From Clostridium sp. CX1 (GTDB lineage Bacteria > Bacillota > Clostridia > Clostridiales > Clostridiaceae): 64,000 bases of DNA. Positions 1 to 64,000 of this stretch are shown here, piece by piece. Where the stretch lies: the NCBI RefSeq assembly GCF_025398335.1, contig NZ_JAODOO010000009.1:62001-126000 (forward strand). Direction: 5' to 3'. Each line of letters opens with the position of its first letter. The stretch's first letter is position 1. The translations under genes and the position numbers were made by a program. The notes beneath the pieces were generated by a model, which was given only the letters and a program-made list of their open reading frames with translations, did not search any database and was not told where the DNA came from.

Positions 1-494
1 GATTTTACTAATTCCGGATCGAGAATAGCAACCGTTGGAAGAAGAGATTTATCTGCAAGAGCATACTTTAGCCCTTCTTGCTTGTTTGTAATTACTGCAT
101 ATTCTGTTACTTCTGAACCTGTACCACTTGTAGTAGGTATAGCATAGAACTCTTTTACAGAGGAAACTCCTCCAGTAACCTTTTTTGCATACTCTCTTAT
201 TGCCTTAGCTCCATCAATTGATGAGCCTCCACCAAGAGCTATAATAATTTCAGCATTACAACTTTGCAACTTTTGGATACCACTAGCAATAACTTCTACA
301 GATGGATCAGGCACTATATCACTATATATAGCTACTTCACAATCAACAAGTTTTCCTTGTACTTTTGCAGCCATACCTGAAGTCTCCATAAACTTATCGC
401 ATACAATTAGTACTCTCTTATTTTTAATTTCACTTAGTCTGTCCAAAGAGCTTTCTCCAAAATAAACTTTTGTATTAATACTAAATTCCTTCAT
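1..494 (-). CDS. Iron-containing alcohol dehydrogenase, PduQ/EutG-like (partial; 3' part lies outside the window)
   Basis: Reading leftwards, the first ~165 residues of a group III (iron-dependent) alcohol dehydrogenase are visible; the rest lies beyond base 1. The Rossmann-like half carries the NAD-binding GGGSSIDGAKA motif and the PTTSGTGSEVT motif, followed by LPTVAILDPELV, an order typical of PduQ/EutG-type propanol/ethanol dehydrogenases. The metal-binding Asp/His residues would lie in the missing part. Family role: NAD(P)H-dependent reduction of short aldehydes to alcohols in the cytosol. An AGGAG sits 9 nt before the ATG at 494; an ATG at 500 is too close to it. No microcompartment genes are visible, so substrate is not known. 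Confidence 0.85.
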   Translation of the reverse strand, partial: MKEFSINTKVYFGESSLDRLSEIKNKRVLIVCDKFMETSGMAAKVQGKLVDCEVAIYSDIVPDPSVEVIASGIQKLQSCNAEIIIALGGGSSIDGAKAIREYAKKVTGGVSSVKEFYAIPTTSGTGSEVTEYAVITNKQEGLKYALADKSLLPTVAILDPELVK

Positions 495-765
495 ATACAT
501 AATCTCCTACTTTTAAAGATTTTTAAGATATGAATGAATTAGTTGCTCTTTAACTCAAAAATAAAAATTAACCCATAATTATAACAATCAATGTAAGTTT
601 ATAATAAACTACACGTAATTTATTATATCAACATCCTATTAATAATACAATCCTTTTCAGCAACATGAATAATATTAAAATTATATTCTAATTTTAATAT
701 CTTTACTATTTTAATTAATTTGTTGCTCCGTTAACTCTAATTATCCGCTTGAACTATTTTGTATT

Positions 766-1812
766 TCAGCTAAATTGTACGTCATCTTTATCTTCGTCCC
801 TTACTGAATCCTTTATTAATGGCATGTTATATTTTTCTCTAATTAAATTTTCTATTTCAAGAGCTAAATCAGTATTCTCCTTTAAGAACAGCTTGGAATT
901 TTCCCTTCCTTGGCCAAGTCTATCACCTTTATATGAAAACCATGCTCCACTTTTTTCAACAAAGCCTTCAGTAACAGCTATATCTATTAAGCTGCCTTCT
1001 TTTGAAATTCCTTCATTGTACATTATGTCAAATTCAGCCTGTTTAAAAGGCGGTGCAACCTTATTTTTTGTTACTTTTATTCTTACTCTGTTTCCAAGAA
1101 TATTTTCACCTGTTTTTATGCTATCAATCCTTCTTATATCAAGTCTTATAGATGAATAAAACTTGAGAGCACGACCACCAGTTGTTGTCTCAGGGTTACC
1201 AAACATAATACCTATTTTTTCTCTTAATTGATTTATGAATATTACAATACATTTTGACTTGTTAATTGCTGCAGTAAGCTTTCTTAAAGCCTGAGACATT
1301 AGTCTAGCTTGAAGTCCCATATGAGAATCTCCCATCTCTCCTTCAATTTCAGCTCTCGGAACAAGTGCCGCCACAGAGTCAACAACAAGTACATCTATTG
1401 CATTAGATCTTACAAGTGCCTCTGCTATTTCTAAACCTTGTTCCCCTGTATCTGGCTGGCTGACTACCAAGCCTTCCGTATTAACTCCCAGTTTTCTTGC
1501 GTAAGATGGATCTAAAGCATGTTCAGCATCAACAAACGCTGCTATGCCACCTCTTTTTTGAGCTTCTGCCACTACGTGCAGTGCAATAGTGGTTTTACCT
1601 GAAGATTCGGGCCCATATACTTCTACTATTCTTCCTTTTGGAACTCCACCAACACCTAGCGCTATGTCTAAGGGAAGACACCCTGTTGGAATCACTTCTA
1701 TATCCATTGTTGTAGCTGCACCAAGCTTCATAATAGAACCTTTTCCAAATTGTTTTTCTATCTGATTCATAGCTGATTCTATTGCCATAATTTTATCGTT
1801 GCTTATGTCCAT
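766..1812 (-). CDS. recA: Recombinase RecA
   Basis: Complete RecA, 348 residues, the usual bacterial length. Walker A (GPESSGKT) lies near residues 66-73, with the conserved INQLREKIG and [13 protein letters not shown] loop-2 region downstream and an acidic C-terminal tail. RecA forms ATP-dependent filaments on single-stranded DNA, drives homologous pairing and stimulates LexA self-cleavage. It stands alone here: the next gene in the same direction is an alcohol dehydrogenase, and a carD remnant lies just upstream. I could not find a clear Gram-positive LexA box in the ~50 bases before the start. Confidence 0.98.
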
Positions 1813-1852
1813 TTATTTCAACACCCTTCATAAATTCCTCCACTACCCTCTG

Positions 1853-2049
1853 TTATACTTCGCTTACAGCTATTAAACTACTAACTTTTTCATATATTGC
1901 TTCATAAGTAGTATTCAATGACATCGCCAATTCTTTAAACAATATACTTTGAGTAAACTCTAAAAGTGCGTCATCCTGTTTATAGAATTATCGTCTATAC
2001 AGCAAATTCCCTGTCCTGAATATATTACTAAGTCTCCAATATTAAACAT
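1853..2049 (-). pseudogene. Remnant of a CarD-family transcriptional regulator
   Basis: The start region reads MFNIGDLVIYSGQGICCIDD, a typical N-terminus of CarD/CdnL-type RNA polymerase-binding regulators. The frame then shifts and meets a stop at codon 30. From just before that point another frame reads DDALLEFTQSILFKELAMSL and continues NTTYEAIYEKVSSLIAVSEV to a stop, which is the helical C-terminal end of the same family. Intact members are about 160-170 residues, so roughly 100 central residues are deleted and the two ends are joined out of frame. It lies on the recA strand directly upstream of recA. Assignment rests on recognition of the two termini. Confidence 0.7.
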
Positions 2050-2146
2050 TTCAATTCATTTGCTCCTTTGCTAAAATTATCACTCTAAGTTAAAAAGATT
2101 GTTGTTCCATTCAATTGTTATATTTAAAAAGCAGTTATAATTAATT

Positions 2147-2470
2147 TTAGGATTTCTTCTTAATGGACCTCGCTGGTTTCTTTTTGGCAATTGATATTTT
2201 TCTCATTTGCTCTTGTAGTTCAGCAGCTTCACGTTCTTTTTCTCTACGCTCCTGTTCTATCTGATCTTGCTTTATCTGTAATTTCTGCAGCGTATAATTT
2301 TCTACTGCTGGGTTCTCTGCCTTTAAAAACTTTTCAAATGCTTCTGGATATAAGAACATCTTTGTTCCAATCTCATCCTGAAACTTTACCCATATCATAT
2401 GATCCTCTGCTTCCGTAACAACTCCAGATCCAAACATAATATGCTCTACCACTTCATTTAACATAGTCAT
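2147..2470 (-). CDS. Small protein with N-terminal beta domain and charged C-terminal coiled coil, function unknown
   Basis: 107 residues. The first ~50 residues (VVEHIMFGSGVVTEAEDH, then WVKFQDEIGTKMFLYPEAFE) look like a small beta-barrel domain found in many clostridial hypothetical proteins. Residues ~60-95 are a Glu/Gln/Lys/Arg-rich helix likely to form a coiled coil, and the tail is Lys-rich. GGGAGG lies 8 nt before the ATG, so this is very probably translated. There is no signal peptide or membrane segment. I do not recognise a function; a nucleic-acid-binding role is only a guess from the basic tail. Confidence 0.75.
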   Translation of the reverse strand: MTMLNEVVEHIMFGSGVVTEAEDHMIWVKFQDEIGTKMFLYPEAFEKFLKAENPAVENYTLQKLQIKQDQIEQERREKEREAAELQEQMRKISIAKKKPARSIKKKS

Positions 2471-2617
2471 CTATTATACCTCCCTAAACTTATTCAGAAA
2501 TCTGATTTACTGAATAATATCTTAATTCTTTAGTAAACGTTTACATATCGCCATGCGTATAATTTAAATATAAGTTTTCTATAAAACACTAATCTTAGAT
2601 TTTACTTTTTCCGTTTT

Positions 2618-2899
2618 CTAAGACTCTATATTCTCTATACTTTCCAATAGATTTTCTTTGCTCCAAGGCATATAGCCACCATAATACTTCTTCGCAATAT
2701 GACTTTGTATTGATCTATCAAGATTGGCTAAACGCTGATATGCATGCTGAATTGAATTAAATTCTTCCTTATGTGTCCGTTTAAATGTACACTCTTCTCC
2801 CTTACATTTGCCAATATTTAACCTGGTGCACCTTCCAACTTTAGATAGTGCAATACAATCTGGATGTTTAACAACATCTCTCACTCTGCATATGGACAT
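2618..2899 (-). CDS. Small cysteine-rich protein, function unknown
   Basis: 93 residues from the ATG at 2899, which follows AAAGGGGGG by 4-5 nt; an upstream in-frame start at 2926 has no comparable site. The N-terminal half carries five cysteines (C4, then four between about residues 15 and 38), which could bind a metal. The C-terminal half (HAYQRLANLDRSIQSHIAKK) is helical and basic. No signal peptide or membrane segment. The spacing from the gene at 2470 and its own ribosome site suggest a separate small transcription unit. Not assigned to a family. Confidence 0.65.
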   Translation of the reverse strand: MSICRVRDVVKHPDCIALSKVGRCTRLNIGKCKGEECTFKRTHKEEFNSIQHAYQRLANLDRSIQSHIAKKYYGGYMPWSKENLLESIENIES

Positions 2900-3060
2900 G
2901 TTTTCCCCCCTTTCTAGTAAACCCAAAATAGGAGTTCATATATTATTTTAGCACATAAAAATCCATTGATGTAAGTAAAACTTTTAAAGAATTTTTTATA
3001 AATATTTATCGCAAGCAAATAAATCCTAATTGTGTAATATCCTTCGAAAGCTTATATTGA

Positions 3061-3240
3061 CTATTTATCTTCATTCCACTTCTTAAGCCGCCTAATACAG
3101 TTTAATATACCGGTAACAACTCCTAATAGATTTCCTATAATCATTAATAAATAATTATTCTCATATCCTCCTATAAGAATAATTATTACTGAAATTAATA
3201 AGAAAATAATAGTTATAGTAAACAATATATTATTTTTCAT
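3061..3240 (-). CDS. Small two-helix membrane protein (59 aa)
   Basis: An unlisted short gene of 59 residues, starting at ATG 3240 after CGGGGG and ending with TAG at 3061. The first ~24 residues (MKNNILFTITIIFLLISVII) form one membrane helix. A second hydrophobic stretch, LLMIIGNLLGVVTGILN, follows after a short polar loop, and the end is basic (RRLKKWNEDK). This hairpin topology with a positive C-terminus is common for small bacterial membrane proteins. Function unknown. Support comes from the ribosome site, the coherent two-helix pattern and clean start and stop. Confidence 0.6.
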   Translation of the reverse strand: MKNNILFTITIIFLLISVIIILIGGYENNYLLMIIGNLLGVVTGILNCIRRLKKWNEDK

Positions 3241-3401
3241 AAATCCCCCGTAAACTTACTTATTTCTATATTTATCTTATGTCATAATAAATTACTAAAT
3301 ACCCGCCCCCGTGATTCTAAACTATATAGGCATAATAATTGTGTTACTCCTCCATCCGCTTACCTCCATATATCTGTAACTAAAAATGTAATCTCTAAAA
3401 A

Positions 3402-3433
3402 CACTGCAAAATTCAGACTTGATTAGTGCAGTG
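3402..3433 (-). terminator. Probable intrinsic terminator after amj
   Basis: On the minus strand a 7-bp stem (CACTGCA/TGCAGTG) with a long loop is followed by TTTTTAG, downstream of the amj stop. The long loop makes it weaker than a classic terminator. CTCTAAAA is repeated on both sides. Confidence 0.45.
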
Positions 3434-3502
3434 CTCTAAAATTTTTTTTATAACAGAAAAATAATCTGTGGTTCATCATGATTTTATAGTGTTATGTAAC
3501 AA

Positions 3503-4297
3503 TTATAGTAGCTTTGCAATGACTACTATTAGTTTAGAAGCAGGAACTAACATAAATTGTGCTAGTATACTTCCCATAATAAGTCCGACAACAATAAAGA
3601 TTATACAGCGATTAAATTCTAACTCTGTGCAATCTCCTCTTATTACATCATCTGTTACCATAGATAAATATGGATCAATAAATATAACCATAAATATCGT
3701 TGAAATACTGTTTATTACAGATGATAAGGTAGTTCTTAAATTTGGACTTAAGCACGCAGCATATAGCGCTGATAAAATACTTACACTAGATACAGAAAAT
3801 GCAATCATATTTAATAGCATTACTTTTCTAGGTGTCTTACTAAAATTTCTTAATTCATATAAATTCTCTTTTTTAGGAATTGAAATACTATTTCTAAACT
3901 GTTCAATTCCAGACTTTGAAAATGCATGAAATATTAATTTAGGTAAAGATCTATATACACTAAATGATACAACTAATTTATTAAATACTCTTATAAATGT
4001 TGGCATTAGAATTGAACCAGCTATTGTGGCCAATGTAATAGAAAAAATTATCCACCTAAAAATATAAAGCAAGCTACTGGTTTGTCCTGTATTTATACTA
4101 TTATCAACTGTCTTTCCTAGTAAAGGCGCTTGAATAGTGTTCGCTGTCCTTTGTATCAATACAAAAACATTAAATACAGCAGAAGCTACTGCAATTCTCC
4201 CAGTTTTTACTCCCACAATCCTAGCAGAATAAGCCAACGTTCCTATTATATAAATAATAAAAGTTAATATAAATACTAAGTAAATCTGGAGTGTCAT
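3503..4297 (-). CDS. amj: Lipid II flippase, Amj family
   Basis: 264 residues with about six membrane segments. The signature ARIVGVKTGRIAVASAVFNV followed by QRTANTIQAPLLG is characteristic of Amj (YdaH), the second lipid II flippase discovered in Bacillus subtilis, which can substitute for MurJ. It would act in the cytoplasmic membrane, moving undecaprenyl-linked precursors outwards. It stands apart from the two MurJ-type proteins at 30.6 and 35.7 kb. In B. subtilis amj is induced by envelope stress through sigma M; I did not identify such a promoter here. The assignment is by sequence recognition only. Confidence 0.85.
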   Translation of the reverse strand: MTLQIYLVFILTFIIYIIGTLAYSARIVGVKTGRIAVASAVFNVFVLIQRTANTIQAPLLGKTVDNSINTGQTSSLLYIFRWIIFSITLATIAGSILMPTFIRVFNKLVVSFSVYRSLPKLIFHAFSKSGIEQFRNSISIPKKENLYELRNFSKTPRKVMLLNMIAFSVSSVSILSALYAACLSPNLRTTLSSVINSISTIFMVIFIDPYLSMVTDDVIRGDCTELEFNRCIIFIVVGLIMGSILAQFMLVPASKLIVVIAKLL

Positions 4298-4557
4298 TTT
4301 TTTACCACCTTATAATTACAGTTTAACTATGGTTATATCTAATGTTTTTCTACCATTATAATTAATTCAAGACCAAATATTGTTATGAATGAGATACATT
4401 TTTATCAAACTTATCCATAATTTTAACACTACATTACTCAGCTGTCAAAGAACACCTATGTATTTAGGCTTATTGGTTAATACATATAATTAAGGATGAT
4501 GGGATACAAATAAAAGGCTGGAAAGTTTTAATTCTTATTCTTAAGTCGCTTTTATTT

Positions 4558-5640
4558 TTACTTAGCAATAGGTAGCCTAATATTTATAGTAACTATATCT
4601 TCATTAGATTCTGCCCCAATCTGTCCATTATGAAGTTCTACTATTTTCTTAGAAATTGCTAATCCTAATCCTGAGCCTTCAATTTTACTTGACCTTGAGT
4701 TATCCATTCTGTAAAACTTTTCAAACATCTTATCTAATTTATCTTTTTTAATATCTTTTCCTTTGTTAGATACAGAGATTATAATGTTATCCTCATTTCT
4801 ATATGCTCTAACTATTATATCTGAAGGCTTATTGCTATATTTTTCTGCATTACCTAAAACATTATCAAAAACTCTAATAATTTTTTCAATATCTACTTTA
4901 ACAGGAAGTTTAGTATCACAAATATATGTTATAATTCCTAGTCCCTTAGTTTCAAACACAGGAGCATATTCCCCTAGGATTTGTATAAGAATAGAACCTA
5001 TATCTGTTTCTACAAGTTCTAAGAATATATCGCTGCTTGATAACTTTGTATATTCGAATAATTCATCGATAAGTTTCTTTAATTTTATAGATAGGTTATA
5101 AGCTGAATTTAAATATTCCTTTTCTTCTTTAGCTTTATATTTTTCATTTGTTAAAATATCTAAATAACCTATAATAGCAGTTAAAGGTGTTCGTAAATCG
5201 TGAGAGACATTAGTTATTAATTCATTCTTAGTATTTTCTAGTTCTCTCTCATAATCAAACTTTTCTTTTAATTGTTTAGACATGATATTAATATTTTTGC
5301 AAAGTTCTGCTAGCTCATCATTTCCTCGAACTTTCAGGGACAGACCTAGTTCTTCATTTGCAATTTTACTAACCTGCTTAGAAATGTACTTAATATATTT
5401 TATTTTGTTATTTACTAATAATAAAAACATAATCAAGAAAACTGCAATTCCAATGGCAAAAATAATAAGAGCGATAATATTATACTCTAGTATAGTTATA
5501 GAGTTAGCTTTTGCAAGAATATAAGGCTGAGCAATAAAAGCAGCAAACACAAATACTGATAGAAATCCAAAAAATACAGAAATCACAAATGCTAATATAA
5601 GTTGAATGCTAATTCGTCTTGTAAATATATTAGATTTCAT
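4558..5640 (-). CDS. Sensor histidine kinase, VanS-like
   Basis: 360 residues: two membrane helices (about 11-37 and 55-76) with a very short extracellular loop, a HAMP-like linker (~80-135), the dimerisation/phosphoacceptor helix with H147 in NVSHDLRTPLTAI, then a HATPase domain (NVLGNAEKYSN, FEKFYRMD, GSGLGLAI). The short outer loop marks an intramembrane-sensing kinase of the kind that often responds to cell-envelope agents. Its start overlaps the end of the response regulator gene by 4 nt, so the two are translationally coupled. The signal is unknown. Confidence 0.93.
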   Translation of the reverse strand: MKSNIFTRRISIQLILAFVISVFFGFLSVFVFAAFIAQPYILAKANSITILEYNIIALIIFAIGIAVFLIMFLLLVNNKIKYIKYISKQVSKIANEELGLSLKVRGNDELAELCKNINIMSKQLKEKFDYERELENTKNELITNVSHDLRTPLTAIIGYLDILTNEKYKAKEEKEYLNSAYNLSIKLKKLIDELFEYTKLSSSDIFLELVETDIGSILIQILGEYAPVFETKGLGIITYICDTKLPVKVDIEKIIRVFDNVLGNAEKYSNKPSDIIVRAYRNEDNIIISVSNKGKDIKKDKLDKMFEKFYRMDNSRSSKIEGSGLGLAISKKIVELHNGQIGAESNEDIVTINIRLPIAK

Positions 5641-6323
5641 ATCTTATAGCCAACTCCCCAAACGGTCTTAATGTATATAGGTTTTCTAGGTTCCTCTTCT
5701 ATTTTTTCTCTTATTTTAGTTATATGAACCATTACCGTATTATCTGATTTATAAAATTCCTCTCCCCAAACCCTTATATAAATCTTTTCTATACTAAAAA
5801 CAATTCCCTTATTTCTTGCAAGAAGTTCTAGTATATCAAATTCTTTTGGGGTAAGCCTGACTTCTTTATCTCCTACAAACACTTGCCTTGTATCAGTGTT
5901 TATAGTTAAATTTCCAATCTCAATTATATTTTTATCTATACTTTGAACAGGTGAGTACTTTGTATATCTTCTAAGCTGAGATTTAACTCTTGCCATTAGC
6001 TCCATAGCATTAAAGGGTTTTGTAATGTAGTCGTCAGCACCAGAGGCTAAGCCTTGAATTTTATCTAGGTCTTCTGACTTTGCAGATAGAAAAATAATAG
6101 GCATTATATTATCTTCTCTAATTTTCATACAGGTCTCTATTCCGTCCATACCTGGCATCATAATATCTAAAAGTACAAGGTCTATCTGAGTTTCAGCTAT
6201 AATACTTAAGGCCTGTTCTCCATTTTCAGCTTTTATTACCTCATATCCTTCATTTTCTAAATATATGCCTGTAACTTTTCTTATTTCAGTATCATCATCA
6301 ACTACTAAAATTTTGCTTGCCAT
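5637..6323 (-). CDS. OmpR/VanR-family response regulator
   Basis: 228 residues from ATG 6323 (GAAAGGAG lies 7 nt upstream; the ATG at 6329 is too close). Receiver domain ~1-118 with acidic DDD near residue 9-11, phospho-acceptor D53 in LLDIMMPGMDG, and conserved K in ITKPFN. The C-terminal winged helix (~128-226) contains LTPKEFDILELLA and VWGVGYKI. It is the partner of the overlapping kinase gene and would bind direct repeats. TTCTTAA-type repeats upstream of the methyltransferase gene (about 6965-7000) and of the VTT gene (about 24340-24390) are candidate targets. Confidence 0.93.
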   Translation of the reverse strand: MASKILVVDDDTEIRKVTGIYLENEGYEVIKAENGEQALSIIAETQIDLVLLDIMMPGMDGIETCMKIREDNIMPIIFLSAKSEDLDKIQGLASGADDYITKPFNAMELMARVKSQLRRYTKYSPVQSIDKNIIEIGNLTINTDTRQVFVGDKEVRLTPKEFDILELLARNKGIVFSIEKIYIRVWGEEFYKSDNTVMVHITKIREKIEEEPRKPIYIKTVWGVGYKI

Positions 6324-6340
6324 AAACATACTCCTTTCTA

Positions 6341-6901
6341 CTAAGAATTATGACATTTTAAAACATAAGCTGGTGGAACATTAATTACAACCCTATCCAT
6401 GTCTATTTCTTTAAAATAACCAGCAATAAATTCTTTCTTTATAAGAGTATATTGAAATGTTATAAATAGCCCATTTCTCTTTAGTATACCTCTAGTTTTA
6501 TTTAAAATCTTATTTGAAACATCCTTAGGCAAACTAGCAAAAGGCAAACCTGAGACAACATAATCTACCTTTTTAATATCATATTGTACTAAATACTTAT
6601 CTACATTTTCGGCAGAATCATTTATTATTATAATATTATCATACCCATTATACATATCTTCTAGCTGTTTACAAAATTCTTTATTGTATTCTAGTAATAT
6701 TAGTATCGTATCTTGCCTTTTTCTTTCTACAAGCTTCTCTGTAAAAACTCCTGTACCCGGACCATACTCAACTATACAATTGGCATTCTCAAAATCTATA
6801 TCTTTGACCATTTTCTTTGCAAGCCTTTCTGAACTAGGTGCTACAGCCCCTACAGTTCTTGGCGATTTAAAATATTCTATTAAGAATTTTATTAGCTTCA
6901 T
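6341..6901 (-). CDS. SAM-dependent methyltransferase, phospholipid N-methyltransferase/rRNA dimethylase-like
   Basis: 186 residues from ATG 6901, which GGGAGG precedes by 7 nt. SAM motif I is VEYGPGTGVFTEKL (about residues 43-56). The N-terminus EYFKSPRTVGAVAPSSERLA is the hallmark of the phospholipid methyltransferase group in the KsgA-like superfamily, and SGLPFASLP corresponds to motif IV. It lies 17 nt upstream of the response regulator, so it is the first gene of a methyltransferase-regulator-kinase operon. This suggests a membrane-lipid or envelope modification controlled by the system. Actual substrate is unproven. Confidence 0.8.
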   Translation of the reverse strand: MKLIKFLIEYFKSPRTVGAVAPSSERLAKKMVKDIDFENANCIVEYGPGTGVFTEKLVERKRQDTILILLEYNKEFCKQLEDMYNGYDNIIIINDSAENVDKYLVQYDIKKVDYVVSGLPFASLPKDVSNKILNKTRGILKRNGLFITFQYTLIKKEFIAGYFKEIDMDRVVINVPPAYVLKCHNS

Positions 6902-7011
6902 ACTAAAACCTCCCACTAGTTTTTCAAGTTATCTAATGGCTTTAGTATAAATACCAAATATTAAGAATCTCCGCTGAAAAAACTTAAGAATTCTTAAATT
7001 TATTTTAGGTA

Positions 7012-7039
7012 TAAAAAAAGAAGGTGCTAAACCTTCTTT
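7012..7039 (-). terminator. Intrinsic terminator shared in sequence with the one at 23.6 kb
   Basis: On the minus strand AAAGAAGGT/ACCTTCTTT forms a 9-bp stem with a 5-nt loop, followed by a run of seven T. It ends the residual VTT tail just upstream (7041-7073). Sequence and context match the terminator at 23633-23659. Confidence 0.75.
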
Positions 7040-7040
7040 A

Positions 7041-7073
7041 TTAAGCTAATCTTTGATTTTCTTGCTCTTTATT
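7041..7073 (-). pseudogene. 3'-terminal remnant of a VTT/TVP38-family gene
   Basis: Minus-strand codons read NKEQENQRLA-stop. The intact VTT protein at 23659-24300 ends NKEQKNQRLA-stop. The match covers the last ten codons, the stop, the following terminator hairpin and the GGTATAAAA beyond it. Nothing recognisable of the rest of the gene remains upstream, so this is a decayed copy or a recombination scar. Confidence 0.65.
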
Positions 7074-7185
7074 CTAAGTGTTCTAGTAAATCATATGTCT
7101 TTTCAGTTGTTACGTTAAATAAGAAAGATACAATTTAGCAGACTCTAAAATTATGCTACTACAACTCTACAAATTGGAGATTTAG

Positions 7186-7707
7186 CTATTTCATTCTTTT
7201 AATTGTTTCGTCCAATGAAATGCATTCTGCATATCTACCATTCCACATAAATTCATTATAATATTGATAGCTTTGTTCTGCTGACATAAATTTATTATTA
7301 ACTGTTGTATTTGTATATGCTGGAACTATAATATTAAATCCATGTTCAAATCCACATTTTATAGTAGCATCAATACAATAATCTGTTTGAAGCCCTACAA
7401 TAATTATATCTTTTTCGCCCTTATCTATTAAATATTCTAATAATCCAGTACCTTTAAAAGCACTATTAACCTTTTTATCAAATATCTTCTCATCATTCAT
7501 AGGTTGAAACTTTGCATATATTTCAAAGCCGTCAGTTCCTTTTGTTAATTCATTTCCTATTCCATCATCATGACGTACATATATTACTTCAATATTATTT
7601 TTCCTAGCCACATGTACTATTTCTTTAACATTAGATACAAACATATCAAATTCATATAATTTTTCATTGGCTATTAACTTTTGTGTATCGACTACTAATA
7701 AAACCAT
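7186..7707 (-). CDS. Isochorismatase-like cysteine hydrolase
   Basis: 173 residues, the usual size of the family. The catalytic triad is visible: D7 in LLVVDTQ, K79 in DKKVNSAF, and the nucleophile C111 in GLQTDYCIDAT. The cis-peptide V-G-L-Q-T segment is present. Members hydrolyse amides or vinyl ethers (nicotinamide, peroxyureidoacrylate, isochorismate); the substrate cannot be told from sequence. It is a single gene on the minus strand between unrelated neighbours, with no partner pathway in view. Confidence 0.87.
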   Translation of the reverse strand: MVLLVVDTQKLIANEKLYEFDMFVSNVKEIVHVARKNNIEVIYVRHDDGIGNELTKGTDGFEIYAKFQPMNDEKIFDKKVNSAFKGTGLLEYLIDKGEKDIIIVGLQTDYCIDATIKCGFEHGFNIIVPAYTNTTVNNKFMSAEQSYQYYNEFMWNGRYAECISLDETIKRMK

Positions 7708-7949
7708 TTTAATCCCCTTTTCAAGTTAATATTTATCATTATTTTATATCAATAATCTCTTCTTTACGATATTTTACCATTTCAACTTAACTAATGTTAT
7801 TTGTATCATAATCTAAACAGTCCTATATGGTTAATTTTGTAACAAAAGTAGAATCTCTTGCCTTCTTAACACCGTATTATTCAGTTTTCAAAGCCTATTA
7901 TTCGTATTTTAAATTTTAAAAGTTACGTCTCCTTTTTCTCATCTTATGA

Positions 7950-8603
7950 CTATAACGTATGTGAAATTAGTATGAATACTATAACCTCAAATATATTTGC
8001 TGTAAAATGTGACATTGCACTAATCCATGCATTTTTTGTTTTATTAAAGATGACTCCATATAAAATACTGTTGATAAAGGTAAAGAAAAGTCCATATACT
8101 ACTACAATAGTATTCCCTCGTTTAAAATGACCTAAAGAAAATAATAAAGATGAAAAGAGTAAAGCAGGTATAATTGGTAAGACTTTGTTTAATTGATTTT
8201 GAAAGAATGCTCTCCATGCAATTTCCTCTCCTAAAGCAAAAATGAAAAATAGAAGAATTGATGCTATACTTATTTCAATTGGTACAAATGACCCTGCTCT
8301 TATAGTTTCATACTCAATATATTCAGGTAAAAATAATTTTGAGATTAGAACACAAACTGCATCCATAATTATAGGTAGTATAAGCCAGATCCATATCTTT
8401 CTATCTCTTAAATTAGTTCCAACTGCCTTTATATCAAGTCCACTATTTCTCATTGGATTTCTTTCAACAACCTTATTGATAAAGAAAAATGCAACTCCGA
8501 TGAAAATACACGCTGGTGAGATATTTAATCCGAATAGATTTGTAAAAGATAGAATTACCATTAAAAACATTATGATTAAAGGCAATCTTTTTATGTCTCC
8601 CAT
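7950..8603 (-). CDS. CPBP-family intramembrane glutamic metalloprotease (CAAX protease/Abi type)
   Basis: 217 residues, about six to seven membrane helices. The ABI/CPBP motifs are present: EEIAWR at 126-131 (E126, E127, R131) and the F-S-L-G-H motif with H159. A third conserved His lies further on (SHFTANIF). Family members cleave within membranes and act in prenyl processing, bacteriocin self-immunity or signalling; nothing here says which. AGGAGG lies just before the ATG. A lone gene, with no bacteriocin peptide recognised beside it. Confidence 0.87.
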   Translation of the reverse strand: MGDIKRLPLIIMFLMVILSFTNLFGLNISPACIFIGVAFFFINKVVERNPMRNSGLDIKAVGTNLRDRKIWIWLILPIIMDAVCVLISKLFLPEYIEYETIRAGSFVPIEISIASILLFFIFALGEEIAWRAFFQNQLNKVLPIIPALLFSSLLFSLGHFKRGNTIVVVYGLFFTFINSILYGVIFNKTKNAWISAMSHFTANIFEVIVFILISHTL

Positions 8604-8715
8604 ATTTCCCCTCCTGTTACATAAATAATTTTACTTCATATAATTGTACAAGTGTAAACTTAATACTTTATAGGATAATCATACCACATGAAACACAGAA
8701 TATGTGTCTAATTAT

Positions 8716-8764
8716 AGTAATATACCCCTAATAACGCTTACAGAATTATTAGGGGTATATTACT
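8716..8764. terminator. Perfect 19-bp inverted repeat, probable transcription terminator
   Basis: AGTAATATACCCCTAATAA and its exact complement flank an 11-nt loop. Either strand could fold into a very stable hairpin. It lacks a long T run on either side, so factor-independent termination is plausible but not certain. It begins at the stop codon of the small frame at 8763-8876. Confidence 0.55.
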
Positions 8765-8876
8765 ATTGTTTTATTTGATAGATATAGCTTTTTGTCTTGT
8801 AAAACTTAATAACTTCATCCTCATAGTCAAAATAATAGATGGGGTAGATGAATTCATCTCCCTTTCTATTAATCAT
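8763..8876 (-). CDS. Possible small protein or gene remnant (37 aa)
   Basis: From ATG 8876 a frame reads MINRKGDEFIYPIYYFDYED and continues to KQ-stop at 8763, ending within the strong hairpin. Composition looks protein-like (aromatic and acidic residues). But no good ribosome site precedes the ATG; instead an imperfect inverted repeat (AGTCAAAATA) surrounds the start. It may be the leftover C-terminus of a longer gene that followed the DNA methylase. Confidence 0.3.
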   Translation of the reverse strand: MINRKGDEFIYPIYYFDYEDEVIKFYKTKSYIYQIKQ

Positions 8877-8917
8877 GATAGTATTTTGACTATCTCACTA
8901 CATGTTACATCCCCCTT

Positions 8918-10666
8918 TTATTCAATAATACCTATCTCCTCCTCTGTTAGCCCAAAATAATCATACAAATAAGTATCATCTTCATTTCCTGTACAATCCT
9001 CTATATAAGGAATTGTTAGTTCCATTAATTTATTAGGATAATACTCAAATAAATCCTCCCCAAGCTTTTTGCCAAAGGTCTTAAAATAAAACTCATACAC
9101 CTTACTATTCAATATATATAATAAATAGTCATAGGTTAAAACTCCCTTTTCTTTTAACACTAATGAATAAACATCTGCACTAAAATAGCTGCCCTTATCT
9201 AAGGCAAACCTATTGCTGCTTGCTTTGTATGGAAATATTATCTTTTCTCCTTCAAAAATCTCCTGTTTTCTTCCCCATTGAAGTTCATACCATTTTCTAA
9301 AACCTTTTTTGCATTCTCTTCTATTAGCTAGTCTTTCTTTATACTCACTAATGTATCTAATGGAATTAGGATATTCTTCTTCCTTATCTATTAGATTGGA
9401 GTATATTAAGAATTGCCTCTCCCTCTCTATGCGGTTTTGCTGTATAAAACTGCTTTTTATCCAGGGCTTCACAATACCTTTTTCGATATCTTCTTTTAAT
9501 ATTATTTCATCATCTATTACAAAGGCCTTATCGCAACCTGTTATTATACCTTGATAACTATTGCAAATATTTCCTAAAGTATCGTACCCCTTTTTTTCAA
9601 TCTTTCTAATTATATTTTTTTCTTTTTCACTAATGAGACTCCAGCCTTTATCCTCTAAGTCCCTTTCTAATATTGAAAAACTCTTATAACTGCTGCCTTT
9701 ATTTATAAAAAGAGACTCATAAAAGTCATTTTTTCCTTTTCCCTTAGCTATTAAAGGTTTTATGACCTCTATTCTGTTCTCTTCCACTTTTTCATTAGAT
9801 AAAAAAATAATTGTTGGGTCTATGCCCACTTTTTTAAAAGGTCTTATGCCATAAAAATCTACTATTTTATGTATTGTTGTTTCTTCTTTTAATATTCTTC
9901 TTAACTCTTCTCCGCTTTGAGACTCTAAAAAATACCTAGAAGTAATGAAGGAAAGCTTACCCTTTTTGCTCATACTGTTTATTGCCTTCTTAAAAAAGCA
10001 GTAAGATATATCTCCTTTGTCTTTATAGATTCCTTTATATTTTTCTTTAAGCAGCCTTGAATATTCTCTGTCTACTAGTTTATGACCAACATAAGGTGGA
10101 TTGCCTATGAAAATGTCAAACTTCTCCTCTATGTTATCCACTAAAAAATCCTTGGCTGCAAAATTGCTCTCTTTAATGTATCCACTTATACTATATAAGT
10201 CTATTAGTAATATTTTTAAAGCCTTAACATCTATATCAGTTCCATGTAAATTGTAGTCTATTATATGTGTTGTTATATCTTCTTCTTTTAGTGACATATG
10301 GTTTTTGTAGTTTATTTCCTGCAGGTTTCTTAAAAATAATTCTCTCAAATACTTAAAACAAGGAACTATTAAATTTCCACATCCACAGGCTGGATCTAAA
10401 ATTTTTAAGTAAGGGTTATTAATTATGTCTTCTGGCTTTATTAAGTTTTCTATAATAAATACAGCTATTTCGTAAGGAGTATAGACTACTCCATCTTCCT
10501 TATTTATTCTGCTAAATTTATAATATTCATCTGAAAAACTATTCTTTTCCTCTATATTCAGCATAATTCTATAACTGTCTATAGCGGCTAACTTGTTTAT
10601 GCTATCTGACCGCTGTAGAATTATATTATACAAATCATCAATTTTTTTCATAAAGTTTTCAAACAT
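8918..10666 (-). CDS. Eco57I/TaqI-type N6-adenine DNA methyltransferase
   Basis: 582 residues from ATG 10666, preceded by GGAGAG; a GTG at 10681 is the alternative. SAM-binding motif I is DPACGCGNLI (91-100) and the catalytic motif is NPPY (189-192), defining a gamma-type adenine methylase. VYTPYEIA near residue 61 is also typical. The C-terminal ~250 residues (SYQGIITGCDKAFVI onwards) resemble the TaqI-like target-recognition domain. No nuclease motif is obvious and no restriction gene adjoins it, so it is either an orphan methylase or a compact R-M protein. Function inferred from motifs. Confidence 0.85.
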   Translation of the reverse strand: MFENFMKKIDDLYNIILQRSDSINKLAAIDSYRIMLNIEEKNSFSDEYYKFSRINKEDGVVYTPYEIAVFIIENLIKPEDIINNPYLKILDPACGCGNLIVPCFKYLRELFLRNLQEINYKNHMSLKEEDITTHIIDYNLHGTDIDVKALKILLIDLYSISGYIKESNFAAKDFLVDNIEEKFDIFIGNPPYVGHKLVDREYSRLLKEKYKGIYKDKGDISYCFFKKAINSMSKKGKLSFITSRYFLESQSGEELRRILKEETTIHKIVDFYGIRPFKKVGIDPTIIFLSNEKVEENRIEVIKPLIAKGKGKNDFYESLFINKGSSYKSFSILERDLEDKGWSLISEKEKNIIRKIEKKGYDTLGNICNSYQGIITGCDKAFVIDDEIILKEDIEKGIVKPWIKSSFIQQNRIERERQFLIYSNLIDKEEEYPNSIRYISEYKERLANRRECKKGFRKWYELQWGRKQEIFEGEKIIFPYKASSNRFALDKGSYFSADVYSLVLKEKGVLTYDYLLYILNSKVYEFYFKTFGKKLGEDLFEYYPNKLMELTIPYIEDCTGNEDDTYLYDYFGLTEEEIGIIE

Positions 10667-10756
10667 ATTCTCTCTCTCCACAATACACTAAGTATAAAGT
10701 CTTAAATTAAGTACATCATAAAGTATATCATATATATTTGGTAGGTGATTTTGAAA

Positions 10757-11659
10757 ATGCATAAAAAAATAATAAGTATCTGTCTTTTAACTACAATCAC
10801 CTTATGTGGTTGCAGCAGTAGAACTTCTTTTACTGAGGATTCTAATAAAAATATAACTACCTCAACATCTAACAAGCCTTTAGAGAATAATAAAAAAGAT
10901 TCAAACCCAGAAAATAAGGCTGATAAGATTACTGATATAAAAACTTTAGATGTCTCTAACTTAAAGAGTACAGAAAAAAACTGGTTTTATCAACCCAAAA
11001 AGGATGGCACGCCTTCCGGTGAACCACAGGAAATATTAGACCTCATTAATAAATATTCTGGCTATTATCTAGGTGATACTTCTAAGAAAGTAATATACTT
11101 AACCTTTGATGAAGGTTATGAAAATGGATATACCGGAAAAATCTTAGATACTTTAAAAGCTAATAATGTAAAAGCAGCCTTTTTCGTTACTACTCCTTAT
11201 GTTAAAGATAACCCAGAGCTAATTAAAAGAATGGCAGCTGAAGGGCATTTAGTTTGTAATCACTCTGAAAATCATCCTTCAATGGCAGCAGCAGCCAGTG
11301 ACCCTGCTAAGTTTGAAAAGGAGTTTTCAGGAGTAGAAAAGGTCTATGAAGAAGTCACTGGTAAAAAAATGCCTAAGTTTTTCAGACCACCAATGGGTAA
11401 ATACAGTGAAAAATCTCTATTCTACACACAAAAGCTTGGCTATAAGACAATATTCTGGAGCTTCGCCTATGGTGACTGGGACCCTAAAAAGCAGCCTACT
11501 GCCGATTATGGCAAAAAGATTATAGCAGAAAGGACTCACAACGGTGCTATAGTACTACTGCATGCTGTATCTAAGACTAATACTGAAATACTTGATTCTG
11601 TAATAAAAGACTGGAAAAGTAAGGGATATGAATTGGAAAGCTTAGATAAACTTCCTTAA
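10757..11659 (+). CDS. Polysaccharide deacetylase lipoprotein, PdaA-like (delta-lactam de-N-acetylase)
   Basis: 300 residues from ATG 10757, with AGGTGA upstream; GTG 10745 is unlikely. A lipoprotein signal ends at C19 (L-C-G-C), followed by a Ser/Asn/Lys-rich linker to ~residue 70. The NodB domain starts near 110: TFDEGYENGYT (116-126), metal ligands H169 and H173, RPPMGKYS and LLHAVSK. YENGYT and the overall order are those of PdaA, which deacetylates muramic acid on the way to muramic-delta-lactam in spore cortex. PdaA itself usually has a plain signal peptide, so the lipid anchor is a variation. It is divergent from the DNA methylase. Confidence 0.85.
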   Translation: MHKKIISICLLTTITLCGCSSRTSFTEDSNKNITTSTSNKPLENNKKDSNPENKADKITDIKTLDVSNLKSTEKNWFYQPKKDGTPSGEPQEILDLINKYSGYYLGDTSKKVIYLTFDEGYENGYTGKILDTLKANNVKAAFFVTTPYVKDNPELIKRMAAEGHLVCNHSENHPSMAAAASDPAKFEKEFSGVEKVYEEVTGKKMPKFFRPPMGKYSEKSLFYTQKLGYKTIFWSFAYGDWDPKKQPTADYGKKIIAERTHNGAIVLLHAVSKTNTEILDSVIKDWKSKGYELESLDKLP

Positions 11660-11688
11660 ATAAATAATTAATTAATAATAATTTTCCC

Positions 11689-11717
11689 TTGACACATGAA
11701 AATTTTAGTAGTATATT
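11689..11717 (+). promoter_or_regulatory. Sigma-A-type promoter of the Rrf2 regulator gene
   Basis: TTGACA (11689-11694), 17-bp spacer, TATATT (11712-11717). The predicted start of transcription falls inside the palindrome at 11723-11739, as expected for an autorepressed promoter. Confidence 0.75.
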
Positions 11718-11722
11718 AAAAC

Positions 11723-11739
11723 TGTACCAAACAGGTATA
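11723..11739. promoter_or_regulatory. Putative Rrf2 operator upstream of the rrf2 gene
   Basis: TGTACC-AAACA-GGTATA, an inverted repeat with 5-nt centre, directly after the -10 box. The same element, TATACC-AAATC-GGTATA, precedes cooS. In both, an AAAAC lies immediately on the left. Confidence 0.7.
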
Positions 11740-11761
11740 CTTTTAACTTTGGAGATATATT

Positions 11762-12175
11762 ATGAAAATTACACAAGAAGCAGATTATGCCTTTAGAGTT
11801 GTATTTTATTTGTCTAAATTAGGATATGGAGAAAAAATTGAAGCAAAGGTTATCTCTGAAGAAGAAAATATACCTCTAAGATTTTTACTGAAGCTTTTAA
11901 GAAAGCTTACCCAAGCAAATATTATAAAATCTTACAGAGGCGTTAATGGTGGATATTCTCTTAATCAGATGCCAGAAGATATATCCCTTAAAGATGTTAT
12001 AGAAGCTATTGATGGCCCTATTTATATAAACAGGTGCCTATACAATCCTGAGGAATGCAATTTAAATAGAACATCAAGATGTCAAATCCACAATGCCTTA
12101 GCTAAGGTTCAAAACAAGTTGGTTAATGAATTAGATGGAATAACCTTTAAGGATATATTGGAGAAAAAAATTTAA
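11762..12175 (+). CDS. Rrf2-family transcriptional regulator with Fe-S-type cysteine triad
   Basis: 137 residues. The N-terminal winged helix (MKITQEADYAFRVVFYLSKL; IIKSYRGVNGGYSL) is typical of Rrf2/IscR/NsrR. The C-terminal half holds C92, C99 and C107, the three-cysteine pattern that binds an Fe-S cluster in IscR, NsrR and RirA. This makes it a likely sensor of iron-sulfur, oxygen or nitric oxide status. It is followed 86 bases later by the CooS-like gene, with the same palindrome before each gene, so it probably represses itself and that enzyme. Confidence 0.92.
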   Translation: MKITQEADYAFRVVFYLSKLGYGEKIEAKVISEEENIPLRFLLKLLRKLTQANIIKSYRGVNGGYSLNQMPEDISLKDVIEAIDGPIYINRCLYNPEECNLNRTSRCQIHNALAKVQNKLVNELDGITFKDILEKKI

Positions 12176-12189
12176 TACATGATTTATTT

Positions 12190-12206
12190 GGGGAAGAACC
12201 TTCCCC
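12190..12206 (+). terminator. Hairpin between rrf2 and cooS
   Basis: GGGGAAG-AAC-CTTCCCC, a perfect 7-bp stem with a 3-nt loop, followed by an AT-rich stretch but no clean T run. It may end the rrf2 transcript or work as an attenuator for read-through into cooS. Confidence 0.45.
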
Positions 12207-12225
12207 ATATATTTATAAATAAAAC

Positions 12226-12242
12226 TATACCAAATCGGTATA
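12226..12242. promoter_or_regulatory. Putative Rrf2 operator upstream of cooS
   Basis: TATACC-AAATC-GGTATA, a perfect 6-bp inverted repeat with 5-nt centre, just before the AGGAGG of cooS. A TATAAA at 12214-12219 may be the -10 box, but there is no good -35 because the hairpin occupies that position. Confidence 0.7.
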
Positions 12243-12261
12243 CATTTTAGGAGGTTTAATT

Positions 12262-14148
12262 ATGTCAAGTTGTTCAAATTGTAACTTATGTCAATCAGCA
12301 GATAGTGCTTTAATTAATTTTATATCAGAGCTAGATGTGGAAACATCTCACCATAGAGTTGAAAGCCAAAAAGTAAAATGTAAATTTGGTTCAGAGGGTG
12401 TATGCTGTAGAATTTGTGCTAACGGTCCTTGTAAGATAACCCCAAAATCCCCTAGAGGTGTCTGTGGTGCTACAGCTGATACTATAGTGGCTAGAAACTT
12501 TTTAAGATCTGTTTCTGCTGGTTCAGGCTGCTATATTCATGTTGTTGAAAATACAGCTCTAAACTTAAAAGCCTTTGGAGAAAAGAAAGAAAAAATAAAG
12601 GGCGTAGATACACTAAACAGATTAGCTGAAATTTTTAATATTGAGGAAGAAGATGTTCATAAGAAAGCTGTAATACTTGCAGATAAGGTTTTAGCAGATT
12701 TATATAAACCTAGATATGAGAAGATGGAACTAGTGCAAAAGATGGGCTATAAGCCTAGATTAGATAAGTGGGCAGAATTAAATATTCTTCCTGGTGGCGC
12801 AAAGTCAGAGGTTTTTGACGGAGTTGTAAAAACTTCCACAAATCTAAACAGCGATCCTGTGGATATGTTATTAAGTTCTCTAAGACTTGGGGTATCTACT
12901 GGAATATACGGCTTAACCCTTACTAACTTATTAAATGATATTATGCTTGGCGAACCAAAAATAAGAGCTGCAAAGGTTGGCTTTAAGGTTGTAGATAAGG
13001 ACTATATAAACATAATGATTACAGGACATCAACATTCCTTAATAGCCCATCTTCAAGATAGATTAATTGATAAAGATATAGTAGAAAAAGCTAAAGCTGC
13101 AGGTGCTAAGGGCTTTAAATTAGTTGGCTGTACTTGTGTTGGACAAGACTTACAGCTTAGAGGCGAGCATTATGAGGAAGTTTTCTCTGGTCATGCTGGA
13201 AATAACTTTACTAGCGAAGCACTTATAGCAACAGGGGCTATTGACATAATACTTTCAGAATTTAACTGTACTTTACCTGGAATAGAGCCTATTTCAGATA
13301 AGTTCAGGGTAAAACAAATTTGTATAGACAATATAGCTAAAAAAGGAAATGCAGAACATGTAGCTTATTCTTTCGAGGAAAGAGAGAACATAACAAACTA
13401 CATTATTGATGCAGCATTAAACACATACAAGGAAAGAAGACCTGATGTTAAGATCAACATTCCTGAAAACCATGGAAATGACACTACAATAACTGGAGTT
13501 AGTGAAACTTCTCTAAGAGAGTTCCTAGGCGGTACATGGAAACCTCTTGTAGACTTAATTGCTGCGGGCAAAATTAAAGGGGTAGCTGGGGTAGTTGGCT
13601 GCTCTAACCTTATGGCAAAGGGTCACGATGTATTTACTGTAGAACTAACTAAAGAACTTATAAAGAGAGACATAATAGTATTATCTGCAGGCTGTTCCAG
13701 CGGCGGACTTGAAAATGTAGGACTTATGTCACCGGAAGCAGCAGAACTTGCTGGAGACAACTTAAAAGAAGTTTGTAAGAGCCTAGGCATACCTCCTGTA
13801 CTAAACTTTGGCCCATGTCTAGCTATAGGAAGACTTGAAATAGTTGCAACTGAGCTTGCTGAATTCCTAGGAATAGATATTCCTCAACTTCCACTTGTAT
13901 TATCTGCTCCTCAATGGCTTGAAGAACAAGCTTTAGCAGATGGTGCCTTTGGATTAGCACTAGGACTGCCTCTTCACTTAGCAATTCCTCCATTTATTAC
14001 AGGTAGTGAACTAGTAACTAAGGTTTTAACTGAGGATTTAAAGAATTTAACTGGTGGACAACTTATATTAGAAGATGACGTTATGAAAACTGCAGATATA
14101 CTAGAAGGAATTGTTTTAGAAAAAAGACAAGGATTAGGCTTAAAATAG
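12262..14148 (+). CDS. cooS: Anaerobic carbon monoxide dehydrogenase catalytic subunit-like protein (CooS family)
   Basis: 628 residues, full family length. Cluster D/B cysteines are present: C40, C48, C49, C52, C57, C68. Ligands expected for the Ni-Fe-S C-cluster are also present: H256 (TGHQH), C290/C292, C336, C447, C478 and C519. The family oxidises CO to CO2 or the reverse. However, the segment that in well-studied enzymes reads S-E-K-A has L-E-E-Q-A here (Q556), so the catalytic Lys seems to be lost, and the usual His-rich stretch after the B-cluster reads SGCYIHVVENTA. No CooF, CooC, hydrogenase or acetyl-CoA synthase gene is nearby. True CO activity is therefore uncertain. AGGAGG precedes the ATG. 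Confidence 0.88.
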   Translation: MSSCSNCNLCQSADSALINFISELDVETSHHRVESQKVKCKFGSEGVCCRICANGPCKITPKSPRGVCGATADTIVARNFLRSVSAGSGCYIHVVENTALNLKAFGEKKEKIKGVDTLNRLAEIFNIEEEDVHKKAVILADKVLADLYKPRYEKMELVQKMGYKPRLDKWAELNILPGGAKSEVFDGVVKTSTNLNSDPVDMLLSSLRLGVSTGIYGLTLTNLLNDIMLGEPKIRAAKVGFKVVDKDYINIMITGHQHSLIAHLQDRLIDKDIVEKAKAAGAKGFKLVGCTCVGQDLQLRGEHYEEVFSGHAGNNFTSEALIATGAIDIILSEFNCTLPGIEPISDKFRVKQICIDNIAKKGNAEHVAYSFEERENITNYIIDAALNTYKERRPDVKINIPENHGNDTTITGVSETSLREFLGGTWKPLVDLIAAGKIKGVAGVVGCSNLMAKGHDVFTVELTKELIKRDIIVLSAGCSSGGLENVGLMSPEAAELAGDNLKEVCKSLGIPPVLNFGPCLAIGRLEIVATELAEFLGIDIPQLPLVLSAPQWLEEQALADGAFGLALGLPLHLAIPPFITGSELVTKVLTEDLKNLTGGQLILEDDVMKTADILEGIVLEKRQGLGLK

Positions 14149-14257
14149 TATAAACTTTTGGCTTCCATTATATATTAACAATAGACAAGAAATCCGTTAT
14201 AAACTACAATTATGATAGCTACTAATGGCATAACTTAGTTGTAGGAGGTACAAAACT

Positions 14258-15256
14258 ATGGTAAAAAAACGTATTTTGTCAATGGATATACTAAGAGCCC
14301 TAGCAATTATTGCAGTTATACTAATTCATGTTTCAGCATTAATGCTAGGGGAAGCTTCTTTTAACAGTAAAGTTTATATGCAGTCTTTAATTATAAATCA
14401 ACTTTCCAGATTTTCTGTACCTGCATTTATAGCTCTTTCCGGTGTAGGCCTTACTATGACCTATAAAGAAAATCAAGGATATTTTAAATTTTTAACCAAA
14501 AGACTTTATAAAATAGTACCACGATATATTCTTTGGTGTGCTATATATGTATTTTTTATTACAAAAACTTTTGACATATATACTTTATCAAAGGATGTTA
14601 TCTTCGGAAGGGTTTTTTATCATCTTTATTATGTACCTTTGATTGTGGAATTTTATTTGGTGTTTCCTTTCATATATAGATTTATTGGTTCAAAAGTGGG
14701 ATTATTAATTAGTTTTATAATAACCTCTGTAATCTTAATAGGAAGTCATCAGTATCTTTTCCCAGAGAATTGGATGTGGTTTTTAGAACGAAAGAATATG
14801 TTAGACTGGGTTTTTTACTTTTCCTTAGGTGCTTTTATTGGTAATAACCTAGAAGAGTTTTCCCAAAGGCTGCAAAAGTATAAGATTGTATTTTCTATAA
14901 TATTTGTAGCTGCAGTATCTGGCTTTGTGTATGAAATAATTTTAAATACTAATGCCGGAAAAAACCTTGATTATACTACTACTTTCTTAAGACCTAGCGT
15001 TCTTATTTTTACTGTAGCACTTATATTCTTTATCTTTAGTATAGACTGGAAAGATAATCTCTTTACTAAGATTATGCAGTATTTATCTGTAAATTCCTAC
15101 GGTATATACTTATCCCATGCTTTTATACTGTATTATTTTACAAGATACTATACCGATAATAATATACCTATTGCCTCATTAAATTATGGAATTAAAGGCT
15201 TTTTGATTACTCTTTTTGGTGCTGTAATTATAAATGCTAGTAGAAAATTACCTTAG
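14258..15256 (+). CDS. Membrane acyltransferase, acyltransferase-3 family
   Basis: 332 residues, about ten membrane helices. The N-terminus SMDILRALAIIAVILIHVSA contains the conserved R and the catalytic-type H of the acyltransferase-3 (OafA/WecH-like) family. These enzymes move acyl groups, often acetyl, onto surface glycans or lipids at the membrane. AGGAGG lies 8 nt before the ATG. It stands alone after cooS; possible targets are the wall polysaccharides encoded elsewhere in the window, but there is no direct link. Confidence 0.85.
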   Translation: MVKKRILSMDILRALAIIAVILIHVSALMLGEASFNSKVYMQSLIINQLSRFSVPAFIALSGVGLTMTYKENQGYFKFLTKRLYKIVPRYILWCAIYVFFITKTFDIYTLSKDVIFGRVFYHLYYVPLIVEFYLVFPFIYRFIGSKVGLLISFIITSVILIGSHQYLFPENWMWFLERKNMLDWVFYFSLGAFIGNNLEEFSQRLQKYKIVFSIIFVAAVSGFVYEIILNTNAGKNLDYTTTFLRPSVLIFTVALIFFIFSIDWKDNLFTKIMQYLSVNSYGIYLSHAFILYYFTRYYTDNNIPIASLNYGIKGFLITLFGAVIINASRKLP

Positions 15257-15273
15257 TTAATAAGGTAATTTTC
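15243..15273. terminator. Bidirectional terminator between the acyltransferase gene and hutI
   Basis: GAAAATTACCTT/AAGGTAATTTTC, a perfect 12-bp stem with a 7-nt loop. It spans the acyltransferase stop codon and serves two converging genes. Confidence 0.75.
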
Positions 15274-15289
15274 TCTTAATTTCTATAAT

Positions 15290-16570
15290 CTATCTATATA
15301 TCCTAGAATGCTCGTACACTAATTTTCCATTTTGAACTACCAAAATACCATTTTTAATTACGGTATCAATTGCATTCACTCCAAAATGATATATTAGGTA
15401 ATCTAAATTATTAGCATTAAAAATAGCTATGTCAGCCTTCTTACCAACTTCTATACTTCCAATCTCCTTTTCTCTACCTATTGCACAGGCAGCGTTTATA
15501 GTCATCGCATTTATTATTTCTGCTGGAAGCATTTTTAGCCCAAAGCAAGCAAAGGTCATTGTAGTTTGAAGAGATTCTGTTGGCGATGTACCTGGATTAC
15601 AATCTGTAGCCAAAGCTACTGCTACACCTTCTTCTATCATTTTCCTTGCTCTCGCAAACTTGCCAAGCATTAAATAGAAGGAAGTTGTAGGCAGCAATAC
15701 TGCAACTACTCCATTTTCCGCCAAGGCCTTTATCCCCTCATCTGATGCTGCTACTAAGTGCTCTGCTGAAGTAGCTTTAAGTTCTCCTGCCAATTCTGCT
15801 CCTCCTATAGATTCTACCTCATCTACATGTAATTTAATTTTTAAACCTAGATCTTTAGCACTACTTAAGATTCTTCTACTTTCTTCTACAGTGAAAACTC
15901 CTTCTTCACAAAAGCAGTCAGCGAATTCAGCTAAGTTATTTCTCTTTATATATGGAATTATTTCATCAATTATTAAACTTATATATCCATCTCTGTTGTC
16001 CTTAAACTCTTCTGGGATGGCATGTGCTCCAAGATAAGTTGATATTATATCAATAGGATGGATTTTATTTAAACTTTTGTTTGTCTCAAGAATTTTAATT
16101 TCATCTTTAAAGTTTAATCCATAGCCTGATTTACTTTCCGCTGTAGTTGTACCATGTAGAAGCATCAAATCCAGCCTTTTTTTACTTTCCCTTTTTAACT
16201 CAACTAATGAAGCAGCTCTAGTATTTCTCACTGTGCTCAATATACCACCGCCAGCATTTAGAATATCTATATACTTCATGTTTTGAAGTTTTAAAGGCAG
16301 CTCCTTCTCCCTTGACCCTGCATAAACTAAGTGAGTATGACTATCTATAAGCCCTGGCGTTACAGTCTTACCTTTGCCATCTATAACAACATCTGCTTCT
16401 TTTAGGTACTTTTTATATTCATCACAGCTTCCTACAGCTTCAATAATATCTTCTTTAATAAATACATATCCCTTTTCTATTACACCAGCCTCTTTAAGTA
16501 AATCCTTTGTTTTAGGATAACCTCCAGAGCAAGTTACAAGGTTGGTTATGTTCTTAATTAGTATATTCAT
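15290..16570 (-). CDS. hutI: Imidazolonepropionase
   Basis: 426 residues, normal length. Amidohydrolase-fold enzyme of histidine degradation, converting imidazolone propionate to formiminoglutamate. Metal-binding H78 and H80 lie in DSHTHLVYAGSRE, with later signature segments ESKSGYGLN, AHAIPEEF, KLHVDE and ATDCNPGTSPTESLQ. GGGGG lies 8 nt before the ATG. No hutH, hutU or formiminoglutamate enzyme is in the window, so the gene is either solitary or a remnant of a dispersed pathway. The assignment itself is secure. Confidence 0.96.
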   Translation of the reverse strand: MNILIKNITNLVTCSGGYPKTKDLLKEAGVIEKGYVFIKEDIIEAVGSCDEYKKYLKEADVVIDGKGKTVTPGLIDSHTHLVYAGSREKELPLKLQNMKYIDILNAGGGILSTVRNTRAASLVELKRESKKRLDLMLLHGTTTAESKSGYGLNFKDEIKILETNKSLNKIHPIDIISTYLGAHAIPEEFKDNRDGYISLIIDEIIPYIKRNNLAEFADCFCEEGVFTVEESRRILSSAKDLGLKIKLHVDEVESIGGAELAGELKATSAEHLVAASDEGIKALAENGVVAVLLPTTSFYLMLGKFARARKMIEEGVAVALATDCNPGTSPTESLQTTMTFACFGLKMLPAEIINAMTINAACAIGREKEIGSIEVGKKADIAIFNANNLDYLIYHFGVNAIDTVIKNGILVVQNGKLVYEHSRIYR

Positions 16571-16695
16571 GGCGCCATCCCCCTCATTTATTAGTCTATA
16601 TTTCTATTACCCTGACTATGTTTCTACCCTTAAACTTTACTGCTACTGCTTTTATAAATCTAAATCCTCTTATAATTTAGATAAACAAAAGCAAT

Positions 16696-16821
16696 TTATG
16701 TCCCTCCTTTTTCTGCAGATTTTATACTATTAATATTCTTTATAAATTTCAAATACCCTTCAATATATTCTAAATATTCAGTGAAAATACCACGGTTTTC
16801 TGTCAGATTATAAACATATTC
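16696..16821 (-). other. Possible 3' remnant of a gene
   Basis: In the otherwise gene-free ~310 bases between hutI and the wecG-like gene, one minus-strand frame stays open for 41 codons with protein-like content (GIFTEYLEYIEGYLKFIKNI) and ends in AEKGGT-stop. It has no start codon or ribosome site and may be chance. Nothing else is recognisable in this gap. Confidence 0.2.
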
Positions 16822-16881
16822 TCAAAGTTTAAGCAAAAAAAATAGACCCCACTACTTAAAAAAGCATGAAGTCTTAAAAAC

Positions 16882-17598
16882 TTATTTATATTTATTGTAT
16901 TTTACTACCTGTAATAGAAACTTAGGTATGGAGGATAGCCTTTTAATTCTCCATGGTTCCTTACAAACTCTGTACAACCATTCCAATCCAAATTTAATCA
17001 TCCAATTTGGAGCTCTGTTAACCTTACCTGAAAACACATCAAAACTTCCCCCTACTCCCATAAAAACCTTGCAGGGAAGCTTATCCATATTACTGATAAT
17101 AAATAAATCCTGTCTTGGTGATCCCATAGCAACAAACAAAGCATAAGGATTACCTTCCTTAATGTCCTCTATTATATGGTCACAATCCTTTAAATCAAAA
17201 TATCCATTATGACTTCCTGCTATATTTAGCCTAGGATATTTACTTTTAAGTTTTTCAATACATCCTCTTAGAATCTCTTCCTTAGCACCAACAAGATATA
17301 TTCCCTTACCTTCTTTTTCGCACTTTTTTATTATTTCTTCCATAACCTCTATACCTGCAATTTTCTCTTTTACAGGCTTTTTAATTATTTTTGAGGCAAG
17401 CACTGTTCCAATACCATCTGGAATAATTACTGTTCTTTCTCCGGTAAAGCTTGAGAATAACAGTTTATCGTTAAGCCCATTATGCAAAACTTCAGGGTTG
17501 CCTGATACTATATTTATCTTTTCGAAACCTTCTATATAACTTATAAGTTCTTCTTTATTTCCACTGAAAACACTATACTTTAGTATTTTAGTAAACAT
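16882..17598 (-). CDS. WecG/TagA/CpsF-family glycosyltransferase
   Basis: 238 residues from ATG 17598, preceded by GGAGG at 4-5 nt; the longer upstream frame would run through the terminator hairpin. The family signatures are clear: VIPDGIGTV near the start, GSHNGYFD, ALFVAMGSPRQDLFI and GVGGSFDVFSGKVNRAP. These GT26 enzymes add N-acetylmannosamine-type sugars to undecaprenyl-linked GlcNAc, as in teichoic acid linkage-unit or enterobacterial common antigen synthesis. Its neighbour is the initiating sugar transferase, consistent with consecutive steps on the lipid carrier at the inner face of the membrane. Confidence 0.9.
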   Translation of the reverse strand: MFTKILKYSVFSGNKEELISYIEGFEKINIVSGNPEVLHNGLNDKLLFSSFTGERTVIIPDGIGTVLASKIIKKPVKEKIAGIEVMEEIIKKCEKEGKGIYLVGAKEEILRGCIEKLKSKYPRLNIAGSHNGYFDLKDCDHIIEDIKEGNPYALFVAMGSPRQDLFIISNMDKLPCKVFMGVGGSFDVFSGKVNRAPNWMIKFGLEWLYRVCKEPWRIKRLSSIPKFLLQVVKYNKYK

Positions 17599-17622
17599 TT
17601 TTACCTCCGAATATAATAAAAA

Positions 17623-17651
17623 GGAAATTGGAAACCGCATCTCCAATTTCC
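17623..17651 (-). terminator. Terminator or attenuator between the sugar transferase and wecG-like genes
   Basis: On the minus strand GGAAATTGGA/TCCAATTTCC is a 10-bp stem with a 9-nt loop followed by TTTTTATT. It lies between two co-directional genes, only 25 bases before the ATG of the second, so it may limit read-through. Confidence 0.7.
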
Positions 17652-17670
17652 AATCCCCAATTTATAATTA

Positions 17671-18324
17671 TTAAAAAGCCCCTTCTTCTTTAACTACGGA
17701 AAATACTGTTCTGAATAGTATTTTTATATCATACCATACAGAAAAGTTCTTAATATAGGTTAAATCATAAAATACAGTTTTACCTAACTCGATTTCTCCT
17801 CTTCCACTTACCTGTGCTAGTCCTGTTATACCAGGAGGTACTAAAAGCCTTTGTCTATAGGCTTCAGGATAGTATTTAACTACATCTGGTATCTCCGGTC
17901 TTGGACCTACTAAGCTCATGTTTCCTATTAATACGTTAAATAGCTGAGGAATCTCATCTAAACTAGTTCTTCTTAAAAAAGCTCCTGATTTAGTTATTCT
18001 ATTATCACTCTTGCTTTGAAATACAAAGTTACCTAAATTAGTTGGATCTATTTCTAACTCCCTTTTCTTATCTGCATTCACAACCATAGTTCTAAATTTA
18101 TATATGGTAAAATCTCTTCCATCCTTACCTACTCTAATTTGTTTAAATACAGCAGGCCCTTTCGAATCCATCTTAATCCATATAGAAAGAATTATAAAAA
18201 CTGGAGATAGTATAATTATACCTATAAGTGATAAAATTATATCCATTAGTCTTTTTAATAAGAACTGTATTCTTTTACCCTTTATTTCTTTTTCTACACT
18301 TATTTTTATATCTTCCGGGTTCAT
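17671..18324 (-). CDS. Undecaprenyl-phosphate sugar transferase (polyprenyl glycosylphosphotransferase)
   Basis: 217 residues from ATG 18324, preceded by AGGAGG; longer upstream starts lack support. One N-terminal membrane helix (KRLMDIILSLIGIIILSPVF) followed by the catalytic domain with KFRTM, RRTSLDEIPQL, MSLVGPRPE and PGITGLAQVSGRG. This is the WcaJ/EpsL/PglC type, which starts a repeat unit by moving a sugar phosphate onto undecaprenyl phosphate. It can supply the carrier-linked first sugar for the wecG-like enzyme and perhaps for the large locus at 30-49 kb. Confidence 0.93.
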   Translation of the reverse strand: MNPEDIKISVEKEIKGKRIQFLLKRLMDIILSLIGIIILSPVFIILSIWIKMDSKGPAVFKQIRVGKDGRDFTIYKFRTMVVNADKKRELEIDPTNLGNFVFQSKSDNRITKSGAFLRRTSLDEIPQLFNVLIGNMSLVGPRPEIPDVVKYYPEAYRQRLLVPPGITGLAQVSGRGEIELGKTVFYDLTYIKNFSVWYDIKILFRTVFSVVKEEGAF

Positions 18325-18425
18325 AAACATCCTCCTAGGATAAAATATATCTACAAATATAAAGCATATCAAATATACGGCACATTTACAAGCTATTTGT
18401 ACAATATATAGAAAATCTTAAGTCT

Positions 18426-20492
18426 TTACCTAGCTAAATTTCTTTGTGTATATTCACTAACAGAAGCTGTTCCTCCAAATATAATCTGCTCAGTACACTG
18501 GCCCTCATCTATAAACTTCTTTTGTTCATTGTTATTTTCCCCTATTAGAATTAAAGGAGCATTAAGCTTCGCTGCGAGAATACTTCCTGCTAGTGCATCT
18601 GGAAAATTCTCTCCTGATGCCATAGTAATAACCTTTCCATCTAGCTTAAAAGTCTTTGCAATATTTACAGATGTACTATATCTGTTTTCTCCCCATATTC
18701 TAATTACATTTTCCTCTGAAGCACCGGATAATTTTCTTACTCTATCCTTTACATTATCAGATACTGCACCTGTTCCTCCAATTATATAAATCTTTGAAGG
18801 TCTTATGTTTTTAATAGTTTCCTCTGATTCTAATGGCAGACTATCTACATCTGACAATATTATTGGATAACCTTTAGCCGCTGCCACAGCTGATATACTA
18901 AGTCCATCAGCAAAAGCATTACCAGATGCAATAATTACAGGTGTACCACGATTTGTATTGAGTTCATCATTTATAGCTTTTACACTTCCGTATTTTTCAC
19001 CATCTTGTAATATCTTTATATCATTATAACCTAAAGCTTTTAACCTTATAATTATTCTTTCATTTGCGTTTCCTTCATTGCCAAGTATATAAATCTTGCC
19101 TTTCTCCTTTAAGTGTGCTTTTATGTATTCAATTGCACTTGTGTTCTCTTCATCCATTCCTCCAGATAGAAGTATAGGTGCATTTAGCTTCTTAGCTAAT
19201 ACACTACCGCTTAATGCATTTGTAAAACTGTAACCTGAGGTTATCACTACATTTTCAACAGTTCCACTATTATATTCCTCTGCTATTCTCTTTGCAGTCT
19301 CAAACCTATCTCCCCCACTTAGTCTCTTTGTTGAATACTGTTTTACCTGTAAAGGAGCCCAATTTTTAATACTTTCTTCTACTTCATCCGGTTCGTCTAA
19401 ATATTTACCAGATGACTCTTGAGAATAAGACTTCCATTCTTCATAATTTAATATTTGGTCATATCTATTAACTACATATCCGTTATTTTTATAGTATGTA
19501 TTATAGTCAAATGAGTTGTCTACAGAGCTTTCATCCGTTAACTGTACATTATAATTATTATATCCTGTTAAGAATAAATTGTTCTTAAACCAGTTGTTAG
19601 TAGAAGCTTCTAGCATGTACACATCAGACCAATTATTTCCATACATCATATTATTACTTACATAATTGTTAGTTGCATTAGATCCAATAGCTAGTCCATA
19701 TGCATGATTATTATATAGACGATTGTTGATTATTGTGCAATTACTTCCACCATTTGGACTTCCATAAAGCTGAATTGCTGCACCGGCAGTATCGTGAATA
19801 TTATTATTTTCAAAAGTCCAATTATAAGCACCGTAACCTATGTAAATTCCATGATCCTTTGGCCTATCTACCTTTAAGCCTATATTATATATATGGCTGT
19901 TTTTAACTGAACAAAAGCTTGAGTTTTCTCCATCTATCCCCGATGTACCATAAGGTCTGTAAATTGGATAATCTAAATCCCAAATAGTTAAATCAGACAT
20001 TTCTATGTAGCTGCTTTTATCTGTTACATATATACCTGCCCCAGTATACTTAGTCATCTTTATCCCTTGAATTTTCCAGAAAGAACTGTTTCTAAAGGTT
20101 ATTGCATCCGGTGCAGTTTTACCACCCCAGTTAAGCTTATAATCACCAGTCATAGTAACTTCTTCATTTTGATAGTTCTTTATAGTATACCATGCAGTTG
20201 GAGAACCACTTTTATTAAAGACATCTGTGGTTTCGTGATACACTCCTCCTCTTATTAGAAGAGTATCTCCCGGTTTTAGTTCGTCTAATCCTCTTTGAAT
20301 TGTTTTAAAAGGACTGGACAAACTTCCATTATTTTTATCATTTCCCTGCGTTGAAACATAAAAGTTTTTTCCAGCACTTGCGTATACTGTTGTATTGTTA
20401 CCTTCTATAAAAAATTGAAAGCTTAAACATATAACTAAAGTAAAAAAAATGATTTTTAAATATTTCATTTTCTTAATCTTCATCTTTTGCAA
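18426..20492 (-). CDS. Secreted beta-helix protein with three CWB2 cell-wall-binding repeats
   Basis: 688 residues. The best start is TTG 20492 (GGGGG 7 nt upstream). A signal peptide ends near residue 39 (TTVYAS-A). Residues ~44-330 form a right-handed parallel beta-helix: many N-x-x-x-N-x turns and a pectate-lyase-like start (FYVSTQGNDKNNGS). Three CWB2 (PF04122-type) repeats follow from ~390, marked by RLSGGDRFETAKRIAEEYN, NALSGSVLAKKLNAP, KIYIIGGTGAVS and GENRYSTSVNIA. CWB2 repeats bind an anionic wall polymer non-covalently. A carbohydrate-related role for the helix is likely; an enzymatic one is unproven. Paralogue of the next gene. Confidence 0.9.
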   Translation of the reverse strand: MQKMKIKKMKYLKIIFFTLVICLSFQFFIEGNNTTVYASAGKNFYVSTQGNDKNNGSLSSPFKTIQRGLDELKPGDTLLIRGGVYHETTDVFNKSGSPTAWYTIKNYQNEEVTMTGDYKLNWGGKTAPDAITFRNSSFWKIQGIKMTKYTGAGIYVTDKSSYIEMSDLTIWDLDYPIYRPYGTSGIDGENSSFCSVKNSHIYNIGLKVDRPKDHGIYIGYGAYNWTFENNNIHDTAGAAIQLYGSPNGGSNCTIINNRLYNNHAYGLAIGSNATNNYVSNNMMYGNNWSDVYMLEASTNNWFKNNLFLTGYNNYNVQLTDESSVDNSFDYNTYYKNNGYVVNRYDQILNYEEWKSYSQESSGKYLDEPDEVEESIKNWAPLQVKQYSTKRLSGGDRFETAKRIAEEYNSGTVENVVITSGYSFTNALSGSVLAKKLNAPILLSGGMDEENTSAIEYIKAHLKEKGKIYILGNEGNANERIIIRLKALGYNDIKILQDGEKYGSVKAINDELNTNRGTPVIIASGNAFADGLSISAVAAAKGYPIILSDVDSLPLESEETIKNIRPSKIYIIGGTGAVSDNVKDRVRKLSGASEENVIRIWGENRYSTSVNIAKTFKLDGKVITMASGENFPDALAGSILAAKLNAPLILIGENNNEQKKFIDEGQCTEQIIFGGTASVSEYTQRNLAR

Positions 20493-20564
20493 CTGAATTC
20501 CCCCTCACCTAATATATTATGTTTAACTTTGTGTTAAAGTATGAATTAATCATAACAATTTATA

Positions 20565-20594
20565 AGCTCCAGATTATCTTTTTAATCTGAAGCT
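20565..20594 (-). other. Hairpin in the CWB2 intergenic region
   Basis: AGCTCCAGATTA/TAATCTGAAGCT, 11 of 12 pairs, loop 6. It lies upstream of the gene at 18426-20492. No T run, so role unknown. The rest of the 356-base gap holds another inverted repeat at 20778-20827 and no gene. Confidence 0.35.
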
Positions 20595-20777
20595 CTATTG
20601 CCATTATGATATCTTACATTATTAAGCACACGACGTTAATTATACCATAGTAATTTATTCATTTCATTAACACTATTGCCTTATTTATAAAAGTTTACCG
20701 TAAGTTAATATTTGCAATTTTGAAACAGAACTAATATGTAAACCCGATAAATTATTCACTATTCTTTAACTACAAAG

Positions 20778-20827
20778 TTAAACTAGGAATAAGGTAAGAT
20801 GTAAACCTTTGCCTACTCCTAGTTTAA
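20778..20827 (-). terminator. Probable terminator after the second CWB2 gene
   Basis: TTAAACTAGGA/TCCTAGTTTAA, 11-bp arms, about 28 nt apart, downstream of the stop at 20849 on the minus strand. No clean T run follows. Confidence 0.4.
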
Positions 20828-20848
20828 AGATTCTATAGCGTCAATGTA

Positions 20849-22930
20849 CTATTTTATTAAGTTAGCCTTTACAGTGTCACTTATAACTCCAGTTCCACCG
20901 AATATTACCTGATTTAAATACTCCTTGCTATCTACGTAAGCTTTTTGTTTCTTTATGTCATTACTAACTAGGATTACAGGAGCACTGCACTTAGCAGCAT
21001 AAACACTGCCTGATAGTGCATCTGGAAAGTTTTCTCCAGATGCAAAGGTAACAGTATCACTCTTTAACTGAAAATGCTTAGCAATGTTTAAAGAAGTTTC
21101 GTATCTATCCTGTCCCCATATTCTGGTTATATTATTTTCAGACAAACCTGCAGTAGTTTTTATTTGTTCTTTAATATTTTCTGATACTACTCCAGCCCCT
21201 CCTACAATATAAACCTTTGAAGGTTTTACCTTTTTAATTGTATCTAGTGCCTCCTTAGATAAAGCATCAGCATCTGTGAGTACAATAGGGTATCCCTTTG
21301 ATGCTGCTATAGTTGAAATACTCAAACCATCAGCAAATGCATTTCCTCCTGCAACAACTATTGGTGTACCTTCTGCTGCGTCGATTTCATCATTTATTAC
21401 CTTAATTGTATCGTACTTGCTGCTGCCGCTTAATCTCTTTACGTTACCGTATCCTAAGTTATTTAATTCTCTAACTACATCTTCTTTTATCTCCTCACTA
21501 TTTCCAAGTATATAAACTGTTCCATCCTTGTTTAAATGGGTATTTACATACTGCAGCGCATTGCTATTCTCAGAAGATGAATTCCCTGCCAGTAGAATAG
21601 GAGCATTTAGCTTTTTCGCTAATACACTGCCGCTTAAAGCATTAGGAAAGTTATACCCAGATGTAATTACTACGCTTCCAACAGCTCCATTATTAAATCC
21701 CTCTGCTATTTTTCTTGCTGTTTCAAATCTATCTAAGCCGCTTAATCTACTGCTTGTATACTTTTTGCCGCTTACCGGTGACCAGCTTCTAATAAGTGCT
21801 TCTGCCTCATTACCGCTATTTATATATCTTCCGCTGTATTCCTGTGAATAAGCCTTCCACTCATCGAATTTTAAGGTTTTATCATATCTGTTAACTGGTA
21901 TTCCATTAGACTTATAGTAAATGTTATTGTCAAAGGAGTTATCTATTGAGCTTTCATCAGATAACTGAACATTGTAGTTACTGTTAGCTGAAAGAAATAG
22001 GTTGTTTCTAAAATAATTCTTTACTGCTCCTTCAAGCATATATACATCGTCAAAGGTATTTCCATAAAATACATTATTATTTATATAATTGTTTGTAGCC
22101 TTAGATCCTATTGCTAGCCCATAAGCATGGTTATTATAAAGATGGTTGTTTTGGACAGTAGAGTTGCTTCCACCATTTGGCTCTCCATACATCTGGATTG
22201 CAGCACCGGCGTTATCATGAATCTTATTTCCTTCAAAAACCCAATTACTTGCTCCATAGCCTATGTATATACCGTGATCCTTAGGCTTGTTTACTTTTAA
22301 TCCTATATTATAAATATTGCTGTTTCTTACTGTGCAGTGGCTTGAGTTTTCTCCCTGTATACCAGATGTACCAAGACTTCTATAGGTAGGGTAATCTATA
22401 TTCCAAATAGTTAAATCATTCATTTCTATATGACTGCTACTACCTGTTATGTAAATTCCTGCTCCTGTATACTCTGTCATTTTTATACCTTCAACCTTCC
22501 AATAAGAGACTCCATTGAAAGTTATGGCGTCTGGTGCATTTTTTCCTGCCCAGTTTAATCTATAATCACCATCCATTATAACTTCTTCACCAGGATAGTT
22601 TTTAATGGTAATCCAAGCATTTTCAGAACCATCTTTTTGGAAGCCTTTCGTAACATCTGTGGTTTCATGATAGGTTCCGCCTCTTATCAAGAGAGTGTCT
22701 CCTGGTTGCAGCCTATTGATGCCTTCTTGTATGCTTGTAAATGGATTAGAAATACTGCCCAGTTCATCAGATCCGTATCCACCACTTTGAGAAACGTAGT
22801 AGGTTTTGCCAGATGTTTCAGCATAGACTTTTCTTTCACTTACCTTTTCTAGGCTTCCAAAACTAACTGAGCATAAAGTTACAGCTAACACAATTGCAAA
22901 CCCCATAACTTTTTTTAATCTTTTGTTCAA
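20849..22930 (-). CDS. Secreted beta-helix protein with three CWB2 repeats (paralogue)
   Basis: 693 residues from TTG 22930, which GGAGGG precedes by 7 nt; the longer frame from 22945 starts inside the ribosome site. Signal peptide (KKVMGFAIVLAVTLCSVSFG) cleaved near VYA. Architecture is the same as the neighbouring protein: right-handed beta-helix (~50-340) then CWB2 repeats beginning RLSGLDRFETARKIAEGFN. The two proteins align along nearly their whole length, so they arose by tandem duplication. Each gene keeps its own leader region. Surface location and wall binding follow from the family; substrate of the beta-helix is unknown. Confidence 0.9.
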   Translation of the reverse strand: MNKRLKKVMGFAIVLAVTLCSVSFGSLEKVSERKVYAETSGKTYYVSQSGGYGSDELGSISNPFTSIQEGINRLQPGDTLLIRGGTYHETTDVTKGFQKDGSENAWITIKNYPGEEVIMDGDYRLNWAGKNAPDAITFNGVSYWKVEGIKMTEYTGAGIYITGSSSHIEMNDLTIWNIDYPTYRSLGTSGIQGENSSHCTVRNSNIYNIGLKVNKPKDHGIYIGYGASNWVFEGNKIHDNAGAAIQMYGEPNGGSNSTVQNNHLYNNHAYGLAIGSKATNNYINNNVFYGNTFDDVYMLEGAVKNYFRNNLFLSANSNYNVQLSDESSIDNSFDNNIYYKSNGIPVNRYDKTLKFDEWKAYSQEYSGRYINSGNEAEALIRSWSPVSGKKYTSSRLSGLDRFETARKIAEGFNNGAVGSVVITSGYNFPNALSGSVLAKKLNAPILLAGNSSSENSNALQYVNTHLNKDGTVYILGNSEEIKEDVVRELNNLGYGNVKRLSGSSKYDTIKVINDEIDAAEGTPIVVAGGNAFADGLSISTIAASKGYPIVLTDADALSKEALDTIKKVKPSKVYIVGGAGVVSENIKEQIKTTAGLSENNITRIWGQDRYETSLNIAKHFQLKSDTVTFASGENFPDALSGSVYAAKCSAPVILVSNDIKKQKAYVDSKEYLNQVIFGGTGVISDTVKANLIK

Positions 22931-23032
22931 TGCTTTTCCCTCCAATACAAAAGTGAAACCTTATTTGCTAAATATTCTATACATAATATTTAATACAATT
23001 TTAACATATTATTTTACACATTACAGCAAATT

Positions 23033-23428
23033 TTATTCCTTGTAGACCCGAAGCAAATCTTTAATAGTGACTCTTATTATTGCTAGAATCAAAGCACCGC
23101 CTCCTAGAATTACAAATAACATTGCAACGTACTGAGAAACATCAATAATGAAAATAGGAATAAGAAACATAGCTGGAGCTAAAAGTGGTATTAATACATT
23201 ACTTTGTGATATAGAAAAATACTTTTTTAGTATAGCCAATGCTAATGCCACAGCTATATATAAAAAAGCTAAGTATGGCACTATAAAAACTGGATTTTCG
23301 ATTTTATAAACTTGAACCGTATAAATTGGAGACATCCAAATAGTCACCGATATAAATATAAAGCCAATATTAATCGTATTTAATGCAACAAATAAAAAAG
23401 ACTTCAAAACTTTTTCTCCTGTATTCAT
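23033..23428 (-). CDS. Small four-helix membrane protein, function unknown
   Basis: 131 residues from ATG 23428 (GGGG 8-9 nt upstream; ATG 23437 is too close to it). Four hydrophobic helices: SFLFVALNTINIGFIFISV, FIVPYLAFLYIAVALALAIL, NVLIPLLAPAMFLIPIFIID and YVAMLFVILGGGALILAII, with a basic C-terminus. No known motif recognised. It sits upstream of the CWB2 genes in the same direction but ~100 bases away. Confidence 0.7.
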   Translation of the reverse strand: MNTGEKVLKSFLFVALNTINIGFIFISVTIWMSPIYTVQVYKIENPVFIVPYLAFLYIAVALALAILKKYFSISQSNVLIPLLAPAMFLIPIFIIDVSQYVAMLFVILGGGALILAIIRVTIKDLLRVYKE

Positions 23429-23632
23429 AAAGTCCATCCCCTTTTATTATTAAAATATTATTATGAGCTACATAGGAAGAAAGTCTATCATCTTTAATAG
23501 TTTTATAGACTAACACTTAGTCTAATATAACAATTGTAATTTAATTCCATAATATCATACTATCTATGTATCCTCAATATTCGCAGAAAGTATCAGTATT
23601 TTTAACATAGCACTATTCAATCTTTAAGGTAT

Positions 23633-23659
23633 AAAAAGGAAGGTACTAAACCTTCCTTT
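23633..23659 (-). terminator. Intrinsic terminator after the VTT gene
   Basis: AAAGGAAGGT/ACCTTCCTTT, 10-bp stem, 5-nt loop, then TTTAT on the minus strand; the stem overlaps the stop codon region. Close copy of the one at 7012-7039. Confidence 0.75.
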
Positions 23660-24300
23660 TAAGCTAATCTTTGATTTTTCTGCTCTTTATTCCATAAGTA
23701 TATGGAATAGATACTTATTATAAGTATAATAAACGTAATTATAATTACATTGTTAGCGGAAGACATAACACTATCTCCAAGAAAGCTATAAAGTATTATC
23801 ATTGGTATATTAGCAGCTATTACTGTTAAGATAAACTTTCTATAATTTAATCCTGTAGAACTAGCCAAAAAACAAGCTACATCTGAAGGAGCTATTGGGC
23901 ATAAAATACCTATAGCTAATATTTTTGTGTTATTTTTAAGTAACAGTTTATAAAGCTTAGGATATTTATTAACAAGATAATTGGTTATATCAGAACTAAC
24001 TAAAACCTTTGATGTTATATAAAGGATGGTTTCACTTAATATAACTGAAACAAGAGTAAGAGCTCCCCCCTCTATAGGATTAAATATAATTCCACCTAGA
24101 ATCATAAATACTGCACTAGGAATTAATGCTACTATTCTTAATGAAGATAAAGCTATAAATATTATAATCTTATAGGTACCACAGTTATTGATGAATTGAT
24201 TTAAATCATTTATATCTCCTGATAATAAATTTATTCTAAATAACATATATATTAAAGCCAGCCAAACAGTTATTATTGAGATTTTGCTTATTTTTCTCAT
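23659..24300 (-). CDS. TVP38/TMEM64 (VTT-domain) membrane protein
   Basis: 213 residues, five to six membrane segments. The VTT/DedA-like core is visible: AVFMILGGIIFNPIEGGALT and the re-entrant GILCPIAPSDVACFLASSTG. Proteins of this superfamily are transporters or scramblases; DedA relatives recycle undecaprenyl phosphate. GGAGG precedes the ATG. Upstream (about 24340-24390) are TCTTAA repeats about 10 bp apart, similar to those before the methyltransferase operon at 6.9 kb, suggesting control by the same response regulator. Confidence 0.85.
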   Translation of the reverse strand: MRKISKISIITVWLALIYMLFRINLLSGDINDLNQFINNCGTYKIIIFIALSSLRIVALIPSAVFMILGGIIFNPIEGGALTLVSVILSETILYITSKVLVSSDITNYLVNKYPKLYKLLLKNNTKILAIGILCPIAPSDVACFLASSTGLNYRKFILTVIAANIPMIILYSFLGDSVMSSANNVIIITFIILIISIYSIYLWNKEQKNQRLA

Positions 24301-24518
24301 ATGGAATTCCTCCTCTATACAATCTATAAGTATTATTGTATAAAGAAATTCTTAAAAACCTTCGTATATAAATCTTAAGATTTGTTAAGAAATTATATAA
24401 GAACAGTACTATATACTAAATTTCATCTCCAATTAACAAAAATAACATAGGAATATATAATAAAAGATAAAAATGAAATTATAATAAATCCTTATATTGG
24501 TATACTATAATAAGTCAC

Positions 24519-24535
24519 TTACTTTTATTAAGTAA
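24519..24535. promoter_or_regulatory. Putative HxlR-family operator (TACT-N7-AGTA) upstream of hxlR
   Basis: TTACTT-TTATT-AAGTAA, a perfect inverted repeat just after a -10-like TATAAT (24506-24511). It fits the TACT-N7-AGTA box of the B. subtilis HxlR-family regulators YodB and CatR, known from literature. Confidence 0.6.
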
Positions 24536-24568
24536 CTGTGATATATTAATAAAAGGTGGTGAATGGAT

Positions 24569-24877
24569 ATGGAAAAATATCATATGTGCCCAAAGTTTGA
24601 AAATGCCTTTGAATTATTAGGAAAAAGATGGACTGGGTTAATTATAAGAACATTATTAAGTGGACAAAAGCGGTTTTCTGAAATAGCAGAAGCAATTCCT
24701 AATATGAGCGCTCGTATGCTTACCGAAAGATTTAAAGAGCTGGAGAATGAAGGAATAGTCATCAGAAAGGTTTATCCAGAAACCCCTGTGCGTATAGAAT
24801 ATGAACTTACAGAAAAAGGAACAGAACTACAAGCTGTTATGGATGAAATTCAAAAATGGGCAGAGAAATGGACATAA
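24569..24877 (+). CDS. HxlR-family transcriptional regulator
   Basis: 102 residues from ATG 24569 (AGGTGG 9 nt upstream; ATG 24563 is also possible). Winged-helix HxlR domain: FELLGKRWTGLIIRTLLSGQ, FSEIAEAIPNMSARMLTERF, LENEGIVIRKVYPETPVRIEY. A single cysteine, C8 or near it in YHMCPKFE, occupies the position of the redox-sensing Cys6 of YodB/HypR-type regulators. It likely senses electrophiles or disulfide stress and controls the pirin-nitroreductase pair downstream. Palindromes precede both units. Confidence 0.9.
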   Translation: MEKYHMCPKFENAFELLGKRWTGLIIRTLLSGQKRFSEIAEAIPNMSARMLTERFKELENEGIVIRKVYPETPVRIEYELTEKGTELQAVMDEIQKWAEKWT

Positions 24878-24901
24878 TGAAGATAATCGGAATAATGTGA
24901 T

Positions 24902-24939
24902 AAAGAACCTCCTAAACTAATAGGAGGTTCTTTCTTTTT
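24902..24939 (+). terminator. Strong intrinsic terminator after hxlR
   Basis: AAAGAACCTCCTA/TAGGAGGTTCTTT, a 13-bp perfect stem with a 6-nt loop, followed by CTTTTTG. Confidence 0.9.
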
Positions 24940-24993
24940 GTGTATATTAGGATAAGGGTTCAATAATATATTCTTTTTAATTAATAATTACTA

Positions 24994-25021
24994 TTGACTA
25001 ATTTTATTGATTATGTAATAA
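24994..25021 (+). promoter_or_regulatory. Promoter of the pirin-nitroreductase unit
   Basis: TTGACT (24994-24999), 16-bp spacer, TAATAA (25016-25021), just ahead of the palindrome at 25030-25056. The 5' leader to the pirin start is ~135 bases. Confidence 0.55.
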
Positions 25022-25029
25022 TAAACTTA

Positions 25030-25056
25030 AAGTTAGTTACTATTAGTAACCAACTT
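25030..25056. promoter_or_regulatory. Putative operator before the pirin gene
   Basis: AAGTTAGTTACT-ATT-AGTAACCAACTT, 11 of 12 positions paired. It contains TTACT/AGTAA half-sites as in the hxlR operator but with a 3-nt rather than 7-nt centre. Placement right after the -10 box fits repression. Confidence 0.6.
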
Positions 25057-25167
25057 GAATAAATGCTTGAGATAAATATTAGTAAGTATCAAGATAAGTT
25101 ATATAGAAATATTAATTTATGTTTTAAGTTAAATTTGCAAACAATAAAATAGAGGGAGAGGTGTAAA

Positions 25168-25869
25168 ATGTTAAGGAAGATAGAAAGTAAAAACATGGGA
25201 AGCAGCAATCTTGGATGGTTAAGAAGTAAATTCCATTTTTCATTTGCTGAATATTATAATCCAGATAACATAAATTTCGGAGTTTTAAGAGTAATAAATG
25301 ATGATTTAATTGAGGTTGATACTGGATTTGATACTCATCCTCATAGAGATATGGAGATAATATCTTATGTAGTTAATGGTGAGCTTACTCATGAAGATAG
25401 TATGGGAAACAAGAATACTATAACTCGGGGTCATGTTCAGTATATGAGTGCAGGAACAGGAGTATATCATAGTGAGCACAACCTTGGAAAAGACATACTA
25501 AGATTATTACAAATATGGATTTTCCCTGATAAACAAGGATATAAACCTAACTATGGAGACTATAGATTTAATTGGGATGACAGGCACAATAAATGGCTTC
25601 ATATGGTTTCAAGTAAAACTGGAAATGCACCAATAAAGATAAATCAAGATATTAATATCTATTCCTTAGAACTTGAAAAAGAAAAAGAAATAGACTTTCC
25701 AGTAAAAGAAGGAAGACAGGCATATTTAGTTCAAATAGAGGGAACTTCAATAATAAACAATATTGAATTAGCTAATAGGGATGCACTAGAAATAGCTGAA
25801 GAAGATATTCTAATAAAAGCAAAGGAAACTTCTCATATTTTGATTTTAGATATGAATAAACAAGAGTAA
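25168..25869 (+). CDS. Pirin-family cupin protein
   Basis: 233 residues. N-terminal cupin with the pirin metal-binding pattern THPHRDMEIISYVVNGELTH (metal ligands His, His, His) and the GTGVYHSEHN segment containing further His and Glu. Some pirins have quercetin 2,3-dioxygenase activity and others respond to redox state; which applies is open. AGAGGGAGAGGTG precedes the ATG. It sits 87 bases before the nitroreductase gene and downstream of the HxlR regulator, a frequent arrangement for detoxification of quinone-like electrophiles. Confidence 0.9.
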   Translation: MLRKIESKNMGSSNLGWLRSKFHFSFAEYYNPDNINFGVLRVINDDLIEVDTGFDTHPHRDMEIISYVVNGELTHEDSMGNKNTITRGHVQYMSAGTGVYHSEHNLGKDILRLLQIWIFPDKQGYKPNYGDYRFNWDDRHNKWLHMVSSKTGNAPIKINQDINIYSLELEKEKEIDFPVKEGRQAYLVQIEGTSIINNIELANRDALEIAEEDILIKAKETSHILILDMNKQE

Positions 25870-25956
25870 TAGTATTTAAATCATATGGAAGGTACATTAA
25901 GTTTTATTTACAAATGGTAGAAAGAAATATTTTATATAATATGGAGGAATGATTAA

Positions 25957-26556
25957 ATGTCAAAGGATTTTTTAACTGCTGTAGCAGACAGACGTACGTT
26001 TTATGGAATTAGCAAGGAGGCTATGGTTTCAGATGATAGAATCAAAGAAATCATAGATCATGCTGTTAAGCATACCCCATCAGCATTTAACTCACAAAGT
26101 GCAAGGGTAGTTTTATTATTAGGAAATCATCATGATAAGTTATGGGATATTACAAAGGAAGCACTGAGAAAGATTGTGCCTGCTGACAAGTTTAGTTCAA
26201 CTGAAGAAAAGATAAATTCATTTAGAAATGGATATGGTACAGTTTTATTCTTTGAAGATACTAGTGTAGTAGAGTCTCTTCAAAAGCAATTTGCCCTTTA
26301 TAAGGATAACTTCCCAGTTTGGTCTGAGCAAGCAAGTGGAATGCATCAATTTGTCATTTGGACTGCATTAGAAGTTGAAGGATTTGGAGCGTCATTACAA
26401 CACTACAATGAACTTATTGAAACAGATGTAAAGAAAGAGTGGAGCATACCAAGCAACTGGAAGTTAATTGCACAAATGCCATTTGGAAAGCCAACTGCTA
26501 GGCCTGATGAAAAACAGTTCCAACCACTAGAAAATCGTGTTAAGATATTTAAGTAA
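25957..26556 (+). CDS. Nitroreductase-family oxidoreductase (HypO/Frm2-like)
   Basis: 199 residues, FMN-binding nitroreductase fold. The N-terminus AVADRRTFYGISKEA and HTPSAFNSQSARVVLLLG mark the Frm2/HypO-type subgroup; EVEGFGASLQHYN and MPFGKPTARPDEKQF follow. These NAD(P)H-dependent enzymes reduce nitroaromatics, quinones or hypochlorite-derived products. Some are controlled by HxlR-type regulators (HypR and YodB in B. subtilis), matching the neighbour here. AGGAATG-type ribosome site before ATG. Confidence 0.9.
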   Translation: MSKDFLTAVADRRTFYGISKEAMVSDDRIKEIIDHAVKHTPSAFNSQSARVVLLLGNHHDKLWDITKEALRKIVPADKFSSTEEKINSFRNGYGTVLFFEDTSVVESLQKQFALYKDNFPVWSEQASGMHQFVIWTALEVEGFGASLQHYNELIETDVKKEWSIPSNWKLIAQMPFGKPTARPDEKQFQPLENRVKIFK

Positions 26557-26602
26557 ATTGTACTTTAATATGTTGTAAAATTAATAGCATTTTAAAAAAA
26601 GA

Positions 26603-26634
26603 GGTTGCCGCATTATAACGCGGCAGCCCTTTTT
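26603..26634 (+). terminator. Intrinsic terminator after the nitroreductase gene
   Basis: GGTTGCCGC/GCGGCAGCC with an 8-nt loop (one mismatch) followed by CTTTTTAG. Confidence 0.85.
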
Positions 26635-26737
26635 AGAAATAAACTTTAATATCTAGCTGATTTTTCTTCTTGGTATTCTAAGAAAAAAACTAAGCTATTT
26701 TTTCTTTACTTTTTAGTTATGTAAATGTAGTAAAACC

Positions 26738-27061
26738 CTATGCAGTTTTACTTTGCTGATTTTCTTTTTTAGTTCTTTCTACTAATCTTCCCATATAGAA
26801 GGCTAAAACACCTACTCCAATACCTGTCTGTACACAGAAGAGTAAACTTTCAATTTCACCTGGTAATTCTCCGCCAATCCAAGTCTCCATAACAGGTGTA
26901 AACCAGGGCTTATACTCTGTACCAGTAATCTCAGAAACGACTTTGCTTCCTGCATCATCGGAGCCGCCAAATTCAGCACCCTTTAATGCAAATAATGGTA
27001 TAACCGCTATTAATAAAGCAATAACTAGTAAACTAATAACTTTCTTTTTTGTCTTTGTCAT
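26738..27061 (-). CDS. cbiN: Cobalt ECF transporter subunit CbiN
   Basis: 107 residues with two membrane helices (LLVIALLIAVIPLFALKG and LLFCVQTGIGVGVLAFYMG) around an extracellular loop. The loop segment AEFGGSDD...ITGTEYKPWF is diagnostic for CbiN. It partners CbiM in cobalt uptake. Last gene of cbiQOMN; its ATG overlaps the cbiM stop (TAATG). Confidence 0.93.
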   Translation of the reverse strand: MTKTKKKVISLLVIALLIAVIPLFALKGAEFGGSDDAGSKVVSEITGTEYKPWFTPVMETWIGGELPGEIESLLFCVQTGIGVGVLAFYMGRLVERTKKENQQSKTA

Positions 27062-27813
27062 TAATTTTCACTCCCTTTAAGAAATCTAAGACCTGTTAAT
27101 TCAGATTTTGCATATGTTTCAAGTCCTATAATGATGACAACAGTTAAAATACCTTCTATAATTGCAAGTGGAAGCTGCGTCGGTGCAAATACTGCAAGGA
27201 ACTTAGCTGCAGATGCCTGGAAACCACCGTTTTGAGCTGGATATGCAAGTGCAAGTTGAATACTTGTTACACAATAAGTAAATAAATCACCAATTGTTGC
27301 TGCTAGAAAAACTCCTACATGTCTGTTTACCTTCAGCTTTCCACATAATTTATAAATCCCATAAGAAATCAACGGACCTGCAATAGCCATGGAAAATGTA
27401 TTAGCACCAAGGGAAGTCAATCCTCCGTGAGCAAGCAAAATTGCCTGAAAAATTAACACAATAACACCTAAAATACTGACTGCAGCAGGCCCAAATAAAA
27501 TTGCGCCAAGCCCAGTACCTGTCATATGTGAGCAACTTCCTGTTACTGACGGAATTTTTAAAGATGAAATTACAAAAATAAATGCACCTGCCATAGCAAG
27601 AACAGTTATGGATTTACGATTTTCTGATAACGTTTTTTTAATTGATAAGTAACCTGTTACTAAAAATGGAAAGCATATAGCACCCCATATAATACAAAAT
27701 CTTGGTGGAAGATACCCTTCCATGATGTGCATTGCGTTTGCTATGGTAGTTACTCCGAAAATTAACGTAAATACTGTCATAATAGTAATAATTCTCTTTT
27801 CTTTTTGATTCAT
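27061..27813 (-). CDS. cbiM: Cobalt ECF transporter substrate-binding subunit CbiM
   Basis: 250 residues, seven to eight membrane helices. After an N-terminal signal-like helix the mature protein begins with [10 protein letters not shown], whose N-terminal His residues hold Co(II) in this family. [14 protein letters not shown] is the second signature. Imports cobalt for B12 synthesis with CbiN and the CbiQO energising module. A GGGGG ribosome site precedes the ATG. Confidence 0.96.
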
Positions 27814-27852
27814 TTTATTTTTCCCCCTTATGTTATTTTAATTAATATTAAT

Positions 27853-28707
27853 CTAAGCTAAATCACCTAGAGAAATTTCCTGTTTTTCTAGAACTTTCTC
27901 AAGTTCCTCTGTACTTTTCGGATAGACTTTTGTATCTTCTAGTACATTTTTCTCTACAAGCATTTCATAGACCTCCAGCATAGTTGGCTGTTTTAAATTC
28001 GCCCGTTTTAAAATTGACCTATCTTGAAAAATTTCTAAAGGTGTTCCATCTGCAATAATTTGTCCCTGATAAAATACAAGAATTCTTTCAGCCCATCTGT
28101 ATGCAAAGTCTACATCATGAGTGGAAATCAACATTGTCTTCCCCTCAGAACTAAGCTTATCTAAAACTTCTTCTAACATTAACGCATTTAATGGATCCAA
28201 TGCTGCCATCGGTTCATCAAAAATGATGATTTCCGATTTCATAGCAATAATATCCGCAATGGTGACGCGCTTCTTCTCGCCACCACTCAAGTAGTGCGGC
28301 GGACGATCCTTAAAATCTGAGATATTCATGTATGCCAGTGCTTCATCAACCCTTCTCTGTACTTCCTCTTTCGGAAGTTTTAAATTCATTGGTCCGAATC
28401 CAACCTCTGCCATAACTGTAGATGCAATAATTTGATTGTCTGCATCCTGAAATACAATTCCAATATTTTTTCGGAGTTCCTTTAAATTCTTTTTATTAAT
28501 CACTGTATCCCGGTAAATAATTTTTCCCTGTTCTGCTGTAAATACACCGTTAATATTCAGGAAAAATGTAGACTTTCCCGAGCCATTGGACCCAAGGACA
28601 GCTATTTTCTCCCCTTCATAAACACTCACACTTACGCCCTCTAGTGCAGACTTTCCATTTCCATAAACATAGTATAGATCTTCAACCTCTAATATTGATT
28701 TTTTCAT
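27853..28707 (-). CDS. cbiO: Cobalt ECF transporter ATPase CbiO
   Basis: 284 residues. ABC ATPase: Walker A GSNGSGKS (39-46), Q-loop in GIVFQDADNQI, signature LSGGEKKRV, Walker B IIIFDEP, switch His in ISTHDVDF. The VFQDADNQI segment is typical of ECF-type ATPases. A C-terminal ~60-residue extension (LKQPTMLEVYEML) is common in CbiO. It is 12 nt downstream of cbiQ. Single ATPase gene, so it probably acts as a homodimer. Confidence 0.95.
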   Translation of the reverse strand: MKKSILEVEDLYYVYGNGKSALEGVSVSVYEGEKIAVLGSNGSGKSTFFLNINGVFTAEQGKIIYRDTVINKKNLKELRKNIGIVFQDADNQIIASTVMAEVGFGPMNLKLPKEEVQRRVDEALAYMNISDFKDRPPHYLSGGEKKRVTIADIIAMKSEIIIFDEPMAALDPLNALMLEEVLDKLSSEGKTMLISTHDVDFAYRWAERILVFYQGQIIADGTPLEIFQDRSILKRANLKQPTMLEVYEMLVEKNVLEDTKVYPKSTEELEKVLEKQEISLGDLA

Positions 28708-28719
28708 AATTGCTCCTTT

Positions 28720-29622
28720 CTACCGTGTAAAGCTCCGGAGTATAATTAAAAAAATTATGAATATTGTTGCTGAAACAATCTGTATTGCCTCCACCTTTCT
28801 ATCTTCCTCTAAAAATACAAGATCTCCATCATAGCATCTGGCCTCCATAGCATCATAGTAAGAGTTTGCCTTCTTCAACGAAATAACCAGCATATTGCTT
28901 GTAATACTTCCAAATGTGTAACAGGATGTTTTAAAATCACAGTATCCCTGACGAGATTCTGCGGAATTTTTCATTTTAGTATAGACATCTATTAAAATGA
29001 AAATGTAACGATAAATTATATTCATCAGCTCTACAATAAGTTTTGGAACATGTGCCTTTCGGAGCACATATATAATTTCAGAAGATGGAGTTGACAGTAT
29101 CATCATCTGCAGCGCACTAATTGCTGCAAAAACCTTAAGAATCAGGAAAATGACTTCCTTAAGCTTTGCCTGGGAAGTAAAAACATAGCAGAAGCCAAGA
29201 TACAAGTTGTACTGCCCCATCGATTGTTTTGAAAAATCAATTCCAATAGTAAAAGTGCCGATGAGTATAAAGCTTATTTGAACTGCCAGTATTGGTAAGT
29301 ACTCACCTATGGGAAGTTCTCCTTTTACAATGGTCAGATAAGCCATTGCAATAATGACTACAGTAGACACATATGGATTATCCAATACAATGCAAAGAAT
29401 CAAGGTCAAAACTGCAAGAGATACTTTAAAGGTAGGGTTCCAATATCTAATTTTAGAATTATAAGCGTAAAAATCAACTGAAAACCCCTCTCCGTGTTTA
29501 TGTCCAATTCTATGATGGTGACGATATGTCTTATCACCATGGGTGTGACCATCTCGTCTCTTATCTTTGAAGAAAAAGATAGCTATCAGGAACATGGTGA
29601 ATAAAATAATGAATATTTTCAT
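28720..29622 (-). CDS. cbiQ: Cobalt ECF transporter transmembrane subunit CbiQ with His-rich N-terminus
   Basis: 300 residues. The CbiQ core begins near residue 50 (VDFYAYNSKIRYWNPTFKVS) and includes the coupling helix segment with MEARCYDG. Ahead of it is an unusual extension: one membrane helix (residues 2-18) and a segment with seven histidines between 26 and 43 (HTHGDKTYRHHHRIGHKHG). Typical CbiQ starts close to the core, so this is a possible cobalt/nickel-collecting loop. First gene of the operon, behind a cobalamin riboswitch. Confidence 0.93.
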   Translation of the reverse strand: MKIFIILFTMFLIAIFFFKDKRRDGHTHGDKTYRHHHRIGHKHGEGFSVDFYAYNSKIRYWNPTFKVSLAVLTLILCIVLDNPYVSTVVIIAMAYLTIVKGELPIGEYLPILAVQISFILIGTFTIGIDFSKQSMGQYNLYLGFCYVFTSQAKLKEVIFLILKVFAAISALQMMILSTPSSEIIYVLRKAHVPKLIVELMNIIYRYIFILIDVYTKMKNSAESRQGYCDFKTSCYTFGSITSNMLVISLKKANSYYDAMEARCYDGDLVFLEEDRKVEAIQIVSATIFIIFLIILRSFTR

Positions 29623-29665
29623 GTCAAACCTCTCTCGTACAATTTAGTTATTAATATTTATAGCA

Positions 29666-29695
29666 CATAAAAAGAGAACCATTAGAGGTTCTCTT
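29666..29695 (-). terminator. Riboswitch expression-platform terminator before cbiQ
   Basis: On the minus strand AAGAGAACC/GGTTCTCTT, 9-bp stem, 6-nt loop, then TTTTTATG. It lies between the cobalamin aptamer and cbiQ, as expected for ligand-controlled termination. Confidence 0.85.
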
Positions 29696-29787
29696 AGAAG
29701 CAACGAAATAATATGTTTCATTAATTAACTAAACACTTATAACTTTATAGCTGCATATATCTTCCCCTCCGAAAGAATCAACAAGAT

Positions 29788-29950
29788 ACTAGGCAGGTTT
29801 CCTGGCTCAGATTCATTTTACTCCCTCGTCTTCCCGAACAATGTTATTCAGTGACATAATAAGGTTTCATCCTCTTCACAGTAGCGGCGGGCTGCAGTGG
29901 CTTTTCCACTTTCCCTTTTAACTCCATTTTGAATTAATGGCAGCACCTAA
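29788..29950 (-). promoter_or_regulatory. Cobalamin riboswitch upstream of cbiQOMN
   Basis: Read on the minus strand it shows the conserved pieces in order: GGTGC, TTAAAAGGGAA, AAAGCCACTGCAGCCC, CGCCGCTACTGTGA, then GGGAAGACGAGGG, GAATCTGAGCCAGGAAACCTGCCT (given here in two parts: GAATCTGAGCC and AGGAAACCTGCCT). B12 binding would allow the terminator at 29666 to form and shut off cobalt uptake. Confidence 0.93.
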
Positions 29951-30044
29951 TACTATTAATATTAAATTTTTTTACTTTTTTCTTCAGGATATCGGCTTAA
30001 ATGCACATCTATTAATAATCAATAACTATTTATTTCTTACTGTA

Positions 30045-30248
30045 CTACCAGATATTTAACATTAAATGTTCTTTAAATAAATCTTTCTCTATATACTCAT
30101 TTATATCTGCTGTGACAGTAAAATCTTTTCTATTTAATATATCTACTGTAGAGCTATTAGTTTTTTCTGATTTTGACCATGCTGCCAGTATAGCCCCTGT
30201 AATTACACTATTCGTTGATGATTTTAAATGATTATCCTTAATACGCAT
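30045..30248 (-). CDS. Small protein behind a cobalamin riboswitch, function unknown (67 aa)
   Basis: 67 residues with an excellent ribosome site (AAGGAGG 5 nt before ATG 30248). No membrane helix or signal. The sequence (DNHLKSSTNSVITGAILAAW ... HLMLNIW) is not one I recognise, and it may be the N-terminal part of a truncated gene. It is preceded by its own cobalamin riboswitch and terminator and followed by a second riboswitch, so it should be made when B12 is short. A role in cobalamin or cobalt physiology is inferred only from this. Confidence 0.6.
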   Translation of the reverse strand: MRIKDNHLKSSTNSVITGAILAAWSKSEKTNSSTVDILNRKDFTVTADINEYIEKDLFKEHLMLNIW

Positions 30249-30299
30249 AAAAACCTCCTTAATTTTGTTATATTATAGGCTAAAATCATAACAAACATA

Positions 30300-30329
30300 A
30301 AAAATCCTTTTAACAAAAGTGTTAAAAGG
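30300..30329 (-). terminator. Riboswitch expression-platform terminator before the 67-aa gene
   Basis: On the minus strand CCTTTTAAC/GTTAAAAGG, 9-bp stem, 6-nt loop, followed by ATTTTTTATG. Confidence 0.85.
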
Positions 30330-30417
30330 AAATACTATAAGAGCTTGTTCAATCATAAAAAATCAACAAAACCATCATAATAACGCCCCCCCTATCACTC
30401 GTAGAGTTTACAGTGCA

Positions 30418-30560
30418 TAATATAGGCAGGTATTCTGACTTAAGAATCATTATTTAAATACGCCTTCCCAGTTTTCCAGTGGCTTAATGTATTTAAATTC
30501 ATCTTTTACAGCTACGGGATAGTCCAGGATTTTCACCTGATTCCCTTTTAATTAATCGAA
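30418..30560 (-). promoter_or_regulatory. Second cobalamin riboswitch
   Basis: Minus-strand conserved pieces: TTAAAAGGGAATCAGGTG, AAAATCCTGGACTATCCCGT, AGCTGTAAAAGATG, AAGCCACTGG, CTGGGAAGGCG, AGTCAGAATACCTGCCTAT. The B12 box and GGGAAGGCG match the family. The aptamer is shorter than the one at 29788. A terminator at 30300 and the 67-aa gene follow. Confidence 0.9.
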
Positions 30561-30631
30561 ATTGATTAAACCTATATCTTATTATTAAATTTAATTCTAG
30601 TTTATACCTATTAGTAATTAATGTCAATGAT

Positions 30632-32179
30632 TTAAACTTTTCTATTTCTAATAGTTCTTATTGTACTATTAAACTCTTCCACCTTAAGTAGATATATTAA
30701 TATAAAGTATGTAGCCGTTCCTAATATAAAGGAAATAATTATGGAAGTTAAACTTCCCAGCATTTCCGATGCTATTGACGCCATAGCTATCTTATTTATA
30801 AAGTATATAATTCCACCCATAATTACAGAAGAAACAGTAATTTTTATAAAACTATTTATTACATTTCTTATTTCTATACCCTGAAGCTTTTTATTTAACT
30901 GCCAGGTCATTATAATTGTGGTTATAACTGCTGATAAGGTGGTAGCCAAAGTAAGCCCAGAAACCTGCATGTACTTTATAATAAATATATTTATTACTAT
31001 ATTTATAGCTATACCTATAAAGCTGTTAATCATAGGCGTTTTTGTATCCTTCACAGAATAGAAGGCTTTGTTTAAAATATCCCTAACTCCATAGGCGATC
31101 ATAGCAGGACAATAGAAAAGGAGCGCATTTGCTGTTAAACCTGCTGCCTCATTGGTAAAGGCTCCTCTTTTAAAAATCACCGTTACAAGAGGTGTTCTTA
31201 AAACAGCTATAGCTACTGCCGCTGGAACCATTATAAGCATTATAGTATTTATTGACTTTACTAATGCTTTTTTATACTCTTCCTTATCTCCTTTAGCCGC
31301 CAACTCTGATAAAGTTGGATATACAATCATGGCAATTCCAATAGCGAAGACCTCGTAAGCTAAAGTGTTTATTTTATTGGCATAATCTAAAACCGTAACT
31401 GCCCCATAAAATATATTTGTTGCAAAAGATCTATTTACAAAGACATTTAATTGAATTACAGAAGTACTTATTATAACTGGTATCATCATTTTGAACATCT
31501 TATGTACTTCTCTGTCTTTAGTATCTATAACCGCCTCGTATTTGTAGCCTAGCTTTAAATACTTAGGTATATTTATTACAAGTTGCATAATAAAACCTAC
31601 TACTGTAGCTACAGCAAAGCCCATTATTCCATACTTATTAGTTAAAAGCAATAAATATACTATATAAACCACATTTGAAACTGCTGCCATAGCAGCTGGT
31701 TCATAAAATTCCTTATGAGCTTGTAAAACCCCTGTAATAACACTTTGAATACTTATAAATATTAGAGATAACAGCATTATCCTTGTTATGTTTACCGATG
31801 TTGAAAACACCACTGGGTCATTTCCAAAGCCGTGTCCAAAGATATATATTATATACTTAGCAAATATTATTAAAATTACAGATATCAATATTGTAACTAT
31901 GGAAGAGAGATTAATAACATTGTATACAAATTTATCTCTAACTTTTTTAATACTTTTTTCCAGTTGTTCTGTATGAAGGGGTATGAAGGTTGTCGTCAAA
32001 CCGTAACTTATGGTGGTAAGAAGATACACTAAACCCAATGCAAAATTATACACATCAGTAACATAAGTAGCACCAAACTTTGCTGCTATTAAAGCATCTC
32101 TCACTAAGGCCAATATCTTTCCTAATATTATAAGCACCATAACTACTACTGAACTTTTTATAATTTTTTTTCCTGACAT
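30632..32179 (-). CDS. MurJ/MVIN-family lipid-linked oligosaccharide flippase (copy 1)
   Basis: 515 residues from ATG 32179 (GGAGTG upstream); 14 expected membrane helices. MOP-superfamily MVIN features: ILGKILALVRDALIAAKFG near the N-terminus and YGVRDILNKAFYSVKDTKTP in the middle. MurJ flips lipid II; copies inside polysaccharide loci probably move undecaprenyl-linked repeat units instead. It follows the GT4 gene by 14 nt at the 3' end of the polysaccharide operon. A second copy lies at 35.7 kb. Confidence 0.9.
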   Translation of the reverse strand: MSGKKIIKSSVVVMVLIILGKILALVRDALIAAKFGATYVTDVYNFALGLVYLLTTISYGLTTTFIPLHTEQLEKSIKKVRDKFVYNVINLSSIVTILISVILIIFAKYIIYIFGHGFGNDPVVFSTSVNITRIMLLSLIFISIQSVITGVLQAHKEFYEPAAMAAVSNVVYIVYLLLLTNKYGIMGFAVATVVGFIMQLVINIPKYLKLGYKYEAVIDTKDREVHKMFKMMIPVIISTSVIQLNVFVNRSFATNIFYGAVTVLDYANKINTLAYEVFAIGIAMIVYPTLSELAAKGDKEEYKKALVKSINTIMLIMVPAAVAIAVLRTPLVTVIFKRGAFTNEAAGLTANALLFYCPAMIAYGVRDILNKAFYSVKDTKTPMINSFIGIAINIVINIFIIKYMQVSGLTLATTLSAVITTIIMTWQLNKKLQGIEIRNVINSFIKITVSSVIMGGIIYFINKIAMASIASEMLGSLTSIIISFILGTATYFILIYLLKVEEFNSTIRTIRNRKV

Positions 32180-32193
32180 TATTTTCACTCCAA

Positions 32194-33312
32194 TTATTTT
32201 CCCTGAAGTATCTTTGTATAAGCCTTGTAATATCCATTGCAAAAACTATCCATAGAATATTGTTCTTTAACAAAATCATGTAAATTACATCCCATAGCAT
32301 TTAATTGCCCTTTTTTATCATAGGCTTCCTTCATTTTGCTGTATATATCTTCTACTGAATAAGGATTTACTAAAAACCCTCTATCTTTGTTTATAGTCTC
32401 TTCTATGTCCCCTACTCTCGAGCATATAAAAGGCTTTTTAACTGCAGCGCTTTCTAAAACCACTAAAGGCGGTGATCCTCCTTCACTAAAGGAAGTTAGA
32501 ACACTTACATTAGAAGCAGCTACAAAATCTACTGGATTTTTCTTGAAACCAGTAAGAATTATATCATTATCTAAGCCTAAAACCTTAACCTTTTCCTTTA
32601 CTTTCTCTTCTAGTTCACCGTCACCAACTAAAACTAATTTTATATCCCCTATTTCCTTTTTCAACTTGTTAAAGGCTTCTATAAGATTAAAATGGTTTTT
32701 AATAGGATGCATTCTTGCTACATTAACATATAAAAAATCATCTCTGCCAATGCTGTACTGACTTCTTATTTTATCTTTGCTTTCACAGATTTCTACACTG
32801 CTGTAGTCTATACCATTATTGATTAAAAACTTTTCCCCTTGAAAGTTATCTTTTTCCACCAAGTCCTTAATATACTTAGATACACATATGTAGTTTTTAA
32901 AGCTTTCAAGACCCTTAATACTTAAAGGTGTAAAAAACATATGCTTAAATTTACTATTTAGAAAATCCCTTCTATAGTCACTATGTATAGTGGCAGTAGA
33001 AGGTACATTAAGCTTGTTTTTTAAAAAATAGTGTATAAAAAAAGCTTTTGCACCATGAAAGTTAACTATATCTATATTATTTTTCTTAACGTACTCTAGT
33101 ATTTCTCCTTTGTAAGGAGATTTACCATTAAACTGAACAACATCTAATCCTAGCTTTTTTCCGTTGTCATAGAGGGCTCCTTTACCAAGGGCTCCTATAA
33201 CGCAGTGAAACTTATCCTTTGAATAGTAAGCTAAGTTTAAGAGGTGGTTTCCACCACCTCCATTGTCATTACCAGATATTACTTGAAGTACTTTAATTTT
33301 AAACACCTCCAA
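32194..33312 (-). CDS. Glycosyltransferase family 4
   Basis: About 370 residues, GT-B fold: N-terminal VLQVISGNDNGGGGNHLLNL and C-terminal EGGSPPLVVLESAAVKKPFI with the E-x7-E motif. Cytosolic retaining transferase using a nucleotide sugar. The start is odd: the first possible codon is TTG 33312, but GGAGGTG (33310-33304) is the obvious ribosome site and points to ATT 33297, exactly where homologues would have Met (I-K-V-L-Q-V-I). GTG 33306 lies within the site. It is in the operon between an O-antigen ligase-like gene and murJ copy 1. Confidence 0.9.
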   Translation of the reverse strand: MEVFKIKVLQVISGNDNGGGGNHLLNLAYYSKDKFHCVIGALGKGALYDNGKKLGLDVVQFNGKSPYKGEILEYVKKNNIDIVNFHGAKAFFIHYFLKNKLNVPSTATIHSDYRRDFLNSKFKHMFFTPLSIKGLESFKNYICVSKYIKDLVEKDNFQGEKFLINNGIDYSSVEICESKDKIRSQYSIGRDDFLYVNVARMHPIKNHFNLIEAFNKLKKEIGDIKLVLVGDGELEEKVKEKVKVLGLDNDIILTGFKKNPVDFVAASNVSVLTSFSEGGSPPLVVLESAAVKKPFICSRVGDIEETINKDRGFLVNPYSVEDIYSKMKEAYDKKGQLNAMGCNLHDFVKEQYSMDSFCNGYYKAYTKILQGK

Positions 33313-33325
33313 ATAAACAAAATTA

Positions 33326-34576
33326 TTAACCTCTACCTTTTTCTGAAAGAATAATTCCCTCAGCCATAGCTAAAAGCAGCCAGAAGAAAGCTGTTGTTTT
33401 AGGTACAAAGAATAGGTTATCCGACAGATTCATAAAGAAAAAGGATACCATAGAGGCAAAAAAGCCAGTATAAAAATACTTATAGAGCTTATCCTCCGTA
33501 AATTGGATTAAATTTTTAATTTTCAATAGGGCAGAAATTAAAATCCCTATAAAAAATACAATTCCCATTACCCCTAATTCGCTTTGAACTTTTAAATAGG
33601 AATTATGAGTAGGAAATCTCTTATACTCATAGTAAATATATAGCTCAGGATACTTTTCCACATAGCTATCGTATAAGCTTACAAAGTTTCCGTTACCTAC
33701 TCCAAAGATAGGATGCTCCTTAATCATATACCAGGCAGTTTTCCAAAGCTTTAATCTAGTATAGTTTTCCGAACCTTTTCCTATTTCTAATAGCCTTCCC
33801 CCTATTTGAGGAATCAAGAATAGTAATGCTGTAACACCACCAATAGGAATCAGCAGTCTCCAGCTATATACCAAGGCAAGTATTATAAGCCCTATTACAA
33901 GTCCCATCATTGCATTACGTGAGTATGAAAAAACTATATTTATAAGCAGTGAAAGAGATAAAATTCCTAAGAATACCTTCTTCTTAATACTTTTTTCATA
34001 TATTAAGAGCATTACCACTGGAAAAATAGCTAATATTAGGAAGGCTCCAAAATTATTGGAGTTGTCCAAGGAAACCGTAACCCTAGGTCTTCCTAAAAAT
34101 CCATCAGTGTTAACAAAGCCTTTGCTTAAGTATGCTCCGGTAAAATATTGATATATACCAAATATGCTCATTATAGTAATACACACTATATAGGAATTTA
34201 TAAAACCTTTTATATACGCACTCTTATTAAATTCATATTTTATTATAAAGAATAACAGTAAATATGTTGCAAATCTAAAGGTTTCTGATATTGCCAATCC
34301 TTTTTCTGTAGAATAAGCTACAGATACAGTCATTACTACAAATAGTCCAACCATGAACAAATTTAAGTAGTCTGTAAAAAAATCCCTTAAGGATCTAAAA
34401 AACTTTATTCTTCTTTCTCTTAGGAAAAGAAGAATTACAAAATAAAGTAAAAAGATTAAAAATAGTAATGTATCTCCTGACAAACTAATACCCTTTATAT
34501 TTGTTTTAGGAATTAAGGGATTAAATATAATATATAGACATATCATTAGATACAATATAGAATTTGCTACATGCAA
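33326..34576 (-). CDS. O-antigen ligase/polymerase-family membrane protein (Wzy_C)
   Basis: 416 residues, about 11-12 membrane helices, starting with TTG 34576 (AGGTG 7 nt upstream). The large outer loop holds the family signature: KTAWYMIKEHPIFGVGNGNF and later RFPTHNSYLKVQSELGVMG with the conserved His. These proteins polymerise or ligate undecaprenyl-linked glycans outside the membrane. It shares this role with the protein at 37244-38692, making two polymerase/ligase candidates in one locus. Confidence 0.88.
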   Translation of the reverse strand: MHVANSILYLMICLYIIFNPLIPKTNIKGISLSGDTLLFLIFLLYFVILLFLRERRIKFFRSLRDFFTDYLNLFMVGLFVVMTVSVAYSTEKGLAISETFRFATYLLLFFIIKYEFNKSAYIKGFINSYIVCITIMSIFGIYQYFTGAYLSKGFVNTDGFLGRPRVTVSLDNSNNFGAFLILAIFPVVMLLIYEKSIKKKVFLGILSLSLLINIVFSYSRNAMMGLVIGLIILALVYSWRLLIPIGGVTALLFLIPQIGGRLLEIGKGSENYTRLKLWKTAWYMIKEHPIFGVGNGNFVSLYDSYVEKYPELYIYYEYKRFPTHNSYLKVQSELGVMGIVFFIGILISALLKIKNLIQFTEDKLYKYFYTGFFASMVSFFFMNLSDNLFFVPKTTAFFWLLLAMAEGIILSEKGRG

Positions 34577-34646
34577 TTCTTAACACCTACTTTGCAATAT
34601 ATTATTGGTTAGGCTATATTACCAATTTAACACCAATCTGTAGATA

Positions 34647-35666
34647 CTATCTAGACATTTTAGTATTCTTTTCTATAGATTTATTTGATTTTAATAAGTA
34701 GAAGCTAACTAATCCTTCCATAAATCCAATACCATAGCTCATATGTAATATAGGAAATATAAATGGTATGTATTTTAGAACTCTAGATTTTCCTTTAGAA
34801 ACCTTAATGGCTGCAGCTATATCACAAGTTAGATATAAAAGCACCTCTAAAAACCATAAGTACAGTATTGGTTTGAAGAATATTCCAAGTGCTATACCTA
34901 AAACATTAGTGGATACAAAGAGCATAGGAACTAGATGTCTTATAGACGCCGGCTTACCATGCTTTTGCATTACCCTTACCTTCCAAAAGCCATACTGATA
35001 GTATTGTTTCCAAAGCTTTTTCAAGGAAGACCTGCTATAGTACCAGGACTTAACCTTAGGAGTTAACAAAACCTTATATCCGCTTTTTACCACCCTGAAA
35101 TTAAGCTCATCATCTTGATTTCTTACCAATTCTTCATCGAAATATCCTATTTTATTTAAAACTTCTTTTCTATAAGCTCCAAAGGCTACCGTGTCTACAT
35201 AGGTTTCTTCCTGAGCATACCTAAAAAGTGCATTTCCAACTCCAAAAGGTGAACTCATTGCTAAGGCTATAGCAGTTCCCTTATCATCTTCACTTATAGT
35301 TTCTATAGGACCACCAGCACATCCTACTTCTTTATTTTTTAAAGCTTCAACATTATATTTTATAAAATCTTTATCTGCATAAGCATGAGCGCCAAATATT
35401 ATAACAATATCTGCCTTACTTTTTTTAATTCCCTCATTCATTCCCTTAGGAGCGGAGAGTCCGGGATTATCCACAAGTTTTACGTTACCGTACTTTTCTT
35501 CATATTTTTTCACTAGTTCTCTAGTATTGTCCGTTGACATTCCGTCACAAACGAAAACCTCAAAGCCTTCCTTAGGATAACTTTGATTTACAAAGGAATT
35601 TAAGCATTCCTCTATATACTTTTCTTCGTTTCTACACGGAATAATTATTGAAACAGTTTCCACCAT
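34647..35666 (-). CDS. Glycosyltransferase family 2
   Basis: 339 residues from ATG 35666. GT-A domain with SIIIPCRNEEKYIEECLNSF, CDGMSTDNT and FGAHAY in place of the usual D-x-D area, then QDDELNFRVVKSGYKV. Two to three C-terminal membrane helices (~250-320) anchor it. Resembles succinoglycan/EPS glycosyltransferases. It probably adds a sugar to the undecaprenyl-linked unit on the inner membrane face. Located between murJ copy 2 and the first polymerase gene. Confidence 0.9.
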   Translation of the reverse strand: MVETVSIIIPCRNEEKYIEECLNSFVNQSYPKEGFEVFVCDGMSTDNTRELVKKYEEKYGNVKLVDNPGLSAPKGMNEGIKKSKADIVIIFGAHAYADKDFIKYNVEALKNKEVGCAGGPIETISEDDKGTAIALAMSSPFGVGNALFRYAQEETYVDTVAFGAYRKEVLNKIGYFDEELVRNQDDELNFRVVKSGYKVLLTPKVKSWYYSRSSLKKLWKQYYQYGFWKVRVMQKHGKPASIRHLVPMLFVSTNVLGIALGIFFKPILYLWFLEVLLYLTCDIAAAIKVSKGKSRVLKYIPFIFPILHMSYGIGFMEGLVSFYLLKSNKSIEKNTKMSR

Positions 35667-35700
35667 ATTCACCTACCTGTTTTATATAAGTTTGGAAAAC

Positions 35701-37251
35701 CTAACCAATTTTCCTGTTGATTTTCTTAGATATAAAGTTTCTTATACCCTTTACTTCTTCTATTCCTATTATTATTGACACTATAACAAATACTACTATA
35801 CCAGCTAAAGAAGAAATTGCAACTTTAACTAATACTAAAACCATTGAATCATAGTTAAGTGAAAGTAAAGTATTTAAAAGTCTTATAATTATTACCATTG
35901 GTATAGATGCAATTATTGTCTTTGCCGCTGTTTTTATAATATATCCTCCATTTATACTTCCTATCTTCTTTGTTAAAGTATAAATTAAAAGTCCACAGGC
36001 TATATACATTGATGTAGCATTGGCTAAAGCTAGTCCTCTAAGTCCAATAGTCTTTCCAAAAACAAAAATTAAGACTATATTAACTACCATAGCTATTGCG
36101 CTATTAATCATAGGTGTTCTTGTGTCCTTTAAAGTGTAGTAAGCCTTGCAGACAAAATCTCTCATACCAAAGGCTAAAAGTCCTATTGCATAAAAGGTTA
36201 ATAGCAATGCTGTCTGTATGGTAGACTCCTCTTTAAAAGCACCTCTTTGAAATAATATATATACTATAGGTCTGCTTTGAGCCATAACAATAAATGATAT
36301 AGGAAGTATAGTTAATATTAACATTCCTATAGACTCACTTAAAGTCTTTTTCATTTCTGATATTTCATTCTTAGCTGTTTGTTTCGCCATTCTAGGATAG
36401 ATAATTGTAGATAAAGTAACTACAAAAATATCCACAAAAAGTGCAAAAACCCTATAGGCATAGTTTAGGTATGTAACACTTCCCTCTCCAAAATGTGTCG
36501 CCTGAGCTCTTTCAATAAAAGTATTGATTTGTTGAACTCCAGTTCCCAGTATTACTGGAACTAACATAATACACATTCTTATTAACATAGGGTCTTTAAA
36601 ATCTATCTTAAAGCTGTATTTAAACCCAACCCTTTTCATAGCAATAACCTGAGGAATTATCTGTGCAAAGGTTGCTATAAAGGTGATAATAGTTAATCCA
36701 ACTATACCATGGTTGCTGCCAAAGAATACTAAGTATCCTATTACTATTGCGTTTAAAGGTAATGCCACCAATGAAGGAATAGTGAAATTCCCTTCTGATT
36801 GGAGAACTGCATTAAAAATGTATATAACTGCATTAAAAATCAAGGTTGGTATTAGTATATTAGTAAGCTTTTGAGTAAAATCTAGTTTTGCTCCAACAAA
36901 TCCTGGGTTTAATAATGTAACTATAGGTTTGCTGAAAACTATACATATAATTGATATAACTACAGTAACAACTATAAATACATTTAAAACGTTACTTATA
37001 AAATCTACAGCTTCCTTTTTTCCCTCTTTTAATTTTTCATTATATAGAGGTATCAAAGTGGTAGTTATTGCTGCACCTATCATTATAAATAACACCATTG
37101 GAACATTAGATGCCTGAAAAAAGGCATCTAGGTCACCAGTGTTATATTTAGCTGCAGTTATACTATCTCTTAAAAGTCCTAGAAACTTACTTATAAAAGT
37201 ACAAATAACAATTAAACCTGCAGTAGTTGCTAATTTCCCTTTATTACTCAT
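35701..37251 (-). CDS. MurJ/MVIN-family lipid-linked oligosaccharide flippase (copy 2)
   Basis: 516 residues from ATG 37251 (ATG 37260 also possible), overlapping the end of the upstream polymerase gene. Fourteen predicted helices. Signatures FISKFLGLLRDSITAAKYN, FFQASNVP and FGMRDFVCKAYYTLKDTRTP are classic MVIN, slightly closer to housekeeping MurJ than copy 1. It probably flips the repeat unit made by its neighbours or acts as the cell's lipid II flippase; position favours the former. Confidence 0.9.
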   Translation of the reverse strand: MSNKGKLATTAGLIVICTFISKFLGLLRDSITAAKYNTGDLDAFFQASNVPMVLFIMIGAAITTTLIPLYNEKLKEGKKEAVDFISNVLNVFIVVTVVISIICIVFSKPIVTLLNPGFVGAKLDFTQKLTNILIPTLIFNAVIYIFNAVLQSEGNFTIPSLVALPLNAIVIGYLVFFGSNHGIVGLTIITFIATFAQIIPQVIAMKRVGFKYSFKIDFKDPMLIRMCIMLVPVILGTGVQQINTFIERAQATHFGEGSVTYLNYAYRVFALFVDIFVVTLSTIIYPRMAKQTAKNEISEMKKTLSESIGMLILTILPISFIVMAQSRPIVYILFQRGAFKEESTIQTALLLTFYAIGLLAFGMRDFVCKAYYTLKDTRTPMINSAIAMVVNIVLIFVFGKTIGLRGLALANATSMYIACGLLIYTLTKKIGSINGGYIIKTAAKTIIASIPMVIIIRLLNTLLSLNYDSMVLVLVKVAISSLAGIVVFVIVSIIIGIEEVKGIRNFISKKINRKIG

Positions 37252-38692
37252 ATCTTCCATTACCCTTTACTGTATTAATTTGAATGAATGAAATACTTAA
37301 AGCAAATAATAAATAATTAGGTAAAAAATATGTTACAGAACTTGGTGAAAAACTTCCTAATGTAAATCCAGCTAAAGCTGTAAACAGAGAATATGCAATA
37401 TATTTATTTATTCCCTCTTTTCTTAAAGCAATTATCAATAGATTATAGAGTAGATATAAATAAAATAATCCGTAAATCACCAAAAATAATCCAAAGTCTC
37501 CTAATACTTCTACAGCAAGTCCATGTGGACTGTAGATTCCATGGGTGTTATCCATATCCATAAGATGCTGCACAGTATTACCTGCTCCGAAGCCCAGAAG
37601 CTTCTTCTCTTTTATTACCCCATTGACAACGTCATAGATAATAGTTGCTCTTACATTTTCAGAGCCTTCTTCGCCTATCTCAGCTTTACCTATCTTTGTC
37701 ATACTGCCCATCTTTTCTATCATCTTTTGCTCATACTCTACACCATGCTTAACCATCTTGTAACTATACTTATATACACCTGTGAAGGCTATGGCAATAA
37801 TTAAAGCATAGGCCAAGCCTTTTAGCTTGCCTTCCTTTATTAAAGCTAAGGTATACACTATCATTATTAAAGTTATTGATAAGATATTTGCTCTTGAATT
37901 TGTAAGTACTAAAGCAGTGAAAGTAAGTAATGAAGCTAATCCATAAAATATTTTTCCTGCTGAAGATCTTGCAGCATAAAAGAGGTATAGTACAAAAGGA
38001 ATTCCAATACTTAAGAAGGTAGCATAGTTATTTGCATTAAAGAAGAACACTACCGGTCTGCTCTTTAAAACTATAAGCTCCTTCAATGTAAGTTTATATA
38101 AAATACTATCATAGTAATGTTTTACAGGTAACTGAGTTCCTGTTATTGCTTCTATCATTCCTATTATAACAGTAAGTAAGAATACAAAGCCTACTACCTT
38201 TAATGTATTATAAAATCTCTCTTTTGAATTGTTAAAGGTAACCAAAATAAAAATAAAGGTAAACATCATTGCATATATTATTATATATTTTATATTTAAT
38301 CCTTTATTTTTTGACCAAATAAAACTTAGGCATATATAAAGAAACCAAATTACATAAAAACCTAAAAGCTTTTTATTCACTTTTTTTAACTCATACCTAT
38401 TTGATAGTAGATTAAAAACAGTGAGAATAGCTGCTAAAACTAAAACTATATGAAAATAATATAATTTTTCCTGTCTAGGAAAATAGGATGCATATTCAAA
38501 AATACCGGATACCAATAAGGTATAGTATACATTCTCATATAAGCTGCGTGATTTTGTTAACCCACAAGCTGCAATAACACTTAATAAAAATAATCCATTT
38601 ATTATAAAGTTTTTATTTATTACTGATGAAATTAAAAGAAAAATAAAAACTATCAACAGATAAATACTACTTTTCTTACTTAGTTCATACAT
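37244..38692 (-). CDS. O-antigen ligase/polymerase-family membrane protein (second)
   Basis: 482 residues, about 12 helices. Outer-loop signature KEKKLLGFGAGNTVQHLM followed by HGIYSPHGLAVEVLGDFGL, with conserved Gly and His as in Wzy/WaaL-type proteins. Its ATG overlaps the stop of the GT4 gene upstream (ATGTATGA arrangement), and its own 3' end overlaps murJ copy 2, so GT4-polymerase-flippase form one coupled module. Confidence 0.85.
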   Translation of the reverse strand: MYELSKKSSIYLLIVFIFLLISSVINKNFIINGLFLLSVIAACGLTKSRSLYENVYYTLLVSGIFEYASYFPRQEKLYYFHIVLVLAAILTVFNLLSNRYELKKVNKKLLGFYVIWFLYICLSFIWSKNKGLNIKYIIIYAMMFTFIFILVTFNNSKERFYNTLKVVGFVFLLTVIIGMIEAITGTQLPVKHYYDSILYKLTLKELIVLKSRPVVFFFNANNYATFLSIGIPFVLYLFYAARSSAGKIFYGLASLLTFTALVLTNSRANILSITLIMIVYTLALIKEGKLKGLAYALIIAIAFTGVYKYSYKMVKHGVEYEQKMIEKMGSMTKIGKAEIGEEGSENVRATIIYDVVNGVIKEKKLLGFGAGNTVQHLMDMDNTHGIYSPHGLAVEVLGDFGLFLVIYGLFYLYLLYNLLIIALRKEGINKYIAYSLFTALAGFTLGSFSPSSVTYFLPNYLLFALSISFIQINTVKGNGRYE

Positions 38693-39773
38693 CCATCGGT
38701 CCCCCTAATTGCATAATTTTTTCGTATAAATTTTTCATTATTGCTGCATTTTCAGTCCAGTTATAATTTTCTTCTGCTACTTTTCTAGCATTTACTGAAA
38801 ACTTTCTAATTTTATCTTCATCTTCTATTAGTGTTTGTAATTTATCTTTAATTAAATCACTATTTTCGGGATCAACAGAATACCCATTATAATCATCAAT
38901 TACTATTTCCTTTAAGCCACCTACATTAGTAGATACAACTGGTCTTCCACAGGCACAAGCCTCAACTGCAGCAACTCCAAAGCTTTCACTTAAAGATGGC
39001 AGGCAAACTATATCCATCTTATTTATGTACTCTGGTACACTGCTGTTATCTATATTCCCTGTAAAGTTAACCTTGGAAACTATATCAAGCTCACTGCATA
39101 GTTTTTCTAAGTTTTCTCTTTCGCTTCCATCTCCAACTATCATTAACCTAATATCTTTTTCTGTTTCCTTTAACAAGCTACTAAAAGCCTTTACTAAGTA
39201 CTCAATTCCATATATTTTATGTAAGTTCTTTACTACTCCTATGGTTATGTAATCCTTTGACAAAACTGGAGTCTTAATATTGAATCTATCTACATCTACG
39301 CCAAAGGGAGTTATAGTTATTTCCTTATGGTCATAATATTTTTTTGTTTCCCTTGCCATATCCTTACTTGTGGAACAAACTGCATCTGTACCCTTTAAAA
39401 TATATCTTAAAAGCTTGGATTTCAAAGTACTCCCCTTTGGAAATTCATATACGTCACTGCCCCATACAGAAATGATGAATGGATGATACCCACTGATCCT
39501 TCCATATAATCCATAACTGGTAGCATAGTGACTATGTAAAATATCAGGTTTTATTTCCTGTACTAGTTTTTTTATCTCTTTTAAAATAAAGAAGTATGAT
39601 AGCTTGTTCTTAAATGGCGGTTCTACAACAATAACTCTAACATTATCTTTATAGCTATACTTGGTAGCTCTCATAGATATTAGATAAATTTCATTATTAA
39701 AGCTTGAAAAATAATCCACCCATTTTCTAGTGTGAATGCTATCAGCATCTGCTAAAAAACATATTTTAGCCAT
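38685..39773 (-). CDS. Glycosyltransferase family 4
   Basis: 362 residues, GT-B. N-terminal ICFLADADSIHTRKWVDYFS is common in EPS GT4 enzymes; C-terminal donor site ESFGVAAVEACACGRPVVST with the E-x7-E motif. Cytosolic. GGGGTG precedes the ATG. Upstream is a structured intergenic element (39797-39900); downstream it is translationally coupled to the polymerase gene. Confidence 0.93.
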   Translation of the reverse strand: MAKICFLADADSIHTRKWVDYFSSFNNEIYLISMRATKYSYKDNVRVIVVEPPFKNKLSYFFILKEIKKLVQEIKPDILHSHYATSYGLYGRISGYHPFIISVWGSDVYEFPKGSTLKSKLLRYILKGTDAVCSTSKDMARETKKYYDHKEITITPFGVDVDRFNIKTPVLSKDYITIGVVKNLHKIYGIEYLVKAFSSLLKETEKDIRLMIVGDGSERENLEKLCSELDIVSKVNFTGNIDNSSVPEYINKMDIVCLPSLSESFGVAAVEACACGRPVVSTNVGGLKEIVIDDYNGYSVDPENSDLIKDKLQTLIEDEDKIRKFSVNARKVAEENYNWTENAAIMKNLYEKIMQLGGPMDV

Positions 39774-39796
39774 TTAATTCACCCCTTAAAAAAGTT

Positions 39797-39900
39797 AGGA
39801 GTTAAGAGTTGTTTATGTTTTTATACAAGTGTATAAAAATTAACCTCTGCTTTAGTTTTCCCAGAGGAAAAACTGTCCTAACTACTCACTCTTAACTCCT
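39797..39900. repeat. Nested intergenic inverted repeats
   Basis: Outer arms AGGAGTTAAGAGT (39797-39809) and ACTCTTAACTCCT (39888-39900) are perfect complements. Inside are CCTCTG/CAGAGG (39844-39867) and an ATACAAGTGTAT hairpin. It could be a terminator/processing element or a short intergenic repeat of the genome. Confidence 0.55.
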
Positions 39901-39917
39901 TACTTTTAACTATACAT

Positions 39918-40664
39918 CTATTGGTTTCTAAGAAGCTGATCCTCAGGAACCTTTTTTAATTCTTTTGCTGGATTTCCGGCAACTATAACTTCTTTTTCTA
40001 CATCCTTTGTAACTACACTTCCTGCTGCTACAAATCCATCCTCGTTTACTATTTTACCTGGAAGTATTGTAGCCTGTGCTCCTACTCTACCACCTTTTTT
40101 AATTGTAACACCTTTAAAGTGGTTATATCTTTCCTTTGAACGAGCTGCAAAATTATCATTTGAAGTTACCACTCCTGGCGCTATAAAAACATTGTCTTCA
40201 ACTTCAGAATAAGCAGTTAGATATACATTTGTTTCTAATTTGCAATTTGAACCTACCTTACAGAAGTTTTCAACGGCAACGCCTCTGCCTATGATAGTCT
40301 TGCTTCCTATTGTAACATTTTCTCTTATTGTAGCTAAATCTGCAACTAAGGTTTTTTCTCCTATTTCACATCCACAGTAAACAATAACTCCTGCTCCAAT
40401 TAAACAACCTTCAGATATTACTGCTGGTGGAAATTCCTTTTCATCTTTGAATATACTGTTAACAGATCTCATAGGTTGTTTTCCAACTACAGAGTTATCA
40501 TCTATTCTAACGTTATTTCCTATTTTTGTTCCTTTATGTATAACTACATTATGGCCTATTAAGCAGTTATCTCCTATAACAACATCCTCTTCTACAACTA
40601 CAAACCTTCCAAAGGTTACATTGCTTCCGATGGTTGCCTTTTCTGATATATACTGTTGTTCCAT
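39918..40664 (-). CDS. Left-handed beta-helix sugar N-acetyltransferase, WbpD-like
   Basis: 248 residues made of hexapeptide repeats (SNVTFGRFVVVEEDVVIGDN and so on) through about residue 220. The insert N-D-N-F-A and the catalytic-type residues fit acyl-CoA-dependent sugar acetyltransferases (WbpD/WlbB group), which acetylate the 3-amino group of UDP-2-acetamido-3-amino uronic acid. Gene order with an oxidoreductase (WbpB-like) and a UDP-GlcNAc dehydrogenase (WbpA-like) supports this, though a simple O-acetyltransferase remains possible. Confidence 0.8.
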   Translation of the reverse strand: MEQQYISEKATIGSNVTFGRFVVVEEDVVIGDNCLIGHNVVIHKGTKIGNNVRIDDNSVVGKQPMRSVNSIFKDEKEFPPAVISEGCLIGAGVIVYCGCEIGEKTLVADLATIRENVTIGSKTIIGRGVAVENFCKVGSNCKLETNVYLTAYSEVEDNVFIAPGVVTSNDNFAARSKERYNHFKGVTIKKGGRVGAQATILPGKIVNEDGFVAAGSVVTKDVEKEVIVAGNPAKELKKVPEDQLLRNQ

Positions 40665-40687
40665 ATATTCATCTCCTACGTTTTCAA

Positions 40688-41794
40688 TTATTTATTTATC
40701 TTATCTATTCCTACCATTTCCATAGTTGAGAAGCTTTCCATTGGAAACTTTACAGGCATTCCAGTTAATCTTGATTTATAAGCAGCAAGAATTATAGACA
40801 TACCTTTCTTTCCTTCTTCTCCATTTATTAAAGGCTCTCTATTATCATTTATAGCATCTATCATATCTTTAAATAGTGGAATATGACCGAAGCCGTAAAC
40901 TGTATCTGGATCTCCTTCTTGAGCTTTTAATATTTCATCTTCGTTATCCTTATTGTCTGCAAATCTCCAAGTTTCTATTTTATTTACTGCTAGCCCTCCT
41001 ATAGATACTGTTCCAGTTTCTCCAAATATGCTTAGGGTTTCTTCTAAATTCTTTGGATATACGCAGGCACTTCCTTCAATTATTCCTATAGCTCCGTTCT
41101 TGAAGCGTATAATTATAGCTCCAAAGTCTTCTGCTTCAATATCTCTCAAGAAGGTATCACACTGTGCATATACTGTGTCTATTTCTCCACCCATCATCCA
41201 TTGAAGTAAATCTATATTATGTATACATTGATTCATTAGGGTACCTCCATCAAGCTCCCAGGTTCCTCTCCATGGTGCTTGAGTATAGTATCCCATATTT
41301 CTATTCCAAAGTATTCTTGCTGTTCCGTTAACAAGTCTTCCAAATCTATCTTCTTCTACTGCAGTTCTAAGCTGTTGTATTGGTGCATTAAATCTATTCT
41401 GATGACTTACACATAACTTCACATTATTACTTTTTGCACATTCTATCATTTTATCCGCATCTTCTATAGATAGTGCCATTGGCTTTTCAACTATAACATG
41501 CTTCTTTTCATTCATACAATAGATAGCTATTTCTGGATGGTATCCGCTTTCAGTAGCTATAACTGCAACATCTATATCTTCTTTGCTAAGCATGTCCTTA
41601 TAGTCTACATATACCCCTACTTCTATACTTTCATCTAATTTTGAAAGATATTCCTTCTTCTTTTCCTCAGCCTTCTCCTGTGCTATATCACAAGTAGCTA
41701 CCAAGACAGCTTCCTCTCTATTAGCAACTAATGCTTCTACATGTTTGTATGATATTCTTCCGCATCCAATAATGGCAAATTTCAACTTTTTCAT
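40688..41794 (-). CDS. Gfo/Idh/MocA-family sugar oxidoreductase, WbpB-like
   Basis: 368 residues. N-terminal Rossmann fold (FAIIGCGRISYKHVEALVAN), the family's EKPMALSIEDADKM with the catalytic Lys, and NQCIHNIDLLQWMMGGEID with conserved His/Asp. In the WbpA-B-E-D-I pathway this member oxidises C3 of UDP-GlcNAcA. Its placement right between WbpA- and WbpD-like genes makes that the best guess. The matching aminotransferase (WbpE) and epimerase (WbpI) are not in the window. Confidence 0.82.
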   Translation of the reverse strand: MKKLKFAIIGCGRISYKHVEALVANREEAVLVATCDIAQEKAEEKKKEYLSKLDESIEVGVYVDYKDMLSKEDIDVAVIATESGYHPEIAIYCMNEKKHVIVEKPMALSIEDADKMIECAKSNNVKLCVSHQNRFNAPIQQLRTAVEEDRFGRLVNGTARILWNRNMGYYTQAPWRGTWELDGGTLMNQCIHNIDLLQWMMGGEIDTVYAQCDTFLRDIEAEDFGAIIIRFKNGAIGIIEGSACVYPKNLEETLSIFGETGTVSIGGLAVNKIETWRFADNKDNEDEILKAQEGDPDTVYGFGHIPLFKDMIDAINDNREPLINGEEGKKGMSIILAAYKSRLTGMPVKFPMESFSTMEMVGIDKINK

Positions 41795-41854
41795 AAAAAC
41801 ACCCCTCTATTTTCAAGTTATAACTCTATATACTTTACTAATCTGTAAATTAAT

Positions 41855-41920
41855 AATGGACAATTAACAGTGGAAGAAACATCAACCTTCATTGTCCATT
41901 GTCAATTGTCCATTGTCAAT
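41855..41920. repeat. Intergenic inverted and direct repeat
   Basis: AATGGACAATTAACAGTGG (41855-41873) pairs, with two mismatches, with CCATTGTCAATTGTCCATT (41896-41914). CCATTGTCAAT occurs twice in tandem (41896 and 41910). This type of simple intergenic repeat is often scattered through clostridial genomes. Confidence 0.6.
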
Positions 41921-41963
41921 TATTTATATTTCTTAATTTAATTTTAGAAGTCTAAACTATACA

Positions 41964-43280
41964 TTATAGTTTGAAAATCTTTTCTCTATTATTTTTAACA
42001 TCTTTAGTAGCATTTCTTGTATCGTAAACTATTTTAGCTCTAGATACAATCTCCTCATAATCATAGCAGCTATGGTCAGTAGTAATGATAACTATATCAG
42101 ATTCATCTATTACTTCCTTCCAATCTACTGTATAATACTTTTTACCAGCATGTTTGAATTCTGGTATATAAGGATCGTTAATTATCATATCTGCTCCATT
42201 TTTCTCTAAATGCTCCATAACTTTTAAAGTTGGAGATTCTCTTGGATCATCTATATCCTTTTTATAAGCAACTCCTAGAAGAAGAACCTTCGCTCCATTC
42301 ATTGCTTTCTTGTGTTCATTTAAAAGCTTCATAGCGTTATCAACTACAAATTCAGGCATAATGTCGTTTATTTCCCCGGAAATCTCTATTAATCTTGTAT
42401 GGTAGTCGTATTCTCTTGCCTTCCATGCTAAATAGAATGGATCAAGTGGTATACAGTGTCCACCTAGTCCTGGACCTGGGTAGAATGCCATAAATCCATA
42501 AGGTTTAGTCTTAGCAGCATCTATTACTTCCCAAACATCTATGCCCATTCTTTTACATAATATAGCCATTTCATTAGCTAGACCTATATTTATATTTCTA
42601 AAAGTATTTTCAAGTATTTTTTCCATTTCTGCTACTGCTGGCGAAGAAACTGTGTAGATTTCTCCCTCAAGTATATTTCTATAAAGAGTAGCTGCTACTT
42701 CTGTACATTCAGCAGTACATCCTCCAACTACCTTAGGAGTATTTTTAGTCTTGAATTCTTTATTACCTGGGTCAACTCTTTCTGGTGAGAAAGCTAGGAA
42801 GAAATCTTCTCCACACTTTAACCCACTTTCCTCAAGTATTGGTTTTAATACTTCTTCTGTTGTTCCTGGATAAGTAGTACTTTCAAGAACTATAAGCATT
42901 CCTCTATGAAGATACTTTGCCACGCTTTTTGTTGAATTTACAACATAGGATATATCTGGCTGTTTGTATAAATCAAGTGGAGTAGGCACACAGATACATA
43001 CTGTATCTACATCCTTAACAAAGCTGAAATCTGTAGTTGCTCTTAACTTACCTGACTCTACAAGCCCTTTTAGGTCTTCATCAACTACATCACCTATATA
43101 GTTATGTCCTTCATTTACCATTTGGACTTTTTGCTCTTGAACATCAAAGCCAATTACTTCATATCCCGCTTTAGCTTTTTCAACTGCAAGGGGAAGTCCT
43201 ACATATCCTAATCCAACAACACCAAGTTTAGCTGTTTTATTTTCTAGTTTTTTCATTAATTCATCTTTTAACTGTGACAT
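41964..43280 (-). CDS. Nucleotide sugar dehydrogenase, UDP-GlcNAc 6-dehydrogenase (WbpA)-like
   Basis: 438 residues. NAD-binding GLGYVGLPLAVEKAKAGYEV, central VLESTTYPGTTEEVL, NTFRNINIGLANEMAILCKR, and catalytic Cys in GPGLGGHCIPLDPFYLAWKA. The last segment and overall length fit the WbpA group, which converts UDP-GlcNAc to UDP-GlcNAcA, rather than UDP-glucose dehydrogenase. It supplies an acidic sugar for the polymer; an anionic wall polysaccharide is therefore likely. Confidence 0.9.
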   Translation of the reverse strand: MSQLKDELMKKLENKTAKLGVVGLGYVGLPLAVEKAKAGYEVIGFDVQEQKVQMVNEGHNYIGDVVDEDLKGLVESGKLRATTDFSFVKDVDTVCICVPTPLDLYKQPDISYVVNSTKSVAKYLHRGMLIVLESTTYPGTTEEVLKPILEESGLKCGEDFFLAFSPERVDPGNKEFKTKNTPKVVGGCTAECTEVAATLYRNILEGEIYTVSSPAVAEMEKILENTFRNINIGLANEMAILCKRMGIDVWEVIDAAKTKPYGFMAFYPGPGLGGHCIPLDPFYLAWKAREYDYHTRLIEISGEINDIMPEFVVDNAMKLLNEHKKAMNGAKVLLLGVAYKKDIDDPRESPTLKVMEHLEKNGADMIINDPYIPEFKHAGKKYYTVDWKEVIDESDIVIITTDHSCYDYEEIVSRAKIVYDTRNATKDVKNNREKIFKL

Positions 43281-43346
43281 TTTTTCCCTCCTGTATTCCT
43301 TAGAAGTTGGTAATAGTTATTGACTATTACGTCTCCCGTATGACTT

Positions 43347-45191
43347 TTAGTTATTCTTTTTTCTTTTATAAGTAGGAACTTTCTTTTCTACAAGCTTGAA
43401 TATATCCTCTTTATCCATAGATGATACTTTGCTAAATTCTTCTATAGATTTTTCCACAAAGTCCATCTCTATGTTATTAGGTTTTTCAACAAATATTTTA
43501 TTATGTTCTGTAGATGTTAATGCTATTTCATCCATTAAAAGCTCTTCATATAGTTTTTCCCCTGGTCTTAATCCTGTATACTCTATCTTTATATCTACAT
43601 CTGGCTTGTAACCAGATAAAGTTATTAGATCTCTAGCTAAATCCACTATTTTAACAGGTTTGCCCATATCTAGTACAAATATTTCTCCTCCACGGGCTAT
43701 GGCTCCAGCCTGAATAACTAATTGAGCTGCTTCTGGTATAGTCATAAAGAATCTATTTATTTCTGGATGGGTAACAGTAACAGGTCCTCCATGAGAAATC
43801 TGTTTCTTAAATAAAGGAATAACTGAACCATTACTTCCTAAAACATTTCCAAATCTAACTGCTACATACTCAGTACTGCTTGATTTATCAAAGGCTTGAA
43901 CCATAATCTCGCAGAACCTCTTAGTTGCTCCCATTATATTAGTTGGATTAACTGCTTTGTCTGTACTTATTTGGACAAATTTTTTAACTTTAAATTCATC
44001 AGCACATTTCAGCACATTATAAGTTCCAATAATATTGTTCTTGATTGCCTCTGCTGGGTTTCCTTCCATTAAAGGAACATGCTTATGAGCAGCTGCGTGG
44101 AAAACTACATCCGGTTTGTAAGTATCAAATATTTCTCGAATACGCTTGTTATCTCTAATTGAAGCTATGATTATTTCCTTTTCTAGTTCAGGATAATTTC
44201 TATTTAGCTCCATTTGTACATCATATACATTGTTCTCATATATGTCTAATATAACCAGTTTTTTCGGACTAAACTTAGCTATTTGTCTGCACAGCTCAGA
44301 TCCAATAGATCCACCGCCGCCAGTTACAAGTATTACTTTATCCTTTATATATTTATTAATATTCTCGTTATTAAGCTTTACCTCTTCTCTTCCAAGTAAG
44401 TCTTCAATATTTACTTCCCTAAGCTTACCTATATTTATTCTTCCATCAATTATTTCATCTATAGCAGGAAGAGTTTTAAGCTTACACTGAGTTTGCTTAC
44501 ATATGTTTACAATTTCCCTTTTAGTCTCTAAATCTGCTGAAGGAATAGCCAGTATTATTTCTTCTACATTTTTTTCTTTACTAGTACTAATTATTCTGTC
44601 TCTTCCACCTATAACTTCTATACCATTTATCAGCTTTCCCTTTTTAGCATCATCATCATCTATAAGGCCGACTATGTTATAGTTCATTTCTTTATTTCTT
44701 CTAATTTCCTTTATGAGAAGAGCTGATGCGTCTCCTGCACCAATTATAAGAAGATTTTTTTCCTCATTTTTAGATGTCTTTTCTCCCATATTATGCTCAA
44801 TTACTCTGTATATAAATCTTGTTCCCCCTAAGGCAACAACGGATAGAATCCAGAAGATTATATGCACTGAGAAAGGAAATCTAAAGTATCTATTCTCTAA
44901 GAACTTATAGTTTACAACATAGCTGTAAATTATAAAAATAACATTAGATAAGGATAGAGAATATATAATAGAAATTAATTCTTCTACAGATGCGTACTTC
45001 CATATACTATTATATAGGTTAAAGAATCTATTAGCTACTAAAGTTATAACTACCACAGGAATAATGGATAACTTTAAAAATACCATGTATTCCTGTGGTA
45101 TATTAAAATCAAATCTTAGCAATAAAGAAAAATATAGCGACACTATAAGGAAAATTATATCGTATGCTATGAGCTTTTTACCTTTTTGCAC
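43347..45191 (-). CDS. Membrane-bound nucleotide-sugar 4,6-dehydratase, PglF/WbpM/CapD family
   Basis: 614 residues. Four N-terminal membrane helices, a first nucleotide-binding domain (IIGAGDASALLIKEIRRN), then the SDR catalytic domain: VTGGGGSIGSELCRQIAKF, AAAHKHVPLMEGNP and ISTDKAVNPTNIMGATKR. The last segment replaces the usual Tyr of the Y-x3-K motif with M-x3-K, a known feature of this family. It forms UDP-4-keto-6-deoxy sugars from UDP-GlcNAc for glycan synthesis. Confidence 0.93.
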   Translation of the reverse strand: MQKGKKLIAYDIIFLIVSLYFSLLLRFDFNIPQEYMVFLKLSIIPVVVITLVANRFFNLYNSIWKYASVEELISIIYSLSLSNVIFIIYSYVVNYKFLENRYFRFPFSVHIIFWILSVVALGGTRFIYRVIEHNMGEKTSKNEEKNLLIIGAGDASALLIKEIRRNKEMNYNIVGLIDDDDAKKGKLINGIEVIGGRDRIISTSKEKNVEEIILAIPSADLETKREIVNICKQTQCKLKTLPAIDEIIDGRINIGKLREVNIEDLLGREEVKLNNENINKYIKDKVILVTGGGGSIGSELCRQIAKFSPKKLVILDIYENNVYDVQMELNRNYPELEKEIIIASIRDNKRIREIFDTYKPDVVFHAAAHKHVPLMEGNPAEAIKNNIIGTYNVLKCADEFKVKKFVQISTDKAVNPTNIMGATKRFCEIMVQAFDKSSSTEYVAVRFGNVLGSNGSVIPLFKKQISHGGPVTVTHPEINRFFMTIPEAAQLVIQAGAIARGGEIFVLDMGKPVKIVDLARDLITLSGYKPDVDIKIEYTGLRPGEKLYEELLMDEIALTSTEHNKIFVEKPNNIEMDFVEKSIEEFSKVSSMDKEDIFKLVEKKVPTYKRKKNN

Positions 45192-45292
45192 GTTAACACT
45201 TCCTCAAAGATTATTATAAAAGTTTTATTAAAAACTCTCTTTTCTATTGTACATCATAGAAAAAATTATTCAATATTTTTTTTAAATTTAAA

Positions 45293-45316
45293 GGGGCAGT
45301 AGTAGTACACCGCCCC
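45293..45316 (-). terminator. Hairpin after galU
   Basis: GGGGC/GCCCC with an extended 3-bp inner stem (one G-T pair), downstream of galU on the minus strand; TTTAAATTT follows. Partial read-through into the dehydratase gene is likely. Confidence 0.5.
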
Positions 45317-45330
45317 AGCAATTTATATTA

Positions 45331-46245
45331 TTATATATCTTTCTGTGATGAGACTTTACTATGAACTTCTTTAAACAGTTCTGTATCCTTCAAAGTTATA
45401 AGATATTCCATAAAAGGCTTTCTGATTTCCTCTTTCTTTAAAGCATATTCAACGGTAGCCTGAAGAAACCCTAATTTATCTCCAACGTCGTATCTTCTTC
45501 CTTCAAAGTTATAAGCATACATTGCTTCGCTGTTTATTAATCTTTTTAATGCATCTGTAAGCTGAATTTCTCCGCCCTTTCCTGGAACAGTATTTTCTAG
45601 TATTTCAAATATAGATGGAGTAATTATATATCTTCCCAAAATAGCAATATTTGAAGGTGCTTCTTCTACTTTTGGTTTTTCAATTAAGTCCTTTACCTTA
45701 TACACTCTGTCCTCTATATGCATTCCTTTGACTATTCCGTATTTATACACCTGATCATCCGGTACTTCTTGAACTCCTATAATAGAAGTTTTGTATTCGT
45801 TAAAACAATCTATTAATTGTTTTAAACAGGGAACCTTACTATCAACTACATCATCTCCAAGCATTACTGCAAAGGGCTCATTGCCAACAAAGGTTCTAGC
45901 GCAAGCTATGGCGTGTCCAAGCCCCCTTGGTTCCTTTTGTCTTATATAATATATATCTGCCATATTTGATATGCCTCTAACTAAAGTTAGCAATTCTTCT
46001 TTTCCATGACTCTCTAGTTCATTTTCAAGCTCAACAGATTTATCAAAATGATCTTCTATAGCTCTTTTGTTTCTTCCTGTTATGATTAATATCTGTTCTA
46101 TGCCTGAAGCGACAGCCTCTTCTATAATATACTGTATTGTAGGCTTATCAACTATGGGAAGCATTTCCTTCGGTTGAGCCTTAGTGGCTGGTAAGAATCT
46201 AGTGCCTAATCCCGCTGCTGGTATTATAGCCTTTTTTACTCTCAT
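45331..46245 (-). CDS. galU: UTP-glucose-1-phosphate uridylyltransferase
   Basis: 304 residues. Nucleotidyltransferase motif AAGLGTRFLPATKAQPKEML, then VDKPTIQYIIEEAVASGIEQ, and EKPKVEEAPSNIAILGRYI, typical of bacterial GalU. It makes UDP-glucose from glucose-1-phosphate, which the phosphoglucomutase encoded nearby can provide. Cytosolic. The pair feeds the glycan locus. Confidence 0.97.
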   Translation of the reverse strand: MRVKKAIIPAAGLGTRFLPATKAQPKEMLPIVDKPTIQYIIEEAVASGIEQILIITGRNKRAIEDHFDKSVELENELESHGKEELLTLVRGISNMADIYYIRQKEPRGLGHAIACARTFVGNEPFAVMLGDDVVDSKVPCLKQLIDCFNEYKTSIIGVQEVPDDQVYKYGIVKGMHIEDRVYKVKDLIEKPKVEEAPSNIAILGRYIITPSIFEILENTVPGKGGEIQLTDALKRLINSEAMYAYNFEGRRYDVGDKLGFLQATVEYALKKEEIRKPFMEYLITLKDTELFKEVHSKVSSQKDI

Positions 46246-46289
46246 AACAAAACTCCCCTTTCACTACCCTAAAAACAAAAATCTATTTA

Positions 46290-47357
46290 CTACCCCATCA
46301 TGCCTTCCAATTGAACTACTATTTCATCCTTAGGATCAAGCTTCTTTGCAATATCTAAGTGTTTTCTAGCACTTTCAACGTCTCCACTGTTTAAATAGCA
46401 CATAATAAGATTAGTACATATTTCAACAGACTTAGTAACCTCAAAGGCCTTTCTAAGATATGCTATTGCATTTTCAAAATTTCCTAAAGAAGCGTAGTTT
46501 ATACCTAGTTCATTTACCACTTCTACAATATTGCTGTCTATACTTAGTGCCTCATTTAGATAGTATATAGCCTTTTCAAAATTCTCTAATATTCTATAGG
46601 CCACTGCTATATAGTAATACAAAGTGGCATCATTTCCAAAGTCCTGAAGTAATGGAAGTAACAATTTCAAGGCTTCCTTTGGCTGCTCAAATAAGATTTC
46701 CTTACCCATTTCGTAGTCTATTACCAGCTTTAAGGATTCCTTTAATTCAGTAACTTCAACGGTTTGTTCGCCGCCCTTTGCAATATAGTTGTTTATGCAA
46801 AATAGTGCCTTCTGAAAGTCTCCCTCTTCTCTTCTTATAATTGCTTCATAAAAATATGGTAATGGATATCCTTCCTTTACCTTAGCCTTTTCTATAATTT
46901 CCAGTTCCTCTTCTTTATAAGATTTATCCTTGTTTCGTAACTCTTCAGCCATTATTATTATTTTATCGTAGACTTCTACGCTGTCATCTATATTTAGTAG
47001 TCCTTTAAGCAAAATATATGCATCTTCATATTTCTTTTCTTTTACATTTAACGCAATTTTACTTTTAGTGAACAGAATTGCATCCTTTATATTAAGAAGC
47101 ATTGTCTTATACTCATTATTAAATCTGAAATTTTCATCTGCTCCTAATACATAGACCATTCCTTCAATAAAAAAGCTTAGTGGTATTTGATCCATATCCT
47201 TTTGTGATTTAACGTTATCCACTATATTAGATGACTTTACTGGTAAGTAAATATCCTCTAGGATTTCCGTATTAAATATTCTTTTAATCTTTTCTTTCTT
47301 TACCTCTAAAAATAGTATTTCATTTAGCTTATCTGCAAAACGTGATTTAACATCCAT
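46290..47357 (-). CDS. Tetratricopeptide-repeat protein
   Basis: 355 residues from ATG 47357 (GGGTG 8 nt upstream; the GTG at 47372 overlaps the ribosome site). The C-terminal half has clear TPR units: YYYIAVAYRILENFEKAIYY, VNELGINYASLGNFENAIAY, CTNLIMCYLNSGDVESARKH. The N-terminal half is helical without a known domain. No signal or membrane segment. TPR proteins scaffold complexes; position between phosphoglucomutase and galU suggests a role in surface-glycan assembly, but this is inference. Confidence 0.85.
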   Translation of the reverse strand: MDVKSRFADKLNEILFLEVKKEKIKRIFNTEILEDIYLPVKSSNIVDNVKSQKDMDQIPLSFFIEGMVYVLGADENFRFNNEYKTMLLNIKDAILFTKSKIALNVKEKKYEDAYILLKGLLNIDDSVEVYDKIIIMAEELRNKDKSYKEEELEIIEKAKVKEGYPLPYFYEAIIRREEGDFQKALFCINNYIAKGGEQTVEVTELKESLKLVIDYEMGKEILFEQPKEALKLLLPLLQDFGNDATLYYYIAVAYRILENFEKAIYYLNEALSIDSNIVEVVNELGINYASLGNFENAIAYLRKAFEVTKSVEICTNLIMCYLNSGDVESARKHLDIAKKLDPKDEIVVQLEGMMG

Positions 47358-47532
47358 AAATTGAACACCCACTTTATATTTTCATTTTTCCAATACTATG
47401 AATTTTACTATAAACTATAAACATAAGCAAATATTATAAAGACAAACAAAAAACAGGTACCTCTATTTCTTTTTCCCTGGTTCCCTGAATCAAGTATGTT
47501 ATGCTATGCTTCTAAATAGACCTGATTTTGTA

Positions 47533-47578
47533 ATAGGTATATCTATGCAATACAAAGTAATCACCTAGACATACCTAT
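47533..47578 (-). terminator. Weak inverted repeat after the phosphoglucomutase gene
   Basis: ATAGGTAT/ATACCTAT arms with a secondary TCTA/TAGA pairing and a ~20-nt loop, downstream of the stop at 47603. No strong T run. Confidence 0.4.
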
Positions 47579-47602
47579 ATTTAAATTAGATTTAAAATAT
47601 CC

Positions 47603-49339
47603 TTAGCAGTTGCAAGCTTTATCTATAATATTTTTAACATCCTGCTCAAATGACTTCATCTTATTCTCTGCATTTTCCAAGTTTTCTCCGATAACTGATA
47701 GGTAAATCTTCATCTTTGGCTCGGTACCAGAAGGTCTGATAACAAACCAGGAGTTATCTTCTAAAGTAAATTTAAGTACATTTGACTTAGGTAGGTCAAT
47801 CTTGCTTTCCTTTATATCTACTAAATCCTTCTCTATACTTAGCTTATAGTCTGCTTTTTTAACGATTTTAACGCCTCCGATGGTATGACTCATAGAATGT
47901 CTTAAAAACTCAAGAGCCTTTTCTATCTTTTCTTGACCCTCTTTTCCTTTTAATTCTAGTGAAAATAATTTTTCCTTATAAAATCCATATTTTTCATAGA
48001 GGCCCATTAAAGCTTCATATAGGCTCATACCTTTATTTTTATAATAAAGAGTCATTTCGCATATTAAGGTTGCTGCAATAACTGCATCCTTATCTCTAAC
48101 AAAGTCACCAGCAAGATATCCATAGCTTTCCTCAAAACCAAATAAGTACTTTCTATTATCTTCTTCAAACTCTTTTATTTTCTCTCCTATATATTTAAAA
48201 CCTGTTAAAACGTCTATTAATTCAACACCATATTCTCTGGAAATATCTGCTGCTATTTCAGAAGTAACTATTGTTTTAACCACTACACCACTTTCAGGTA
48301 ATTGATTTAATTCCTTTAAAGAGGATAGTATGTAGTGAGTTAAAAGAGCCCCTGTTTGATTTCCTGTAAGCACCCTGTACTCTCCAGAACTGTCTTTTAC
48401 TACTATTCCTATTCTATCACAGTCAGGGTCTGTTCCAAATATTATGTCCGGTTGAATCTCCTTTGCCATATCTAAAGCTATGTTAAATACCTTTGGCTCT
48501 TCTGGATTAGGGTAATCAGCTGTAGGAAAAGTTCCATCTGGCTGTTCCTGTTCTTTAACTATACTTAGGTTTTTATATCCCAACTCCTTAAGAACTCTTC
48601 TTATTGGCATATTTCCGGTTCCATGGATCGGTGTATATATTATTTTTAAGTCCTCAGCACGGTTATTTACTAGGTCCTTTCTTATAGTTAAGTCCTTTAC
48701 CTTTTCTATATAAGCTTTATCTATTTCCTCTCCTATTATGTTAAGAAGACCGCTTTCTTTAGCTTCCTCTATATTCATAGTTTTAATCTCTGAAAAATCT
48801 AATATATTTTTTATATAGGATAAAATCTCCTTTGCAGACTTATCAGTAACCTGTCCACCGTCTTCTCCGTACACCTTATACCCATTGTATTGCTTTGGGT
48901 TATGAGAAGCAGTTATTACAATACCAGCCTTACAGTTTAAATGTCTTACTGTATATGAAAGCATAGGTGTTGGTCTTAAATCCTCAAACAGATATACTTT
49001 TATATTATTGGCACATAGGTTGCAGGCAGCTGCTTCTGCGAATTCCTTTGACATTATTCTAGAATCATAGGCTATAGCTACAGAAACCTCTTGGTTATAC
49101 TTATTCAGTAAATATTCTCCTAATCCCTGAGTAGCCTTACCAACAGTATATATATTCATCCTATTAGTTCCTATACCTATGACCCCTCTAAGGCCACCAG
49201 TTCCAAACTCTAGGTCTTTATAAAATCTATCTTCTATTTCTTTTTCGTCTTCTAAGTTTCTTAGTTCCTCTTTTGCCTTATCATCAACAAGCTCCGAATC
49301 TAGCCATGAATAATATCTTTCCTTATAATACATGTCCAA
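47603..49339 (-). CDS. pgcA: Phosphoglucomutase/phosphomannomutase (alpha-D-phosphohexomutase)
   Basis: 578 residues, the long Gram-positive PgcA type. Active-site Ser145 in ITASHNPKQYNGYKVYG, metal loop GTDPDCDRIG, sugar-binding GFEESYGYL, phosphate-binding RPSGTEPKMKIYL. Interconverts glucose-6-phosphate and glucose-1-phosphate, giving GalU its substrate. First gene of the long minus-strand glycan run. Confidence 0.96.
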   Translation of the reverse strand: MDMYYKERYYSWLDSELVDDKAKEELRNLEDEKEIEDRFYKDLEFGTGGLRGVIGIGTNRMNIYTVGKATQGLGEYLLNKYNQEVSVAIAYDSRIMSKEFAEAAACNLCANNIKVYLFEDLRPTPMLSYTVRHLNCKAGIVITASHNPKQYNGYKVYGEDGGQVTDKSAKEILSYIKNILDFSEIKTMNIEEAKESGLLNIIGEEIDKAYIEKVKDLTIRKDLVNNRAEDLKIIYTPIHGTGNMPIRRVLKELGYKNLSIVKEQEQPDGTFPTADYPNPEEPKVFNIALDMAKEIQPDIIFGTDPDCDRIGIVVKDSSGEYRVLTGNQTGALLTHYILSSLKELNQLPESGVVVKTIVTSEIAADISREYGVELIDVLTGFKYIGEKIKEFEEDNRKYLFGFEESYGYLAGDFVRDKDAVIAATLICEMTLYYKNKGMSLYEALMGLYEKYGFYKEKLFSLELKGKEGQEKIEKALEFLRHSMSHTIGGVKIVKKADYKLSIEKDLVDIKESKIDLPKSNVLKFTLEDNSWFVIRPSGTEPKMKIYLSVIGENLENAENKMKSFEQDVKNIIDKACNC

Positions 49340-49430
49340 CCTCCCAATCAGTAATATCCAATATTTACTATTATACTTAATCTGTAAAATAAAAACAATT
49401 ATAATATAATTATATTATATTTTCAAACAT

Positions 49431-49474
49431 ATAAAAAGCTATGAGAATAATCATTAAAATTATTCCCATAGCTT
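49431..49474 (-). terminator. Strong terminator after rplY
   Basis: AAGCTATGGGAATAAT and ATTATTCTCATAGCTT (minus strand) pair over 16 positions with one mismatch, loop 7, followed by TTTTTATATG. Confidence 0.85.
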
Positions 49475-49492
49475 AGAAATATATTAATTATA

Positions 49493-50068
49493 TTAAGAAT
49501 TTTCTTCAGGTATATCTGATGGTTTTTTATTCACTGTTATAGTAGCAATAATTGTATCTAATCCTTCCATAAAAGTGATATCCTGTGCCATTTCTACATC
49601 TGCTAATCTATATGCATCTCCTACATTTAAAGAAGCAAGACCTACATTAATACATTTAGGTATATTGTCACTTTTACATACTGCTTTGACGCTGCTCTTC
49701 TCCTTCTGAACAGCTCCACCCTTTTTCATTATTAATTCTTCACCACTAAATAAAATTGGTATTTCTGTAACTACTGTCTCATTTTCTTTTAATTCTTCTA
49801 AGTCTAAATGAATTATCTTATTATGTACTGGATCTCTTTGTATCTCTTTAATTAAAGTTCTATGAGTTTCCCCATCTACGTCAACATTTAATACTGCATG
49901 TTCTCCATTCTTTGCAATTTCCTTACTTAACTCTAGCTCACCAATTTCAAACATTATGTTGTTCATATGTTTTCCATAGATAACTCCAGGTATGATACCT
50001 GATCTTCTTCCTTTTTTAGCATCGTGTAGGGTTTTCTTTTCCCTTTTATGTAATATAAGATTTTCCAT
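49493..50068 (-). CDS. rplY: 50S ribosomal protein L25/general stress protein Ctc
   Basis: 191 residues, the two-domain Ctc form: N-terminal L25 domain (SGIIPGVIYGKHMNNIMFE, VHNKIIHLDLEEL) that binds 5S rRNA, and C-terminal TL5-type beta domain (EIPILFSGEELIMKKGGAVQ). Single-gene unit with its own terminator. Not linked to the glycan genes. Confidence 0.95.
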   Translation of the reverse strand: MENLILHKREKKTLHDAKKGRRSGIIPGVIYGKHMNNIMFEIGELELSKEIAKNGEHAVLNVDVDGETHRTLIKEIQRDPVHNKIIHLDLEELKENETVVTEIPILFSGEELIMKKGGAVQKEKSSVKAVCKSDNIPKCINVGLASLNVGDAYRLADVEMAQDITFMEGLDTIIATITVNKKPSDIPEENS

Positions 50069-50182
50069 GTTATATTCCTCCCAACCTTATGTTTTTTCAC
50101 ATTATTCATTATTTACAAAGTCTGTCATATTATTCATAACTCTGGGTATAAAATATTTATTTTATAAAATCAATTCATATTG

Positions 50183-50211
50183 TTGCATTTACTATACAAT
50201 TAACATATAAT
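50183..50211 (+). promoter_or_regulatory. Promoter of the decarboxylase gene
   Basis: TTGCAT (50183-50188), 17-bp spacer, TATAAT (50206-50211), giving a leader of about 80 bases. Confidence 0.7.
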
Positions 50212-50240
50212 TATATTGGTTTAAGAGAAAACCTAGGCCA

Positions 50241-50268
50241 ACCCTTTAACCATCGGTGTTTAAAGGGT
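50241..50268 (+). promoter_or_regulatory. Leader hairpin before the decarboxylase gene
   Basis: ACCCTTTAA/TTAAAGGGT, 9-bp stem, 10-nt loop, preceded by a smaller GGTTT-AAGAG-AAACC hairpin. A 11-codon frame from ATG 50277 (MKEGALSRCIN) overlaps the GTG start of the main gene. Possibly translational control; no known riboswitch class recognised. Confidence 0.4.
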
Positions 50269-50299
50269 ATATTTTCATGAAAGAAGGTGCTCTATCAAG

Positions 50300-51760
50300 G
50301 TGTATAAATTAGATCAAAATGAAACTCCTTTATTTGACGCATTAATGGAGTATGTAAATAGAGAAACGATTCCTTTCCACGTTCCTGGTCACAAAAAAGG
50401 AATAGGTATAGATGAGGAATTTAAAAACTTTATTGGTCAAAATCCATTTAAAATTGATGTTACTGTTTTTAAATTAGTTGATAGTCTTCATCATCCTACA
50501 GGGCCAATAAAAAAAGCCCAAAAGTTAGCTGCTGACGCTTATGGTTCTGATGCTGCTTTCTTCTCAATTCATGGTACTTCAGGTGCCATACAGGCAATGA
50601 TTATGTCCGTGGTATCTGCTGGGGATAAAATAATAATTCCAAGAAATGTACACAAATCTGTTACTGCTGGAATTATTTTAAGTGGTGCAATACCAGTTTA
50701 CATGCAACCAGCCCTTGATAAAAACGTAGGTATAGCTCATGGAGTTACTCCTGAAACTGTAGAAAGAACTCTAAAGGAAAATCCTGACGCAAAAGCAGTT
50801 TTAGTTATAAATCCTACTTATTATGGAGTGGCTACTGATTTAAAGAAAATAGCAGACATAGTTCACAGCTACGATATTCCTTTAATTGTGGATGAGGCTC
50901 ATGGACCACACCTTGGTTTTAATGATAAATTGCCAATATCAGCAATGGAAGCTGGAGCTGATATTTGTGCTCAAAGCACTCACAAGATAATTGGAGCTTT
51001 AACTCAATGCTCACTATTACAGGTTCGCTCAGAACGTGTTGATATAAATAGAGTTCAGCAAATTTTATCTCTTTTACAAACAACATCTCCTTCATATATA
51101 TTAATGGCTTCTTTAGACTGTGCAAGAAGACAAATTGCTCTTAACGGAGAAGAGCTTTTAGATAAAACTATTGAGCTTGCAAATTATGCTAGAAGTGAAA
51201 TAAATAAAATCCCAGGATTCTATTGCTTCGGTGAAGAAATTCTTGGAAACGAAGGGGTTTATGCTCTAGACCCAACTAAAATAACAATAACCTGCAGAGA
51301 CCTTGGTATAACAGGTTATGATTTAGATATGATATTATCAAGTAAGTATCATATACAAATGGAGTTATCAGATTTATATAACGTTTTAGCTGTTGGTTCC
51401 TTTGGTGATACTAAAGAAAGTATAGATGCATTATTAGTTGCTTTAAAGGAAATAAGTGAAGAATACTATGGAAATGATAACAAGAAATCTGATTTCATAG
51501 ATATGCCTGCTATACCAAAACTATTAAAGTTACCAAGAGAAGCTTTTAACAGCACTAAAACTCGTGTAGCTTTAAAAGACAGTATTGGTGAAGTAAGTGC
51601 AGAATTCCTAATGGCATATCCACCTGGAATACCAGTATTATGCCCTGGGGAAGAGATTACACAAGAAATTGTAGATTATGTTCAAAAACTTAAAGATACT
51701 GGATTATATGTTCAAGGAACTGAAGACCCAGAAGTAGAAAATATTAAGGTCGTAAGGTAA
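50300..51760 (+). CDS. Orn/Lys/Arg decarboxylase, PLP-dependent (SpeA-like)
   Basis: 486 residues, short Gram-positive form lacking the N-terminal wing domain. Fold type I PLP enzyme: HVPGHKKG near residue 27, SIHGTSGAIQA (cofactor phosphate), VDEAHGPHLGF (197-207), PLP lysine K229 in AQSTHKI. C-terminal domain ends with YPPGIPVLCPGEEI. It decarboxylates arginine, lysine or ornithine in polyamine formation; substrate cannot be chosen from sequence. GTG start with a weak ribosome site, possibly coupled to the overlapping leader frame. Confidence 0.9.
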   Translation: MYKLDQNETPLFDALMEYVNRETIPFHVPGHKKGIGIDEEFKNFIGQNPFKIDVTVFKLVDSLHHPTGPIKKAQKLAADAYGSDAAFFSIHGTSGAIQAMIMSVVSAGDKIIIPRNVHKSVTAGIILSGAIPVYMQPALDKNVGIAHGVTPETVERTLKENPDAKAVLVINPTYYGVATDLKKIADIVHSYDIPLIVDEAHGPHLGFNDKLPISAMEAGADICAQSTHKIIGALTQCSLLQVRSERVDINRVQQILSLLQTTSPSYILMASLDCARRQIALNGEELLDKTIELANYARSEINKIPGFYCFGEEILGNEGVYALDPTKITITCRDLGITGYDLDMILSSKYHIQMELSDLYNVLAVGSFGDTKESIDALLVALKEISEEYYGNDNKKSDFIDMPAIPKLLKLPREAFNSTKTRVALKDSIGEVSAEFLMAYPPGIPVLCPGEEITQEIVDYVQKLKDTGLYVQGTEDPEVENIKVVR

Positions 51761-51809
51761 AGCCTATATGCAAATAGACTTTCATCAAGCTTTAATAGCT
51801 GAAAACTGA

Positions 51810-51852
51810 AAGAGAGGTATTTTAGTAATGTGCTAAAGTACCTCTCTTTTGC
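51810..51852 (+). terminator. Intrinsic terminator after the decarboxylase gene
   Basis: AAGAGAGGTA/TACCTCTCTT with an inner TTTAG/CTAAA pairing, followed by TTGCTT. Confidence 0.8.
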
Positions 51853-51916
51853 TTATGATTAAAATTTAGTATTAAAGTCTAACTGACCTTTATTATAAAT
51901 TTTTCTTACTGATAAA

Positions 51917-52813
51917 CTAAGATATCACTGAACCTAGTGCTATTGAATAAAGCTTTGACTTAGCAGAATCAGCTCTTGATACAAGAACTACAGGACACTT
52001 AGCTCCCATAATAACTCCTGCACTCTCTGAATTTGCAAAATAGGTCATTGATTTTCCGAGGAAGTTACCAGATTCTATATTAGGAACTAAAAGAACATCT
52101 GCATCACCTGCAACATCACTAACAATTCCCTTATGCTCTGCAGCTAGTTTGGATATGGCATTATCTAAACCTAGTGGTCCATCAATAATACATCCCTTTA
52201 TCTGTCCTCTTTTATTCATTTGGCTAAGTACTGAAGCGTCCATAGTAGCCTGCATTGAAGGATTTACTACCTCTACAGCACAAATTGGTGCTACCTTAGG
52301 CATTTCTATCTCCAACTTATGTGCTACCTTTACAGCATTATTTACTATACCTATCTTGTCTTCCAATGTAGGGTATGGCACCATACCTCCATCTGTTAAT
52401 AATATAAGCTTGTGATAAGCAGGTACGTCATAAACCATAACATGAGATAATAATCCGCTGCCTCTTAGTCCTGCTTCCTTATTTAAAACTGCTCTTAACA
52501 AATCAGCAGTTCCCAGCATACCTTTCATAATAAAATGAGCCTGTCCATTTGAAACAAACTCCACAGCCTTTGCTGCAGCCTTTAATATATTCTTCTCATC
52601 TACTATCTTTATGTTATCCATATGTAGATTATCTTCTTCTGCTATTTTCTTTATTTTTTCCTCATCGCCAACTAAAATTGCATCTACTATACCTAGCTTA
52701 ACAGCCTCTGTAACAGCCGTTAAAACCTCTTTATCCTGAGCAACAGCTACTGATAAAGTCTTTTTCCCCTTTTCTCTTGCTAAATTTAATAATTCATCAA
52801 GCTTTTTTATCAT
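51917..52813 (-). CDS. ptb: Phosphate butyryltransferase (phosphotransbutyrylase)
   Basis: 298 residues, usual length. Phosphate acetyl/butyryltransferase fold: VAVAQDKEVLTAVTEAVKLG, FIMKGMLGTADLLRAVLNKE, LLTDGGMVPYPTLEDKIGIV, DGPLGLDNAISK, LLVPNIESGNFLGKSMTYFA. Converts butyryl-CoA and phosphate to butyryl phosphate in butyrate fermentation or branched-chain acid metabolism. The usual neighbour butyrate kinase is absent, so this may be a paralogue. AGGAGG precedes the ATG. Confidence 0.93.
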   Translation of the reverse strand: MIKKLDELLNLAREKGKKTLSVAVAQDKEVLTAVTEAVKLGIVDAILVGDEEKIKKIAEEDNLHMDNIKIVDEKNILKAAAKAVEFVSNGQAHFIMKGMLGTADLLRAVLNKEAGLRGSGLLSHVMVYDVPAYHKLILLTDGGMVPYPTLEDKIGIVNNAVKVAHKLEIEMPKVAPICAVEVVNPSMQATMDASVLSQMNKRGQIKGCIIDGPLGLDNAISKLAAEHKGIVSDVAGDADVLLVPNIESGNFLGKSMTYFANSESAGVIMGAKCPVVLVSRADSAKSKLYSIALGSVIS

Positions 52814-52932
52814 AAAACATCTCCTCCTTTTATATTGTAATCCTTTTAACCCTTTATAATTATATCATCTATTCATATTATTGGAAAAGCATTAGTTTTA
52901 AAGCAGTATCGGTATATCCAATAGTGACTAAG

Positions 52933-52961
52933 AAAAAGAGGTATAATCAGAGTTACACCTC
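52933..52961 (-). terminator. Terminator downstream of the fkbM pseudogene
   Basis: On the minus strand GAGGTGTAA/TTATACCTC (one mismatch), 6-nt loop, then TTTTTCTT. Confidence 0.8.
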
Positions 52962-53011
52962 CTTAATTGTTTCTACATAAAATGTCATCTTACTTTTTAT
53001 CCACTAATAAC

Positions 53012-53686
53012 TTATTTTCTTATGAAGATCAAGTTTTCTCCTAGACTTGACATCTCAAAGTTATACTGTGAAATTGCGTTAAAGACATTTTCTTTACTTC
53101 CTATTTTCATATCATCATGAATCTCAATAATCAAAATTTTAACTTTAGAAAGCCATTGATCATAATTTGAAGAAAATACTTCTCTTTCAGAACCTTCAAT
53201 ATCTAATTTTAAAATATCAATTTCATTGAAACCTGAATTCTTTAGTATGCTACTAATTGTTATTGCTCTAATGGTGTCTTCTACCTCTTTTACACATGGT
53301 TCAACAATAAACCCCCATTCCCTATGCCCGATATCTATTACTTTTACTCCAGCATCATCATTCCATAGTGCTGATTGAAGGGTCTTTATATTTTTATAAA
53401 AACTAGTATTGTGTTTTAATATCTTATAATTTGAGCTTTCTGGTTCAATAGAAATTATAGTAGCCTCAGGATACTTGTTAGCAAAATATACTGCAGTAAA
53501 TCCTACATTGCCACCTCCATCAATGATAAACTTAGGGTTTATTTCAAAAGGAATTTTATATTGGTTATTTTAAAAAATACTATTTAATAATATAGTATCT
53601 GTTGTATCCGGTCTATATGATATGGGAAATTTAATGTCCGACATTTCAATAGACTTAGTAATCTGTCCATCTATAATATTACTCAT
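53012..53686 (-). pseudogene. FkbM-family methyltransferase interrupted by one in-frame stop
   Basis: A 224-codon frame starts at ATG 53686 (AGGTGA 4 nt upstream) and is open to TAA at 53012 except for one TAA at codon 39 (53570-53572). Both sides are in the same frame, so a single point mutation is the simplest cause. Signatures after the stop: FIIDGGGNVGFTAVYFANKY (SAM motif I), IISIEPESSNY, and DILKLDIEGSERE, all typical of FkbM methyltransferases that methylate sugars or related hydroxyls. It lies next to the glycosyltransferase-rich region at 55-62 kb. A sequencing error would also explain it. Confidence 0.85.
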
Positions 53687-53851
53687 AAAATCACCTATCT
53701 CCTATTTATCTTTTCCATTGCTTCAACATAACTTATTGATTATTAAATTATATATAATTTTTATAATCATAGCTTATTTTGCTATATTCTATTTATAGGA
53801 GCTTTATTTAGTTACAACGAAACTTTATGTTATCTTATATTTTATTTAAAA

Positions 53852-53910
53852 TTTAAAGGCCCTCAATTTTTATAGTCTTGTAAAAAACATAAAAAATTGG
53901 AGCCTTTAAA
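53852..53910 (-). terminator. Terminator after the alpha-hydroxy-acid oxidase gene
   Basis: Long imperfect stem: TTTAAAGGC and CTCAATTTTTAT pair with ATAAAAAATTG and AGCCTTTAAA across a ~14-nt loop, downstream of the stop at 53929. Confidence 0.65.
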
Positions 53911-53928
53911 CTTTATTTGATATTAGAT

Positions 53929-54942
53929 TTAGTAAATAATTCTATCTGTAATTTCCTTCACGTTTTTACATCCAGTAAGTACCATAGCTGATTTTAATTC
54001 ACTCTTTAAGTTTTCCATATAAACCTTAACACCTTCTCTTTGTCCTCCAAAGGAAGCGGTTACGAAAGGTCTTCCAATCAATACAGCATCAGCACCTAAT
54101 GCTAACATTTTTAGTACATCTACTCCGTTTCTAACTCCACCATCAGCAAGTATAGTAACTTTTCCTTTAACTGCTTCTGCAATCTCAGGAAGTACGTCTG
54201 CTACCCCTGGAGTTTGGTCAAGTACTCTTCCGCCGTGATTTGAAACTACTATAGCATCAACACCAGCTTTTACCGCTAATTCTGCTTCATCAGCAGTCAT
54301 TATACCCTTCAATATAAATGGTAGCTTTGTACTCTCTACTATTTCTTTTATAGCTTCTACAGTCTTAGGTCCAACTGGCTTTCCATGAAGTGCTAAAGTT
54401 ATAAGTCCTGCTGCATCGATATCCATTCCAACAGCAAAAGCACCTGCTTCTTCAGCAAGCTTTATTTTTTTAATAACATTGCTATTTTCCCAAGGCTTTA
54501 TTATAGCAATTCCTTCTCCGTTAAATTGCTTTAATTGTTCTAAGTTTGTAATTAAAAATGAGTCTACCGCAGTATCTCCTACCATTGGGTAAATTCCTGC
54601 ATCTAGACATCCGCCTATCACCCAAGAAATATATTCTTCTTCTGTAAACTTACCACCCATATTTAAGGTTGTTCCAGAAACAGGTGCTGCAAAAACAGGA
54701 ACTTCCATCTTCTTTCCAAATAACTCAATTGAAGTATCTGGGTCTTTGGCATCATGTATAACTCTCATATTTAACTTATATGAATTTAATGCTTCTATAT
54801 TACCTAAAAAGGCATCTCCTGTACCTTTCCCTCCCATACCTGGCACTTCTCCTGAGCAAGCTTTTCCATTACATACTGGACAAACCCTACAGCTTCCATT
54901 CAAATTTTCACGTGCGCTTTTCAATACCTCTTTGTAATCCAT
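53929..54942 (-). CDS. FMN-dependent alpha-hydroxy-acid oxidizing protein (lactate oxidase/dehydrogenase-like)
   Basis: 337 residues, TIM-barrel FMN enzyme. Catalytic His236 and Arg239 in VVSNHGGRVLDQTPG, FMN-binding K212 in FILKGIMTADEA, phosphate site ADGGVRNGVDVLKMLALGAD then GRPF. The first 30 residues carry C18, C21, C24 and C29 (SCRVCPVCNGKAC), a clostridial variant not found in classical lactate oxidases; it may bind a metal or Fe-S cluster. Probably oxidises L-lactate or a similar acid. Monocistronic. Upstream is a 12-bp inverted repeat. Confidence 0.88.
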   Translation of the reverse strand: MDYKEVLKSARENLNGSCRVCPVCNGKACSGEVPGMGGKGTGDAFLGNIEALNSYKLNMRVIHDAKDPDTSIELFGKKMEVPVFAAPVSGTTLNMGGKFTEEEYISWVIGGCLDAGIYPMVGDTAVDSFLITNLEQLKQFNGEGIAIIKPWENSNVIKKIKLAEEAGAFAVGMDIDAAGLITLALHGKPVGPKTVEAIKEIVESTKLPFILKGIMTADEAELAVKAGVDAIVVSNHGGRVLDQTPGVADVLPEIAEAVKGKVTILADGGVRNGVDVLKMLALGADAVLIGRPFVTASFGGQREGVKVYMENLKSELKSAMVLTGCKNVKEITDRIIY

Positions 54943-55023
54943 TTTAATTCCTCCCCATTTTGTTCATTATCAAATCCAAGTCTTACTACTTGAAGTCAGT
55001 AATGCTTTAAATTATTACGTAAC

Positions 55024-55060
55024 TTCTACCTGTAACATAAAGGATATATTACAGGTAGAA
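55024..55060. promoter_or_regulatory. 12-bp perfect inverted repeat upstream of the hydroxy-acid oxidase gene
   Basis: TTCTACCTGTAA and TTACAGGTAGAA separated by 13 nt, about 80 bases upstream of the oxidase start. No T run follows on either strand, so an operator is at least as likely as a terminator. Confidence 0.4.
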
Positions 55061-55195
55061 ATTACATTAAACCTATCTTTTATTATAATTTATTTAATAC
55101 CTTAGTTCAATAAAAGGGAGGTAATGAGATTTAATTCACACCTGAACTGCACTTAGCATATATTAGAGATTATAAATTCTATGGGAGATGAAAAC

Positions 55196-55801
55196 ATGTC
55201 TCATCTATTTATACCTAGAACCTTTCACCGTATCTGGTTGGGTGACAAACCTATGCCTATAGATTTTATAAACTACGGAAGGACATGGTGTAGAAAGCAT
55301 CCAAGTTGGGGAATAAAGCTTTGGACTGATAAAAACATGATACCGCTTCAAAATCAAAAGGCTTTTGACAATGCATTTCATCCAGTTTTAAAATCAGATA
55401 TTGCCAAGTTAGAAATTTTATATAACTTCGGAGGGGTATATATAGATTGTGATTTTGAATGTTTAAGAAACATTGAAGCTTTAATAACAGATAGAAACTT
55501 TTTTGCCGCTTATGAAAGTTATGATATGATCTCTACAGCAATCATGGGGTGTAGCCCCAAAAATCCTATCATAAAAACTTTAATAGATGGTATTCCTAAG
55601 GCACTAAAATTCAGGAAATGCAGGACTATAAACTACAGGTTAGGTCAAGCCTATGCTACTGAAAAACTAGTAGATAGACATGATATTAAAATTTTTGATT
55701 CTGCACTGTTTTACCCCTATCTATATGACGAAAAAAACAAAAAAAATAATAAGTTTCCTAATGCTTATGCAGTTCACCACTGGGCCGGCAGTTGGCTATA
55801 A
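55196..55801 (+). CDS. GT32-like glycosyltransferase (OCH1/capsular sugar-transferase type)
   Basis: 201 residues from ATG 55196, with GGGAG 8 nt upstream; the ATG at 55181 overlaps that site. N-terminal PRTFHRIWLG (7-15) and the DXD motif D84-C-D86 in NFGGVYIDCDFECL define the family (Gly_transf_sug). Cytosolic, no signal or membrane helix. First of three glycosyltransferase-type genes reading rightwards into the stalk-protein region. Confidence 0.88.
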   Translation: MSHLFIPRTFHRIWLGDKPMPIDFINYGRTWCRKHPSWGIKLWTDKNMIPLQNQKAFDNAFHPVLKSDIAKLEILYNFGGVYIDCDFECLRNIEALITDRNFFAAYESYDMISTAIMGCSPKNPIIKTLIDGIPKALKFRKCRTINYRLGQAYATEKLVDRHDIKIFDSALFYPYLYDEKNKKNNKFPNAYAVHHWAGSWL

Positions 55802-55918
55802 ATTACATTTGTTAAGTATAATACTGTCACTTAATAGGCTTATTGTCCGTATATTATAAATTATAATGTAGCAATATGTTAGCTCTACTTTACTGTTAAG
55901 TGAGGTGTCTATTTATTA

Positions 55919-56761
55919 ATGATAAAAATAAAATTCCATGCTAATTGGTGTTCTGATTATGAAATCAGGGAGCATTTTAACAGGTGTACTACTAATAATG
56001 ACTATACATGGAAAAATTTATTTATAACTTTAGATGATGATTATGATTTTTTCGTAATTATGAATCATCCACAGCATAATAATTTTCCTCCCTCTAAAAC
56101 AATAGTATTTCAATGTGAACCTGAATCTACTAGAATGTGCTGGGGTAATTTTTATAAACCAGACTCCAAAGCTTTTTTTAAGGTTTACGATACCGAGCAT
56201 AATCACAATGTGGACAAATGGTTTATAGGACTAAACTACCAGCAGTTGCTAAATGGTAACTTCTCCAAAAATAAAGTAATGTCTGGGATAGTATCTGGAA
56301 TATATAACTTAGAAGGTCATGTAGATAGATTTAATTTCCTTAAGTATTTAGATAAGCTTCCATTTTATGAACACTTTGGCAAGGGAGATCTAGGTTTTTT
56401 AAAATCCTTTAAAGGATATTTACCTAATAAAGAAGATGGTCTAATTTCATATAGGTACCACTTTAATGCAGAGAATGTTTATGAAAAAAATTACTTTACA
56501 GAGAAAATAATAGATCCTATACTTTGTGAATGCTTATGCTTTTACGATGGATGTCCAAATATTGAAGAGTTTATTGATTCAAGAGCCTATATAAAAATCA
56601 ATTTAAAAAAACCAGATGAATCTCTTGAAACTATAAAATGGAGCATTGAAAATAATGAATATGAAAAGAGAATCCCTTTTATAAAAAAAGAAAAAGAAAA
56701 ATTAATGAATGAACTGAATCCATTGAACATTATTTATAAAATAATTAGAGGTGAAATATAG
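55919..56761 (+). CDS. GT10 (alpha-1,3-fucosyltransferase)-like glycosyltransferase
   Basis: 280 residues. The C-terminal half has the GT10 pattern: SYRYHFNAENVYEKNYFTEK, then DPILCECLCFYDGCPNIEEF. The N-terminal half (DYDFFVIMNHPQHNNF, FQCEPESTRM) matches the acceptor domain of bacterial relatives. Donor could be GDP-fucose or another sugar. No signal peptide. Only 2 nt before the next gene, so they are co-translated. Confidence 0.8.
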   Translation: MIKIKFHANWCSDYEIREHFNRCTTNNDYTWKNLFITLDDDYDFFVIMNHPQHNNFPPSKTIVFQCEPESTRMCWGNFYKPDSKAFFKVYDTEHNHNVDKWFIGLNYQQLLNGNFSKNKVMSGIVSGIYNLEGHVDRFNFLKYLDKLPFYEHFGKGDLGFLKSFKGYLPNKEDGLISYRYHFNAENVYEKNYFTEKIIDPILCECLCFYDGCPNIEEFIDSRAYIKINLKKPDESLETIKWSIENNEYEKRIPFIKKEKEKLMNELNPLNIIYKIIRGEI

Positions 56762-56763
56762 TA

Positions 56764-57495
56764 ATGAATGTTTTAGCCACTGCCTGTAACTCAGCATATT
56801 TTAATGCTTGTTTAACCTTAATAGCTAGTATTCATCGACTAAGCTTTAATGATGTTGATAAAATACTTGTATATAATTTAGGTCTTACTGAGGATGAAAA
56901 AGAGCAGCTTAACAGTTTGCAGAAGGTCCAGGTTATGGAATTTAATTTAGACGATTCTTATTTTGAGGAATATTTAACTCCAAAGCAATTTGCTTGGAAG
57001 CCTTATGTTATTAAGGATGCCGGAAACTATGGTAACCTAATACTATACATGGATTCCGGTGCTGTAACCGTAAAAAATATTAAATGCCTATATGATATTA
57101 TTGAACAGGAAGATATTCTCATTGTAGGTGACTACCACCCAAACTATGTTTATACCCACGATAAATGTTTTGAAATAATGAATGCTACAGAAGAAGAAAA
57201 ACAATATCTTCAAATTTGGGCAGGAATGCAAGGCTATAAGGTTAATGGAAAATATCAAAGTTCCTATGTAGATGAGGCCTTTAAATTCTCAAAGTTTAAA
57301 GATGCTGTTTTCGGCAATCATACAAATCACAGACATGATCAAAGTATTTACTCCATTCTTTGCTGCAGAAACAAGATTCCTAGACAGGATATTTATATAT
57401 ATGGAGAATGGCGAGGTATTAATATGAATCCTCATCAAATTATATATGCTCATAGACGAGCTTATTCTAATCTAGAGGGGTTAATATATAAGTAA
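56764..57495 (+). CDS. Putative glycosyltransferase, family not assigned
   Basis: 243 residues. N-terminal VLATACNSAYFNACLTLIAS, then KQFAWKPYVIKDA and LILYMDSGAVTVKNI resemble the nucleotide-sugar half of GT-A enzymes, with M-D-S-G in the DXD position, as in GT8-like and DUF1647-type proteins. A later NHRHDQSIYSIL is shared with such families. Cytosolic. Immediately follows the GT10-like gene. Function is inferred from fold features and context. Confidence 0.65.
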   Translation: MNVLATACNSAYFNACLTLIASIHRLSFNDVDKILVYNLGLTEDEKEQLNSLQKVQVMEFNLDDSYFEEYLTPKQFAWKPYVIKDAGNYGNLILYMDSGAVTVKNIKCLYDIIEQEDILIVGDYHPNYVYTHDKCFEIMNATEEEKQYLQIWAGMQGYKVNGKYQSSYVDEAFKFSKFKDAVFGNHTNHRHDQSIYSILCCRNKIPRQDIYIYGEWRGINMNPHQIIYAHRRAYSNLEGLIYK

Positions 57496-57515
57496 TATAG
57501 CTATATATTCTTAGT

Positions 57516-57583
57516 AGGGCTGTACCAAGATGGATTTCAAGAGTATTCATGAAATTCATCTTGGGATATAGCTCTTATTTTTA
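57516..57583 (+). terminator. Long hairpin terminator after the glycosyltransferase trio
   Basis: AGGGCTGTACCAAGATGGATTTC pairs imperfectly with GAAATTCATCTTGGGATATAGCTCT around an ~11-nt loop (each arm has mismatches; named here by ends CCAAGATG/CATCTTGG), followed by TATTTTTAT. Confidence 0.75.
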
Positions 57584-57752
57584 TACGCAGCTACCACCAT
57601 ACCAATTTCAGCGCTCTGTTACCATATAAGGGAATAAATATAACATCGCATACTTATAAAAATTATATTAGTGAGTAACTTAATGCAATATATATTCATA
57701 TACTGTAATTATAAGTTCTTTTGTTTTAAGTGATTGATAAAGGAGATTTCAA

Positions 57753-58604
57753 ATGGAAAATAAATCACTAAACTGCAATAAACAAAGTCAATATAATGAG
57801 AAGTCAGTTAACTTACTTAACTGTGAAACATATAAAAAAATAGATGTATCTATTAATATGTGTTCATATTTACCAGACTGCAATACTTATGATGTGTCCT
57901 TTTCTTCCTGTGAAGTAGAGAAAAAAATAAATGTAAATGCACAAGTAAGTTGCAGCCCCTTCCACTGCAGCTACATAGATTCATTAATCTCTTCAGCTAA
58001 TTATTGTATATCTGATGAAGGCTGCTACAACTGCTGTGATAGCCCTATATCTAATGATGGTGCCTCTTTAGCTTTGCCATGTCAACCTATTGAAGACATA
58101 TTCATAGATTTACCTGAATGCCCTAAGGATGAGGAAAACTCTTCAAATTCAATTGAACTAACTTCTAATGTCAGTGTAAGTGAAGAAGATAAAAAAAGTT
58201 ACTCTGTTACAACAGATGATAACACTATAACCACAGACAACACTGAAATAGTAGAGGACCTTAGTGTAGCAAATCTCTCCCACAAGAAAAAAAGAAAAAA
58301 AGAGGGGATAAATATGAAACCTAATTCTCATTTGATTTTAGCAGTATTAACCAACCTCATAGATATGTTTTTAAAAAATTGCTCCAAGGAGGAAATTATT
58401 CAAAATGAATCTAATCTGATTATAAAAGATGAAAGTGATACAACTGATAAACCTATTAAAGGTCACAGACATCATAGACATGATAGACATCGCAAACATC
58501 GTAGTCACCATAGGCATAGTAAGCAAAATAACCTTATTAAGTATAATATAAATGATGTAATTATAATATCCATTTTCGAACTAATGAGAAGGCTAAACGA
58601 GTAA
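57753..58604 (+). CDS. Cys-rich and His-rich protein, possible spore-surface protein
   Basis: 283 residues, no signal peptide. Residues ~1-125 contain about 16 cysteines, some in clusters (EGCYNCCD). Then comes an acidic Ser/Thr-rich linker (~125-175), a Lys-rich patch (HKKKRKKEG), a helical segment (SHLILAVLTNLIDMFLKNCS) and a basic His/Arg block (GHRHHRHDRHRKHRSHHRHS) near 240-260. Such composition is common in spore coat or exosporium proteins. AAAGGAG precedes the ATG. No family recognised; function inferred from composition and neighbours. Confidence 0.7.
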   Translation: MENKSLNCNKQSQYNEKSVNLLNCETYKKIDVSINMCSYLPDCNTYDVSFSSCEVEKKINVNAQVSCSPFHCSYIDSLISSANYCISDEGCYNCCDSPISNDGASLALPCQPIEDIFIDLPECPKDEENSSNSIELTSNVSVSEEDKKSYSVTTDDNTITTDNTEIVEDLSVANLSHKKKRKKEGINMKPNSHLILAVLTNLIDMFLKNCSKEEIIQNESNLIIKDESDTTDKPIKGHRHHRHDRHRKHRSHHRHSKQNNLIKYNINDVIIISIFELMRRLNE

Positions 58605-58718
58605 TTAAATTTCAAAATCTATTATTGATGACTATACCCTTTGTACCATCTCTTTGAATTTTTCTATAAAATTTGATTATAAGCTGAACATAATACAGCT
58701 GATTTTAATATTATATAC

Positions 58719-58738
58719 TAGGCAAAGTCATATGCCTA
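58719..58738. promoter_or_regulatory. TAGGCA-N8-TGCCTA palindrome before stalk protein 1
   Basis: TAGGCA-AAGTCATA-TGCCTA, ending 30 bases before the ATG at 58769. The identical half-sites with the same 8-nt spacing occur before stalk protein 2. Confidence 0.6.
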
Positions 58739-58768
58739 ATAATATTAAAGAAAAGGATAGTGAATATA

Positions 58769-59314
58769 ATGGACGAAAGTAAAAAAATAATAAACGTTAA
58801 TTCACCATTATACGAGGAGTTTGCTGCAGATGAGGATTTCTCTCCAGATTGGCCTCCAAGACCAACAACTGCAAGACCGACTACTACAGCACCTACAACT
58901 GCAAGACCAACTACTGCGGCACCTACAACTGCAGCTCCAACCACTACTGCACCAACTCCAACACCTTGTCCATGTTGTTTCTCAACAGAAAGAAGAGTTG
59001 ACTATGATAGATGTGAACTAGTTGAAGAAGAAAATATTGAAACTGTAGTAAATTGTGTTGGAAGGTTCCTAGATGTTACCGTTACATTGAGAAATGTTTG
59101 TCCAAATAAATGGGTTGCAGTAGGTGTATTAGTTTATGACGCACAGAATAGACTTCTATCATTTAAAGTTTGCAGACTGTTTACTGGTGATGGCCCTAAC
59201 TGCATACCAAGCTTAAATTCTGGAAGATTCTGTTTTGTGTTTGATGAAAATGATTCTTGTCCTGGCCCTCGTACTTTTACTGTAAGAACTGTATCCAATT
59301 ACCTGGAAAGATAA
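58769..59314 (+). CDS. Mucin-like Pro-Thr-Thr stalk protein 1 with ten-cysteine C-terminal domain
   Basis: 181 residues from ATG 58769 (AAAGGA upstream, as in the paralogue). Residues 1-18 hold a motif shared with the paralogue (MDESKKIINVNSPLYEEF). Residues 31-66 are repeats of P-T-T-A-R/A. The rest is a domain with ten conserved cysteines (CPCC, YDRC, NCVGR, NVCPNK, KVCRLF, NCI, RFCFVF, SCPG) ending NYLER. No signal peptide, membrane helix or sortase motif. The stalk is an ideal O-glycosylation substrate. I know no named family for the C-terminal domain. Confidence 0.8.
   Translation: MDESKKIINVNSPLYEEFAADEDFSPDWPPRPTTARPTTTAPTTARPTTAAPTTAAPTTTAPTPTPCPCCFSTERRVDYDRCELVEEENIETVVNCVGRFLDVTVTLRNVCPNKWVAVGVLVYDAQNRLLSFKVCRLFTGDGPNCIPSLNSGRFCFVFDENDSCPGPRTFTVRTVSNYLER
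58859..58966 (+). repeat. PTT coding repeat of stalk protein 1
   Basis: About seven 15-nt units encoding P-T-T-A-R/A variants (36 residues). Codon variation shows it is not a recent slippage product. Confidence 0.8.
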
Positions 59315-59341
59315 ACATCTTTATATTTAATGCGATATTTG

Positions 59342-59375
59342 AAAGTCTGGGGCCTAAAGTCTCAGACTTTTAGTA
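59342..59375 (+). terminator. Hairpin after stalk protein 1
   Basis: AAAGTCTG/CAGACTTT, 8-bp stem, 13-nt loop, then TAG; short T run only. Confidence 0.5.
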
Positions 59376-59429
59376 AGCAACTCTATTAAATCACAATATA
59401 AGTTTATTATGATTGGAGGAAATAACCTA

Positions 59430-60419
59430 ATGTTCTTAAACAAGTTATCTCTAAATTATAAAAAAAAATCAACTCCAGTTAAAGTTAACGAAGACTATCA
59501 GATAGAAAACATAAGTAACTTATCTAAAAATGCTCCCGCCTCTCCTGATGTTTCAATTATAATCGCCTTAAGAAATGAAGTTGATAACTTAGAAAGGACA
59601 ATAAAATCTATTGTTGAATCGAAAAATAGTCTTGCATTTGAGATAATTATAGTTGATGATGGGTCAATTGATGGAAGCTGTGATTTTTTAAAACAAAATG
59701 AAGAGCTTTACGGAAATGTCACTGTTATATATTCAGATACCATAGGAGCTGCAAAGTGCAAAAATATAGGTGCTATAAATTCAAAAGGCAAATATTTATT
59801 TTTTTGTGATGCTCATATTGAGGTTCCTGACAATTGGCTGGACACCCTTGTAAAAACACTAAATGACCTAAATGCTCAAGCTATAGTTCCAGCAATAAAG
59901 TCCATAGGTAGTGATTATAAAGGTTATGGTGGCACTTGGAATAATAAACTCAATTTTACTTGGCTTGATAAGCCCTCAGAGGATACTGCAGAAATACCCC
60001 TAGCTCCTGGATGTGCTTTTGGAATAAAACGGGACGTATTCGAATCTGTGCAAGGTTTTAATACTAATTTACAAGTTTATGGTGTCGAGGATCAAGAACT
60101 TTCGCTAAAACTATGGTTGTTCGGCTATAAAATTGTGGTGGACTCAGCCGTGGAAGTTGGTCATCTCTTTAAAGTTAACAATTCCTATAAAATCACATAT
60201 GCAGACATTATGTACAATTATTTATGCCTTTGCTATTTTCATTTCAGTGATAATAACTTCTCTAAAGCTATAGTTACTTTAAGTCAAAATAAACTTTTTA
60301 CTACAGCTGCTGCCAAAGCATTAATTAATCAAGACTTAATGAACCAAAGAAAGGATTATTTCTGCAGTAGGAAATATGATGATGACTGGTTTTTTAATAA
60401 ATTTAACATTGAGCTTTAG
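59430..60419 (+). CDS. GT2 glycosyltransferase with polypeptide GalNAc-transferase (GT27)-like signatures, copy A
   Basis: 329 residues from ATG 59430 (GGAGG 10 nt upstream). GT-A domain: SIIIALRNEVDNLERTIKSI, VDDGS (75-79), then FFCDAHIEVPDNWLDTL with D-A-H at 127-129 in place of the usual D-x-D, LAPGCAFGIKRDVFESVQGF, and VYGVEDQELSLKLWLFGYKI (V-E-D-Q-E at 219-223) with H245. The DAH plus W/Y-G-x-E-D-x-E pattern is that of polypeptide GalNAc-transferases. No lectin domain or membrane anchor. C-terminal QRKDYFCSRKYDDDWFFNKF is shared with copy B. Confidence 0.87.
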   Translation: MFLNKLSLNYKKKSTPVKVNEDYQIENISNLSKNAPASPDVSIIIALRNEVDNLERTIKSIVESKNSLAFEIIIVDDGSIDGSCDFLKQNEELYGNVTVIYSDTIGAAKCKNIGAINSKGKYLFFCDAHIEVPDNWLDTLVKTLNDLNAQAIVPAIKSIGSDYKGYGGTWNNKLNFTWLDKPSEDTAEIPLAPGCAFGIKRDVFESVQGFNTNLQVYGVEDQELSLKLWLFGYKIVVDSAVEVGHLFKVNNSYKITYADIMYNYLCLCYFHFSDNNFSKAIVTLSQNKLFTTAAAKALINQDLMNQRKDYFCSRKYDDDWFFNKFNIEL

Positions 60420-60542
60420 TTAATCACCTATAAGTCTGAATAAGTAACTAATTATGAAAATAGCATTAGATGTTACTTTCTATATATATATATATATGTC
60501 TTATTTAAGATTTTATAAATATGACTGGAGGAATTTATTTTT

Positions 60543-61514
60543 ATGAGTTCAGAAATATTTTATGATAATGAACTTGGTAATGCAAATGTTTTAGACAAAG
60601 TAGATATACTCACAAATAGAACTGAAGATACCTACACTTATGATGCTTCTATAGTAATCCCCTGCAGGGATGAATCAGTGAACTTAAAAAATACAGTAGA
60701 TTCTATAATGAATTCAAAAAATCGGCTATCTTTTGAGATTATTGTAGTTGATGATGGTTCAACGGATGGATGCTGTGAGTTTATAAACAATAATAGAAAT
60801 GCTTACCCAAACCTAAGACTCTTCACATCAAAAAATTTAGGTCCATCAGCAGCACGAAATTTGGGTGGAGACAATGCTCTCGGTAAATATATCTTTTTCT
60901 GTGATGCCCACGTAACAGTTCCCGATTATTGGCTTGACAAGCTTATAAAAACTCTTGAAGAAAACAACGCTGATGTTGTAGTTCCCGCAATTAAAGATAA
61001 CGTAGGTGGTGGAGTGGGCTACGGAGAAACTTGGCGTGAAAAGCTCCAAGTTACTTGGCTAGGTAAACCTAATCGGGACGGTGAAGAAGTTGCTCTGGCT
61101 CCCGGTGGTGCTTTCGGACTACGTAAAACTGCTTTTGATAATATTGGCGGCTTTGAAAGACATTTTGAAGTTTGGGGAAAAGAAGATGAGGAAATTTCAT
61201 TAAAACTATGGCTCTTTGGCTATAAAATTGTTGTTGACTCCTCTGTTGAAGTAATTCACTTATTTAAACTAACTAACAACTATGGTGTGACACACATAGA
61301 TTTCATGCACAACTTCTTATGCATGGCTTTTTCCCATTTTGGTATCGAAAACCTAATTAAGGCCTTTGACATGGTAAAGGATACCCCAGGGTTTCCTGAA
61401 GCCTTAGCACGAGTAATGCTGAATGAAGATTTGTTAAGACAACGAAGAGATTATTTTAGTAGACGGAAATTTGATGAAAACTACTTTTTTAATAAATTTG
61501 ATATTAAATTTTAA
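60543..61514 (+). CDS. GT2 glycosyltransferase with polypeptide GalNAc-transferase (GT27)-like signatures, copy B
   Basis: 323 residues, GGAGG before the ATG. Same layout as copy A: SIVIPCRDESVNLKNTVDSI, VDDGS (69-73), FFCDAHVTVPDYWLDKL with D-A-H at 121-123, LAPGGAFGLRKTAFDNIGGF, FEVWGKEDEEISLKLWLFGY (W-G-K-E-D-E-E at 211-217) and H239. The W-G-x-E-D/N-x-E box matches human GalNAc-T sequences even better than copy A. Tandem duplicate of copy A (RRDYFSRRKFDENYFFNKF end). Likely modifies the adjacent stalk proteins. Confidence 0.88.
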   Translation: MSSEIFYDNELGNANVLDKVDILTNRTEDTYTYDASIVIPCRDESVNLKNTVDSIMNSKNRLSFEIIVVDDGSTDGCCEFINNNRNAYPNLRLFTSKNLGPSAARNLGGDNALGKYIFFCDAHVTVPDYWLDKLIKTLEENNADVVVPAIKDNVGGGVGYGETWREKLQVTWLGKPNRDGEEVALAPGGAFGLRKTAFDNIGGFERHFEVWGKEDEEISLKLWLFGYKIVVDSSVEVIHLFKLTNNYGVTHIDFMHNFLCMAFSHFGIENLIKAFDMVKDTPGFPEALARVMLNEDLLRQRRDYFSRRKFDENYFFNKFDIKF

Positions 61515-61618
61515 AATTAGCAGTACTAAGTTAAATATAAGCTTTTAATGTTGTGTAAATAAAAATGTAAATCTTATACAACTTGTGAACATTATTATTT
61601 ATTGCCCATATCATATAT

Positions 61619-61638
61619 TAGGCAAATGTTATTGCCTA
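61619..61638. promoter_or_regulatory. TAGGCA-N8-TGCCTA palindrome before stalk protein 2
   Basis: TAGGCA-AATGTTAT-TGCCTA, ending 38 bases before ATG 61677. Just upstream is CATATCATA with an AC dinucleotide 16 nt before it, which fits a sigma-K -10/-35 pattern, though such short matches are weak evidence. Confidence 0.6.
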
Positions 61639-61676
61639 GTATATCACTAAAAAATTGAAGAAAGGATATTGTAGTT

Positions 61677-62228
61677 ATGGATGAAAATAGTAAAACAATA
61701 AATATCGATTCTCCTTTATACGAAGGATTTGAGGAGATAAGTACCTCTGCAGAATGCTGTTGCCCAACCACCGCTAGGCCGACTACTGCTAGACCAACGA
61801 CCTCCAGACCTACTACTGCTAGACCAACAACTACAGCCCCAACTACCTCTATACCAACAACTGCCGCACCAACTCAGGCACCTTGCACATGTTGCTCTGC
61901 AGAACAAAGACCTATAACATATGATAAATGCGAATTGGAAAAAACAGAAACCTTCAATAATGTAACCTTAGATTGCACAGGTAGACTATTAGATGTAAAT
62001 GTTACATTAAGGAATGTTTGCCCAAATAAACGAGTTGCTGTAGCAGTATTAGTTTACGAAGGCAGCAATCTACTATCCTTGAAGGTTTGTAGATTATTTA
62101 CCGGTGAAGGTACTAATTGCATATCAACTCTAAATGCTGGTAGATTCTGCTTTGTATTTGACGATGCCCCTTGTCCTCCATCTCGCACCCTTACTGTTAG
62201 AATTATTGCTAATTACTTAGAAAGATAA
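61677..62228 (+). CDS. Mucin-like Pro-Thr-Thr stalk protein 2 with ten-cysteine C-terminal domain
   Basis: 183 residues, GAAAGGA upstream. Paralogue of the gene at 58769: N-terminal MDENSKTINIDSPLYEGF, a C-C-C motif before the stalk, residues 30-68 of P-T-T-A/S-R/A repeats, and the same cysteine domain (CTCC, YDKC, DCTGR, NVCPNK, KVCRLF, NCI, RFCFVF, PCPP) ending NYLER. The C-terminal domains are about three-quarters identical by eye. No signal peptide. Stalk length is similar but the repeat sequence differs, consistent with selection on composition, not sequence. Confidence 0.8.
   Translation: MDENSKTINIDSPLYEGFEEISTSAECCCPTTARPTTARPTTSRPTTARPTTTAPTTSIPTTAAPTQAPCTCCSAEQRPITYDKCELEKTETFNNVTLDCTGRLLDVNVTLRNVCPNKRVAVAVLVYEGSNLLSLKVCRLFTGEGTNCISTLNAGRFCFVFDDAPCPPSRTLTVRIIANYLER
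61764..61883 (+). repeat. PTT coding repeat of stalk protein 2
   Basis: About eight 15-nt units encoding P-T-T-A-R, P-T-T-S-R and P-T-T-A-A variants. Confidence 0.8.
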
Positions 62229-62298
62229 AAGAGTTTTCAATATATTATACCTAAGCTTCTGTGTATTAAACTCAAACTTTATAAGGAACTAATACATT

Positions 62299-62355
62299 GC
62301 CTATCCGGTCACCACTGGTAATCTAAAAACCAGAGAAATGTTACATCGGATGGGC
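62299..62355 (+). promoter_or_regulatory. Nested hairpin in the leader of the Asp-box stalk gene
   Basis: Outer GCCTATCCG (62299-62307) pairs with CGGATGGGC (62347-62355), 8 of 9 positions; inner CTGGT/ACCAG (62315-62333). It ends ~47 bases before the start codon. No known riboswitch recognised. Confidence 0.4.
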
Positions 62356-62401
62356 TTTAGCTAATAAACAGATGCACATAGTTTTAAAGGAGTGAATTAA
62401 G

Positions 62402-64000
62402 TTGCCAGATAACATTATACCAAAAAAACTTGCCATTGAACTTTTAAGTAAACTAGAACCAGAAACCTCTTTAGCTTTTAAAAAAGGTGCTTTAATCCCC
62501 AAAATAACGAAAGACATAGTTCCTACAGGCGATGTTTGTCCTAACTGTGGAAATGGCAACTCAGGTCCAGGTTCTCCTGGTGAAAGACAGGTTAACGCAT
62601 CTTCCATAGATGCTAATGAGTATCCAAATATAACCCAAAGTGAAACAAGCTTAGCTTACTTTGGCGAATTTATTCTTTTTGGATTTAATGACTCCAATGA
62701 TGCTCCCACAGGTTTTTCAGGATATGGATTTTCAAGCGATAGTGGGGTTACCTGGTGTGATTGCGGCTCCGTACCTATAGGAGGAGATATTATAGACAAT
62801 GGTGGAGATCCTGTTATAGCAGTAGATACTAAGGGAATTTTCTACTATGGACATCTCGGAACGCTATCATCAGGTGAATCTGTAATAATTGTTAACACTG
62901 CCCAAGTAAATAATACAAATAGAACATTACAATTTAATAATCCTATTGTAGTAGGTAGGGGGCAGTCTCTGCCAAATAGGCTTCAAGATAAAGAATGGAT
63001 AACCGTTGGTATTGATAAAAATCAAACTGGCTCACAGGCTCTCTATGTTACTTGGAGTGATTTTCTACAACGGGGTTCACAGGAATTAACCACAATCAGG
63101 TTCTCTAAATTTACAACAGGTCCAACTCCCACAGAAATAATCGGAAGTAAAACTATAGCTCACACTACTCTAGATCCTTTAACAAGCTATGTTTCCGGTT
63201 CTTTTCCAGTGATAGACAGCAACGGGAATATATATGTATTCTATGAACAAATTGATTTAAATTCTTTAGATTGCTTTATCTATATGGTTAAGTCAACAGA
63301 CGGGGGAGTTAACTTTAGTTCTCCAACGCTAGTTTCAGGTCCTTTTGTTCAGGCTGGAAATGCTGTAGCTTGCGACAGACTTGTAATTGCTGTTCCACCA
63401 GATTTTACTAGATCCATTAGAATAAATGAGTTTCCACATGCTGCTGTTGCCCCTGATGGTACACTTTATGCAGTCTGGAATGCTAGCGTTAGTTTAGAAG
63501 AATTTCAATCTAATATATTCCTAGCTTACAGCACTAATGGTGGCGATAGCTGGACCACAACTCCAGTTACTAATAGTATAGCTACTGAATTCTTCCCATC
63601 TGTTGCCTTTAATTGCGACAGAGCTCATATACACTACAATCGCTTTAATGATCCGAATAATGTAGGCGACACTGGAAATGGTACTTTTGCATTATTTAAA
63701 AAGAGTTTTTCTATCACAGAGGGTTTAAGTGCTGAAAGTCAAGTTAGCACAGTATTTTCACCAGTACCAATTACTAATCCTAATTTTGATACTGCTGTTT
63801 CAGGCTGTTATATGGGTGACTATAATCAGATAATCGCTGGACCTGGAAATGCGCTATATCATGGCTGGAGCGATAACCGTTTTGTTTTAAATGGAAATCA
63901 AAATCCAGATGTATTCTTTATTGAAACAGAATGTATACCTGCTCCAACTACAGCTGCACCGACTACAGCAGCTCCAACTACAGCTGCACCGACTACAGCT
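62402..64000 (+). CDS. Asp-box (BNR/sialidase-like propeller) protein with Pro-Thr-Thr tail, partial
   Basis: Open for all 533 codons to the window edge, starting at TTG 62402 after AAAGGAG. No signal peptide. N-terminal ~50 residues then CPNCGNGNSGPGSPGE, followed by a beta-propeller-like region with Asp-box motifs: SSDSGVTW, STDGGVNF, STNGGDSW, and the phrases AVAPDGTLYAVWNA, NGNIYVFYEQ. From codon ~514 (63941) it becomes P-T-T-A-A repeats that continue beyond the window. Asp-box folds occur in sialidases and in non-enzymatic binding proteins; catalytic residues of sialidases are not evident. Third member of the stalk-protein set. Confidence 0.8.
   Translation, partial: MPDNIIPKKLAIELLSKLEPETSLAFKKGALIPKITKDIVPTGDVCPNCGNGNSGPGSPGERQVNASSIDANEYPNITQSETSLAYFGEFILFGFNDSNDAPTGFSGYGFSSDSGVTWCDCGSVPIGGDIIDNGGDPVIAVDTKGIFYYGHLGTLSSGESVIIVNTAQVNNTNRTLQFNNPIVVGRGQSLPNRLQDKEWITVGIDKNQTGSQALYVTWSDFLQRGSQELTTIRFSKFTTGPTPTEIIGSKTIAHTTLDPLTSYVSGSFPVIDSNGNIYVFYEQIDLNSLDCFIYMVKSTDGGVNFSSPTLVSGPFVQAGNAVACDRLVIAVPPDFTRSIRINEFPHAAVAPDGTLYAVWNASVSLEEFQSNIFLAYSTNGGDSWTTTPVTNSIATEFFPSVAFNCDRAHIHYNRFNDPNNVGDTGNGTFALFKKSFSITEGLSAESQVSTVFSPVPITNPNFDTAVSGCYMGDYNQIIAGPGNALYHGWSDNRFVLNGNQNPDVFFIETECIPAPTTAAPTTAAPTTAAPTTA
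63941..64000 (+). repeat. PTT coding repeat at the window edge
   Basis: Alternating 15-nt units encoding A-P-T-T-A; more regular than the other two repeats. It runs off the window. Confidence 0.8.

What the first reader, a model, noticed from the sequence alone, without database searches (positions are those of the whole stretch)
58769..64000. Candidate bacterial mucin-type O-glycosylation system: GalNAc-transferase-like enzymes beside PTT-repeat stalk proteins
Two tandem GT2 enzymes carry D-A-H instead of D-x-D, an L-A-P-G-x-A-F-G box and a W-G-x-E-D-x-E-type box with a following H-L-F. These are signatures I associate with eukaryotic polypeptide GalNAc-transferases (GT27). They sit between genes for three proteins with P-T-T repeats, the preferred kind of GalNAc-T substrate. 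GT32-, GT10-like and a third transferase just upstream could extend the glycan. Seen: motifs and gene order. Inferred: that the enzymes glycosylate the Thr residues of the stalks.
Basis: partly seen in the sequence, partly recalled or inferred. Interest (0 to 1): 0.85.

Follow-up and report, generated by a model that had tools for sequence, protein, structure and literature searches.

The report
Mucin-like sugar tagging of spore stalks
Two neighbouring genes in a spore-forming Clostridium encode relatives of the enzymes with which animals start making mucus glycoproteins, set beside genes for proteins with mucin-like threonine-rich stalks, so this bacterium may put mucin-type sugars on the surface of its spores, though no activity has been tested.

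Summary
The two enzymes (59409-60419, 60543-61514) belong to a discrete family, here called GT27L; 53 of 54 loci of a genome scan are Bacillota. A GT27L profile ranks 14 GalNAc-transferase sequences first in the PDB (E 1.5e-33 to 1.1e-30). The predicted structure (pLDDT 90.9) matches GalNAc-transferases in all 50 listed Foldseek hits. D-x-H occurs in 99 of 107 distinct GT27L sequences and none of 91 other GT2s. In a 68-row tree they group with GalNAc-transferases against other GT2s (SH-aLRT 95). Four stalk proteins, not three, share one C-terminal domain and P-T-T repeats; no hydrophobic secretion or membrane span was seen, which fits mother-cell glycosylation. That the enzymes modify these threonines stays inferred: P/T-rich neighbours occur at 13 of 81 GT27L clusters against 1 of 35 control loci (p=0.037), but clusters unseen beforehand give 5 of 36 (p=0.11), and the Clostridium magnum counterpart has no P-T-T repeats. 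The donor sugar is unknown. GT27 annotations in Bacilli were printed in 2011; the spore and stalk link is the new part.

The parts
59409..60419 (+). GT27-like glycosyltransferase A (GT27L), 336 aa, C-D-A-H, no lectin domain, no hydrophobic span
60543..61514 (+). GT27-like glycosyltransferase B (GT27L), 323 aa; structure predicted (pLDDT 90.9)
58769..59314 (+). stalk protein 1: short leader (SPLYEEF), P-T-T stalk, Cys-rich C-terminal domain
61677..62228 (+). stalk protein 2: same architecture
62402..64000 (+). stalk protein 3 (runs off the window; complete at L009:8402-10501, 699 aa): head with a weak BNR match, 13 P-T-T units, same C-terminal domain
57753..58604 (+). Cys- and His-rich protein without Pfam match, coat-like by composition (inferred)
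55181..55801 (+). GT32-type sugar transferase (PF04488)
55919..56761 (+). GT10-like (fucosyltransferase-like) ORF, below Pfam cut-off
56764..57495 (+). GT8/DUF1647-like ORF, below Pfam cut-off
58719..58738 (.). inverted repeat TAGGCAAAGTCATATGCCTA just upstream of stalk 1
61619..61638 (.). inverted repeat TAGGCAAATGTTATTGCCTA upstream of stalk 2; with the other copy, the only two sites of this pattern in the window (4 matches counting both strands, 0.23 expected)
61589..61615 (+). sigma-K-like promoter match (consensus recalled) upstream of stalk 2
57677..57705 (+). loose sigma-K-like match upstream of the Cys/His-rich gene
55138..55165 (+). sigma-K-like match (consensus recalled) upstream of the GT32-type gene

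Best explanation
The tandem enzymes are bacterial relatives of the animal polypeptide GalNAc-transferases (GT27 catalytic domain without the lectin domain). In the mother cell of a sporulating Clostridium they transfer a HexNAc, most likely GalNAc from a UDP-sugar, straight onto threonines in the P-T-T stalks of four neighbouring spore-surface proteins; fucosyl- and other transferases nearby then extend the sugar, giving a mucin-like coat on the spore. Shown: homology, predicted fold, metal-ligand residues, gene order, shared stalk architecture, absence of hydrophobic signal or membrane spans. Inferred: spore location, sporulation timing, cytosolic site, acceptor, donor sugar, extension.
For: Profile of 42 family members against PDB sequences: the first 14 of 43 listed distinct sequences are GalNAc-transferases, E 1.5e-33 to 1.1e-30, over about positions 10-225 of 299; the best other GT2 is chondroitin synthase at 9e-26, best stretch 12-122. 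AlphaFold2 model pLDDT 90.9, pTM 0.88; 50 of 50 listed Foldseek PDB hits are GalNAc-transferases, TM 0.69-0.76 by query length (630 hits have E<=0.001, only 50 are printed). D-x-H: 140/149 GT27L rows against 0/98 other GT2 rows; as distinct sequences 99/107 against 0/91, and 35/40 in loci found by profile rather than by a D-A-H pattern. C-terminal His 142/149 (88 of 98 other GT2 rows do not align there). These correspond to the Mn ligands of GALNT1 (D209, H211, H344; PMC4202792, passages). Replacement of D-x-D by D-x-H is given as specific to GT27 and GT60, which share polypeptide Ser/Thr O-glycosylation (PMC7185993, passages). Tree of 68 rows: GT27L + GalNAc-transferases form one side of a branch, SH-aLRT 95, 97 without five long rows. 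Profile of six GalNAc-transferases: top hit is GT27L in 27 of 27 genomes that have one. All 3 mucin-like ORFs of the window flank the enzymes. Proteins of other make-up with P/T linkers sit beside GT27L in Litchfieldia, Virgibacillus, Cytobacillus and other Clostridium; one neighbour has strong SPOCS (SipL) spore domains and two match them just below cut-off. In the 398-genome sample, 27 of 28 GT27L genomes carry SpoIVA against 307 of 370 others (p=0.04). Own genome has SipL and SpoIVA. Precedent: C. difficile SgtA, beside bclA3, adds GlcNAc to Thr of spore-stalk peptides (PMC7157674, abstract and passages). A third GT27L, a GT11-type gene and GDP-fucose synthesis genes lie 12-17 kb downstream.
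Against: C. magnum has the enzyme pair beside a stalk homologue with no P-T-T. Only 13 of 81 GT27L clusters have a P/T-rich neighbour, and clusters unseen before the rule was set give 5 of 36 against 1 of 35, p=0.11. A distant GT27L subfamily, one copy in this genome, sits in a nucleotide-sugar/glycan operon. The stalk C-terminal domain occurs in 8 or 9 relatives without GT27L. Two GalNAc-transferase sequences rank behind chondroitin synthase in the profile search: Toxoplasma GalNAc-T3 (8uhv, 4.7e-24) and GalNAc-T7 (1.3e-23). No lectin domain; the donor/acceptor loop reads W-G-x-E-D (Y-G in enzyme A), not W-G-G-E-N. The loci were found partly by a D-A-H pattern, so their D-x-H share is partly by construction. 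The closest PDB matches are limited by what the PDB holds. Donor, stereochemistry and activity untested.
Confidence: 0.55

Rival explanations
1. The enzymes are GT27-like and act on spore-surface proteins, but their acceptors are other proteins (the neighbouring coat-like, propeller or SPOCS-domain proteins) or an already attached sugar, and the P-T-T stalks are merely neighbours.
For: Family is spread over Bacillota with varied neighbours; 68 of 81 clusters have no P/T neighbour within two ORFs; C. magnum stalk homologue lacks P-T-T.
Against: P/T linkers recur next to GT27L in different proteins of Bacilli and Clostridia; here all 3 mucin-like ORFs of the window flank the pair.
Confidence: 0.25
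2. They are GT60-like in chemistry: polypeptide alpha-GlcNAc (or another HexNAc) transfer to Thr rather than GalNAc.
For: GT60 shares D-x-H and Ser/Thr acceptors with GT27 (PMC7185993, passages); C. difficile SgtA used only UDP-GlcNAc of the three donors tried (PMC7157674, passages).
Against: The 50 listed structural matches and the first 14 profile matches are GT27; the Pfam scan up to E=1 did not list the GT60 family (that Pfam models GT60 as PF11397 is recalled).
Confidence: 0.12
3. Ordinary GT2 enzymes of a spore or cell-surface polysaccharide pathway.
For: Best Pfam family is Glycos_transf_2; distant subfamily lies in a glycan operon; Rossellomorea copies sit near CysC/CysQ-like and epimerase genes (read by eye).
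Against: D-x-H in 0 of 98 ordinary GT2 rows; clear score gap, at least 129 against at most 90 bits; tree and fold.
Confidence: 0.08

Closest known systems
Polypeptide GalNAc-transferases (CAZy GT27, GALNT1/2/4/10/12, PGANT9)
   Same: GT-A catalytic domain over most of its length, D-x-H, C-terminal metal His, GG loop in part, W-G-x-E box, order of elements
   Different: 19-24% identity in the structural alignments, no ricin-type lectin domain, no membrane anchor seen, W-G-x-E-D for W-G-G-E-N; activity unknown
Bacterial GT27 annotations: Bacillus firmus GB1 gb1_47520 (PMC3178493) and one Aneurinibacillus genome (PMC7996765)
   Same: CAZy-based GT27 calls in Bacilli of genera in which GT27L was found here (L083 Cytobacillus, L093 Aneurinibacillus; that B. 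firmus is now Cytobacillus is recalled)
   Different: Those papers give the annotation (passages read); the first suggested host-glycan remodelling or mimicry, with no spore or stalk link in the passages seen. Sequence identity to GT27L not tested
C. difficile SgtA/BclA3
   Same: Glycosyltransferase gene beside a gene for a spore-surface stalk protein; direct UDP-sugar to Thr transfer in vitro (PMC7157674, abstract and passages)
   Different: Collagen-like repeats rather than P-T-T; beta-O-GlcNAc; whether SgtA is GT27L was not tested
GT60 polypeptide alpha-GlcNAc-transferases
   Same: D-x-H and Ser/Thr acceptors (PMC7185993, passages)
   Different: Not among the listed profile or fold hits

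Membership tests
GT27 (polypeptide GalNAc-transferases) | Homologous GT-A catalytic domain over its length | tested here: met
GT27 (polypeptide GalNAc-transferases) | D-x-H metal motif and C-terminal His ligand | tested here: met
   ligands per PMC4202792 (passages)
GT27 (polypeptide GalNAc-transferases) | Groups with GalNAc-transferases rather than other GT2s in a tree | tested here: met
   GT2 sample limited to loci of the same genomes, SH-aLRT only, no bootstrap
GT27 (polypeptide GalNAc-transferases) | W-G-G-E-N/D loop | tested here: inconclusive
   W-G-x-E-D is the majority reading, Y-G in enzyme A
GT27 (polypeptide GalNAc-transferases) | C-terminal ricin-type lectin domain | tested here: not met
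   proteins of 323-336 aa end after the catalytic part; no such Pfam match
GT27 (polypeptide GalNAc-transferases) | UDP-GalNAc to Ser/Thr transfer with retention | not testable with these tools
   needs enzyme assay
Ordinary GT2 | Glycos_transf_2 profile match | tested here: met
Ordinary GT2 | D-x-D metal motif | tested here: not met
   D-x-H in both; D-x-D in 68 of 98 other GT2 rows
Spore-stalk glycosylation systems (SgtA/BclA type) | Transferase gene adjacent to a Thr-rich stalk gene | tested here: met
Spore-stalk glycosylation systems (SgtA/BclA type) | Expression in the mother cell and location on the spore | tested here: inconclusive
   sigma-K-like sites by recalled consensus before 3 of 11 genes, one of them loose; SpoIVA association p=0.04; SPOCS-domain neighbours in other genomes
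Spore-stalk glycosylation systems (SgtA/BclA type) | Collagen-like G-X-X repeats | tested here: not met
   repeats are P-T-T-A-A/A-R

The most novel reading that the evidence does not exclude
Endospore formers carry a prokaryotic sister branch of the animal mucin-initiating enzymes, working in the mother-cell cytosol on mucin-like P/T stalks of spore-surface proteins: a bacterial mucin-type O-glycosylation system whose enzymes share ancestry with, and may predate, the animal GalNAc-transferases.
Probability: 0.4. Interest if true: 0.88.

Novelty: new variant of a known kind. Interest (0 to 1): 0.72.

Why it matters
If true, mucin-type initiation is not an animal/protist invention alone: bacteria would have a soluble, lectin-free GT27 enzyme with a ready-made acceptor next door. 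That makes the origin of GalNAc-transferases testable, offers small soluble enzymes for making O-glycosylated peptides in E. coli, and could give a chemical identity to the outer layer of many environmental spores.

Tried and rejected
Rejected: 'ordinary polysaccharide GT2' as the whole story (score gap, D-x-H, tree, fold). Tried without result: PDB search with a profile of 11 stalk C-terminal domains up to E=10 found nothing; the AlphaFold model of stalk 2 had low confidence (mean pLDDT 52, a beta-rich C-terminal part at 54-80 by block) and its Foldseek search gave no hit at E<=0.001, so the domain is unidentified. I suspected that the head of stalk 4 and the head of the Litchfieldia stalk were related; BLASTP of the two showed no similarity. 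Foldseek against viral proteins gave, where a name was shown, only glycosyltransferase-like or uncharacterised proteins and one odd label among the 50 listed. The adjacency test was set after I had seen several P/T neighbours by eye, so I report the unseen clusters separately (T>=5,P>=4, within two ORFs 5/36 against 1/35, p=0.106; across nine settings locus-level p ran from 0.058 to 0.318). The C-terminal-domain protein occurs without GT27L in several relatives: the domain is in 11 of 57 genomes at E<=1e-4, GT27L in 6 of 57 at E<=1e-15, one of these (G022) only a partial match with stops that is probably an ordinary GT2; so the domain does not need the enzyme. Row names in the tree are partly wrong: the row called PGANT9_6s22 is GalNAc-T3 (6s22) and the row called GALNT9_6e4r is Drosophila PGANT9 (titles).
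Full report
What is there. Two tandem enzymes lie at 59409-60419 and 60543-61514, flanked by stalk genes at 58769-59314, 61677-62228 and 62402 onward; a fourth stalk gene lies past the window end. All four stalk proteins end in one Cys-rich domain of about 112 aa, with P-T-T stretches of 41-77 aa that are 34-39% Thr and nearly free of Ser. In stalk 4 the peptide repeat is perfect over 13 units while its Thr, Ala and Pro codons are mixed, which suggests that selection acts on the peptide. The heads differ: two have only a short leader, one has a head of about 500 aa with a weak BNR match, and one an unassigned head without a Pfam match.

The enzymes are GT27-like. Single-sequence searches of PDB sequences give GalNAc-transferases first (E 2.1e-18 for A, 8.3e-15 for B). 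A 42-member profile reaches E 1.5e-33, and the first 14 of 43 listed sequences are GalNAc-transferases, down to 1.1e-30; chondroitin synthase follows at 9e-26, then Toxoplasma GalNAc-T3 at 4.7e-24 and GalNAc-T7 at 1.3e-23. The predicted structure of enzyme B (pLDDT 90.9, pTM 0.88) gave 50 of 50 listed PDB hits to GalNAc-transferases (only 50 of 630 hits at E<=0.001 are printed). The family is discrete: among the proteins scored against the profile, values are at 129 bits or more, or at 90 or less. D-x-H is in 140 of 149 family rows and in 0 of 98 other GT2 rows from the same loci and control loci (the other 9 family rows: 4 G-x-H, 3 gaps, 1 D-x-G, 1 E-x-H). As distinct sequences this is 99 of 107 against 0 of 91; since one scan pattern contains D-A-H, the fairer figure is 35 of 40 in loci found by profile alone. 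Six animal catalytic domains used as a profile pick a GT27L gene first in 27 of 27 genomes known to carry one; the 28th genome searched, an Acidobacteria MAG without a true family member, gave only E 2.5e-6. In a 68-row tree (34 GT27L, 28 other GT2, 6 GalNAc-transferases) GT27L and GalNAc-transferases are one side of a branch, SH-aLRT 95, 97 after leaving out five long rows. Whether animal enzymes nest inside GT27L is unresolved: the free tree put one GT27L row outside the others, and the test did not reject a single GT27L group (p-AU 0.70). The other-GT2 sample comes from the same genomes, so a closer bacterial relative elsewhere is not excluded.

Distribution. A scan of 84,980 species genomes gave 54 loci; 53 are Bacillota by record title (Clostridium, Pelotomaculum, Paenibacillus, Brevibacillus, Bacillus, Rossellomorea and others, many of them genera known to form endospores by recall) and one is a weak Acidobacteria hit with an ordinary GT2 score. 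The scan patterns came from Clostridium rows, which biases it. Prevalence: 28 of 398 genomes of the phylum sample, 20 of 299 of the Litchfieldia order, 8 of 198 of the Paenibacillus order, five of them weaker. In the phylum sample 27 of 28 GT27L genomes have SpoIVA against 307 of 370 others (taking both draws as the same 398 genomes; one-sided p=0.042); the exception, G177, is an 80% complete genome. This is a modest association, because 334 of the 398 have SpoIVA.

Stalk link. Beside GT27L, other lineages have P/T-rich stretches in proteins of other make-up: VTTTPA repeats in Litchfieldia salsa, VTTTP linkers in Virgibacillus and Cytobacillus, PTTPPTT or PTPTPT linkers in Clostridium, Oceanirhabdus and OS1-26 (whether these proteins are related to each other was not tested throughout). 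The Virgibacillus neighbour and a like neighbour in another genome of the Litchfieldia order match the SPOCS (SipL) domain just below cut-off (22.7 and 21.8 bits, cut-off 23.6), and a neighbour in G103 matches it strongly (132.9 bits); six others of the ten scanned, the Litchfieldia one included, had no Pfam match. Counted: 13 of 81 GT27L clusters (at 85% identity) have such a neighbour within two ORFs against 1 of 35 ordinary GT2 loci of the same genomes (p=0.037; 5 of the 40 fetched control loci held no scored GT2 and dropped out), and 15 of 315 near ORFs against 4 of 537 far ORFs (p=2e-4). But that set includes the window's own locus and others that I had looked at before choosing the rule; the 36 unseen clusters give 5 against 1 of 35 (p=0.11). 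In C. magnum the same enzyme pair stands beside a homologous stalk protein with the leader and C-terminal domain but no P-T-T. So P/T stalks are a recurrent but not obligatory partner.

Mechanism. None of the six proteins tested (two enzymes, four stalks) has a 19-residue span with mean hydropathy above 1.48, so none looks secreted or membrane-bound; spore-surface proteins are made in the mother-cell cytosol (established knowledge), where UDP-sugars are available. Sigma-K-like sites (consensus recalled) lie before stalk 2 and the GT32-type gene, and a loose one before the Cys/His-rich gene, out of 11 upstream regions read; the strict form occurs 11 times in the whole window on both strands, 0.02 per 250 bases. 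Extension is possible: GT32-type, GT10-like and GT8-like ORFs upstream, a DUF6492 ORF after stalk 4, and 12-17 kb downstream a third GT27L, a GT4-type, a GT with a Glyco_transf_7C match, a GT11-type, and GDP-fucose synthase and GDP-mannose dehydratase genes above their curated cut-offs. The closest tested precedent is C. difficile SgtA, next to bclA3, which adds beta-GlcNAc to Thr of BclA3 peptides and used only UDP-GlcNAc of three donors (PMC7157674, abstract and passages). Hence the donor here must be left open between GalNAc and GlcNAc, with GalNAc preferred on homology.

Literature. GT27 in Bacilli is not new as an annotation: B. firmus GB1 gb1_47520 was called a candidate polypeptide GalNAc-transferase and 'a surprising finding' in 2011 (PMC3178493, passages), and a table lists one GT27 in Aneurinibacillus (PMC7996765, passage). 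M. smithii is said to have a polypeptide N-acetylgalactosaminyltransferase by prediction (PMC10939349, passages). PMC7185993 (passages) puts GT27 with GT7, GT60 and GT2-CHS and says that D-x-H replaces D-x-D in GT27 and GT60. In the searches (listings, open-licence papers only) I saw no title or abstract start that ties GT27 to spores or to P-T-T stalks; this is not proof of absence. Spore fibres (F-ENA-4) of an anaerobe of the Clostridia show extra density on five Ser and three Thr, read as likely O-glycans, with no enzyme named for it in the passages seen (PMC11952670, passages).

Verdict. Real and well supported as a bacterial branch of GT27-like enzymes next to mucin-like stalk genes; the enzyme-substrate link and the sugar are untested. 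New variant of a known kind (spore-stalk O-glycosylation), interest 0.72.

Noticed in passing
58719-58738 and 61619-61638: Near-identical inverted repeat (TAGGCAAA...GCCTA) just upstream of stalk 1 and stalk 2, the only two sites of the pattern in the window and 2 of 8 places in the genome; may be a shared leader hairpin or regulator site, or a by-product of duplication.
   Followed up: partly
L009:19130-19999 and L010:70-4899: Second glycan cluster 12-17 kb downstream: third GT27L, GT4-type, a 228-aa GT with Glyco_transf_7C match, GT11-type, GDP-fucose synthase and GDP-mannose dehydratase genes.
   Followed up: partly
L042:8724-10019; L039, L040, L041: Distant GT27L subfamily is preceded by a conserved 130-132-aa protein (weak CarboxypepD_reg match for one) in a glycan operon that looks like nucleotide-sugar, aminotransferase and PIG-L-like genes by eye; a different partner from the stalks.
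   Followed up: partly
L037:15181-16101: One GT27L copy in Clostridium sp. OS1-26 is split into two ORFs by an in-frame TGA, so it is probably a pseudogene. Not mended.
   Followed up: no
57753-58604; L036:6843-7331: His- and Cys-rich proteins, homology not tested, stand near GT27L both here and in C. magnum.
   Followed up: no
55181-55801: The GT32-type ORF also scores just above cut-off for the TcdA/TcdB catalytic glycosyltransferase model (25.2 bits, cut-off 23.6), best stretch only 21 residues; most likely the shared fold of DxD sugar transferases.
   Followed up: no
L027-L035: The stalk C-terminal domain occurs in other Clostridia mostly in short Cys-rich proteins without P-T-T stalks, and 8 of 11 domain-bearing genomes (9 if a partial G022 match is not counted) had no GT27L match; the domain has no Pfam or PDB match.
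   Followed up: partly
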